Positions 1 to 37,049 of a stretch of DNA of 37,049 bases are shown here, one piece after another (position 1 is the stretch's first letter; each line of letters opens with the position of its first letter). The translations under genes were made by a program, and so were the position numbers. The stretch lies in the IMG/VR virus record IMGVR_UViG_3300042350_002848, positions 1-37,049 of that record. One strand, given 5' to 3'. Below the pieces are notes generated by a model that was not told where the DNA came from, made no database searches, and saw nothing but the letters and a program-made list of their open reading frames with translations. The stretch is from a virus.

Positions 1-12
1 GGTTGCAAGACC
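1..12. repeat. 12-bp direct terminal repeat, left copy
   Basis: The first 12 bases (GGTTGCAAGACC) recur exactly as the last 12 bases of the window. A terminal overlap of this kind marks a circular or circularly permuted molecule, or filled-in cohesive ends. The lambda cohesive end is also 12 nt and also sits just upstream of the small terminase gene. A reading frame runs through the join without interruption, which supports the closure. The repeat has partial dyad symmetry (GGT...ACC). Circular closure is well supported; a cos site is speculative. Confidence 0.7.
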
Positions 13-58
13 TAGCGCAAAAAAACGGAGCCAGCCCAAAACCCATCCTTCCGACTGA
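13..58 (+). CDS. C-terminal end of the junction-spanning basic protein
   Basis: After joining the 12-bp ends, the frame opened by the ATG at 36745 continues through this stretch and stops at TGA 56-58. The whole product is then 116 residues, and this part contributes the last 15. It contains a run of seven A (19-25) whose zero-frame reading is A-AAA-AAA, a classic slippery pattern. The stop overlaps a CTG codon (CTGA, 55-58) that opens the terminase small subunit frame, resembling the ATGA and GTGA overlaps seen throughout this genome. Confidence 0.5.
19..25 (+). promoter_or_regulatory. Possible -1 frameshift heptamer A-AAA-AAA
   Basis: Seven consecutive A residues lie in the end of the junction-spanning frame, phased as A|AAA|AAA. 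A -1 slip here enters exactly the frame of the terminase small subunit, which has no ATG, GTG or TTG ahead of its DNA-binding helix region. The product would be a 279-residue fusion. The alternatives are a sequencing error in the homopolymer or a genuine CTG start at 55. The phase is seen in the sequence; use in the cell is inference. Confidence 0.35.
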
Positions 59-546
59 AAACGCAAACGGATAGCGCAAGACTGACGCAGGAGCAGCTTG
101 CGCGGGCGCTCGGGACGACGACGCGGACGCTGCGCGAGTGGCTCAAGCGGGACGACTACCCGGCGGGCTCGACCGTGGAGGATCTGGTCGCGTGGCGCGA
201 CGCGGCTGGGTTGGGCAAGATCAAGGACGGATCGATCAACGGCCTCAAGGCCGAGCTAATGCGCCGCGACATCGCGTTGCGCGACTTGAAGCTCCAGCGC
301 GAACGCGCCGAGGTCGTCGAGCGCGAGACCGTCCGGGAGATGCTCCGCCTGCTCGGCACCAAGCTCGACTTGCTCCTGCGCCTCAAGCTTGAGGTCGAGC
401 TCGGCCCGCGGGTCGCGGGCAAGTCCGCCGCGGAGGCGAACGTCGAGGGCGCGCTGATCCTCGACGAGATCCGCGAAGTCGTGAACGCGAACCTTGCGCG
501 CTTTGAGGCGGACGCGATAAAAGCAACAGTTGCCGACGATGCCTGA
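55..546 (+). CDS. Terminase small subunit (Nu1-like, HTH)
   Basis: Probable DNA-recognition subunit of the packaging terminase. It would bind the packaging site and recruit the large subunit. The open frame carries a clear helix-turn-helix in residues about 10-45 (TQEQLARALGTTTRTLREWL), then a long charged helical region (about 60-130). Length is 163 aa from the CTG at 55, close to lambda Nu1 (181 aa), and the gene directly precedes the GpA-type large subunit, overlapping it by 8 nt. The start is uncertain. The first conventional start in frame (GTG 175) would cut off the whole HTH. CTG 55 forms a CTGA overlap with the upstream stop, like the ATGA and GTGA junctions elsewhere, and CTG 82 is another option. 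A -1 frameshift from the upstream frame at 19-25 is the competing explanation. The role is inferred from the HTH and position. Confidence 0.75.
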   Translation: MKTQTDSARLTQEQLARALGTTTRTLREWLKRDDYPAGSTVEDLVAWRDAAGLGKIKDGSINGLKAELMRRDIALRDLKLQRERAEVVERETVREMLRLLGTKLDLLLRLKLEVELGPRVAGKSAAEANVEGALILDEIREVVNANLARFEADAIKATVADDA

Positions 547-2323
547 CGCCGCCGATCTCCTCTCGGACTTGCGCCTGCCTCGTCCGGACCGCGCGCCGAT
601 CTACGACTGGGCGCGGAGGAACGTGCAGCTGCCGGAGAGCTACGCGACGCCGGGGCCGTTCAACGTGCGGTTGAGCCCGTGGCTCGTGCCGATCTTCGAC
701 GCGCTGCAAGACCCGCTGGTGCGCCGCGTCCACTTCCGCAAAGCGGTCCAGATCGGCGGCACGCTTGTCGCCGATGTCTGGCTCCCGTGGATCATCGCGA
801 ACGATCCCGGCCCCATAAGCTGGACGATGCAGACGGACGATATGGTCGAGCGGCACGCGAAGACGCGCTTGTGGCCGCTGCTCGAGCGGTGCCGCCCGGT
901 GGCTGCGATGCTGCCGAAGCCCGGCCCGCACCGGACCACGACCGAGATTTACTTCGGCGGATTCTTCCTGACGCTCAACGCGGCGAACCTTTCAACGCAG
1001 CAGTCGCAGTCGATCCGGTACAAGATCAACGACGAGCTCTGGCTCCCGCGATGGCAGGAGATCTACGGGCACGCCGTTGCGCGCGTGTCCAAGTTTGAGG
1101 AGGTCGGCAGGAGCAAGATTTACAACTCGTCGCAGGCTCCGGTGATGGACGCGGAGACGGGCAACGTGGAGGACGCCAGCTTCCGCAGCGGCGATCAGGG
1201 CGAGTGGCACGCCGAGTGCCCGGCCTGCCGCAAGCTGCACGCCATCGCGTTTGAGCAGTTGACCGAGACTAAGGACCGCGGCGGCGTCGTCTGGGATAAG
1301 GCCGCGCGGCGGGACGACGACACGTGGGACGTCGCGCGAGTGGTCGAGACCGTCCGCTTTCGCTGCATCAACTGCGGGCACGAGTCGCCGGACAACGACG
1401 CGACCCGCGCGGGCTGGGCGAAAACCGGGCGCTACGTACCGCAGAACCCGAAGGCGTCGCGCGAGGTAAAGTCCTTCCGCATCGAGGCGTTGGTGACGCG
1501 GCCGATGCGCCTGCTCGCGGAGGAATGGGCGCACGCCGAGAACGCTTGGGTCCGAACTGGCGACGAGTCGGCGAAGATTGAATTTCGGACGAAGCGCGAG
1601 GCCCGGCCGTGGATAGTCGAGAAAAAGAGCGTCAACCTTCTGGTCAAGGACTCCGGCTACAAGCTCGCCGACTACGCGGACGGCCAGCCGATCCCTGATG
1701 AGGCCATCCGATTCCTCGCCATCGACCGGCAGCAAGACCACTGGTGGGCCGAGGTCGGTGCCTTCTCGACCGCGCAGGGGCCGCGATATCGGCAGCTTTG
1801 GTTCGGCCGGATCGACACGCGAGACCAGTTGCGGCAACTCCAGCAGCGGTACAAAGTCGCCGACGCCTGCGTCGCGCAGGACCGCGGCTACCGCCCGGCC
1901 GACGTAGACCGCGACTGCGCCGAGTTCGGCTGGCGCTCGATGCGCGGCTATGGGCGGCGCACTTGGACGATGCGGGACGAGGCCAGCGGCCAGATGATCA
2001 ACTTCCCGTTCTCGGACCCGCAGGTCAGTGACTACCGCGGCGGGGACGTTTACTTTTACAACTGGAGCGGCGACTACTTCAAAGACCTTCTGGCCGCCGC
2101 GCTCGAGGGCAAGGGTGACTTGCGCTGGGAGATGCCGTCGGACGTAAACCCGCTTTACCTCGAGCACCTCAAGGGCGAGTCCAAGGTCGAGGTCCGCACG
2201 GGCGTCTGGGAGTGGCGCGAGGTCAGGAGCAACGCGCCGAACCACGGCCTCGATACGTCAGCGATGCTTCTTTGTATGGCGACGATTGCTGGCGTGATCC
2301 GGTACGCGCCGCCGAAGACGTAG
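539..2323 (+). CDS. Terminase large subunit (lambda gpA family)
   Basis: ATPase and nuclease motor that translocates DNA into the prohead and cuts genome ends (594 aa from ATG 539; an in-frame TTG at 530 is less likely). The N-terminal ATPase has the deviant Walker A of this family, with the lysine at the front (K68-AVQIGGT, compare lambda KSARVGYS), and a Walker B-like INDE (D165, E166). Two CxxC pairs (C227/C230 and C276/C279) form the zinc-ribbon insert seen in many GpA proteins. The C-terminal part has an acidic RNase-H-like strand (FLAID, D396). It overlaps TerS by 8 nt and is followed by the gpW-like gene. The GpA class is usually linked to cos packaging, which fits the 12-nt terminal repeat. 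Family assignment is strong. Confidence 0.95.
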   Translation: MPDAADLLSDLRLPRPDRAPIYDWARRNVQLPESYATPGPFNVRLSPWLVPIFDALQDPLVRRVHFRKAVQIGGTLVADVWLPWIIANDPGPISWTMQTDDMVERHAKTRLWPLLERCRPVAAMLPKPGPHRTTTEIYFGGFFLTLNAANLSTQQSQSIRYKINDELWLPRWQEIYGHAVARVSKFEEVGRSKIYNSSQAPVMDAETGNVEDASFRSGDQGEWHAECPACRKLHAIAFEQLTETKDRGGVVWDKAARRDDDTWDVARVVETVRFRCINCGHESPDNDATRAGWAKTGRYVPQNPKASREVKSFRIEALVTRPMRLLAEEWAHAENAWVRTGDESAKIEFRTKREARPWIVEKKSVNLLVKDSGYKLADYADGQPIPDEAIRFLAIDRQQDHWWAEVGAFSTAQGPRYRQLWFGRIDTRDQLRQLQQRYKVADACVAQDRGYRPADVDRDCAEFGWRSMRGYGRRTWTMRDEASGQMINFPFSDPQVSDYRGGDVYFYNWSGDYFKDLLAAALEGKGDLRWEMPSDVNPLYLEHLKGESKVEVRTGVWEWREVRSNAPNHGLDTSAMLLCMATIAGVIRYAPPKT

Positions 2324-2332
2324 CAGGGCGGG

Positions 2333-2354
2333 CCGTCAAAACGCACTTTGACGG
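2333..2354 (+). promoter_or_regulatory. Hairpin CCGTCAAA-N6-TTTGACGG before the gpW-like gene
   Basis: Perfect 8-bp inverted repeat (2333-2340 with 2347-2354, loop 2341-2346) in the 44-nt gap between TerL and the gpW-like gene. Its right arm is the TTTGACGG 8-mer that recurs ahead of four other genes, here 13 nt before ATG 2368. There is no T tract, so it is not a typical terminator. It could be an RNA hairpin controlling translation, a processing site or an operator. The structure is seen; the role is inferred. Confidence 0.5.
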
Positions 2355-2367
2355 GGGCCGCTTCTTT

Positions 2368-2607
2368 ATGGCGGCTGACAATCCGTTTCTCGACGTCGAT
2401 GCGGCGACCCTTGGCGTGCTCAAGACCAAGGTGCTTGACGCGATCCAAGCCTGCCTGCTCAACACGTCGTACTCGCTCAACGGCAAGTCGGTCACGCGCG
2501 CCGATCTTAACACGCTCAACCGGATGCTAGGCGATATCGTGGACGCGATCGAGTATCAGAACGGCAACACGACGGACACGACTTTTGTCAGCTTCACCGG
2601 CAACTAA
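2368..2607 (+). CDS. gpW-like head-completion protein (putative)
   Basis: Small 79-aa protein between terminase and portal, the place where lambda carries gpW, which closes the filled head and forms the tail attachment surface. The sequence is mostly helical with a polar C-terminus, in the size range of gpW-like proteins (about 70-80 aa). I see no diagnostic motif beyond size, position and a helix-turn pattern (TRADLNTLNRMLGDIVDAIE). The start at ATG 2368 follows a hairpin and the TTTGACGG motif by 13 nt; longer in-frame starts would run into the TerL gene. It is followed 1 nt later by the portal ATG. The role is inferred mainly from order. Confidence 0.55.
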   Translation: MAADNPFLDVDAATLGVLKTKVLDAIQACLLNTSYSLNGKSVTRADLNTLNRMLGDIVDAIEYQNGNTTDTTFVSFTGN

Positions 2608-2608
2608 G

Positions 2609-4906
2609 ATGCACACCTTCGACCCGGCCAAAGTTATCGCGCAGCGTCCGTGGTTCGAGCGCGCGCTCGAGGTCGTCGCTCCCGGCACCGCGCTGCGTCG
2701 GATGCAGGCGCGGGTCGAGGCCGCGCTGTTCTCCTACAACGCCGCGCAGACGAACCGGCTTTACGCGCCGATGCAGTACGGCCAGCCGAGCGAGTCCTCG
2801 CAGACGGTGCGGGAGCGGGTCGTGATGATGTGGGAAAGTCGTAACCTCGTGGAGAATTGCCCCGAGGTTAAGGAGATCAGCCGCAAGTTCGGCAACTACC
2901 TCACGCCGACCGAGTACTCGCCGAGCACGGGCGACCGCGATTACAACCGGCTCGTCAGCGAGTACTTCCACGACTGGTGCAAGGGCGCCGACGCGACCGG
3001 CCGCAACTCGTTCCGCAAGCTGGTGCAGGTGGCCGCGGAGAACCGGCCGGTCGACGGCGACTGCGGCTTCGTGATTCGCCGCGTGGGCGAGGGGCTCAAG
3101 GTGCAGCTGATTCCGGCGACCCGCATCGGCAATCCCAACGACCAAGGCGGCAACTCCGAGAACTACTTCGAGGGCGTGATCGTCGATGACTTCGGTGTGC
3201 CTGTCGCCTACCGGATCTACCGCGTGACGCGCGAAGGCGTTTACTTCGGAGCCGAGGACGTTCCGGCGGGCAACTTCTGCCACTACTTCGACCCGTTCCG
3301 CGTCGACCAGTACCGCGGCGTTACCGACTTCCACGCAGCGATTCAGACGGCGCGGATGCTGCACGAAATCCTGCAAGCCGAGAAGGCGGGCGTGCGGTTC
3401 GCCTCGCAGCAGGCGGCGCTTGTCTTCACCGACCGCGGCACGGCGAACGCGCGCAACCTGTTCACGCCGACGCCGAGCGCGACGCTGCCGAACGGACAGC
3501 AGCCGAAGAACGAGTTGAGCGAGGTCGGGATGATCAAGTACCTCGGCCAAGCGGACCGCGTGGAGACGATGCCCGCGCGCCCGAGCACGGCCTTCACGGG
3601 CTTCGTCGAGCATCTGATGCACGAGCTCGCGATTGCCGTCGGCATCCCGCAGGGCGTGCTTTTCGGTACGCAGAACTACAAGGGACCGAGCGTGCGCGCA
3701 GAGTTTGCCGCGGCGGATCGCGTATTCGCCCGCCATCAGGGCGTGCTCACCGACAAGGTGCTCGACCCGATCAAGAACGCGGTGATCCTCGACGGCATCG
3801 CCCGCGGCGAGATCCCGGCGCCTGCGACGCAGGACGGCGAGACTCCGGTGCAGGCGCTCAAGCGCGCGACCCGCGGCGAGTGGCGCTTCCCGCCCAAGCT
3901 CTCAATCGATGTTGGCCGCGACTCCGCGGCGAACTTGAACGAAAATCGGCAGGGCGCGAAGTCCTTGCAGGAGATCGCGGCCGAGCAGGGCACCGACGCC
4001 TTCACGCGCCTCGAGCAGATCGCGGCGGAAGCCGCGTACGTGGGCGAGCTCGCGGAGAAGTACGGCATCCCCGAGACCTCGATCCGCCTCGTCACCAATT
4101 CGCTGCCTTCGACTCCGGCTGCTGCCGCTGCCGCTGGTGAGATGGTCGGGGAATCCTCGGCCGATGCACAGGCCGCTTCGAGTGGGACGCCCGAGGACTC
4201 GGAACCCGACCAGCCCGCGACGCCTTCGGAGCTCGCGCGCTTTGCCGCCATCGACTTGACGCCTACCGACGCGATGGCCGCGGAGGCGCGCCGCGGGCTG
4301 GAGTGGCGCGACAAGCACAACCGCGGCGGCACGGCCGTGGGCGTTGCTCGCGCTCGCGACATCAGCAACAAGAAGTCGCTATCGCCCGACACCGTGCGCC
4401 GTATGGTCTCGTACTTCGCGCGGCACGAGGTGGACAAGCAGGGGACCGGATTCTCGCCGGGCGAAGACGGCTACCCGTCCGCGGGTCGGATCGCGTGGGC
4501 GCTCTGGGGCGGCGACGCCGGGCAAAGCTGGGCAAAGGCCAAGGCCGCGCAGATGGAGCGCGAGGAGTTGAGCCGCCCGGCGACCGTGCGCGAGGCGCTC
4601 GAGGTCGGGCGCAATCGCGCGAAGAAGCCGCTCGAGAAGCTGGCCGAGAAGGCGAGCAAGCTATCCGCAGTCCGCGAGAAGCTGGGCCAGAACGCGAGAT
4701 CAGAGGCGCAGATCGAGCAGGCGCTCAAGCGCATCGGGTTTGAGCCGAAGCCGGCCGCGCCCGTGCCTGCGCCCGCGCCCGTCGTCTCGCTCTCGGACGC
4801 CCGCAAGATGCTATCTGAGCGGACCGACTCCGAGGATAAGCTGTCCTCGCTCCTTGCTAGCGTCGCGGATCGTCGCGCGAAGATCAACGCCTCCCGCAAA
4901 TCCTGA
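2609..4906 (+). CDS. Portal protein (lambda gpB-like) with C-terminal extension
   Basis: Forms the dodecameric portal at the capsid vertex through which DNA passes (765 aa from ATG 2609; typical lambda-family portals have about 500-530). Residues about 1-490 have the lambda-portal layout, with early segments such as RNLVENCPEVKEISRKFGNY and a later IPQGVLFGTQNYKGPSVRAE. After an Ala/Ser/Pro-rich linker (about 505-535) comes an extra domain at about 540-660 (ARRGLEWRDKHNRGGTAVGV ... SPGEDGYPSAGRIAWALWGG). I remember similar segments in other phage proteins, with no known function. The last 100 residues are charged and helical with a Pro/Ala hinge. The fusion makes this portal unusually long. 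Upstream is the gpW-like protein; downstream is a fibre gene instead of the usual protease. Confidence 0.9.
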   Translation: MHTFDPAKVIAQRPWFERALEVVAPGTALRRMQARVEAALFSYNAAQTNRLYAPMQYGQPSESSQTVRERVVMMWESRNLVENCPEVKEISRKFGNYLTPTEYSPSTGDRDYNRLVSEYFHDWCKGADATGRNSFRKLVQVAAENRPVDGDCGFVIRRVGEGLKVQLIPATRIGNPNDQGGNSENYFEGVIVDDFGVPVAYRIYRVTREGVYFGAEDVPAGNFCHYFDPFRVDQYRGVTDFHAAIQTARMLHEILQAEKAGVRFASQQAALVFTDRGTANARNLFTPTPSATLPNGQQPKNELSEVGMIKYLGQADRVETMPARPSTAFTGFVEHLMHELAIAVGIPQGVLFGTQNYKGPSVRAEFAAADRVFARHQGVLTDKVLDPIKNAVILDGIARGEIPAPATQDGETPVQALKRATRGEWRFPPKLSIDVGRDSAANLNENRQGAKSLQEIAAEQGTDAFTRLEQIAAEAAYVGELAEKYGIPETSIRLVTNSLPSTPAAAAAAGEMVGESSADAQAASSGTPEDSEPDQPATPSELARFAAIDLTPTDAMAAEARRGLEWRDKHNRGGTAVGVARARDISNKKSLSPDTVRRMVSYFARHEVDKQGTGFSPGEDGYPSAGRIAWALWGGDAGQSWAKAKAAQMEREELSRPATVREALEVGRNRAKKPLEKLAEKASKLSAVREKLGQNARSEAQIEQALKRIGFEPKPAAPVPAPAPVVSLSDARKMLSERTDSEDKLSSLLASVADRRAKINASRKS

Positions 4907-4908
4907 CT

Positions 4909-7900
4909 ATGCACAGCGTCCTCGACGCCATCATCGCGAGCAACGAGCAACTCGGCAAACGCGCGGAGCAATTCGCGCAGCTGCTGGTTGAGCACGACAA
5001 GACGCTCGACGAGTTGCTCGAGCGCATCGGCAAAACGGTGCCCGAGATCCGAAAGGAGCTTGACGCGCGACTGGTCGATGCAGTGCCGGGCCTCGTCAGC
5101 GACGCATACGCAAAGTACAACGAAGACCTCGAGGCGCGCTGCCGGGCGGCGCTCTCCGAATCTCAGACGAAGCTTGAGGCAGTCCGCGCGGAGATTGTCG
5201 CGCTGGCGTCGCAGCATTTCACCGAAGCCGAGAAGCAGATCGGCGTCACGGCCGAGCAGATCGAATCGCGCATCCTCGGCGCGCTGACTGGCGCCGCCGC
5301 CGAGCGCATCGAGAAGCTCGAGCGAGGACTCGTCATCGAGATTCAGCACGCGGTCAACGCGGCGCTGCCGAAGCAGGAGTTCGCCGCGGCGCCGGGCTTC
5401 ATCGACTCGTACCGTGGGCAATGGCGCGAGGGGATGGTCGCGCAGCGCGGCGACTTGTTCTCGTGGTACGGCTCCACGTATCTCGCGCTCGAGGACACCA
5501 ACGACACGCCGGGACGGCGCAACGTCGGACGCGAGGGCGCGAAGTGGGCGGTGATCGCGGCGCGTGGTGCAGGTGGCGGAGGCGGAGGCGGCGGAGACTC
5601 GCTGCCTTCCCAGACCGGCAACGCGGGCAAGTTCCTTAAAACCGACGGCACGTCGGCGCTCTGGGAATCGATCCCCGGCGGCGGCGATATGCTCGGCGCG
5701 AACAACCTGACCGACGTCGCGTCCGTCACGGCAGCCTTCGCGAACATCAAGCAGGCCGCGACGACGACGGCCTCGGGCGTGGTGACCTTCGCGACCTCGG
5801 GCGAAAGCGCCGCGCTGAAGGCCGTGCAGGCCAACGACGCGCGCCTGTCCGACTCGCGCACGCCGACCGCGCACGCCTCGACGCACGAGAGCGGAGGCAG
5901 CGACCCAATCGACTTCCCGGTTGATTCGGTCTTCGGCGCGACGAACACGATCACGCAGGTCGATTACCTCGCGCTGAACGTCTCGAGCACGGTCGCCGTC
6001 ACGACGGCTAAGGCGGTCTGGAACGCGACCGAGTCCACGCTCGAGCTCGGGTTTAATTCCTCGACCTCGACGATGGTCGGGATGGATCTGCACGCGCTGG
6101 TCTACAACCAGAGCGGCTCGCCATTCTCCAAGGGCCAAGTGGTCAAGGCTGACGGCTCGAGCGGGACGCGGCTAAAGGTTTCGCTCGCGCTCGCGACCAG
6201 CGACGCCAACTCCGCGCAGACGCTTGGCGTCTGCTCGCAGACCATCAGCAACAACGGCAGCGGCGTGATCATCACGCAGGGCGTGCTGCGCGGCATCGAC
6301 ACCAACGCCTTCAACGAGGGCGACACGTTGTACCTCTCCGCGACCACGCCGGGCGCGCTGACCAACACGCGGCCGACCGCGCCGCTCCACGGCGTCCGCA
6401 TCGGCTACGTGGTCAAGAAGGCGGGCGTCGCGGATGGCATCATCTTCGTCGACGTGCAGAACGGGCTCGAGCTCGAGGAGCTCCACGACGTCGCGATCAC
6501 TGCCGTCCAGAATAACGACATCATCGCCTACAACGCCTCGACGACCGTCTGGCGCAATCGGCAGCTGTTCGACTCGACGGCGCCCGCGGCGCTTGCGGCC
6601 TCGGCGACGGCGGGCGTCTCGGTCACCGCGGCGCGCGTCGATCACGTCCACGCCCGGCCGACGTTCGACGAGCTGACCATCAGCGGCGAGGCGCAAGGCG
6701 ACATCTTGTACCGTTCCGCGACCTCGTGGGCTCGCCTGCCTGCGGCGACCGCGGGCTACATCCTCCAGACCAACGGCTCCGGCGCGAACCCAAGCTGGGC
6801 GCAGAACACGGGCGGAAGCGGCGCGCCGACGGATGCCGAGTACATCGTCGGATCTGCCAATGGCTCGTTGAGCAACGAGCGCGTGCTCGGCAACTCAACG
6901 TCGATCACGGCCAACTTCGCGACCGGCGGGCAGGTCACGCTCGAGCGCGCCGCGCTGACGGGCGACGTCACGGCATCGCAGAACAGCAACTCGACGACCA
7001 TCGCGAACGATGCCGTCAGCAACGCGAAGCTGGCCAACGTCGCTACCTCGACGATCAAGGGCCGCGTGACCGCGGGCACGGGCGATCCCGAGGATCTGAC
7101 CGGCACGCAGGCGACGACGCTGCTTGATACGTTCACCGATTCGCTGAAGGGTCTTGCGCCCGCGAGCGGCGGCGGGACGACCAACTACCTCCGCGCGGAC
7201 GGAACGTGGGCGCAGCCTCCCGGCACCGGAGGAGGCGGCGCTCCGACCGATGCGGACTATCTGGTCAAGACCGCTAACGGCTCGCTGTCCGCGGAGCGCG
7301 TTGTGACCGACTCGACCTCGATCACGGTTAACTGGGCGACGGCCGGTCAAGTCAGCTGGGAGCGGGCGGCGCTCACGGGCGACGTGACCGCGTCGCAGAA
7401 CTCGAACTCGACCACGATAGCGAACGACGCTGTTACCAACTCTAAGCTCGCGAATATGACCGCGAGCACGATCAAGGCGCGCGTCACGGCCTCGACCGGC
7501 GATCCTGAGGACGCGAGCCTGACGCAAGTCCTCGATCTCGTCGGCTCGGTCACGTACGGCGACATCTTGTACCGCGACTCGACTTCGTGGGCGCGATTAC
7601 CGGCGGGCACGTCTGGGCATTATCTCAAGACGCAGGGCGCAGGCGCGGCTCCGACGTGGTCCGCGGTCAGCGGAGGTGGCGGCGGATCGACAAACCTCTG
7701 GATTGCGGCGTCACAATGGATCCCGCGCACGACCACGGGCGTCGGCGTGGACTCGACCGAGACGACGACCAATCGCCAGAACTTCGACCAGCTGCTGTTC
7801 GACGCTGCAACCGATGAGTTCGCGCAGGCGCTCGTCGTGATGCCGAGCAACTACAACGCGGGCCAAGTCACCGCGCGCTTTTACTGGACCGCAACGACCG

Positions 7901-8178
7901 GCTCCGGCGCCGTGGTCTGGGGGTTGCAGGGTCTCGCCTACTCGGACGACGACGCGCTCGATACTGCGACCGGCACGGCGCAGACTGTGACCGACACGCT
8001 GCTCGCCGCGAACGATATGATGATCTCCGGCGCAACCTCCTCGGTCACCATCGGCGGGACGCCCGGCGCGAACAAGGCGGTTCAGTTCCAGATCTACCGC
8101 GACGCCGACGCGGGCGGCGACACCCTCGCCGTGGACGCCCGCCTCCTTGGCGTCGAAATCTCCTACACGTCGAGCTGA
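4909..8178 (+). CDS. Large tail or head fibre protein with repeats
   Basis: A 1089-aa fibre-like protein. Residues 1 to about 140 look like a trimeric coiled coil. Residues about 160-225 form a small aromatic module (YRGQWREGMVAQRGDLFSWY ... KWAVIAARG) resembling carbohydrate-binding modules of phage fibres. A Gly-rich linker and fibre-shaft sequence follow (NAGKFLKTDGTSALW type). A 91-residue unit is repeated exactly in length (nt 6823-7095 and 7240-7512), including NDAVSNAKLANVATSTIKGR and its near copy, and a GDILYR...SWARLPA unit occurs at 6697 and 7558. The C-terminal about 160 residues are a beta-rich domain. It probably binds the host surface. Its place between portal and protease is unusual for a tail fibre, so a head fibre is also possible. 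It ends in a TGATG overlap with the next gene. Confidence 0.8.
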   Translation: MHSVLDAIIASNEQLGKRAEQFAQLLVEHDKTLDELLERIGKTVPEIRKELDARLVDAVPGLVSDAYAKYNEDLEARCRAALSESQTKLEAVRAEIVALASQHFTEAEKQIGVTAEQIESRILGALTGAAAERIEKLERGLVIEIQHAVNAALPKQEFAAAPGFIDSYRGQWREGMVAQRGDLFSWYGSTYLALEDTNDTPGRRNVGREGAKWAVIAARGAGGGGGGGGDSLPSQTGNAGKFLKTDGTSALWESIPGGGDMLGANNLTDVASVTAAFANIKQAATTTASGVVTFATSGESAALKAVQANDARLSDSRTPTAHASTHESGGSDPIDFPVDSVFGATNTITQVDYLALNVSSTVAVTTAKAVWNATESTLELGFNSSTSTMVGMDLHALVYNQSGSPFSKGQVVKADGSSGTRLKVSLALATSDANSAQTLGVCSQTISNNGSGVIITQGVLRGIDTNAFNEGDTLYLSATTPGALTNTRPTAPLHGVRIGYVVKKAGVADGIIFVDVQNGLELEELHDVAITAVQNNDIIAYNASTTVWRNRQLFDSTAPAALAASATAGVSVTAARVDHVHARPTFDELTISGEAQGDILYRSATSWARLPAATAGYILQTNGSGANPSWAQNTGGSGAPTDAEYIVGSANGSLSNERVLGNSTSITANFATGGQVTLERAALTGDVTASQNSNSTTIANDAVSNAKLANVATSTIKGRVTAGTGDPEDLTGTQATTLLDTFTDSLKGLAPASGGGTTNYLRADGTWAQPPGTGGGGAPTDADYLVKTANGSLSAERVVTDSTSITVNWATAGQVSWERAALTGDVTASQNSNSTTIANDAVTNSKLANMTASTIKARVTASTGDPEDASLTQVLDLVGSVTYGDILYRDSTSWARLPAGTSGHYLKTQGAGAAPTWSAVSGGGGGSTNLWIAASQWIPRTTTGVGVDSTETTTNRQNFDQLLFDAATDEFAQALVVMPSNYNAGQVTARFYWTATTGSGAVVWGLQGLAYSDDDALDTATGTAQTVTDTLLAANDMMISGATSSVTIGGTPGANKAVQFQIYRDADAGGDTLAVDARLLGVEISYTSS
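6823..7095 (+). repeat. Fibre shaft repeat, copy 1
   Basis: First of two 273-nt (91-codon) units inside the fibre gene. The encoded units share most residues, for example ALTGDVTASQNSNSTTIAND in both, while the DNA differs mainly at third positions. This points to an old duplication kept at the protein level. The second copy begins 417 nt later. Confidence 0.85.
7240..7512 (+). repeat. Fibre shaft repeat, copy 2
   Basis: Second 273-nt unit of the fibre gene, equal in length to copy 1 and encoding nearly the same 91 residues (PTDADYLVKTANGSLSAERV at its start). It is followed by a second copy of the GDILYR...SWARLP element at 7558, so the duplicated block includes flanking shaft sequence. Confidence 0.85.
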
Positions 8179-8900
8179 TGAGGGCGCGGCAGAGACATCT
8201 GAACGCTAGGCACGCCGGGGCGATGTTCGTCCTAGATGCCCGATTCATTGACCAGTCGGACAATACTGCCGTCAGCACTTGGGCGGATCGCAGCGGAAAT
8301 GGCTACGACGTATCGCAGGCCACAAGCGCCAATCAACCAACTCTTCAGACACAAGAACAAGGTGGCAGTTCTATTGTTAGATTCGACGGGTCTAATGATT
8401 TTCTTCAACGATCAGACACCGGATTTCCAACGGGCGATTTGACCATTGTCGGTTGCCATAAGCAAAATACCACCCTGTCTAATTTTACGGGGGCTATGGT
8501 TTTCCATTATGGTGCCGCTAGCATAGGTTCAGCAGTTTTTTACTTTTATCGCACGGATGCAAATATGCCGAATAGCTCATTCGGTATCTCTCAATATGGT
8601 GATGCAGTTGGAATTCAAAATTCAACTGGGTCGTTCATTGTTGGAAGCATTTACCGGTCTGGCACAAGTTATTATGTCCGTCGAAACGGGGGAAGTGCGG
8701 CAACAAAAACGATGACAACTAATACTTCGCTTTACGGAACAAATGGGTTTCGAGTTGGGCAAGGAAACCCCGGAGTCGCAGGAAGTTTTCTAAATGGAGA
8801 CATAGGGTCAGTTATTGTTTTTGCTTCAAATTTAAGCGACAGTCTGCGGCGTAGATTCGAGCTGCAATTTGGATTAACTTGGAAAATCGCCTGCTCGTAA
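8178..8900 (+). CDS. LamG/ConA-like lectin domain protein, low GC
   Basis: A 240-aa protein with the pattern of concanavalin A-like jelly-roll (LamG) domains: LDARFIDQSDNTAVSTWADR, then SGNGYD near residues 35-40, and SSIVRFDGSNDFLQ around 64-77. Such domains bind carbohydrates and are common on phage adsorption structures. Most of the gene is about 45% GC (27 of 60 in 8461-8520 by hand count) against about 65-75% on both sides, with A/T-rich third positions, which is strong evidence of recent acquisition. The first about 15 codons and the last few look like the neighbouring composition. It overlaps the fibre gene in TGATG and ends in TAATG with the next gene. A host-range or adhesion accessory protein is likely. 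Confidence 0.75.
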   Translation: MRARQRHLNARHAGAMFVLDARFIDQSDNTAVSTWADRSGNGYDVSQATSANQPTLQTQEQGGSSIVRFDGSNDFLQRSDTGFPTGDLTIVGCHKQNTTLSNFTGAMVFHYGAASIGSAVFYFYRTDANMPNSSFGISQYGDAVGIQNSTGSFIVGSIYRSGTSYYVRRNGGSAATKTMTTNTSLYGTNGFRVGQGNPGVAGSFLNGDIGSVIVFASNLSDSLRRRFELQFGLTWKIACS

Positions 8901-9298
8901 TGACCACTTACCTCACCCTCGACTGCGCGCTCCGCGCTGAAACCGACCCCACCGCCATCGCCAACTTGGAGCGCAAGGGCTGGGTCGTCACCGTCCCGCC
9001 GAGCTACGACCCGGCCACCGAGCAGCCGCCGGTCTGGGAAAACTGCGCGTGGGTGGTGAAGCCTATCCCGCCTCCCGCGCCCTACCGCGTAAGCAAGGAC
9101 ACCATCACCAGCCGCGTGCTGGACGCCGGCAAGCTACCGGACCTGATGACGCTCATCGACGGCCTGCCGCCGGAGCAGCAGTTTCTCTGGGACAACTACG
9201 CGTGGTTCTGGAATAACAACCCGACCGTAAACGCGATGTGCGTCCAGCTTGGCCTCGACCCTGCCGTCATCCTCGCGCCCGACCCGTACCTTACGTGA
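8900..9298 (+). CDS. Fibre-associated hypothetical protein
   Basis: A 132-aa protein I do not recognise as a defined family. It is soluble-looking and rich in Trp, Pro and Asp. The first 65 residues contain a short repeat-like element (ERKGWVVTVPPSYDPATEQP, then VWENCAWVVKPIPPPAP), and the rest is helical (LMTLIDGLPPEQQFLWDNYA). GC content returns to the genome norm here. It sits between the lectin-like gene and the second fibre gene with TAATG coupling, so a role in fibre assembly or as a fibre tip is plausible but unproven. Confidence 0.6.
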   Translation: MTTYLTLDCALRAETDPTAIANLERKGWVVTVPPSYDPATEQPPVWENCAWVVKPIPPPAPYRVSKDTITSRVLDAGKLPDLMTLIDGLPPEQQFLWDNYAWFWNNNPTVNAMCVQLGLDPAVILAPDPYLT

Positions 9299-9329
9299 CC
9301 TTTAGACAACCCCGACAAATACAACGACT

Positions 9330-10976
9330 ATGAGCGCCCACTTCACCACGCCCACCGACGAACTGCTCCTCCTCGCGGAGACGCTGGGCGAAGTCAAAAC
9401 GAAGGCCGATAAGCTCGAGGCCGAGTTCGCGACGCAGGCGCGCCCGCTCGAGGCGGCGACGAACGCGCTTTCCGCGGCGCTCTCCGGCATCAAGGCGCTT
9501 CAATTTCACGTCCTCGACAACAACCTCGGGCAGTTGTCCGCGCGGGTCGAGGAGATGCGGAAGGCGGTTGACGAGCAGGTGGGCGTCATCGCGCTCGAGC
9601 TCAAGAAGGCCGACGAAACCAACGCGGCCAAGGCCGGGCAGGAGGCCGAGGCGCTTCGCTCCGAGATCGCGGCTTTGCAGGCGCAGCTGGGCACGCTGGG
9701 CGCGCAGTTCTCCGCGCAGCTGGAGCGGGTCGAGTTCTCGGCGAAGGAGGAGGCGAAGAAGCTCCAGCTGATCCCCGGTCCCGCGGGCGCGGCCGGTGCG
9801 TCGCTCAACCCGCGCGGCACGTTCATTGACGGCGAGACTTACAACCGCCTCGACGTGGTATCGTGGCTCGGCTCGTCCTACATCGCCGCCGTCGATGGCG
9901 TGACGGAGAAGCCGTCGCGCAACTCGAACCAATGGCAGGTGCTCGCCTCGCGAGGCGGCGGCGCTGCTGGAGGTGCGGGTGACTTTGGCTCGCTCGCGGG
10001 CGTTGCGCAGATCAATCAAGGCGGCACCGGCCAGACCACGCGGGCCGCGGCGCTCAATGCGCTTCTGCCGAGCCAGACGGGGGCGACGCAGTACATCCTG
10101 CTCACGGACGGCGCGGGCACGGTCAGTTGGGGCGCGCAGCCGGTCGCAGGTCTGCCGAGTCAGACGAGCAACGGCGGCAAGCTGCTCACGACGGACGGGA
10201 CGAACGCGAGCTGGAGCAATGCGGTCACGGTCTCGGGGAACAACGCCACGGTGACGGGCACGCTGACGGTGAATGGCACCGGCACCTCTGAGTTTGGCGG
10301 GCTAGTGCGTATCACGGCTGGAGGGTTTCGGTCTTATGGCTCGATGACGTTAGGCGCAACCTATGCCGGGATGGGTGGCGGCTTTCAGACTAGCTACGAC
10401 AGTCCAACAACCCGCATTTTCTACGGAGATGGCACCGGGTTCGATCTGCGTTTTGCGACGCGAGCGTCTTCGACGACGACTGATCGTTTCACGTTCTCTG
10501 ATACCGGGAAGCTCACGATCAGCGGTACGGACATCTCCACGTCCACCTTCAGCGGTGCGCTGGTGGTGAGCGGGGGCGTGGGGGTGGCGGGGGCGATCTA
10601 TGCGGGTGGCAATATCACGATTGATAAGGCTGCTCCCGATTTCACGCTTACTCGTTCGGTCAACACTAACAGCGGGCTTATCCAGCTCACTACTTCCACG
10701 ACCTATGACTTTGCCATTGGTCTGCGGAATACGACTGACAGCGACCTGCACATCTACAATTACGGCACGTCCAATGATGCGCTGAAGATTGCACGCAGCG
10801 ACTCGCTCGCGACGTTTGGCGGGGCCGTTCGTACTGCCGCTCCGTCCGGTGGGACTGCCGCCAACTGGAAGCTCGGTACCGTCGCCACCGTCTCGCCTAC
10901 GTCGCCCAACCGCACCATCGAGGTGGATATCGGCGGCACCATCTACTACATCCACGCCAAGACCACCAACAACTAA
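9330..10976 (+). CDS. Second fibre protein
   Basis: A 548-aa fibre-like protein. Residues 1-150 are a long coiled coil (LKKADETNAAKAGQEAEALR region). A Pro/Gly hinge (IPGPAGAAGASLNPRG) and a carbohydrate-binding-like module follow at about 160-215 (FIDGETYNRLDVVSWLGSSY ... NQWQVLASRGGG), then a shaft with INQGGTGQTTRAAALNALLP, a motif typical of phage fibres, and a beta-rich C-terminus. Its coiled coil-module-shaft order parallels the 4909-8178 protein, and the modules share the pattern D-W-G-S-Y and W-x-V-x-A-x-R-G. The ATG at 9330 follows a 31-nt A/C-rich leader without a clear Shine-Dalgarno sequence. It probably contacts the host surface. Confidence 0.8.
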   Translation: MSAHFTTPTDELLLLAETLGEVKTKADKLEAEFATQARPLEAATNALSAALSGIKALQFHVLDNNLGQLSARVEEMRKAVDEQVGVIALELKKADETNAAKAGQEAEALRSEIAALQAQLGTLGAQFSAQLERVEFSAKEEAKKLQLIPGPAGAAGASLNPRGTFIDGETYNRLDVVSWLGSSYIAAVDGVTEKPSRNSNQWQVLASRGGGAAGGAGDFGSLAGVAQINQGGTGQTTRAAALNALLPSQTGATQYILLTDGAGTVSWGAQPVAGLPSQTSNGGKLLTTDGTNASWSNAVTVSGNNATVTGTLTVNGTGTSEFGGLVRITAGGFRSYGSMTLGATYAGMGGGFQTSYDSPTTRIFYGDGTGFDLRFATRASSTTTDRFTFSDTGKLTISGTDISTSTFSGALVVSGGVGVAGAIYAGGNITIDKAAPDFTLTRSVNTNSGLIQLTTSTTYDFAIGLRNTTDSDLHIYNYGTSNDALKIARSDSLATFGGAVRTAAPSGGTAANWKLGTVATVSPTSPNRTIEVDIGGTIYYIHAKTTNN

Positions 10977-10982
10977 TCTCCT

Positions 10983-11231
10983 ATGAACATCGCCATCTCC
11001 CCCGTTTCCGTCTGGACCTCCAGCGGCACCAAGACCGCCACCCAGTTTGGCGTTCGGTATGTCAACTACCAGAATGGCCCCGCCGTGGCCGACTGCGTGC
11101 TCCTCGACGCCGCCGGTGCGGAGGTGAGCGCCCAGCTCGTCAACGCCACCGAGGCGCAGACCGACGCTTGGACCACCGACGAGGCTTTCTACAAGGTGCT
11201 CGCGCAGAACGCCGGTCTGACACCGCTGTGA
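10983..11231 (+). CDS. Small protein after the fibre gene, unknown
   Basis: An 82-aa protein without a recognisable family. It starts with beta-strand-like segments (ISPVSVWTSSGTKTATQFGV) and ends with a helical stretch (TDEAFYKVLAQNAGLTPL). It lies 6 nt after the second fibre gene and before the TTTGACGG motif. Position suggests a fibre cap, a chaperone or a small structural protein; nothing in the sequence decides this. Confidence 0.6.
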   Translation: MNIAISPVSVWTSSGTKTATQFGVRYVNYQNGPAVADCVLLDAAGAEVSAQLVNATEAQTDAWTTDEAFYKVLAQNAGLTPL

Positions 11232-11239
11232 TTTGACGG
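11232..11239 (+). promoter_or_regulatory. TTTGACGG motif before the 53-aa gene
   Basis: Exact TTTGACGG 8-mer beginning right after the stop TGA 11229-11231 and lying 13 nt before GTG 11253. Same sequence and spacing as at three other genes, plus one with 14 nt. The function is unknown. Confidence 0.45.
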
Positions 11240-11252
11240 CGCGTCCTGCCTC

Positions 11253-11414
11253 GTGAATCAAAACCAACTGACTCCCGAGCAGGCTTTGCAGAACCTCGCG
11301 CACGTCGCCGCGGCCTTCCGCGGTACGGCGCAGGAGCACGACATCCTTCGCCAGTCGGTCGAGACGCTGGCGAAGGCAATCCAAGCGCCGCCGGTTTTGC
11401 CGAGCGGCTCCTAA
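11253..11414 (+). CDS. Small helical protein (53 aa)
   Basis: A 53-residue frame with a GTG start, too short for usual cut-offs. The peptide is amphipathic helical (QLTPEQALQNLAHVAAAFRG, then EHDILRQSVETLAKAIQAPP) with a Pro-rich end. Support comes from its snug fit between genes (21 nt after one stop, 3 nt before the next ATG), normal GC-rich codon use, and the TTTGACGG motif 13 nt upstream of the GTG. It lies directly before the holin, so a lysis-associated role is possible, but no family is recognised. Confidence 0.6.
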   Translation: MNQNQLTPEQALQNLAHVAAAFRGTAQEHDILRQSVETLAKAIQAPPVLPSGS

Positions 11415-11417
11415 TTG

Positions 11418-11852
11418 ATGAGCCTCCTCTCCTTCCTCGCCAGCGCCGCCGGAGGCACGATCCTCGGCGGTTTGACGCAGGTGCTCGGCTCCGCGGTGGG
11501 CGAGCTCAAGGAGTGGAGCGCGAGCAAGCGGCGGATCGCGGAGATCGCGGCGCTCAAGGAGAAGCAGATCGCCATCGCCGAGGTTGAGGCTTTCGCCAAG
11601 GCCGTCGAGGGCACGGTCGGCTCGAGCTACGCGCCGCCCGCTAACGCGCCCAGCTGGCAGCACGGGCTCCTCGCCATCGCCGCCTTCAGCACGCAGATGG
11701 TCCGGCCGCTGATGGTCGCGGGCGCGTGCGCCTACATTTGGACCCGCCCGGCGGACCAACTCGCCGGGCTCCAGCCCGAGATCCTCACGGTCTCCTTCGC
11801 GTGCGTGTACTTCTGGCTCGGCGTGCGCCACCAGATGACGCGCAGCAAGTAA
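11418..11852 (+). CDS. Holin-like protein (GTA_holin_3TM type)
   Basis: A 144-aa protein resembling the three-TM holin family of gene transfer agents and phages. It has a hydrophobic N-terminus (LLSFLASAAGGTILGGLTQV), then a charged amphipathic helix (KEWSASKRRIAEIAALKEKQ), then two hydrophobic segments (about 75-92 and 98-137) with the conserved-looking QMVRPLM and YFWLGVRHQ near the end. Holins form pores in the inner membrane and set lysis timing. The endolysin is 16 kb away at 27903, so the lysis genes are split. The start ATG 11418 is 3 nt after the previous stop. Confidence 0.7.
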   Translation: MSLLSFLASAAGGTILGGLTQVLGSAVGELKEWSASKRRIAEIAALKEKQIAIAEVEAFAKAVEGTVGSSYAPPANAPSWQHGLLAIAAFSTQMVRPLMVAGACAYIWTRPADQLAGLQPEILTVSFACVYFWLGVRHQMTRSK

Positions 11853-11864
11853 CGCCTTCCTCCG

Positions 11865-12062
11865 ATGATCAAGCCCGCCGACGCCGTCGCCGCTATCGCT
11901 CCTCCGGTCGCCACCGTGACCGCCGGCCAGATTCACTCTGGGCTCGGCATCGCGACTGGCGTCGTCTCGCTCGCGTTCCTGATCTGGCGCTGGCACCGCG
12001 ACTGGCGCATCGCCCAGCGCGAGGACGCGAAGCACGCCGAGGAGGCTGCGAAGCGTGACTGA
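11865..12062 (+). CDS. Small single-span membrane protein
   Basis: A 65-aa protein with one predicted membrane segment (about residues 24-42, IHSGLGIATGVVSLAFLIWR) followed by a charged cytoplasmic-type tail (HRDWRIAQREDAKHAEEAAK). It is adjacent to the holin, so it may be an antiholin, a second holin or an i-spanin-like partner. No lipobox is visible. It overlaps the metallophosphoesterase start by 8 nt, suggesting translational coupling. Confidence 0.6.
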   Translation: MIKPADAVAAIAPPVATVTAGQIHSGLGIATGVVSLAFLIWRWHRDWRIAQREDAKHAEEAAKRD

Positions 12063-13005
12063 CTGGAGCGCAGTTCAGCGGGACGAGACCCGCAAGGTTT
12101 ACGAGGCCGAGGTCGCGGGCCTGCGAAAGGAGCTCGATGTCGCGCGGTCCGCGCTCGCGAACGCGACCAAGGCGCGCAAAACGAAGATGCCCGCGCCCGC
12201 CGCGACGCGGCGCCGATCCGGCAGCGACATCGTCCGCGTCGTCATCCCTGACACCCACGGCTGCCTGATCGACAAGCCCGCGCTGGCGGCGATGCTCGCG
12301 GACATCAAGGCGCTGGACCCGCAGGAGATCATCCTCCTCGGCGATCACGTGGACTGCGGCGGCTTTTTGGCGCAGCATCACGTGATGGGCTATGTCGCGG
12401 AAACGGACTACACCTACGAGGAAGATCTTGCCGCAGCTAAGGCTTTCCTCGACGCGCTCCAGTCCGCAGCGCCGCGCGCGAAGATCGAGTACCTCGAAGG
12501 GAACCACGAGCGCCGCGTCGAGACTTGGTGCGTGACACAGGTGCTCCGGCACAAGAAGGACGCCGAGGGCTTGCGCCGCCTACTCGCGCCGGAGTTCCGG
12601 CTCGGGCTCAAGGAGCGCGGCATCGCGTACTATCGGCAAGGCGAGTTTTACGATGGGCTGCCGGTGCCCGGCGTGATCAAGCGCGGAAAGTGTTTCTTCT
12701 TTCACGGCGTGAGCACGGCGAAGAACGCCGTGGCCGCGACCGTGGACAAGATCTCGGGCAACTGCGTCTTCGGGCACACGCACCGCGCGCAGTCCAACAT
12801 CGTGCGCCGGATCTCGTCGGGCATCATCGGCGCGTGGAATCCCGGCTGCCTCTGCCAGCTGCAGCCGCTCTGGCAGCACACCGCGCCGACGGACTGGTCG
12901 CACGGGTACGCGGTGCAGCTTGTCGCGGAGAGCGGCGCGTTCCTGCACTTGAACATCCCGATCATCGAGGGCGAATCGCACTTCGCCGCGCTGCTCAAGC
13001 TATGA
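12055..13005 (+). CDS. Metallophosphoesterase
   Basis: A 316-aa calcineurin-like phosphoesterase with the full metal-binding set: D66-T-H68, G-D97-H-V-D, G-N150-H151-E, H217 and G-H241-T-H243. The first 55 residues are a basic coiled segment not found in minimal family members. Such enzymes cleave phosphomono- or diesters; in phages they may act on nucleic acid ends, nucleotides or signalling nucleotides. The substrate cannot be read from the sequence. The GTG start at 12055 has a Shine-Dalgarno-like GAGGAGG about 9 nt upstream and overlaps the preceding small membrane gene. Confidence 0.85.
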   Translation: MTDWSAVQRDETRKVYEAEVAGLRKELDVARSALANATKARKTKMPAPAATRRRSGSDIVRVVIPDTHGCLIDKPALAAMLADIKALDPQEIILLGDHVDCGGFLAQHHVMGYVAETDYTYEEDLAAAKAFLDALQSAAPRAKIEYLEGNHERRVETWCVTQVLRHKKDAEGLRRLLAPEFRLGLKERGIAYYRQGEFYDGLPVPGVIKRGKCFFFHGVSTAKNAVAATVDKISGNCVFGHTHRAQSNIVRRISSGIIGAWNPGCLCQLQPLWQHTAPTDWSHGYAVQLVAESGAFLHLNIPIIEGESHFAALLKL

Positions 13006-13256
13006 ACTGGAAGCAACTAGTCGAGGCGCAGAACCGGCGGACCTACGTCCTCCCGCCCGGCTGGGACTCGCGCGACAAAATCGCGGAGCAGCTGGAGTGC
13101 AGCGTCGATAATGTGCGCGTGCTGCTCGGGCCAGCGATCCGCGCGAAGGCAGTCGAGGTCTCCGTTTTCCCTGTATGGGATGAGGTTACAAAGAAGGTCG
13201 TGCGCGTGACCGCATACCGGCGCCGCGCGGGCGAAGGCGTCAAAGCGCCGAAATAA
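13002..13256 (+). CDS. Small HTH-like protein
   Basis: An 84-aa protein joined by ATGA overlap to the metallophosphoesterase. Residues about 20-50 read as a helix-turn-helix (SRDKIAEQLECSVDNVRVLL), followed by a basic beta-like C-terminus (KKVVRVTAYRRRAGEGVKAP). Probably a small DNA- or RNA-binding regulator. No family is recognised. A 7-bp inverted repeat overlaps its stop codon. Confidence 0.6.
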   Translation: MNWKQLVEAQNRRTYVLPPGWDSRDKIAEQLECSVDNVRVLLGPAIRAKAVEVSVFPVWDEVTKKVVRVTAYRRRAGEGVKAPK

Positions 13257-13264
13257 TTTGACGG
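13238..13264 (+). promoter_or_regulatory. CGTCAAA/TTTGACG inverted repeat with TTTGACGG motif
   Basis: CGTCAAA (13238-13244) can pair with TTTGACG (13257-13263) across a 12-nt loop containing the TAA stop of the preceding gene. The right arm is part of TTTGACGG (13257-13264), 14 nt before the protease ATG 13279. It parallels the 2333-2354 hairpin. Confidence 0.4.
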
Positions 13265-13278
13265 ACGCGGCCTTTGAG

Positions 13279-14217
13279 ATGGCCGCTCCCACCATTACTT
13301 TTGCCGCCGCCGCCGGGCAGATCGACGCCGCCTCGGGCGTGATCCGCGGTGTCTCGCTGATCACTGAAGGCCCGGCGCTCGGGCACGGCGTGATGATCGA
13401 CGCGAAGACGCTCGAGCAAGTAAAGGCCGCGGCCGAGCAATACAGCGGCGGGCTCAAGGTGAAACTCGATCACTCGGGTGGCGCGGGCGACATCATCGGG
13501 TACGTGGACGCGCTGAGGATCGAGGGGCGCAAGCTGCTCGGCGATCTGCACCTACTCCAGAACTCGCCGCACCGCGGGTACGTCCTCGAGATCGCGGAGA
13601 AGATCCCCGACACGTTCGGGCTCTCGATTGCGTTCTCCGGCCCGGTCGAGATGGGCGCGGATAAGCGCACCGTCCTGCAACGCTGCACGGAGATCTACTC
13701 GGTCGATCTCGTGAGCGAGCCCGCGGCCAACGCGGAGGGACTTTTTTCCCGTATGATGTCCAAGTTTAACGACGCCTCTGGCGTCTCCATTGAAATCGAA
13801 CCCACTCCAGAAATGAATGATGATCTGAAGAAAGCTATCGCTGGGATGATTGATTCCGCGATGATGGGAATGACGGACCGGCTCGCCAAGCTCGAGTCGA
13901 TGATCCCGAAGCCCGAAGAGAAGCCCGCCGCGATGTCGGCGAATAACGACGCGATTGCGCTCGCTGCCAAGCAGGCCGCGGCCGACGCGCTGAAGGAGTT
14001 CGCGAAGACCATCGGGGCGCCCGCCGCTCCCGCGGTTTCCGCCGAGGCTCCCGCGAAGAAGGACGAGTCCAAGACGTTCGAGGCCGTCGTCGCTGCCAAG
14101 GCGACCGAGCTCAAGGGCGACAAGGGCGCGGCCATCGCCTTCGCGATCAAGAACAACCCTGACCTTTACGCCGCCTACCGCTCCCGCGTGCAGGCCGGTG
14201 AACTTATCAAACTCTAA
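13279..14217 (+). CDS. Prohead protease with scaffold-like C-terminal region
   Basis: A 312-aa capsid maturation protease. Residues about 1-155 match the herpes-like prohead protease pattern: KLDH (His65) followed by GDIIGYV, GLSI (Ser116), and SVDLVSEPAAN near 140-150. The remaining about 150 residues are helical, charged and Ala-rich, as expected of a scaffold fused to the protease. An in-frame ATG at 13813 (MNDDLKKAIAGMID) could yield the scaffold alone, as lambda Nu3 is made inside gene C. DNA around 13740-13830 is lower in GC. The start ATG 13279 is chosen because of the TTTGACGG motif 14 nt upstream and a TTTGAG just before it. Decoration and capsid genes follow. Confidence 0.85.
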   Translation: MAAPTITFAAAAGQIDAASGVIRGVSLITEGPALGHGVMIDAKTLEQVKAAAEQYSGGLKVKLDHSGGAGDIIGYVDALRIEGRKLLGDLHLLQNSPHRGYVLEIAEKIPDTFGLSIAFSGPVEMGADKRTVLQRCTEIYSVDLVSEPAANAEGLFSRMMSKFNDASGVSIEIEPTPEMNDDLKKAIAGMIDSAMMGMTDRLAKLESMIPKPEEKPAAMSANNDAIALAAKQAAADALKEFAKTIGAPAAPAVSAEAPAKKDESKTFEAVVAAKATELKGDKGAAIAFAIKNNPDLYAAYRSRVQAGELIKL

Positions 14218-14229
14218 CCACCTACTCAG

Positions 14230-14580
14230 ATGGCTACTCAATACATCGGCGCGGGCACGTTCCTCGCCAACGAAACGATCACCGCTTTCCGGATGGTCAC
14301 GATCTCCAACAATCGCGGCGTCGGTCTGTCCGCCACCGGCACCCGTCCGGATGGCGTCGCGCAGAACGATGCCGCTTCCGGTGATTACGTCACCGTGAAG
14401 TTTATGACCGGACCGGGCACCCAGAAGGGTCAGCTTGTCGCTGGTCCGATCACCGTCGGCGACACCCTGTTCGCCGGGGCCAGCGGTCAGGTCGCCCTCA
14501 GCGGCACCGTGACCGTGGGCAAGATCCTCACCACTTCGACGACGGCCGCGGTCGTCGAGTACATCCCGAAGAACTTCTAA
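14230..14580 (+). CDS. Head decoration protein-like (DUF2190 type)
   Basis: A 116-aa beta-rich Gly/Thr protein between protease and major capsid, the usual position of lambda gpD-type decoration proteins. It has repeated short strands and turns (SATGTRPDGVAQNDAASGDY, VAGPITVGDTLFAGASGQVA), in the style of DUF2190 capsid proteins. It probably sits on or between capsomers to stabilise the expanded shell. The start ATG 14230 is 12 nt after the previous stop, with an A/C-rich leader. Assignment rests on fold style and order. Confidence 0.7.
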   Translation: MATQYIGAGTFLANETITAFRMVTISNNRGVGLSATGTRPDGVAQNDAASGDYVTVKFMTGPGTQKGQLVAGPITVGDTLFAGASGQVALSGTVTVGKILTTSTTAAVVEYIPKNF

Positions 14581-14598
14581 CTTAACCTTTAAAATACA

Positions 14599-15564
14599 AT
14601 GTACTCCAACGCTGCTGCGGTTTTCCGCGGCGATATCGCTGGCGTCCTCGAGCAGGCCAAGGACTGGGAAACCAGTTTGATCGGCACGCGCGTGATGCCC
14701 ATCCTCAACGTCCCCGTCCGCGCTGGTCAGTACCCGAGCTTCAAACTCCAGCAGGGTCAGCTGCTGAAGTCTGAGGTGAAGGTCCGCGACCCGTACGCGA
14801 CGTTCCCGCGTGGTACCCGCGCTTACACGCAGGAGACCTACAATGCGAACGAATTCGGTTACGAGGAAGCCGTAGACGATACGGTGAGTTCCGACATCTC
14901 GCGTTTTTTCAACGCCGAGGTCATCGCCGCCAAGCTCGCCCGCCGGAAGCTCCTGCTCGCGCACGAGCTCCGCGTCGCTGGTGAGATCTTCAACACGTCG
15001 AACTTCACCTCGACCAACTCGGGCACCGCCTACACGACCGCGAACATCGCGACGTTCGACGTTGGCGAGGACGTGCAGCTGGCGATTGACCGGCTGATCG
15101 CGAACGGCGAGTCCACGAGCAATCTGCGCGTGGTCATCCCGTATCCGGTCTGGACCCGTATCCGCGCCAGCACGAAGTTCCAGAACCGCCTCCGCGGCGC
15201 TGGCATCTCGAGCGACACGATCCTGAACGCCAGCACGCAGGCCGCCGCCGAAGTCTTCGGCGTGTCCGAGGTGCTGATCGGCCGCGCCGCCTACGACTCG
15301 GCCGCTGAGGGCGTCGCCTACTCCGCGGCGAACGTCTGGTCGAACGCCTACATCTGGGTCGGTTCCGTGACCGAGGGCGGCGCGGGCTACTTCGGCGGTG
15401 GCGCCGGGTTCACGCTCAACTGGAGCGAGTACGGTCCCGCCATCGGCGTCTTCACCTACCGTGAGGAGTCGATCAAGTCGAACATCGTGCGCGCGTCGCA
15501 CTACGTTGCCGAGAAGGTGGTGAACACCAACGCGGGCCAGTTGGTGGCCACGCAGTACTCCTGA
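14599..15564 (+). CDS. Major capsid protein
   Basis: A 321-aa protein following protease and decoration genes, with the size and composition of a HK97-fold capsid protein of the lambda gpE-like group. Recognisable segments include an N-terminal arm (YSNAAAVFRGDIAGVLEQAK), a central helix (DRLIANGESTSNLRVVIPYP) and a C-terminal part with FTYREESIKSNIVRASHYVA. The A/T-rich leader (CTTAACCTTTAAAATACA) before the ATG stands out from surrounding GC-rich DNA and may favour strong translation. A strong intrinsic terminator follows, as expected for the most expressed gene. Confidence 0.9.
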   Translation: MYSNAAAVFRGDIAGVLEQAKDWETSLIGTRVMPILNVPVRAGQYPSFKLQQGQLLKSEVKVRDPYATFPRGTRAYTQETYNANEFGYEEAVDDTVSSDISRFFNAEVIAAKLARRKLLLAHELRVAGEIFNTSNFTSTNSGTAYTTANIATFDVGEDVQLAIDRLIANGESTSNLRVVIPYPVWTRIRASTKFQNRLRGAGISSDTILNASTQAAAEVFGVSEVLIGRAAYDSAAEGVAYSAANVWSNAYIWVGSVTEGGAGYFGGGAGFTLNWSEYGPAIGVFTYREESIKSNIVRASHYVAEKVVNTNAGQLVATQYS

Positions 15565-15566
15565 TC

Positions 15567-15587
15567 CTGACGGATAGCATCCGCCAG
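15567..15587 (+). promoter_or_regulatory. Hairpin just after the capsid gene
   Basis: CTGACGGAT (15567-15575) and ATCCGCCAG (15579-15587) form a 9-position stem with one mismatch and a 3-nt loop, 2 nt after the capsid stop. It has no T tract. It may protect the capsid mRNA 3' end or act with the terminator downstream. Confidence 0.5.
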
Positions 15588-15591
15588 ATCG

Positions 15592-15627
15592 ACCCGCGCT
15601 CCGTAACTGGGGCGCGGGTTTCTTTTT
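15592..15627 (+). terminator. Rho-independent terminator after capsid
   Basis: Stem 15592-15602 (ACCCGCGCTCC) with 15609-15619 (GGGGCGCGGGT), loop GTAACT, followed by TTTCTTTTT (15619-15627). This is a textbook intrinsic terminator with an 11-bp GC-rich stem containing one G-T pair. It separates the capsid operon from the glycosyltransferase cassette, which then either has its own promoter or depends on read-through. Confidence 0.88.
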
Positions 15628-15632
15628 GACGG
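15625..15632 (+). promoter_or_regulatory. TTTGACGG motif before the glycosyltransferase
   Basis: Exact 8-mer at the end of the terminator T tract, 13 nt before ATG 15646. Position and spacing match the other copies of this motif. Its location after a terminator argues that it is tied to the downstream start and not to the upstream gene. Confidence 0.45.
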
Positions 15633-15645
15633 GTCGCGCAGCGCA

Positions 15646-17361
15646 ATGCGGATCTCCCTTTGCGTCATCGCAGGCAACGAGGCCGAGCACATCGTGACGA
15701 TGCTGTCCTCGTTTCGGCATTTCTTCGACGAGTTCGCGCTCGTTCGCGCCATCGGGGCCAAGGAGCCGGACGCGACCATCGAGCTTGCGACCGCGTGGTG
15801 CCGAGAGAATGGGAAGGTGATGCTCTGGACCGACTACCAGAACGGGCCGGGCGCCGAGCGATGGGACCACGTCGACTCCTTCGCGAACGCACGCAACGCA
15901 GCCTTCAAGCTGGGCAGCGGCGACTGGCTGATCTGGGCCGACTGTGACGACGTGATCGAGGACGCGAGCGAGTGCGCCGCAGCTGCCTTTCGCGCGAAGC
16001 TGGCCGCGCTGCCGGAGGGCGTGTCGATGGTCCGTTGCCCGTACGATGTCCGCGGAACGAACAAGAAGCTGCACCGCGAGCGGGCGATCCGCGCCTCGGC
16101 CTTTGCCGCTGGGCGCCGCTGGCACCACGACGTTCACGAAAACCTTCTGCTCCTCGCCGGCGACAAGCACGAAGACCACGCGACGCCGGTCTGGGTCCAC
16201 CAGCCGAAGTCGATCAAGAAGGAGAACCGCCGCCGGAACCTCCGCATCCTCGGGCACTCGGTTAAGGAGACTCCGACGCAATACTTCTACATCCATCAGG
16301 AGCACGTCTGCTCGGGCAACCGGCAGGCCGCGGAGCAGTTCGGCAAGATCGCGATCAGCTTCCCAAACCTCGAGGCGTCCTTCCGGTACGAGGCGCTGCT
16401 CAATCTTGCCAAGTTGACCAGCGACCACCGCGAGGCGATGGGCTACGCGCTGCAAGCGCACGCCGTCTTCCCGTGGTGCCGCGAGGCTTACGCCGCCGTC
16501 ATCCTGCTGACCTTCGAGAAGAACGACGGGCGGCGCGCCCGCTGGTGGGCCGAGGAGATGCTGCGCCTGCGGGAGCCCATCGGCGCCGACCGGCCGTGGA
16601 CGACCGAGCAGAAGTACTACGGCTGGGCGGGCTACGATCTGGCCGCGCGGGCGTTCCGCCTCGACGGCTACGAGGCGCGTGCGAACATCCTGCAATCGCA
16701 GTTCCACCAAGGCGAAGCGCCGCGCATCTCGCTCCTGCACGCCACCCGCGGGCGGACCTCGAAGGCGGTCAACTCGCGCGAGGTCTGGCTGCAAATGGCC
16801 GAACGGCCGGAGCGCGTGGAGCACATCTTCGCCGTCGATGCGGACGACAAGGAGTCGGTGCAGATGGCGCGGCAGTTCGTCTCGGTGACCTCGGAGAAGC
16901 GGTCGTGCGTCGCCGCGTGGAATCTGGCCGCGAAGAAGGCGCGCGGCGATCTGCTCGTGCAAGTCTCGGATGACTGGATTCCGCCGCCGGGCTGGGACGC
17001 GAAACTGCTTTCGCTCGTCGAGGGCCGCGACCTCCAGAAGGAGCAGATCGTCCTTGCCGTCTCGGATGGGCATCGGACGGACAAGCTCCTTTGTATGGCG
17101 ATCCTCTCGCGCGCCCGGCTCGAGGCGCAGGGCGATCTATTCTTCGAGGGCTACGAGTCGGTCTTCAGCGACAACGAGTTTTCGCACCGGGCTTGGCGCG
17201 ACGGCATCGTGATCGACGCGCGCGACCGATTCCGCTTCGAGCACCAGCACCCGGCTTTCGGCAAGGCGCAGATGGACGCGACCTACGCGCACAACAACTC
17301 GCGCGACCGCTACATTGCCGGAGAGGCGATCTTCAAAACCCGCAACCCTGACGCGCTATGA
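15646..17361 (+). CDS. Two-domain GT2-type glycosyltransferase
   Basis: A 571-aa protein with two glycosyltransferase A-like domains around a helical repeat region. Domain 1 (about 1-190) opens with RISLCVIAGNEAEHI and has the metal/nucleotide-sugar motif WADCDD (D99, D101, D102). The middle (about 200-330) looks like TPR-type helices (YEALLNLAKLTSDHREAMGY). Domain 2 (about 355-545) opens with ISLLHATRGR and has a second acidic motif VSDDW near 442. It would transfer sugar from an activated donor; acceptor unknown. It is first in a cassette with a methyltransferase and a GT9-like protein, right after the capsid gene and its terminator, suggesting virion or host-surface glycosylation. Confidence 0.85.
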   Translation: MRISLCVIAGNEAEHIVTMLSSFRHFFDEFALVRAIGAKEPDATIELATAWCRENGKVMLWTDYQNGPGAERWDHVDSFANARNAAFKLGSGDWLIWADCDDVIEDASECAAAAFRAKLAALPEGVSMVRCPYDVRGTNKKLHRERAIRASAFAAGRRWHHDVHENLLLLAGDKHEDHATPVWVHQPKSIKKENRRRNLRILGHSVKETPTQYFYIHQEHVCSGNRQAAEQFGKIAISFPNLEASFRYEALLNLAKLTSDHREAMGYALQAHAVFPWCREAYAAVILLTFEKNDGRRARWWAEEMLRLREPIGADRPWTTEQKYYGWAGYDLAARAFRLDGYEARANILQSQFHQGEAPRISLLHATRGRTSKAVNSREVWLQMAERPERVEHIFAVDADDKESVQMARQFVSVTSEKRSCVAAWNLAAKKARGDLLVQVSDDWIPPPGWDAKLLSLVEGRDLQKEQIVLAVSDGHRTDKLLCMAILSRARLEAQGDLFFEGYESVFSDNEFSHRAWRDGIVIDARDRFRFEHQHPAFGKAQMDATYAHNNSRDRYIAGEAIFKTRNPDAL

Positions 17362-17993
17362 TCCCCGAAGGCTATCACCTAGACTGGGACACGGGCGCGC
17401 TCTGCGCCGCGGATCGCCGCATCACGGCCGTCTACGATCACGCCTACGTGGCGCGGTACGAGAAGTACCCGCAGGCCGAGCTCTCGCGCATCCGCGCCGA
17501 GTTGGTCAACCGCTGGGCGCCGGACGCGGTCAACGTGCTCGACGTCGGCTGCGGGACCGGTGCCTTCCTCGAGGCGATGTGGGCGATGCAGCCGAACGCC
17601 AAGCTCTTCGGGCACGATATCTCGCCGTACCCGCTGCCGGACTTCATCCGCAAATGGCACCTCGGCTGGTCCGCTGGCGATTGGGACGTGGTCACGTTCT
17701 TCGACTCGCTCGAGCACTTCGACGACCTGACCTGCATCAAGCTATTGCGCGCGCAGACCGTCGTCGTCTCGCTCCCGTGGTATCATCCGTACCTTGGGCC
17801 GGAGTGGTTCGCCCGCTGGAAGCACCGCAGGCCGGGCGAGCATCTCTGGCACTTCACGCCGGAGACGCTGGCGCGGCTATTCCATCGCGCCGGGATGCGG
17901 GCCGTGTACGTCGGAAACCCCGAGGACGCCGTCCGCAAGCCGGAGCCGGACGCGCAGGGGCCGAACATCCTAACGATGGTTTTCCGCCGATGA
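17358..17993 (+). CDS. Class I SAM-dependent methyltransferase
   Basis: A 211-aa Rossmann methyltransferase. The SAM-binding motif I is LDVGCGTGAF (residues 61-70), an acidic residue follows at the end of strand 2 (GHDIS), and a DSLEHFDD motif near 115-122 is typical of small-molecule or sugar methyltransferases (the UbiG/Methyltransf_11/23 group). It overlaps the preceding glycosyltransferase stop and is joined to the next gene by ATGA. Given its partners it probably methylates a sugar of the glycan built by the cassette; the substrate is not shown by the sequence. Confidence 0.85.
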   Translation: MIPEGYHLDWDTGALCAADRRITAVYDHAYVARYEKYPQAELSRIRAELVNRWAPDAVNVLDVGCGTGAFLEAMWAMQPNAKLFGHDISPYPLPDFIRKWHLGWSAGDWDVVTFFDSLEHFDDLTCIKLLRAQTVVVSLPWYHPYLGPEWFARWKHRRPGEHLWHFTPETLARLFHRAGMRAVYVGNPEDAVRKPEPDAQGPNILTMVFRR

Positions 17994-18703
17994 AGATCTG
18001 CCTCGTGTACCATATGCGGCTTGGCGACATCATCCGCATCCTGCCGATTGCGCGCTGCCTCGCGAGCCAAGGGCACAGCGTGTACGTCGAGTGCCTCGAG
18101 CCGTACTGGGGGCTCTTTAACTGCGTAAGCTACGCCCGCCCGGCCCGGCCGGAGGACCGCGAGGCGATGAAGTACGGGCGCGTGATCGACCTCCAAGTCT
18201 GGCTGCATCGGTACGAGGACTACCGCCGGAGCGGCAAGCCGTGGTCCGACTTCGTCTTCGGCCTGCATCCCGAGTTCGCCGGCCTCGACCGGCGCCCGGT
18301 CTTTGACTTGATCGGAGAACAGCCGATGCTCGCCGAGTACGGCATCCGCGAGCCGGTCTGTCTGTTCGCTCCGATGGGCTACTCGCAGGGGCGCCAGCAC
18401 TCGCTAGGCGCGCTGCTGGACGCCTGCGCCGAACTAACGCAGCACCGGATCGTCTTCCTCGTGGACGCCTTGCAGCTGGGCCACCTGCGCGAGCAAGGCG
18501 TGCCCGACCGGGATATGCTCTGCGCCCGCTCCCCCGCCCACCTCCCGCGGCTGATCCGCGATGCCGATGACTTCTTCACGGTCAACAGCGCCCCGTGCAT
18601 CATCGCTGGCGCAGTCCGCAAACACTTTTGGCACGTCCCATCCGGCATAGCGCAGGATGACCAGTTTTCGGAGTCGTCGCAGGTTGTGACAATTAGCGAT
18701 TAA
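17990..18703 (+). CDS. GT9-like (heptosyltransferase-type) glycosyltransferase
   Basis: A 237-aa protein opening with KICLVYHMRLGDIIRILPIA, the hallmark N-terminus of GT-B heptosyltransferase-like enzymes (RLGDxxRxLP). The later part includes a second Rossmann-like half (VCLFAPMGYSQGRQHSLGAL) and ends with FFTVNSAPCIIAGAVRK, comparable to the nucleotide-sugar side of GT9. It is shorter than bacterial GT9 enzymes (about 320-350 aa), so it may be minimal or need a partner. Coupled by ATGA to the methyltransferase; together with the two-domain GT it forms a glycan-modification cassette. Confidence 0.7.
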   Translation: MKICLVYHMRLGDIIRILPIARCLASQGHSVYVECLEPYWGLFNCVSYARPARPEDREAMKYGRVIDLQVWLHRYEDYRRSGKPWSDFVFGLHPEFAGLDRRPVFDLIGEQPMLAEYGIREPVCLFAPMGYSQGRQHSLGALLDACAELTQHRIVFLVDALQLGHLREQGVPDRDMLCARSPAHLPRLIRDADDFFTVNSAPCIIAGAVRKHFWHVPSGIAQDDQFSESSQVVTISD

Positions 18704-18705
18704 GT

Positions 18706-19023
18706 ATGGCCGTCCGTGACTTCGACCCGACCCAGCTTGCCGCCGATCAAGGCGCCATCCTCGATCAGGCAGGGATCACGTTCTCTTACTTCGGCTCCTC
18801 GATCACGGGCGTCTGGTCGTCTAGCCGGACGATGTTCGGCGACTTCGAGGAGCAGCGCCGGGACGATGTGCGCTTTACCGTCTTCTTCACGACCTCGCAA
18901 ATTACCGGCACGCCTGCGCCTTCGACGACTTGCGTGCGTGCGGGCGTGACCTACTTCGTCGAGCAGGTGCGCTTTGACGCCGAGGGTTCGGGCTGCGAGA
19001 TGGACGTCTGCAAGGTGATATGA
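18706..19023 (+). CDS. Head-tail joining protein (putative, gpFII-like position)
   Basis: A 105-aa beta-rich protein at the transition from head to tail genes. It has the pattern of small head-tail connector proteins (GITFSYFGSSITGVWSSSRT, then DVRFTVFFTTSQ), but no defining motif. Its start lies 2 nt after the glycosylation cassette and its end overlaps the next gene (ATG 19020). It likely closes the portal-neck to accept the tail; the evidence is order and size. Confidence 0.55.
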   Translation: MAVRDFDPTQLAADQGAILDQAGITFSYFGSSITGVWSSSRTMFGDFEEQRRDDVRFTVFFTTSQITGTPAPSTTCVRAGVTYFVEQVRFDAEGSGCEMDVCKVI

Positions 19024-19820
19024 TCTTGATCAGCGTAGATAATCAGAACCTATCGCGAGCCCTTACCAAGCTCGCAGCGGTTTCGCAGTTCGGACTCGGG
19101 CCGATCATCAAGGAGGAGAGCCGGTATCTGACGCAGCTTTTCATCAAGTTCACTCCTCCGAAAAGCAGGATGCAGGGCGTCAACGCGGTCAGGAAGGATA
19201 TCGGCAAGATGACCGCGGTGCTCGATTACAACTCGCTCAAGGCCAAGGCAACGCCCGGCAGCCTTTACGAGTCGATGGCGCGGATGGTTCGTCGTCGCGA
19301 GGCCGAGAAGTTGAACAACCTGCTGAGGAATCCCGCGATCCACTACTGGGGCGGCCGCCGCGTGCTTGCCGATGTCACCCAAGTGGCCGAGGCGCATCTG
19401 CGCTCCCGCAACAAGTACGGACGCATACCGCGCGACTTGGGCAATCTGGCGGCCTTCAAGGCGGACGTGCGACGCTACCGCAAGGCCATCGAGGATCGCG
19501 TCGGCTGGACGGTTGCGGGCTGGATTCCGGCAGCGAAGGCCAATGGCGCCAAGTACAAGAAGTTCGCCGAGCGCCTCGCTGACCAGTCAGGCGTTGTCCG
19601 CTACTGGTTCGGCGACTCAAACCGGAAAGCGCCTTTCATCTCGGCCGTGAATTTCAACGTCAAAATCCCGGGCTACCAGCGCAGCATTGACGCGGCTTTC
19701 CGGTCGAGAACGCAGACGACCGAGAAGAAGATCAAGCGCCTACTCGCAGGCGGCGCGGTCAATCTGGGCTTCACCAAAGTCGAAGGCGCGCAAGCCGTAC
19801 CCGAACCCATCGCCGCGTGA
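19020..19820 (+). CDS. Minor tail/neck protein (gpZ-like position)
   Basis: A 266-aa basic, mostly helical protein between the connector and the tail terminator, the position of lambda gpZ. It begins with a short strand and helix (ILISVDNQNLSRALTKLAAV) and includes basic stretches (MVRRREAEKLNNLLRNPAIH, KAPFISAVNFNVKIPGYQRS). It probably helps join tails to heads. There is no catalytic motif. It overlaps the next gene by GTGA. Confidence 0.5.
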   Translation: MILISVDNQNLSRALTKLAAVSQFGLGPIIKEESRYLTQLFIKFTPPKSRMQGVNAVRKDIGKMTAVLDYNSLKAKATPGSLYESMARMVRRREAEKLNNLLRNPAIHYWGGRRVLADVTQVAEAHLRSRNKYGRIPRDLGNLAAFKADVRRYRKAIEDRVGWTVAGWIPAAKANGAKYKKFAERLADQSGVVRYWFGDSNRKAPFISAVNFNVKIPGYQRSIDAAFRSRTQTTEKKIKRLLAGGAVNLGFTKVEGAQAVPEPIAA

Positions 19821-20254
19821 GCACTCGTACCAACATCCGTAACGCCATTGGGCTCAAGCTGACGCAGGCTGGCGTCGTCCCAACGGCCAATCTAATCAAG
19901 GGCCGCAACAACACGCTCGCCTCGGTCAGCTTCCCGGCCGCGGCGGTCTACGCCGTGCGCGAAGATATCGAGGTGCGAACGCTGGCGCCCGCGAACCGGA
20001 CGCAATATCGACAATTGCAGGTCACCGTGGACTACTTCACGGCGGAGGCGGTCAACTCTCCGACCATCATCGACGACCTTTTCGACGCTGGATCGGATGC
20101 GGTTGAGGCTGCGGTTTTGGCCGATGTCACGCTGGGCGGCGTGTGCCGTGATCTGCTTTTACAATCGGTAGAATATGTGATCGAGCCTGACGAGGAGCGC
20201 CACTGGGGCGTGGCGCGTCATACCTTTAACTGCATTTACTTAACCACCGACTAA
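19817..20254 (+). CDS. Tail terminator-like protein (gpU position)
   Basis: A 145-aa protein with an N-terminal amphipathic helix (TNIRNAIGLKLTQAGVVPTA) and alternating strands, including RQLQVTVDYFTAEAVNSPTI. Size, order (just before the tail tube) and layout fit gpU-type tail terminators that cap the tube and set its end. The GTG start overlaps the previous stop. It is followed 1 nt later by the tail tube gene. Confidence 0.6.
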   Translation: MSTRTNIRNAIGLKLTQAGVVPTANLIKGRNNTLASVSFPAAAVYAVREDIEVRTLAPANRTQYRQLQVTVDYFTAEAVNSPTIIDDLFDAGSDAVEAAVLADVTLGGVCRDLLLQSVEYVIEPDEERHWGVARHTFNCIYLTTD

Positions 20255-20255
20255 A

Positions 20256-20642
20256 ATGGCTAACCATCTCGGCCGCGAAGGCACCGTCAAAATCTCCTCG
20301 ACCACCATCGGGGAGCTCCGCAACTACGCGCTCGCCCACTCCTCCGACGTTGTCGAGGATTCGGTGATCGGCGATACGTATCGCACCCGCAAGGCGACGC
20401 TGAAGACGTGGTCCGTCAACGGCGATCTCTACTGGGACGAGACCGACGCCGGGCAGATCGCGCTGACCATCGGCTCGACCGTGACGGTCAACCTCTACCC
20501 CGAGGGCATCGCCTCGACCTCCACCTACTACTCGGGCGGCGGCATCGTGACCAAGTTCGACATCAGCGCCGCGTTCGACGGGATGGTCGAGGGCTCGATC
20601 ACCATCGAGGGCAACGGCGTCCTGAGCACTTTGACGGTTTGA
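20256..20642 (+). CDS. Major tail tube protein
   Basis: A 128-aa beta-rich protein immediately before the tail chaperone, the standard place for the tube protein. It has short strands with polar turns (KISSTTIGELRNYALAHSSD, TWSVNGDLYWDETDAGQIAL) and a C-terminus rich in Thr and Gly. Copies would stack as hexameric rings around the tape measure. It is shorter than lambda gpV (246 aa) and lacks an evident C-terminal Ig-like domain. Its last codons contain the TTTGACGG motif used by the next gene. Confidence 0.75.
   Translation: MANHLGREGTVKISSTTIGELRNYALAHSSDVVEDSVIGDTYRTRKATLKTWSVNGDLYWDETDAGQIALTIGSTVTVNLYPEGIASTSTYYSGGGIVTKFDISAAFDGMVEGSITIEGNGVLSTLTV
20630..20637 (+). promoter_or_regulatory. 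TTTGACGG motif before the tail chaperone
   Basis: Exact 8-mer inside the last codons of the tube gene, 13 nt before ATG 20651. A GAGGTG Shine-Dalgarno-like sequence lies between it and the ATG, so here the 8-mer is additional to, not a replacement for, a ribosome binding site. Confidence 0.45.
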
Positions 20643-20650
20643 GGTGCTGA

Positions 20651-20974
20651 ATGGATGCTATCGACCTAGTCCGTGAGCACTTCGCCTCCCTCGGCACCCG
20701 CAAGATCGAGGTGCCCGAGTGGAAGCTGACCGTCTACGCCGCGCCCGTCACGCTCGCCGAGAAGAACCGGCTTTATCGCAAGAGCAAGGAGAGCGATATG
20801 GAGCTCCTCGTTGACCTTCTGATAATGAAGGCCACCGACGCGAACGGCCAGAAGCTGTTCACGCTCGAGCACAAGCCGACCCTGCTCAACAAGGCCGACT
20901 CCAACGTGGTCGCGCGCGTCGCCAACGCGATCCTCGCTGACGAGGCGCCGAAGGCCGACGAGCTAAAAAACTAG
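20651..20974 (+). CDS. Tail assembly chaperone, short form (G-like)
   Basis: A 107-aa protein between tail tube and tape measure. It corresponds to lambda gpG, made in excess, and helps assemble the tail around the tape measure. The sequence is helical and charged (KNRLYRKSKESDMELLVDLL). The frame ends at TAG 20972-20974 directly after the slippery heptamer A-AAA-AAC, so most ribosomes would make this form and a fraction the longer one. The start is supported by GAGGTG 5 nt before the ATG. Confidence 0.85.
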   Translation: MDAIDLVREHFASLGTRKIEVPEWKLTVYAAPVTLAEKNRLYRKSKESDMELLVDLLIMKATDANGQKLFTLEHKPTLLNKADSNVVARVANAILADEAPKADELKN

Positions 20975-21132
20975 CAGGCGGCGAGGCTGGTGCCGACCTC
21001 CTCGCCGTCTATGCGCTCGCGGAAAAGCTCGGCAAGTTCGCTCACGAAGTCCTCGAGATGCCAGCAGCTGAGATGCAGGGCTGGGTCGCTTACTACCACC
21101 ACCAAAACCGAGTGAAGAAATCCAATGGCTAG
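20651..21132 (+). CDS. Tail assembly chaperone, frameshifted form (GT-like)
   Basis: A -1 shift at 20965-20971 (A-AAA-AAC, zero-frame codons CTA AAA AAC) continues in a second frame to TAG 21130-21132, adding 53 residues for 160 in total. The added part (AHEVLEMPAAEMQGWVAYYH) has the E/W-A-Y-Y pattern common in the T part of tail chaperones. The T frame overlaps the tape measure start (ATG 21125). Frameshifting between G and T is well known in lambda-like phages. The site and the conserved-looking extension make this a strong prediction. Confidence 0.88.
20965..20971 (+). promoter_or_regulatory. Programmed -1 frameshift site A-AAA-AAC
   Basis: Canonical slippery heptamer in the correct phase, one codon before the zero-frame stop TAG. 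The downstream -1 frame encodes a typical tail chaperone extension. I did not identify a clear stimulatory pseudoknot. Confidence 0.9.
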
Positions 21133-22477
21133 CGCAACCTTCACACTCAAGGCGGTGGATTCAACGCGGGCGGCATTTGCCAGCGTGCAGGGCTCGCTTG
21201 GTCGCCTTGAGAAGTCGACGTTGAGCGTCGCGAGGGTGACGAAGATGGCGTTCGGGGGCGAGGCCGTGCTGGGGGCGCTCAATATGATGCGCCAGCGGCT
21301 GGACAAGGTCATCACGGCCGGCGAGGAAATGGGGTTTAGCGATGAGCAGATCGCGACCGCGCTTCGTTTTGAGGATGCGATCAATGGGATCCTAAAGACC
21401 TTGACCGCAATCCCGCTGGCTCTGGCCCAGATGGGGTTCGCCATTGGCAATGCCTTTTCTCCGCTGACCGATGGCGAGATCGAAGACCGCATCCGCAGGC
21501 TCAAGTTCGACCGGGCGCAAAAGGAAATCCTCGGGACCGTCGAGGCGACGCGGAAGTTGCAAGCCGAGTTCGATCTGATCGGCAAGGGTGCTGGCGCTGC
21601 TGCCGACGAGGCGCAGCGGATGGCCGTCGCGCTTTTCCAGCAGGCAGTCGCCACGTTTGAGACCAACCCGGCAAAGGGCTTTGAGCTCCAGAGGCAGGCG
21701 CTTGAGACGCTCAACCGCGCGAAGCAGGGCACGGTGAATCTGGATAAGGAGATCAAGGACGCGCAGGACGAGCTCAACAAAACCCTGCCGGAGTCGCAGC
21801 GCGTTGGGCTATCGCAGGCAGATCTGATCGAGGGCCTGCGGAATCGCTACGCGAAGCTCACCTACGAGGTCACGCAGCTCAATGTGCAGCTCGACGCCTT
21901 CCGCGAAGTCGGCCAGCCTATCGGCGAGACGCAGGACAAGATCGTCGAGAAGATCAAGGAGCAGACCGTCGTTTCCGCCCAGCTGAACAAGCTCCTTGAG
22001 GAGCAGAGCAAGGTTGCGCGCGAGGCCGGGCAGATCACCGCGGGCGCGTTTGAAAACGCGATTTTGTCCGGAGAGAAGCTGCGCGATACATTGCAGGCGC
22101 TCGCGCAGGATCTTCTGCGCCTGCTGTTCCGGCAGCAGATCACCGAACCGCTCGCCAAGGGCATCGGCTCCTTCTTCAAAACCCTTCCGTTCTTCGCCAA
22201 CGGCGGACCGATTACTGGCAACCAGCCCGCCATCGTCGGCGAACGCGGGCCTGAGTTGTTCGTGCCTTCGACCTCGGGTCGCATCATCTCCAACTCCGCG
22301 ATGCGCTCCGGCGGCGGCGCTCCCGCGATGGGCGGCGTGACGGTCAACTACAACATCGCCGCGGGCGTCACGCGGGGCGAGCTCGTGCCGATCCTCGAGG
22401 CCGAGCGGAAGCGCCTCAAGGCCGAGATCCCCGATATGGTGCGCCGCGGTGGCGCCTATCGCGCAGCCTTCGCCTAA
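21125..22477 (+). CDS. Tape measure protein
   Basis: A 450-aa mainly helical protein after the tail chaperone, with hydrophobic segments around residues 95-120 (LKTLTAIPLALAQMGFAIGN) and long coiled-coil stretches. Its C-terminus carries the common tape measure signature FANGGPITGNQPAIVGERGP followed by ELFVPSTSGRI. It scaffolds the tube and sets tail length. At the usual ratio of about 0.15 nm per residue this predicts a tail of roughly 65-70 nm, shorter than lambda. The start ATG 21125 overlaps the chaperone T frame by 8 nt. Confidence 0.88.
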   Translation: MASATFTLKAVDSTRAAFASVQGSLGRLEKSTLSVARVTKMAFGGEAVLGALNMMRQRLDKVITAGEEMGFSDEQIATALRFEDAINGILKTLTAIPLALAQMGFAIGNAFSPLTDGEIEDRIRRLKFDRAQKEILGTVEATRKLQAEFDLIGKGAGAAADEAQRMAVALFQQAVATFETNPAKGFELQRQALETLNRAKQGTVNLDKEIKDAQDELNKTLPESQRVGLSQADLIEGLRNRYAKLTYEVTQLNVQLDAFREVGQPIGETQDKIVEKIKEQTVVSAQLNKLLEEQSKVAREAGQITAGAFENAILSGEKLRDTLQALAQDLLRLLFRQQITEPLAKGIGSFFKTLPFFANGGPITGNQPAIVGERGPELFVPSTSGRIISNSAMRSGGGAPAMGGVTVNYNIAAGVTRGELVPILEAERKRLKAEIPDMVRRGGAYRAAFA

Positions 22478-22480
22478 GTT

Positions 22481-23059
22481 ATGGCTCTCACCTACCCGCT
22501 CACGCCGCCCTCGCCGTTTCGCATCTCGCGGCTTTCCCTGACCGGCGCCAGCGCGACCTCGCGCAACATCTCGCCGTTCACGTTCCAAATCCAGCAGTAC
22601 AATTGGCCGGGTCAGGCGTGGCTCGGTCAAGTCGAGTGTCCGCCGATGGTGCGCGCGGACGCCGAGGCGGTGATCGCGTTCCTGCTGGCGGCGCAGCGTG
22701 GCACGTTTTACTTTCAAGACTACGCCAACCCGACGAACCGCGGCGGCGTGACCGGCACGCTGACCGTCTCGAGCGCGACGGCCAACACCTCGACGCTCAC
22801 CTTCAGCGGGGCCACCGGCTCCTTCGCGCTGGGCGACTGGCTCCAGATCTCGACCTCGCTTTACAAGGTCGTACAAGTTAACTCCTCGAGCAGCGTCGAT
22901 CTGTTCCCGGTCCTGCGCTCAAGCTACGCGGGCGGCACCGCGATCACCTACTCAAACGCGAAAGGCGTCTTCCGGCTGGCCGAGCCGAAAACCGACTGGT
23001 CGATTGACCTCGCGTCCATCTACGGCGTGAGCTTCAGCATCGTGGAGGACGTTGCCTGA
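22481..23059 (+). CDS. Minor tail protein (tail tip, gpM-like position)
   Basis: A 192-aa beta-rich protein following the tape measure. The N-terminal half includes FTFQIQQYNWPGQAWLGQVE and a helix (RADAEAVIAFLLAAQRGTFY), and the C-terminal half ends in WSIDLASIYGVSFSIVEDVA. The layout resembles distal tail proteins that begin the tail tip. It ends in a TGATG overlap with the next tail-tip gene. Function is inferred from order. Confidence 0.65.
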   Translation: MALTYPLTPPSPFRISRLSLTGASATSRNISPFTFQIQQYNWPGQAWLGQVECPPMVRADAEAVIAFLLAAQRGTFYFQDYANPTNRGGVTGTLTVSSATANTSTLTFSGATGSFALGDWLQISTSLYKVVQVNSSSSVDLFPVLRSSYAGGTAITYSNAKGVFRLAEPKTDWSIDLASIYGVSFSIVEDVA

Positions 23060-23700
23060 TGAGCATCACGACCGCAGGCCGCACGCTCTCCGCGGATATG
23101 GTCACCGAGGTGACCGCGACGCAACTCGCGCCGATCCTTCTCGCCAACCTCCAGTTCTCGACGCCGGTCTACCTTTGGTCCGGTTACGGATCGCTGGGCT
23201 TCGGCGGCGTGACGTACCTCGGCATCGGCACGCTCGGCACGATTTCACCCGTCGAGGAGACGACCGACCTAGCGGCGCGCGGAATCTCGATGCGTCTCTC
23301 GGGCGTGCCCACCGCGAACGTCGCGCTGGCGTTGACCGAGAACTATCAAGGCCGCGCCTGCACGATCCTCTTCGGCGCGCTCTCGCCCACGGCCGGGACG
23401 CTGATCTCGTCCCCGGTAACCGTGTTTCAAGGAAAGATGGACGTGATGCAGATTAGCGACGACGGCCAGAGCGCGGATATCACGATGACCGCGGAGTCAC
23501 GGCTGATGGACTTTAAGCGCCCGCGCGAGATCCGGTACACCGACGAGGAGCAGCAGAACCTTTTTGCGGGTGATGTCGGACTTGAGTTCGTGAACGACAT
23601 CCAAGAAAAGCCGATTTACTGGGGCAACCCGAACCAGACGCAGGCGACGAACTGGGACGGCGGCGACAAGACCGGCACCGAGGGAACGGGCTACGAATGA
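23059..23700 (+). CDS. Minor tail protein (DUF2163/gpL-like)
   Basis: A 213-aa protein with a beta-strand-rich hub-like layout: VTATQLAPILLANLQFSTPV at the start, a turn-rich WSGYGSLGFGGVTYLGIG, and a Thr/Asp-rich end (NWDGGDKTGTEGTGYE). In this position (before an NlpC/P60-like protein and J) lambda has gpL. It probably forms part of the tail-tip hub. It overlaps the next gene by ATGA. Confidence 0.65.
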   Translation: MSITTAGRTLSADMVTEVTATQLAPILLANLQFSTPVYLWSGYGSLGFGGVTYLGIGTLGTISPVEETTDLAARGISMRLSGVPTANVALALTENYQGRACTILFGALSPTAGTLISSPVTVFQGKMDVMQISDDGQSADITMTAESRLMDFKRPREIRYTDEEQQNLFAGDVGLEFVNDIQEKPIYWGNPNQTQATNWDGGDKTGTEGTGYE

Positions 23701-24092
23701 CGACGACCGACAAGGCCGCGCTGCTCGCCCGCTTTATCGAGGAGCGGCGGCGGATGCCGTTCGCGTGGGGCTCGAACGACTGCTGCCTGTTCGCCGCGGA
23801 CTGGGTTCTGGCTGCGACCGGGCGCGACATCGCGGCGGACTACCGCGGGCGTTACTCGAGCGCGCTACCTGCGCTGCGGTTCGTCGAGGCAGGCGGCGGC
23901 GTCGAGGCGATGGTCGAGCGGGCCGGAGGCGAACGGATCGACGCAAAGCTGGCGCGGCGTGGAGACGTCATCGCACGCGATGTCGGCAATGGCACGGGCC
24001 TCGGCGTCTGCATCGGCGCGCTTGCCGCGTTCGTGGCCGAGGACGGTCTGCGCTTCGTGGACTTCACGCACGGTTCCTGCTGGCGCTTTTAA
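23697..24092 (+). CDS. NlpC/P60-like tail assembly protein (gpK-like position)
   Basis: A 131-aa protein with the motif FAWGSNDCCLFAADWV (C29, C30), typical of the small NlpC/P60-like DUF6950 group found beside phage tail-tip genes, and a late His (FTHGSCWRF, about H125) that could complete a Cys-His pair. Members may cleave cell-wall peptides during DNA entry. It is adjacent to the J-like host-specificity protein as in lambda K-I-J. Peptidase activity is not certain from the sequence. Confidence 0.7.
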   Translation: MTTTDKAALLARFIEERRRMPFAWGSNDCCLFAADWVLAATGRDIAADYRGRYSSALPALRFVEAGGGVEAMVERAGGERIDAKLARRGDVIARDVGNGTGLGVCIGALAAFVAEDGLRFVDFTHGSCWRF

Positions 24093-24095
24093 TTT

Positions 24096-27000
24096 ATGCC
24101 GCAACTTGCAGCCGCAGCCATTTACAAGACGGCGCTTTTCGTCGCGCAGACGTTCGGAACGAGCCTCATCTCGACCTATGCGGTCGTGAAGTTCGTGGCG
24201 ATCACGGCCGCATCTATGGCTGCGAGCAAGCTGCTCCAGCGCAAGATGCCGGGCTTCGGCGACGCGTCGCTGGCTGACCGCACGCAGATGGTACGCTCGC
24301 CGATCTCCGCGCGGCAGATCATCTACGGCGAGACGCGCGTTTCGGGGACGATGGTTTACATCTCCACGACCGGCACGAAGAACGAGTACCTGCATCTCGT
24401 GATCGCGCTGGCCGGACACGAGGTCGAGGAGATCGGAGACGTTTACTTCAACGACGAGCTCGCGCTTACCGGCGCAGGCTCCGCGGCCAGCGGGCGCTTT
24501 GCTGGCTATGCCGAGATTTACAAGAAGTTGGGCAGCGACACGCAGACCGTCGAGACCAACCTCCAGACGGCGACCTCCGGCCTGACCAACGGCCAATGGA
24601 CGAGCAACCACCGCCTGCGCGGCATCGCTTACCTGTACGTCCAGCTAACGTGGAACGAGGAGATCTGGGTCGGCGGCATCCCGAACGTCTCCGCGATGGT
24701 GAAGGGTAAGAAGGTGTACGATCCGCGCACCGCGACGACCGTTTACTCGGCCAACGCCGCGCTTTGCCTGCGCGACTACCTGACCGACACGCGCCTCGGG
24801 ATGGCGATGGACGGAACCGAGATGGACGACACGGCCTTCACCGCCGCGGCCAACATCTGCGACGAGCAGGTGCAGATCCTCCCGTCGTCGCCGACGACCT
24901 ACGAGAACCGGTACGAGGCGAACGGCGTGCTGTTTACGAGCGCCTCGCCGGACGAGAACATCGGCAAGCTGCTATCCGCGATGGGCGGGCTGATCGCCTA
25001 CAGCGGCGGCAAGATCGTTCCCCACGCTGGCGGCTACCGCATCCCGACCGTGACGTTGAGCGAAGGCGACTTCGCGGGCGCGGTGCAGATTCAGACGAAG
25101 ACCAGCGCGCGCGACCGAGTGAACGCGGTCAAGGGTGTCTTCGTCTCGGCCAAGTCCGAGTGGCAGCCGACCGACTTCCCTCCGCTCGTCTCTTCGACCT
25201 ACTACACCGAGGACGGAAACATCCGCTATTACCGCGACGTGGTGCTTCCGTTCACGACCTCGAGCTCCTGCGCCCAGCGCCTCGCGCGCATCGAACTGCG
25301 CCGCGCTCGGCAGGAGTTGACGATGACCGCGCGGTTCAAGCTCGACGCGATGCAGCTGCGGGCGGGCGATACCGTGATGATCACCAACGCCAAGTTTGGC
25401 TGGTCGTCGAAGGTCTTCGAGGTGATGGACTGGCACTTTGCCAGCGATGGCGAGCCGCCGCAGCTGGTCGTCGAGATGACGCTGCGCGAGACGGCGAGCG
25501 CGGTTTACGACTGGGACGTGAGCGACGAGATCGAGATGGCGACGGCGCCGACGACGACGTTGCCGAATCCGTTCGCGCTCGACGCACCGACCAACCTTTC
25601 GCTCGTGGCCGATGGCACGACCCAGCTGGTGCAGGCTGACGGAACCGCGCTCCCGCGGATCAAGGTCTCGTGGTCGGCTCCGGCCGAGGAGTTTATCCAG
25701 AGCGGCGGGACGGTCGGCATCGACTACAAGGAGAGCACGAGCACGACGTACCTGACGTGGACGACCGTGCCGGGCGACCGGACGCTCGAGTACATTTCGT
25801 CGGACGTGAAGATCGGGCTGGGTTACAACGTCCGTATCTACGGGCTGTCTTACTTTCAAGTCGCGACCAGCTACGTGACCGCGAGCGTGACCGTGCAGAA
25901 GGACACGACCGCGCCAAACGCCCCGACCTCGCTCACCGCAAACGTCGGCACGGGCCGCGCCGTCTCGCTTGACTGGGCGGACAATACTGAGGCGGATCTC
26001 TCCGAGTACGGCGTGTACCGCAACACGACCAGCGTGACTCCGGCCAACGCGAACACCGACAAGATCGCCGAGGTCCGCGCGTCTCGCTTTGTCGACACCG
26101 AGGTCGCGACCGGCACGACGTATTATTACTGGGTCACCGCTTACGACTTCCTCGAGAACGTGAGCGGGTTCTCGAACCGCGCGCAGGCAATCGCGACCGG
26201 CGTCACCGCGGGCGCGGTTGACCTGACGCCTCCGAGCACGCCGAGCGCGCCGACGTTCTCGAGCGAGACCACGTACCTCGCCAGCGATGGCACGGCGCTC
26301 GCCCGAATCACGGTGACGGCGCCCGCAATGCCTACGGGCGGCGCGCTGCTGACGATCCTATTCCGCCGGTCTGGCGCGAGCGAGTGGCAAGTCGGCAACC
26401 AAATCGGCAGCGGCTCAATCGCAGTCTCCATCGACGACCTCACGCCGGGGCAAGCTTACGAGTTTGCGGCGCGCGCCATCTCAAATTTCGACGTGCCGTC
26501 GTCCGTCTCGGCGACGCTTTCGCGGACGGCGCCAAACTACTCGGGCACGGTCACGGCGCCGAGCGGCGCGACGCTTTCGACCGAGGGCGTGAAGCCCAAG
26601 TACATTCCCAGCACAACCGTCTTCTACTTCGGCACTCGCGTCAGCTGGACGGCAAACTCGGACAGCGACTTTGCGTACTACGAGATCAAGGCCACCGCAA
26701 CCAACAGCGACGGCGCGGTCGATTACACTTGGGGATCTGATAGCTCGGCGGGCATCACGCGCAGTCGAGAAAACTTCGTGTTCCTGTACAACGCGACGCT
26801 GCAAGCTGGATGGGTCCGCGTGCGCGCGGTCAACCGGACAGGCACGGCCTCGGCGTGGACGAGCGTCGGCAACGCAAACGGCACCGCAGTCGTCGGCACG
26901 GGCACGGTCTCAAAGTACAACGATAACGACGTAACCACAACCGGGATAAAGACCGGCAGCGGATCGAGCACGCGGCAGGTCAATGTCCGGTACGAGGTCT

Positions 27001-27254
27001 CCGAGGTGAAGTCTCTTACCGGCGGCGCCGCGACCGAGACGATCAGCATCGACACGACGAACCGCGGGTTTAGCGCGAAGCCCGACGCAGGCTGGATTCA
27101 ATGCGCGAGCGACTCGAACATCATCGGCGTTTACGATTTCGACAACGCGAGCAACTCGTCGACCACCTCTTACTTCGACCTCGTGAGCGTTGACGGCACC
27201 AATCTCCCCGCCGGAAATCAGCGGTTCAGCATCGCGCTTGTCGACTACTCCTGA
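24096..27254 (+). CDS. Host-specificity/central tail tip protein (J-like)
   Basis: A 1052-aa tail-tip protein. The N-terminal about 150 residues include a hydrophobic region (VVKFVAITAASMAASKLLQR) and a J-like core (ARQIIYGETRVSGTMVYIST). The middle contains hub-like domains with GDTVMITNAKFGWSSKVFEV at about 425-450. From about residue 495 there are fibronectin type III-like repeats (APTNLSLVADGT..., APNAPTSLTANVGTGRAVSL...DWADNTEADLSEYGVYRNTT), a further FN3-like set, and a C-terminal beta domain. It would contact the receptor and open the tube. It is the largest tail gene and is followed 3 nt later by a small gene. Confidence 0.85.
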   Translation: MPQLAAAAIYKTALFVAQTFGTSLISTYAVVKFVAITAASMAASKLLQRKMPGFGDASLADRTQMVRSPISARQIIYGETRVSGTMVYISTTGTKNEYLHLVIALAGHEVEEIGDVYFNDELALTGAGSAASGRFAGYAEIYKKLGSDTQTVETNLQTATSGLTNGQWTSNHRLRGIAYLYVQLTWNEEIWVGGIPNVSAMVKGKKVYDPRTATTVYSANAALCLRDYLTDTRLGMAMDGTEMDDTAFTAAANICDEQVQILPSSPTTYENRYEANGVLFTSASPDENIGKLLSAMGGLIAYSGGKIVPHAGGYRIPTVTLSEGDFAGAVQIQTKTSARDRVNAVKGVFVSAKSEWQPTDFPPLVSSTYYTEDGNIRYYRDVVLPFTTSSSCAQRLARIELRRARQELTMTARFKLDAMQLRAGDTVMITNAKFGWSSKVFEVMDWHFASDGEPPQLVVEMTLRETASAVYDWDVSDEIEMATAPTTTLPNPFALDAPTNLSLVADGTTQLVQADGTALPRIKVSWSAPAEEFIQSGGTVGIDYKESTSTTYLTWTTVPGDRTLEYISSDVKIGLGYNVRIYGLSYFQVATSYVTASVTVQKDTTAPNAPTSLTANVGTGRAVSLDWADNTEADLSEYGVYRNTTSVTPANANTDKIAEVRASRFVDTEVATGTTYYYWVTAYDFLENVSGFSNRAQAIATGVTAGAVDLTPPSTPSAPTFSSETTYLASDGTALARITVTAPAMPTGGALLTILFRRSGASEWQVGNQIGSGSIAVSIDDLTPGQAYEFAARAISNFDVPSSVSATLSRTAPNYSGTVTAPSGATLSTEGVKPKYIPSTTVFYFGTRVSWTANSDSDFAYYEIKATATNSDGAVDYTWGSDSSAGITRSRENFVFLYNATLQAGWVRVRAVNRTGTASAWTSVGNANGTAVVGTGTVSKYNDNDVTTTGIKTGSGSSTRQVNVRYEVSEVKSLTGGAATETISIDTTNRGFSAKPDAGWIQCASDSNIIGVYDFDNASNSSTTSYFDLVSVDGTNLPAGNQRFSIALVDYS

Positions 27255-27257
27255 CCT

Positions 27258-27584
27258 ATGGCTCTACAGAAATCCTTCACCCTCCCGAGCGGCGTCTCGG
27301 GCAATTACGTCCGCCTGACCGCGCACCGCTGGGATCGGCAGGCACGCGAGGCCGTTGCTTGGTTTTCCCTCTACGTGGACGCGACCGCGGCGACGACGGG
27401 CAAGGCTCCGCTGACGCCGTGGATTGCGAAGCTCTGGCTGACCGGCGCGAAGTTCGACGAGTACCTCAGCAACCCCGAGCTCGAGTCGCCGGGCGTGCTC
27501 GCGCAACTCTACGCCGCGAGCAAGGCGGAGCCGATTAGCTGCGACTTCGGCAGCGACGCCTTCGCCGACGCGACGGACGTTTAG
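27258..27584 (+). CDS. Small tail-tip-associated protein, unknown
   Basis: A 108-aa protein starting 3 nt after the J-like gene. It opens with strand-rich sequence (KSFTLPSGVSGNYVRLTAHR) and ends with a helical segment (SPGVLAQLYAASKAEPISCD). Position suggests a structural or chaperone role at the tip; no family is recognised. It is the last gene of the morphogenesis block. Confidence 0.6.
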   Translation: MALQKSFTLPSGVSGNYVRLTAHRWDRQAREAVAWFSLYVDATAATTGKAPLTPWIAKLWLTGAKFDEYLSNPELESPGVLAQLYAASKAEPISCDFGSDAFADATDV

Positions 27585-27667
27585 CTCAAAAAAGATTCCG
27601 CCTAAGTCGTTGCCCGCGCGCGCCTTGCGGCGTGGCCGTGGAGAAAGTGCGGTTTGAGCTTCGTTTC

Positions 27668-27693
27668 GCCCCGCGATTTGCTACCTTCGGGGC
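27668..27693 (+). promoter_or_regulatory. Hairpin and possible extended -10 before GTG 27694
   Basis: GCCCCG (27668-27673) pairs with CGGGGC (27688-27693), and the next base starts the GTG codon. Inside the loop TGCTACCTT fits a TGn-TANNNT extended -10 (27679-27687) ending 6 nt before the GTG, which would give a leaderless mRNA. No good -35 is found at 17 nt. The 109-nt gap (27585-27693) is the only spacer between the tail block and the next gene block, so a promoter here is reasonable but weakly supported. Confidence 0.25.
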
Positions 27694-27906
27694 GTGATCA
27701 ACAAACGCTCCATCAACGCCGCGCTCAAACGCGCTGGCCTGCCGGTCGAGATTCAGAACAACCGCGACGGCTACTCGTACTTCACCTCCACGCTGACCGG
27801 CGGTCAGGTCGGCGAGTCGGTGCTGGTTTGCTATCTGAACCAGCAATCAATCGAGGGCTGGGTTTCCGACGCGCGCTTCGCGCTGAAGCAGGAGGGTGCA
27901 TCGTGA
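27694..27906 (+). CDS. Small hypothetical protein (70 aa)
   Basis: A 70-aa protein with GTG start, basic N-terminus (INKRSINAALKRAGLPVEIQ) and a beta-like middle (YSYFTSTLTGGQVGESVLVC). No family is recognised. Its final codons (GGAGGGTGC, encoding EGA) contain the ribosome binding site of the overlapping endolysin gene. It is first in the post-tail block and may be co-expressed with lysis. Confidence 0.6.
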   Translation: MINKRSINAALKRAGLPVEIQNNRDGYSYFTSTLTGGQVGESVLVCYLNQQSIEGWVSDARFALKQEGAS

Positions 27907-28292
27907 TCCGCGCCGCTCTCCTCCTCGCCCTTGCCTCGGCCGCGCACGCCGCGCCGCCGGAGGCGTTCTGGTCGGCCCTGCATCAGGTCGAGACCTCGGG
28001 CCGCGTCGGCCCGATCATCGGCGACGGCGGTCGCAGCCTTGGCCCGCTGCAATGCTCGCGCGCTGCGTTCGTGGACAGCCGCGTGCCGGGGCGCTACGAG
28101 CAGGTGGCCGACCTCGCGTTTGCGCGTCGCGTTGCTGAGGCGTATCTCAAGCGGTACGCGCCGCAGGCGTGGGCCGAGGGCAACGTCGAGGTGCTCGCGC
28201 GGACGTGGAACGGCGGCCCGGCGGGCGCGCGCAAGGCCGCGACGCTGCCTTATGCGGCGAAGGTGCGGGCGGCGATGGGAGGTGCGCGGTGA
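27903..28292 (+). CDS. Secreted lysozyme/transglycosylase-like endolysin
   Basis: A 129-aa protein with a cleavable signal peptide (IRAALLLALASAAHA, cleavage near 16/17) or signal-anchor, then a compact lysozyme-like domain: FWSALHQVETSGR with candidate catalytic Glu30, SLGPLQCSRAAF near 44-55, and a final VLARTWNGGPAGARKA. The E-S-G-R...G-P-L-Q pattern resembles SLT/goose-type muramidase-like phage enzymes. It would cut cell-wall glycan at lysis, reaching the periplasm by Sec export. It has a Shine-Dalgarno (GGAGGG) before GTG 27903 and a GTGA overlap with the next gene. The holin is distant at 11418. Confidence 0.75.
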   Translation: MIRAALLLALASAAHAAPPEAFWSALHQVETSGRVGPIIGDGGRSLGPLQCSRAAFVDSRVPGRYEQVADLAFARRVAEAYLKRYAPQAWAEGNVEVLARTWNGGPAGARKAATLPYAAKVRAAMGGAR

Positions 28293-28483
28293 CTACCGAC
28301 CTTCGCTCTGACCTCGACACCGCGCTGCGCGAGGGCCAGACGCCCAAGGAGTTTGCGGCCAAGGCGGGCATCTCCGTCTCGTGGACTTACCGGCTCTCGT
28401 GGGAGCTCGGCTGGCGCGCGATGCACCTGTCCGAGGGCGAGCGGCGGCTGATCAAGCAGCTTAGAGCTCAACGCCATTCCTAA
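28289..28483 (+). CDS. Small HTH DNA-binding protein
   Basis: A 64-aa protein with a helix-turn-helix in residues about 16-40 (GQTPKEFAAKAGISVSWTYR) and a basic C-terminal helix (GERRLIKQLRAQRHS). Possibly a transcriptional regulator. The GTG start at 28289 overlaps the endolysin stop, with ribosome site GGAGGTG embedded in the endolysin codons. Its stop TAA (28481-28483) overlaps ATG 28483, the start of the frame that overlaps the methyltransferase. Confidence 0.7.
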   Translation: MTTDLRSDLDTALREGQTPKEFAAKAGISVSWTYRLSWELGWRAMHLSEGERRLIKQLRAQRHS

Positions 28484-29487
28484 TGTGGATACTCCCGCAA
28501 TCACTCACCTGTCGCTTTGCTCCGGGTTCGGAGGCATTGACCTCGGACTGCGGCGATGCATCCCGAGCCTGCGAACAATCGCTTATGCGGAGATCGAGGC
28601 CTTCGCGTGCGAGCTCCTTCTCGCGCGAATGGAGGGCGGGCAACTTGACCCGGCTCCGATCTGGACTGATCTCAAATCATTCCCTTGGGCAAAGTTTTGC
28701 GGATTGGTGGACATCCTCTCTGGCGGCTACCCGTGCCAGCCATTCTCCACCGCTGGCAAGCGACTCGGAGGCGAAGATCCGCGACACCTCTGGCCGTTTA
28801 TCTCAAGCGGCATTCGACTTCTTCAACCTAGAATCTGCCTCTTTGAAAACGTCGACGGGCACATTACCCAAGGCCTGCATCACGTCTTGTCTGACTTGGG
28901 AGGACTGGGTTACAGAACAACGTGGGGAGTTTTCTCAGCGGCTGAGTGCGGCGCGCCTCATCAGCGGAAGCGAGTCTTTATCTTGGCCCACCGCGACGAC
29001 TACCGAGGCGAAATCGGACACGCTGCAAGATCGTGCGGCGCGAGGCAAACAAGTGATGCTCTGTCACGCGGTGCGGCAATGGCCGACGCCAACGGCGAAC
29101 GAGGACAAAGATCAGAACGCCAGCTGGGAGACGCTTGCCAAGCTGGACAAGGGCGGGCGCATCCTGCGAAGGATCGCTACGCTTGCGACTGGCCCAGCCG
29201 ACCCGGAGAGCCGCAATTTGGATGGGAGCCGCCAAGGGTCGTGGGCGACGCCCGAGGCCAAGAATCAAGTGGGCTATCAAGTGGGCGCGGACGGGAGGAA
29301 ATGGCCGCGACTAGGCAGTCAGGTCAGCGGCAAGCTCAACCCTCGGTGGGTCGAGACGCTGATGGGCCTGCCAGTCGGATGGACTATGCCAAGTTGCGAG
29401 TCGCCTGCGACAATCGCACCGACGAGCTGCGGCTTCTCGGCAATGGAGTCGTGCCAGCAACAGCCGAGCTCGCCTTCCGCACCTTGA
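28483..29487 (+). CDS. Overprinted frame within the methyltransferase gene
   Basis: A 334-aa frame from ATG 28483 overlapping almost the whole methyltransferase in another phase. It carries features I associate with a recurrent phage protein type: LKTSTGTLP after a Ser-rich region, repeated WPT-type units (LSWPTATTT near 166, QWPTPTANED near 200, SWATPEAKNQ near 253) and a final LNPRWVETLMGLPVGWT near 284-300. Over 29041-29400, my hand count gives 74% GC at third positions for this frame against 54% for the methyltransferase frame, so codon bias favours this one in the 3' half. In 28485-28904 the two are about equal (62% and 64%). The ATG forms TAATG with the previous stop, a normal coupling. 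It could be a real second product; function unknown. Long shadow frames are common here, so length alone proves nothing. Confidence 0.5.
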   Translation: MWILPQSLTCRFAPGSEALTSDCGDASRACEQSLMRRSRPSRASSFSREWRAGNLTRLRSGLISNHSLGQSFADWWTSSLAATRASHSPPLASDSEAKIRDTSGRLSQAAFDFFNLESASLKTSTGTLPKACITSCLTWEDWVTEQRGEFSQRLSAARLISGSESLSWPTATTTEAKSDTLQDRAARGKQVMLCHAVRQWPTPTANEDKDQNASWETLAKLDKGGRILRRIATLATGPADPESRNLDGSRQGSWATPEAKNQVGYQVGADGRKWPRLGSQVSGKLNPRWVETLMGLPVGWTMPSCESPATIAPTSCGFSAMESCQQQPSSPSAP

Positions 29488-29504
29488 GCGCGCGCCTGCA
29501 ATGA
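28485..29504 (+). CDS. DNA cytosine-5 methyltransferase
   Basis: A 339-aa C5 methyltransferase (GTG start inside ATGTG). Motif I is LCSGFGGIDLG (11-21), motif IV GYPCQPFS with catalytic C84, motif VI FENV (E121), motif VIII QRKRV (160-164), and motifs IX-X end with LLGNGVVPATAELAF near 317-332. The target-recognition region (about 170-300) is low-complexity and its third positions are A/T-richer than elsewhere in the phage. It would methylate cytosines in a short recognition site, probably to protect phage DNA from host restriction; no matching restriction enzyme is seen. The gene is fully overlapped by a 334-aa frame two bases upstream. Confidence 0.93.
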   Translation: MDTPAITHLSLCSGFGGIDLGLRRCIPSLRTIAYAEIEAFACELLLARMEGGQLDPAPIWTDLKSFPWAKFCGLVDILSGGYPCQPFSTAGKRLGGEDPRHLWPFISSGIRLLQPRICLFENVDGHITQGLHHVLSDLGGLGYRTTWGVFSAAECGAPHQRKRVFILAHRDDYRGEIGHAARSCGARQTSDALSRGAAMADANGERGQRSERQLGDACQAGQGRAHPAKDRYACDWPSRPGEPQFGWEPPRVVGDARGQESSGLSSGRGREEMAATRQSGQRQAQPSVGRDADGPASRMDYAKLRVACDNRTDELRLLGNGVVPATAELAFRTLSARLQ

Positions 29505-29800
29505 CCACCAAACGCAAACCATACCGCCCGCAAGGCGTGATGCGAAACACGACGGGCGGCGGTCACTCCGCGGCGCGGTACACGGGCACGCACGGCGTCG
29601 CCGAACGGAGCGGACAATATGTCCACATCCGCGGCGAGGGCTGGGTCCGCTGGTGCGACCTCGCGCGTCAAGTCGCCGAGGGTCATCGCGACTTCCTCCA
29701 GCGCCGCGCCATTGCCGGCCATTACGTGCCGACGTTCGACTCGCGCCAGACGGCCGAGGTCGCCGAGCGCAAAGCCAAGTCCAAAGCTTCCACCCGATGA
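29501..29800 (+). CDS. Basic hypothetical protein (99 aa)
   Basis: A 99-aa Arg/Lys/Gly-rich protein joined by ATGA to the methyltransferase stop. It has a central compact part (YVHIRGEGWVRWCDLARQVA) and a basic C-terminal tail (VAERKAKSKASTR). No family is recognised; nucleic acid binding is possible given its charge. It overlaps the next gene by 4 nt (ATGA). Confidence 0.6.
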   Translation: MTTKRKPYRPQGVMRNTTGGGHSAARYTGTHGVAERSGQYVHIRGEGWVRWCDLARQVAEGHRDFLQRRAIAGHYVPTFDSRQTAEVAERKAKSKASTR

Positions 29801-30219
29801 ACGAACAAATACTGACAGAGTTAATCGCCATCCGTCAGCTGCTCGAGCGCGCCATCGCCGCGCCTCCGGCCGCTCGCACCGCTGCGCCTGCGCCCGCCGG
29901 GCAAGTCGCAATCCCGCAGCCGTCGCAACTAGTTGCCGATCCCGGCGCGGTCTGCGTCCACTTCGGGAAAAACGACGGCCAGCCGTTAAGCTCGCTCGGC
30001 GACAAGAGCGTCGAGTGGTACGCGACGCCCAAAGAGCCGCGCGTCGGCAACAACGGCAAGCCGTTCCCTCCGCGACCGGCCGACGAGCAACTCGCGAACG
30101 CGGCCCGGCAGCTTTACCACGCGAAGCGCGGCACGCTGGTCGGCAAGGCGCCCGCAATCGAGATGACCTTCGTGCCGGGCACGGCCAAGCCGGACATCGA
30201 CGAGAACGTGCCGTTCTAA
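29797..30219 (+). CDS. DUF3820-like protein with SSB-type acidic tail
   Basis: A 140-aa protein. After an N-terminal helix and Ala/Pro linker, residues about 52-105 carry VHFGKNDGQPLSSLGDKSVE followed by WYATPKEP, similar to the FGK...G...W pattern of DUF3820-type proteins often found with phage recombination genes. It ends in PDIDENVPF, resembling the acidic DDDIPF tail with which single-strand-binding proteins recruit repair enzymes. It lies just upstream of recT, so a role in recombination or as a host-protein adaptor is plausible. A 9-bp hairpin follows the stop. Confidence 0.6.
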   Translation: MNEQILTELIAIRQLLERAIAAPPAARTAAPAPAGQVAIPQPSQLVADPGAVCVHFGKNDGQPLSSLGDKSVEWYATPKEPRVGNNGKPFPPRPADEQLANAARQLYHAKRGTLVGKAPAIEMTFVPGTAKPDIDENVPF

Positions 30220-30226
30220 AGACTTT

Positions 30227-30256
30227 GCCCGGCGCCGAGAAATCCCAGCGCCGGGC
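30227..30256 (+). promoter_or_regulatory. Perfect 9-bp hairpin ahead of recT
   Basis: GCCCGGCGC (30227-30235) and GCGCCGGGC (30248-30256) with a 12-nt loop lie 7 nt after a stop in the 78-nt gap before recT. No T tract follows (an A/C-rich leader does), so it is not a standard terminator on either strand. It may be an attenuator, an RNA stability element or a protein binding site. Confidence 0.5.
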
Positions 30257-30297
30257 GTGTGAACAACAACAACCCAAAGCAAAACAACGACCGAACA

Positions 30298-30954
30298 ATG
30301 AATAACGACGAAGTCAAAATCGACACCACCACGGCCTCAAGCGCCGTCACCAAAACAGCCAGCCGCTCGCCGATTAACTTCGGCAATCAAGGCGTGCAGC
30401 TTGCCAGCCTTGAGGACGCTTACCGATTCGCAAACGCCATCGTCGCGTCGGGCTTTGCGCCCCGCGGGATGGAAAAGCCGGAGGCCGTTCTCGTCGCAAT
30501 CCAGTTGGGCGCCGAGCTCGGGCTGACGCCGATGGCTGCGTTGCAGAACACGGCCGTCATCAACGGGCGCCCGGCCATCTACGGAGATGCGGCGCTTGCG
30601 CTCGTCCGCGCCTCCGGCCTGCTGACCAGTTACAAGGAGGAAGAGATCGGCGAGCCGGGAAGCGACGCGCACGGCTACCGCGTGACCGCTAGCCGCGGCG
30701 AGCAGACGACGGTCGAGACGTTCACGATGGCCGACGCGAAACGTGCCAAGCTGACCGGAAAGCCCGGCCCGTGGAGCGAGTACCCGAAGCGGATGCTCCG
30801 CTTTCGCGCGCGCGGCTACGTCCTGCGCGACCTGTTCGGCGATGTCCTCAAGGGTCTTCGCACCGTCGAGGAGGCGCGAGACATCCCGGCCGAGCCCGTC
30901 AACGTCACGCCGCTCGCGGACAAAGTCGCGGGCGGACTGAGCAACAACCTTTAA
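30298..30954 (+). CDS. recT: RecT-family ssDNA annealing protein
   Basis: A 218-aa single-strand annealing protein. Characteristic stretches are LEDAYRFANAIVASGFAPRG, VAIQLGAELGLTPMAALQNT, INGRPAIYGDAALALVRASG and the late YPKRMLRFRARGYVLRDLFG. These proteins coat ssDNA and anneal it to complementary strands during phage recombination and replication. The start ATG 30298 follows an A/C-rich leader; an upstream in-frame GTG at 30259 would add an Asn-rich stretch and is less likely. A PD-(D/E)XK exonuclease is encoded at 31561, completing the usual exonuclease/annealing pair. Confidence 0.92.
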   Translation: MNNDEVKIDTTTASSAVTKTASRSPINFGNQGVQLASLEDAYRFANAIVASGFAPRGMEKPEAVLVAIQLGAELGLTPMAALQNTAVINGRPAIYGDAALALVRASGLLTSYKEEEIGEPGSDAHGYRVTASRGEQTTVETFTMADAKRAKLTGKPGPWSEYPKRMLRFRARGYVLRDLFGDVLKGLRTVEEARDIPAEPVNVTPLADKVAGGLSNNL

Positions 30955-30965
30955 GCCAACCCAGA

Positions 30966-31259
30966 ATGAGCACGAACGAAGTCAAAGCAGCAGTCATCGC
31001 GAGCGCCGCGGAGCAGTTCCGCGGACTCTTTGAAACCCACTACGACGCCATCCGCAAGGCCGCGACTGAGTCCTTCATCGAGGACGACGCGGCCGCGGAG
31101 CCGCGCGCGAAGGTCACGGCCTCGGTCGAGTTCGACGCGCTGGCGCAGGCGCCGAAGGTGACCGTGCGCCTCGGCTGGTCGGCGCGGTTCAAGGATGAGT
31201 CGGAGCAGGAGGTCGACCCGCTCCAGTCTAAGCTCGGGCTCGAAGGAGGTGCGGCGTGA
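30966..31259 (+). CDS. Hypothetical protein in recombination block (97 aa)
   Basis: A 97-aa acidic protein, helical at the N-terminus (AAVIASAAEQFRGLFETHYD) and strand-rich later (KVTASVEFDALAQAPKVTVR). No family is recognised. It begins 12 nt after recT, and its last codons (EGGAA, GGAGGTGCG) carry the ribosome site for the overlapping GTG at 31256. Co-transcription with recT and the exonuclease suggests a DNA-metabolism role. Confidence 0.65.
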   Translation: MSTNEVKAAVIASAAEQFRGLFETHYDAIRKAATESFIEDDAAAEPRAKVTASVEFDALAQAPKVTVRLGWSARFKDESEQEVDPLQSKLGLEGGAA

Positions 31260-31564
31260 ACTGCGGCGACATCAAAGCAGCTATCAAGGCCGAGGAGCAG
31301 CGGCTCACGGACAAGTTCCGCGCCGATCTCGAAGGCATCTCGATCACTATCGGGGCCAAGGACGTTCGCGTCTGGGCATACGGCACACGAGGCAGCGACC
31401 GCTTTATGTACAAGCACGCTGAGGGCTCGACGCCCGAGGAGGCAGCCGAGCGCCTGCGGCTCGACCACTTCCCGTCGCCGGAGCAAAAGATCGCGCGCCT
31501 GCGCGACCAAGCCCGGGAGTTGCTCCGCTCCGCCGCGGAGCTCGAGAAGGAGGGCGCGCGATGA
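31256..31564 (+). CDS. Hypothetical protein in recombination block (102 aa)
   Basis: A 102-aa protein with charged helices at both ends (IKAAIKAEEQRLTDKFRADL, KIARLRDQARELLRSAAELE) and a small beta part (SITIGAKDVRVWAYGTRGSD). No family is recognised. It has a strong Shine-Dalgarno (GGAGGTG) and GTGA overlap upstream, and ATGA overlap with the exonuclease. Its last codons EGAR hold the next ribosome site. Confidence 0.65.
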   Translation: MNCGDIKAAIKAEEQRLTDKFRADLEGISITIGAKDVRVWAYGTRGSDRFMYKHAEGSTPEEAAERLRLDHFPSPEQKIARLRDQARELLRSAAELEKEGAR

Positions 31565-32394
31565 TCATCGAGACCAACGCTGAATACCACGGCAACCCGG
31601 CGGTCAGCCACTCGAAGCTCGAGGTCTTCCGTCGCCGCCCGCGCTTGTACCAGATGCGGTACGTCACTAAGGAGCTCCCTGCGCCGGAGCCGACCGCGGC
31701 TTTCCGCATCGGCAGCGCGACGCATTGCGCGGTGCTTGAGCCGGACAAGTTCCCGACCCTGTACGCGCAGCGGCCGGAGGGCATCGACCGAAGGACAAAG
31801 GAGGGCAAGGCCGCGTGGGAATCCTTCACGCAGCAGCACGCGGGCAAGGACTTCCTCGACGCGGAGGAGTGGGCGCAGATCTCCGCGATGATGGAGGCCG
31901 TGCGGGCAAACCCGCTCGCGGCGCAGCTGCTCGCGCAGGGCACGCCCGAGCTATCGTGGCGCGTCGAGACTGGCGCTCTGCCGCTGCAATGCCGGACGGA
32001 CTGGTTCGCGCACATCGGCTGCAAGCTCTCCGGCGGGCGACCCTACGTCGCCGACCTCAAGACCATCGACTCGCTCGACGCGGACGCCTTCCGCAGCTTC
32101 GAGAAGGCGTGCTTCCAGTTCGGGTATCACCGGCAGGCGGGCTTCTACTTGCCGCTGATCACCGAGATCATCGGCGCGCCCGTGACGGACTTCTTCTTCA
32201 TCGCCGTGGAGAAGCAGGCGCCCTACGGCGTCGCGGTCTTCAAGCTGACCGACGAGGCCGTCGCGACCGGGCAGGACGAGTCGCTCGCCGATCTGCGGCG
32301 GCTCAAGGTCTGCCGCGAGACGAACGTCTGGCCGAACATCGAGCCGGAGGTCACCGAGCTCGGGCTGCCGAAGTGGTATGGAGGTGCGCGATGA
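31561..32394 (+). CDS. PD-(D/E)XK exonuclease (RecE/ExoVIII or YqaJ-like)
   Basis: A 277-aa nuclease with the layout of phage exonucleases that pair with RecT: an N-terminal YHGNPAVSHSKLEVF, the GSATHCAVLEPDKF segment (H55), TDWFA (D147), and the catalytic DLKT (D165, K167), followed by the helix QFGYHRQAGFYLPL. It degrades one strand of DNA ends to provide ssDNA for RecT. A Shine-Dalgarno GGAGGG precedes the ATG. The final GGAR codons supply GGAGGTG for the next small gene. Confidence 0.85.
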   Translation: MIIETNAEYHGNPAVSHSKLEVFRRRPRLYQMRYVTKELPAPEPTAAFRIGSATHCAVLEPDKFPTLYAQRPEGIDRRTKEGKAAWESFTQQHAGKDFLDAEEWAQISAMMEAVRANPLAAQLLAQGTPELSWRVETGALPLQCRTDWFAHIGCKLSGGRPYVADLKTIDSLDADAFRSFEKACFQFGYHRQAGFYLPLITEIIGAPVTDFFFIAVEKQAPYGVAVFKLTDEAVATGQDESLADLRRLKVCRETNVWPNIEPEVTELGLPKWYGGAR

Positions 32395-32486
32395 GCACGT
32401 TTCTCGCCTTTACCCTCCTGCTCGTGGCCGTGGTCGCTTACGCGATCCTGACTGCGCAGGACAACGACGGGAGGCACGATGACTAG
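32391..32486 (+). CDS. 31-aa single-span membrane peptide
   Basis: A 31-residue peptide with one hydrophobic helix (FLAFTLLLVAVVAYAIL) and an acidic tail. It is below usual gene-calling cut-offs, but the ATG has an ideal Shine-Dalgarno (GGAGGTG, 6 nt spacing) and ATGA overlap with the exonuclease, and its end overlaps the next membrane protein by 8 nt. The function is unknown; small inner-membrane peptides of phages often modulate lysis or superinfection. Confidence 0.6.
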   Translation: MSTFLAFTLLLVAVVAYAILTAQDNDGRHDD

Positions 32487-32673
32487 CGCCGAGATTGTTT
32501 GCGGCATCGCGCTCGCGCTGATCACCGGGCTACTCGGCGGCTATCTCTGGGGCGTCCGCGAGGGCGAGCGCCTCGGCCGGGACAAGGAGTGGCTCGACTC
32601 GTTCTTCCGCGCCATCGATCAGGACAAGCTCAAGCGCGACCGGCTCGGCCGCTTTAAGCACAAGACTAAATGA
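32479..32673 (+). CDS. Small single-span membrane protein (64 aa)
   Basis: A 64-aa protein with an N-terminal membrane helix (IVCGIALALITGLLGGYLWG, about 5-24) and a basic cytoplasmic tail (DQDKLKRDRLGRFKHKTK). It has a ribosome site GGGAGG before ATG 32479. Together with the preceding 31-aa peptide it forms a pair of tiny membrane proteins within the replication block. No known family; it ends in ATGA with the next gene. Confidence 0.65.
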   Translation: MTSAEIVCGIALALITGLLGGYLWGVREGERLGRDKEWLDSFFRAIDQDKLKRDRLGRFKHKTK

Positions 32674-32891
32674 CCAACCGACGACGAACCAAAGAGGAGC
32701 TCGCGCGACACGACGCCGAGCTCGACCGACTCATCAACGAAATGCACGACCCGAAAACCACGGCGCACCTGCTGGGCATCTCGACCAGTCACGCGCATTA
32801 CCACTACAAGCTCCGCGGGATGCGGCGCGGCTACCTGACCGACGAGGAGCGACTGCGGATCATCGCGGCGCGGAAGGGGGTGGCGCTTTGA
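32670..32891 (+). CDS. HTH-like small protein (73 aa)
   Basis: A 73-aa basic protein with a charged N-terminal helix (KEELARHDAELDRLINEMHD) and a helix-turn-helix-like segment (PKTTAHLLGISTSHAHYHYK). It may bind DNA. It is part of a chain of overlapping small genes; its own stop overlaps the TTG start of the next gene. Confidence 0.6.
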   Translation: MTNRRRTKEELARHDAELDRLINEMHDPKTTAHLLGISTSHAHYHYKLRGMRRGYLTDEERLRIIAARKGVAL

Positions 32892-33100
32892 GCTACCCAC
32901 GCCACCCCAAAGCTGAGGAGATCCAGCGTGCGCTGCTGGAGATGAAGCAATACAAGACGATCCGCGCCGAACTCGACGTGGGCTCGCGCGCCGTTCTGAG
33001 CCAAGCAAGGCGCCTCGAGATGATCCGCCTGCCAGTCACGCGGCAGGAGCGCGAGTGGCTCGCGGAGCGACGCGGCATTGATCGGAGGCTCGTGCCGTGA
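32888..33100 (+). CDS. HTH-like small protein (70 aa, TTG start)
   Basis: A 70-aa protein starting with TTG 32888 behind a GGGGGTGG ribosome-site-like stretch. The sequence reads as a helix-turn-helix (EIQRALLEMKQYKTIRAELD, then VGSRAVLSQARRLEMIRLP). It could be a small transcription or replication regulator. It overlaps both neighbours by 4 nt. Confidence 0.6.
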   Translation: MSYPRHPKAEEIQRALLEMKQYKTIRAELDVGSRAVLSQARRLEMIRLPVTRQEREWLAERRGIDRRLVP

Positions 33101-33558
33101 GCAAGCCCACCCTCGCCGATCTCTCCCCGCGCTACCGCGAGCAAGTGCGCGCAGAACTGGGCGCCGTCCCGCGGCCGCGCACCGTCTCGCTTGTGCGCGA
33201 AGATGTGGCGCCGGAACCTCCGGCCGTCCCCGTCTCGCGCTTCGAGCGACTGCTGCGCTCCGTCGGCCTGCCTGCGCCGGTTCGCGAGCATCGGTTCCAT
33301 CCAGTGCGGCGCTGGCGCTTCGACTATGCGTGGATCGACCACAAAGTCGCACTCGAGGTCGAAGGCGGAGTCTGGACGGGCGGCAGGCACACGCGGGGCG
33401 CGGGCTTCGTGGGCGATATGGAGAAATACAACGCAGCCGTGGTCGCGGGCTGGCGCGTCGTGCGCGTCGTGCCGGGCAAGCTATGCGCGAGCGCGACGGT
33501 CGGGATGCTGGAGTCGCTGCTACAAAGTGAGAAAAAAGAGCTTGCTGGCTCCGCGTAG
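33097..33558 (+). CDS. Vsr/DUF559-like endonuclease
   Basis: A 153-aa protein whose C-terminal half has a restriction-endonuclease-like fold pattern: RWRFDYAW (D76), VALEVEGGVW (E87, E89), then GGRHTRGAGFVGDMEKYNAA (K110) and GWRVVRVVPG. This resembles Vsr/DUF559-type PD-(D/E)XK nucleases that phages carry beside replication genes, possibly for junction resolution or repair. The N-terminal 45 residues are a Pro/Arg-rich lead-in. GTG start with GGAGG upstream and a GTGA overlap. Confidence 0.75.
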   Translation: MSKPTLADLSPRYREQVRAELGAVPRPRTVSLVREDVAPEPPAVPVSRFERLLRSVGLPAPVREHRFHPVRRWRFDYAWIDHKVALEVEGGVWTGGRHTRGAGFVGDMEKYNAAVVAGWRVVRVVPGKLCASATVGMLESLLQSEKKELAGSA

Positions 33559-33690
33559 GGGCTGAAGTTGCGCGCGTGGGCCGTAGAAAGCCCAACCCAA
33601 TGACCACACTAAAACAACTTTGCCGCGCGTCGGCTCGGAGGAGTGTCATTGCTCCAATTTCTACCCGAGTCGGCGTGCGGCGTTTTGTTT

Positions 33691-34527
33691 ATGAGAATAC
33701 GAACCATTAAGCCGGAGTTCTTTATGCACGACGGCCTGCACGACTTAGAAAACGAGCTTCGCGCGCCAGTACGCATTGCCTTCATCGGCCTTTGGTGCGC
33801 CGCAGACAAGGAGGGCCGGTTCCGATGGGAGCCGCGCCGCCTCAAGGCGCAGATCTTGCCTTACGATGACTGCGACTTTTCACGCGTGCTCGACGCGTTA
33901 GCCACGCGTGGATTTCTCGTGAAGTATCGCGTGAAAGACGCGTTGTTAGGTGCCATCCCTAGTTGGAAAAGGCACCAGATCATCAACAACAAGGAGCGCG
34001 CGAGTCAGCTACCGGAACCAACGGAGCACGAACAAGTTGACGCGACGGCTACGCGTGAGCCACGCGTGAGCCACGCGTGCCATAAGGAAGGGAAGGGAAG
34101 GGAAGGGGAAGGGAACATAATTGCGCCGGGCGAGCCCGTCGCGAAAGAGCGCCCGCGTGACCTTATCTTCGAGGCACTCTGCGAAGCGACTGGCGTGGAC
34201 GCGAAGAGCCTGACCAAGCCCGGCCGCGGCGCCCTCAACGCCGCCCTCCGAGACATCCGCGCCGCTTCGCCGGACGTGACCCCACAGGAGGTCAAGCGCC
34301 GCGCCGAGCGTTACGCGCGCAAGTTTTCCGGCGCCGCGCTTACCGCGCCCGCGCTGGCGAAGCACTGGGCCAGCCTCGGAGCCGCTCCGGTGGACGATTG
34401 GACGAAGCAGGCCGTCGCCAATCTGAACCGCGCCGATCCGCCGCCCGAGCCGCAGTTCGACAATTCCTTTGCCGAGTCGCTGCTGGTCGGCGTGCCGGGC
34501 ATCAAGGAGAAATTCGGCATCACGTGA
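33691..34527 (+). CDS. Replication initiator/replisome organiser
   Basis: A 278-aa protein starting RIRTIKPEFFMHDGLHDLEN, a well-known N-terminus of phage replication organisers with a winged-helix domain (about 1-110, with YDDCDFSRVLDALATRGFLV). A low-complexity middle (about 110-150) is followed by a helical C-terminal domain (about 150-240), probably for helicase loading. The ATG 33691 is chosen over GTG 33643 because family members start at this point. The DnaB helicase gene follows with GTGA overlap, the same initiator-helicase order as many phages. The middle of the gene carries repeated ACGCGT sites and a purine run that look like an origin, as in lambda O. Confidence 0.8.
   Translation: MRIRTIKPEFFMHDGLHDLENELRAPVRIAFIGLWCAADKEGRFRWEPRRLKAQILPYDDCDFSRVLDALATRGFLVKYRVKDALLGAIPSWKRHQIINNKERASQLPEPTEHEQVDATATREPRVSHACHKEGKGREGEGNIIAPGEPVAKERPRDLIFEALCEATGVDAKSLTKPGRGALNAALRDIRAASPDVTPQEVKRRAERYARKFSGAALTAPALAKHWASLGAAPVDDWTKQAVANLNRADPPPEPQFDNSFAESLLVGVPGIKEKFGIT
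33882..34120 (+). other. Candidate replication origin within the initiator gene
   Basis: ACGCGT occurs at 33882, 33893 and 33904 (11-bp steps), at 33938, and at 34051, 34062 and 34073 (11-bp steps again). Because 11 is not a multiple of 3, each triplet is read in three different codon phases, so protein coding cannot explain the repeat. Right after the second triplet is a 32-nt uninterrupted purine run of GGGAA units (34084-34115) flanked by CATAA on both sides. Lambda ori has the same arrangement: iterons in the middle of gene O next to a purine-rich unwinding region. Confidence 0.6.
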
Positions 34528-35906
34528 AGCCTGACCCCACTTTCGACGTTGAGGCCGAGCGGGCGCTTGTCGGCTGCGCGTTCATCGACCCGGCGGGCGT
34601 CGTCGGGATGGCGATGAGCTTCGACATCACGCCGGACTCCTTCGTTGACCCGATGGCGGGCACCGTCTGGCGCATCATTACGGCGATGCTCCTCGCGGGC
34701 GAGCCAGTCGATGAGACGACCGTCTGGATCAAGCTCAAGATCGCGAAGAACGAGCGCGAAGCCTCGCAGGCTCTGCTGGAGGTCACGCACGACAATGTCG
34801 TCGCGATGGCGCACGCTACGCCGACGACCGTGCGGGCGAAGTTCTTCGCGACGCGCGTCCGGCATTGCGAGATCCTGCGCCAGCTGATGCGCGAGGCCGG
34901 AGCGATCACGACCAACATCCGCGAGGCCGGATCTGAGCCTGCCGAGGAGCTCGTCCGCGAAGCTGGGGCGCGCATCCTCGCCATCGAGGCCCAGCAGCGC
35001 AACGAGTCGTGGGCTGAGTCGCTCGCGAAGGCCGACGAGGAGATCACGGCGCGCGTGTCCGGCAAGCACGAGGGCATCCGCGAGGGCGCGCTAGGCTGGG
35101 GCTTTGGAGAGATGGACCGCGTCTTTGGGCTGATGCAGCGCGGCGAGATGGTCGTTGTCGCGGCCCGGCCGAGCGTCGGCAAGTCGTCGCTCGCGCGGCA
35201 AGTGGCGCTCCACGTTTCGCTCTCGCAGGAGCAGCAAGTCCTGTTTGCCTCCCTCGAGGTCATCGGCGCAACCCTCGCGCTTAACTTCGCGCAGACGATC
35301 TCCGGCATCTCGCTGCGCTCGCTTAACTCAAGGACGCATCCGAAGGACGTCGAGGCGTTCCGCGAGGCGTCGCAGCGCGTGTCCAAGGCGCCGCTCGAGG
35401 TCGTCGCCGCGGGCAACGTCAGCCTCGCAACGATGCAATCTCGCGCCGAGGTGCTGCGGGCGCGGCAGACGCCACCGCGGCTCGTCGTCGTGGACTACAT
35501 CGGGCTAATGCCTGACGCGACGCCTTCCCGAGGCGAGAACCGGGCGCAAAGCGTCGGCCGCGTCTCGCGGGCGCTCAAGCAGTTCGCGCTCCGCAACGAC
35601 TGCGTGGTGATGGTCTTGGCGCAATTGAACCGCGACTCCGAGCGAGACGAGCGCGTGCCTCGCATCCACGACCTCCGCGAGTCAGGCGATATCGAGCAGG
35701 ACGCGGATAAGATCGTGCTCCTGCACCGGCCGGGCGAAGATCCGATCACGGGCGCGGGCCAGAGCGTGACCTCGGGCGCGGAGGATCTGCCGACGTTCTA
35801 CGTCTCGGCGATCCAAGCTAAGGGGCGCAACGACGGCACCGGCAGCGTCGGGCTCTACTTCCGCCGGGCTACGGCGACCTTTGCTTTGGCGATTAAAAAG
35901 CCTTGA
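34524..35906 (+). CDS. dnaB: Replicative DNA helicase (DnaB family)
   Basis: A 460-aa helicase. Residues about 1-100 are the DnaB N-terminal domain (EAERALVGCAFIDPAGVVGM, DETTVWIKLKIAKNEREASQ). The RecA-like ATPase has Walker A ARPSVGKSS (K220), Walker B VVVDYIGLM (about residue 324) and the downstream LAQLNRDSERDERVPRIHDL followed by RESGDIEQDADKIVLLHRPG. It unwinds DNA ahead of the phage fork, loaded by the upstream initiator. Start GTG 34524 forms GTGA with the initiator stop; longer upstream readings belong to the initiator's frame region and are rejected. Confidence 0.95.
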   Translation: MKPDPTFDVEAERALVGCAFIDPAGVVGMAMSFDITPDSFVDPMAGTVWRIITAMLLAGEPVDETTVWIKLKIAKNEREASQALLEVTHDNVVAMAHATPTTVRAKFFATRVRHCEILRQLMREAGAITTNIREAGSEPAEELVREAGARILAIEAQQRNESWAESLAKADEEITARVSGKHEGIREGALGWGFGEMDRVFGLMQRGEMVVVAARPSVGKSSLARQVALHVSLSQEQQVLFASLEVIGATLALNFAQTISGISLRSLNSRTHPKDVEAFREASQRVSKAPLEVVAAGNVSLATMQSRAEVLRARQTPPRLVVVDYIGLMPDATPSRGENRAQSVGRVSRALKQFALRNDCVVMVLAQLNRDSERDERVPRIHDLRESGDIEQDADKIVLLHRPGEDPITGAGQSVTSGAEDLPTFYVSAIQAKGRNDGTGSVGLYFRRATATFALAIKKP

Positions 35907-35943
35907 CGGCGATCCGAAGCGGGCTCGCTAGTCGCGCGCGGCA

Positions 35944-36075
35944 ATGGCGAAGGCGAACAACAACACGAAACCCAAAAACATTACGGCTCACGCTTGGGCG
36001 AAGCATCAAAAGCTCAACGCGAAAGCCGGACGAGGACATCGAACGTGGAAAACGAAAGCGAGCGGCGCGAATTAG
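35944..36075 (+). CDS. Possible 43-aa basic protein
   Basis: A short frame starting ATG 35944 that encodes a Lys/Asn/His-rich peptide (AKANNNTKPKNITAHAWAKH, then GRGHRTWKTKASGAN). It fills the 138-nt space after the helicase, where the A-rich codons differ from the GC-rich surroundings. There is no clear ribosome site. It overlaps the GTG start at 36045. It may be a real small nucleic-acid-binding peptide; confidence is low. Confidence 0.35.
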   Translation: MAKANNNTKPKNITAHAWAKHQKLNAKAGRGHRTWKTKASGAN

Positions 36076-36302
36076 AGGCGCTGCGACTGGCGGCGCGGGC
36101 AAGCAGGGCCATCGAGGCGATCAACGGGCATCAGAAATCGCTGGTGCAGGAGCTAAGTGAGAGGCGGAAGCGACTGCGGAATCTTATCGCGGGCATCCAG
36201 CAGCAGGAGTCGCTGGGCCAGCTGCCGCTCAAGGGCATTGCGGCGGTCGCCTTGAGCGAGCACGACGAGGCGCTGGTGCACGATCCCCTGCGGGGGCTCT
36301 GA
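36045..36302 (+). CDS. Coiled-coil hypothetical protein (85 aa)
   Basis: An 85-aa helical protein from GTG 36045 (an in-frame TTG at 35994 would add 17 residues of poorer character). It is strongly charged (ENESERRELEALRLAARASR, KSLVQELSERRKRLRNLIAG) with likely coiled coil, then an extended tail. No family is recognised. It ends 1 nt before the next gene. Confidence 0.55.
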   Translation: MENESERRELEALRLAARASRAIEAINGHQKSLVQELSERRKRLRNLIAGIQQQESLGQLPLKGIAAVALSEHDEALVHDPLRGL

Positions 36303-36303
36303 C

Positions 36304-36744
36304 GTGATCACGTACACGCTCAACAAGTCGCCGGTTCACCGCATCCGGTACGACGGGGCCAGCGAGGCGGCGAAGATCCTCGCCGAGACGTTCGAGCGCC
36401 TGCTCGAGCTCGACGCGGCGAAAAGGGAAAGCGCGGCCAAGCTCGTCCGCAACCTCGCGACGCTTGCGGACCTGTCTCCGAGCGCGTTTCGGCTGGTGCT
36501 GCGGTTCGGCTCAGGCGATACCGGCAGCATCCTCGCCAGCTACGAGGAGCAAGCGCAGACGCGCGGATGCACCCGGCAGGCGGTGCATTGGCAGTGGCAG
36601 CAGGACATCCGAGCCATCAGGCTGACGTTCCCAGAGGTGGCGGAAGTCATCGCGGCATCGAGGGCATCGGTAGGCCACCACGAGGACGCGATGTCGTCAG
36701 CTGACGGGCTTCGTCAGGCGATGGACCGGCGGGAGGGCGAATAA
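36304..36744 (+). CDS. HTH-containing protein upstream of terminase
   Basis: A 146-aa protein from GTG 36304. The first part is helical (EAAKILAETFERLLELDAAK). Residues about 78-112 look like a helix-turn-helix (SYEEQAQTRGCTRQAVHWQW), reminiscent of sigma-like or replication regulator HTHs. It could be the late-gene regulator, since it stands just before the packaging genes when the genome is closed, but there is no family match I can name. The next ATG (36745) follows its stop directly. Confidence 0.6.
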   Translation: MITYTLNKSPVHRIRYDGASEAAKILAETFERLLELDAAKRESAAKLVRNLATLADLSPSAFRLVLRFGSGDTGSILASYEEQAQTRGCTRQAVHWQWQQDIRAIRLTFPEVAEVIAASRASVGHHEDAMSSADGLRQAMDRREGE

Positions 36745-37049
36745 ATGCGTTTAAAGGCACGAAGGGGTGCAGGGGCTACACGGACCCTCGCGGGCCAACG
36801 GAACGCGGCAAACGCCAAGGAAACGGCGCAGGAACGCGCTTTATGGGTTGGGCGGCAGCTGATCGAGGCAGGACTGCCGCCGACGCTACCCGAGGAGTGG
36901 CTTGCAATCGTGCAATTGATTAACGATTACGAAAAGGCTGCTGGGCGCAAAAAGTGTAAAGAAAGCCGACGTGTAAAGAAAACCGACAAAGGGGGGCGGG
37001 GGAGTAAGGAATCTTTTACAGCCGGCTGGGCGGCGCGGGTTGCAAGACC
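36745..37049 (+). CDS. Junction-spanning basic protein, N-terminal part
   Basis: The frame opens at ATG 36745 directly after a TAA and is still open at the window end; through the 12-bp join it continues at 13-58, giving 116 aa. The first half has a helical segment (ERALWVGRQLIEAGLPPTLP, EEWLAIVQLINDYEKAAGRK) and the second half is very basic (KKCKESRRVKKTDKGGRG). A 17-bp tandem repeat lies within it. A -1 shift at the A7 run at 19-25 would fuse its first 106 residues to the terminase small subunit. It might be a separate small protein or the N-terminal part of a longer TerS. Confidence 0.55.
   Translation, partial: MRLKARRGAGATRTLAGQRNAANAKETAQERALWVGRQLIEAGLPPTLPEEWLAIVQLINDYEKAAGRKKCKESRRVKKTDKGGRGSKESFTAGWAARVAR
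36954..36987 (+). repeat. 17-bp tandem repeat near the genome junction
   Basis: GTGTAAAGAAAGCCGAC (36954-36970) is directly followed by GTGTAAAGAAAACCGAC (36971-36987), identical at 16 of 17 positions. A related inverted element (TCTTTTACA) lies at about 37012-37020. The unit length is not a multiple of three. It is 50-85 bp from the terminal repeat, as lambda terminase-binding R sites are near cos, so it may be a TerS binding site. Confidence 0.55.
37038..37049. repeat. 12-bp direct terminal repeat, right copy
   Basis: Right-hand copy of the 12-base terminal repeat, identical to bases 1-12. Merging the copies gives a circle of 37037 bp in which the frame from 36745 stays open into the left end. 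Confidence 0.7.

Follow-up and report, generated by a model that had tools for sequence, protein, structure and literature searches.

In C5-cytosine methyltransferases, motifs I-VIII and X belong to a large domain, and a small domain holds the target-recognition domain (TRD) and motif IX (PMC3404938). The assembly of such enzymes from split parts has strong precedents, both natural (M.AquI, M.EcoHK31I) and artificial (PMC3404938, PMC5944983). In M.AquI, the catalytic part is one polypeptide, and the distal variable region together with motif IX is another. In M.EcoHK31I, the larger subunit carries motifs I-VIII and X and the smaller subunit carries motif IX, with the predicted TRD assigned to the larger subunit, alpha (PMC3404938). 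Here we analysed a 37,049-nucleotide stretch of viral DNA (IMG/VR record IMGVR_UViG_3300042350_002848, called the window below), in which a methyltransferase frame (alpha) and a second frame (beta) are open over the same region. The small subunit of M.EcoHK31I, 176 aa long, was reportedly placed by Lee et al. in 1995 inside the large-subunit gene in another frame, and we take M.EaeI to be a two-polypeptide C5 methyltransferase of the same kind.

As in M.EcoHK31I, motifs I-VIII and X of the window system are found in alpha and motif IX in the second polypeptide, and, as reported for the M.EcoHK31I gene, the second polypeptide lies within the alpha gene, in its +1 frame. Judged by this motif layout and in-gene coding, the window system is probably of the M.EcoHK31I type. 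Unlike the M.EcoHK31I small subunit, however, the window beta has 334 aa and extends from two bases ahead of the alpha start over almost the whole of alpha; its W-x-T-P repeats put most of the recognition region in beta; and the family is broadly distributed in phages and prophages, with monomer, split and nested relatives. The window shares with M.AquI the separation of the catalytic part and the motif IX part into two polypeptides, but it keeps motif X in alpha, whereas the M.AquI beta also carries motif X, and it is thus not of the M.AquI type.

The alpha ORF occupies positions 28485-29504 on the + strand, with a GTG start and 339 aa. The beta ORF occupies positions 28483-29487 on the + strand, with an ATG start and 334 open codons in alpha's +1 frame. 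The two overlap by 1003 nt on the same strand, and the coordinates and the starts two bases apart are exactly as the initial annotation gave them. The following features were located along the locus:

28483..28487, + strand: overlapping start codons ATGTG (beta ATG, alpha GTG), from the ORF coordinates
28722..28748, + strand: alpha motif IV (GGYPCQPFS, catalytic Cys84), from the sequence; invariant in 80 relatives
28897..28971, + strand: beta conserved helix WEDWVTEQRGEFSQRLSAARLISG, opposite alpha motifs VII-VIII, from AlphaFold and the frozen alpha codons
28962..28973, + strand: alpha motif VIII (QRKR), from the sequence; R161 and R163 invariant in 80 relatives
28984..28995, + strand: beta W-P-T-A repeat element; W168 nearly invariant in 75 betas
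29080..29091, + strand: beta W-P-T-P repeat element, from the sequence; one relative (L046) codes the same repeats without overlap
29190..29237, + strand: alpha-frame conserved segment WPSRPGEPQFGWEPPR, from the consensus of 80 alphas
29242..29253, + strand: beta W-A-T-P repeat element; W254 and T256 nearly invariant
29335..29385, + strand: beta motif IX LNPRWVETLMGLPVGWT, in the +1 frame of alpha VGRDADGPASRMD, from beta identity and codon periodicity
29433..29456, + strand: alpha motif X (LLGNGVVP); G319 and N320 invariant, pLDDT 94-97

Upstream of this locus lies a gene for a J-like tail protein and downstream lie RecT-like and exonuclease VIII-like genes, which identifies the source as a tailed phage. 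No clear Shine-Dalgarno sequence was visible before ATG 28483. GC at third codon positions was 89/120 for the beta frame and 64/119 for the alpha frame over 29041-29400, and 86/139 and 89/140, respectively, over 28485-28904; these values differ from the earlier hand counts by at most one codon.

Pfam and PHROGs searches with alpha matched DNA_methylase (7.2e-32, residues 7-176) and phrog_363 (1.4e-56). The protein shows the C5 methyltransferase motifs I, IV (PCQ), VI (ENV), VIII (QxRxR) and X (GN) and the catalytic-domain fold, and is by sequence and predicted fold a C5-cytosine methyltransferase. Beta had no significant match in Pfam. Among the PHROGs it matched phrog_1008, annotated as a phage 'DNA methyltransferase' (1.8e-16), as did all 75 beta relatives tested. 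Its final segment NPRWVETLMGLPVGWT, which the initial annotation linked to annotated phage proteins, is real and represents motif IX of a C5 methyltransferase. Alpha has motifs I-VIII and X, and beta has the W-x-T-P repeats and motif IX.

In the AlphaFold model of alpha, residues from about 1 to 170 had pLDDT values mostly above 90 and residues 311-338 (the motif X helices) values of 94-97, and residues 183-236 and 252-310 fell below 50. The model thus predicts a confident catalytic core with motif X and disorder where the small domain normally sits. A Foldseek search using this model gave the large domain of M.HhaI as the best match (172 columns, 1.8e-14). With neither motif IX nor a folded target-recognition domain in its chain, alpha alone does not qualify as a complete monomer. 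The beta model was poor overall (mean pLDDT 56.5, pTM 0.22) and confident only at helix 139-163, with pLDDT about 93 in block 141-150, and at the motif IX end, which would fit a chain that takes up its fold on a partner. PDB sequence searches using beta and a beta profile matched no solved structure. One conserved island, WPSRPGxxQxxWEPPR, lies inside the otherwise disordered overlap region of alpha, and in two split relatives (L156 and L165) alpha stops just past it. This segment may form the contact with beta.

Taken by itself, the open +1 frame of the window is unremarkable and says little: it has no stops where synonymous shuffling predicts 1.8, and 12% of the shuffles did equally well. 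We permuted synonymous codons within each gene of 98 distinct relatives of about 29-76% identity. Their +1 frames contained 32 stops against 452 expected, whereas their +2 frames, used as a control, contained 1362 against 1423 expected. Much of the 32 sits in long non-homologous extensions of three relatives (L080, L044 and L037). The set combined loci found with alpha (L008-L085) and with beta (L086-L123), and the +1 frame was equally open in both. In most relatives, beta is open across nearly all of alpha, and the longest +2 stretch is usually below 130 codons; the beta frame stays open down to 30-35% identity.

Which frame dominates varies along the gene. Alpha's conservation pattern prevails in its residues 1-180 and 305-339. 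At alpha residues 286-304, identity is 0.744 for beta (null 0.214) and 0.426 for alpha, and nucleotide identity at alpha codon positions 1, 2 and 3 is 0.48, 0.78 and 0.82. By identity and codon periodicity, beta is the main coding frame around motif IX. In L046, beta continues about 340 bases beyond alpha's stop with three more W-x-T-P repeats, and alpha's frame is full of stops there.

We then examined the alpha codons opposite conserved beta residues. Because choosing relatives by beta's motif IX would be circular near that motif, the test used 131 distinct relatives retrieved solely by alpha queries, with each gene's own codon use as the expectation. Around motif IX, alpha Gly294 was GGG in 121/122 relatives (20.3 expected), which fixes beta Gly295; Gly289 was GGT in 100/100 (11.9 expected), fixing beta Val290; and Asp293 was GAT in 90/90 (35.7 expected), fixing beta Met294. 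Opposite the beta helix, Ala152 was GCG in 130/131 (24.6 expected), Gly142 was GGT in 120/125 (14.1 expected) and Leu138 was xTG in 117/130 (48.5 expected), fixing beta Arg153, Val143 and Trp139, respectively. Conserved alpha residues opposite variable beta positions used their codons freely, and E121, R100, R161, R163 and G91 showed no codon excess in the same alpha-selected relatives. The same freezing was found in 93 relatives below 75% identity, including the N-terminal half of beta, where alpha A33 was GCT in 68/71 (11.2 expected) and E36 was GAG in 85/92 (30.4 expected). By region, these 93 relatives showed the strongest freezing at residues 284-304 (mean z 14.4), clear freezing at 1-75 (5.9 and 6.7) and the weakest at 305-339 (2.8); these z values overstate independence, as codons are shared by descent, but the contrast between sites within one gene is unaffected.

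Both frames are under protein-coding (purifying) selection. The initial annotation had proposed that a second protein is encoded here and had named stop codons in relatives and missing synonymous constraint as observations that would speak against it; we looked for both, and the proposal withstood the test, being supported by the openness and the frozen alpha codons. Its reservation that the protein-like look might be a by-product of methylase conservation is excluded for the motif IX region and for many codons elsewhere.

Related genes from phages and prophages, considerably more than a hundred in all, have the same nested layout, and gene finders usually call only one of the two frames. We sorted 242 distinct motif IX sites, counting a layout as fully nested when motif IX lies in the +1 frame of motif IV, both frames are open and motif X lies in alpha's frame. 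The full layout was present at 219 sites, and motif X lay in beta's frame at 4. The only site with motif IX in the same frame (L120) and the only one in the +2 frame (L121) proved to be local frame breaks and were rejected as other architectures. Among 132 alpha-selected genes, motif IX was in the +1 frame in 110, in no frame in 22 and in alpha's own frame in none. Two of the 22, L064 and L044, carry HNH insertions. In L064 (positions 2499-3245) the HNH domain lies in the beta frame with the alpha frame open, replaces the TRD and motif IX, and matches Pfam HNH at 3.5e-4, slightly under the curated cut-off; the HNH domain of L044 likewise lies in the beta frame with alpha open. Both resemble the 'hidden HNH' insertion in the methylase of phage ShiLan (PMC11855218).

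Beta starts at -2 relative to alpha in 78 of 182 distinct relatives and at -5 in 32. Both starts lie within 20 nt of each other in at most 163/182, an upper figure because our start picker favours nearby codons, which does not explain the -2 peak. In 43/182, beta must start internally because the +1 frame has a stop within the first 75 codons. The overlap of the previous gene's TAA with the beta ATG, described earlier as a coupling, is true of the window but does not rise above background across relatives: 114 beta starts lie 2-8 nt upstream of alpha, and 18 of them have TAATG/TGATG and 22 have ATGA, near the backgrounds of 12% and 27%. Conserved translational coupling through stop-start overlap was therefore dropped. 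Betas of the 182 relatives carry between 0 and 6 [WLFY]-x-T-P repeats, a variation that possibly reflects modular target recognition.

Two annotated phage loci have the same +1 nesting as the window, Escherichia phage K1G ORF31/ORF30 ('Mte8-like') and Paenibacillus phage Diva gp49/gp50 ('g49 internal gene'). The beta profile matched K1G ORF30 (6.2e-21) and Diva gp50 (1.7e-38), and their partners matched the alpha profile. Unlike the window beta, these betas have internal starts, 88 and 184 nt downstream of the alpha start, respectively. Their records annotate the nested ORFs without function or explanation, and in the literature searched, mostly outside subscription journals, we found no paper describing the phage overlap. 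Synechococcus phages Ssp-JY39 and Yong-M2-251 have 100% identical DNA over 2,241 bases, and the shared gene is annotated as the beta 'hypothetical protein' in the former and as the alpha methyltransferase in the latter.

In the split forms (RemusLoopin gp34/35, Mundrea gp78/77, L156 and L165), alpha stops past motif VIII or WEPPR, leaving motifs IX and X to beta; motif X was found in the second polypeptide, as in M.AquI, in RemusLoopin, L156 and L165. A single chain holds the order I-VIII, repeat TRD, IX and X in Mycobacterium phage ShiLan gp70 and in prophiGD91-2 gp27. In these monomers the repeats are LPTP, all motifs share one frame and the +1 frame is broken by stops. With Z set to 10,000, the beta profile matched the repeat-motif IX part of ShiLan gp70 at 1.1e-8 and of prophiGD91-2 gp27 at 1.8e-8, and by this comparison beta is homologous to the matching part of monomeric methylases. 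The +1 frame of ShiLan gp70 (L366, positions 1789-2958) can still be read as beta-like over one stretch (SETWPPSGMTRSGAAFELP...LLPTPVTQ), after which the repeats continue in frame 0, as though frameshifts converted monomeric into overlapping forms and back.

We propose that the locus is very probably a dual-coded gene for a two-subunit C5-cytosine methyltransferase, with catalysis predicted for alpha and target recognition for beta. Ribosomes starting at GTG 28485 would produce alpha, a large domain for catalysis that bears motifs I-VIII and X and in which only a disordered linker would hold the place of the small domain. Ribosomes starting at ATG 28483 would produce beta in the +1 frame, with its W-x-T-P-rich target-recognition region and motif IX, and beta would supply the small domain that alpha lacks. 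Both starts would be used on one mRNA, and alpha and beta would assemble into one active enzyme that methylates the phage DNA and probably protects it from host restriction, the usual role of phage methyltransferases. Target recognition may be shared by alpha and beta, because the predicted TRD of M.EcoHK31I is in alpha and the WPSRPG-containing segment is conserved here. The missing-subunit explanation is new here; no function of beta had been proposed in the initial annotation.

A different reading is that beta is genuine but functionally apart from the enzyme: a small product of its own, perhaps anti-restriction or regulatory, overprinted on the methyltransferase gene. In favour are the length of beta, its separate start codon, an N-terminal half without homologues of known function, and the position of part of beta over conserved catalytic motifs. 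However, the best conserved part of beta is the very C5 methyltransferase motif IX that is absent from alpha, beta shares homology with the TRD-IX part that the monomers encode in frame, and the split forms place motif X in beta too, so we consider a separate function improbable. A ribosomal +1 frameshift past motif VIII could instead yield an alpha-beta fusion with motifs I-VIII, TRD and IX. This would suit the +1 position of beta and the fused order I-VIII-TRD-IX of the mycobacteriophage monomers, but such a fusion would lack motif X unless the ribosome shifted back, and it would need neither the start of beta near that of alpha in most relatives nor the coding constraint on beta's N-terminal half. 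Frameshifting is thus very unlikely.

That the +1 frame is a by-product of methyltransferase conservation and codon bias would agree with its unremarkable openness in the window alone. It is refuted by the codon shuffles, the frozen codons, the beta periodicity at motif IX and the L046 repeats outside the overlap, and its probability is negligible. A two-subunit methyltransferase encoded in both frames remains our preferred reading.

A broader interpretation is possible but somewhat doubtful: that phages widely share an enzyme family whose two domains are overprinted along the whole of one DNA segment, that adjacent or overlapping starts (ATGTG) set the ratio of catalytic to target-reading subunits, and that varying numbers of W-x-T-P modules in the overprinted frame change target specificity while the catalytic frame is preserved. 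At this locus two frames of the same strand overlap for about 1 kb, both show evidence of purifying selection, and the arrangement is repeated in phages and prophages from many hosts. Database entries divide it in conflicting ways, as with the identical Synechococcus phage DNA, and a phage methyltransferase that is cloned or assayed without its beta may mistakenly be recorded as inactive. 'Hypothetical' W-x-T-P proteins gain a testable function, and the monomer, split and nested forms provide a natural series for studying the origins of overlapping genes.
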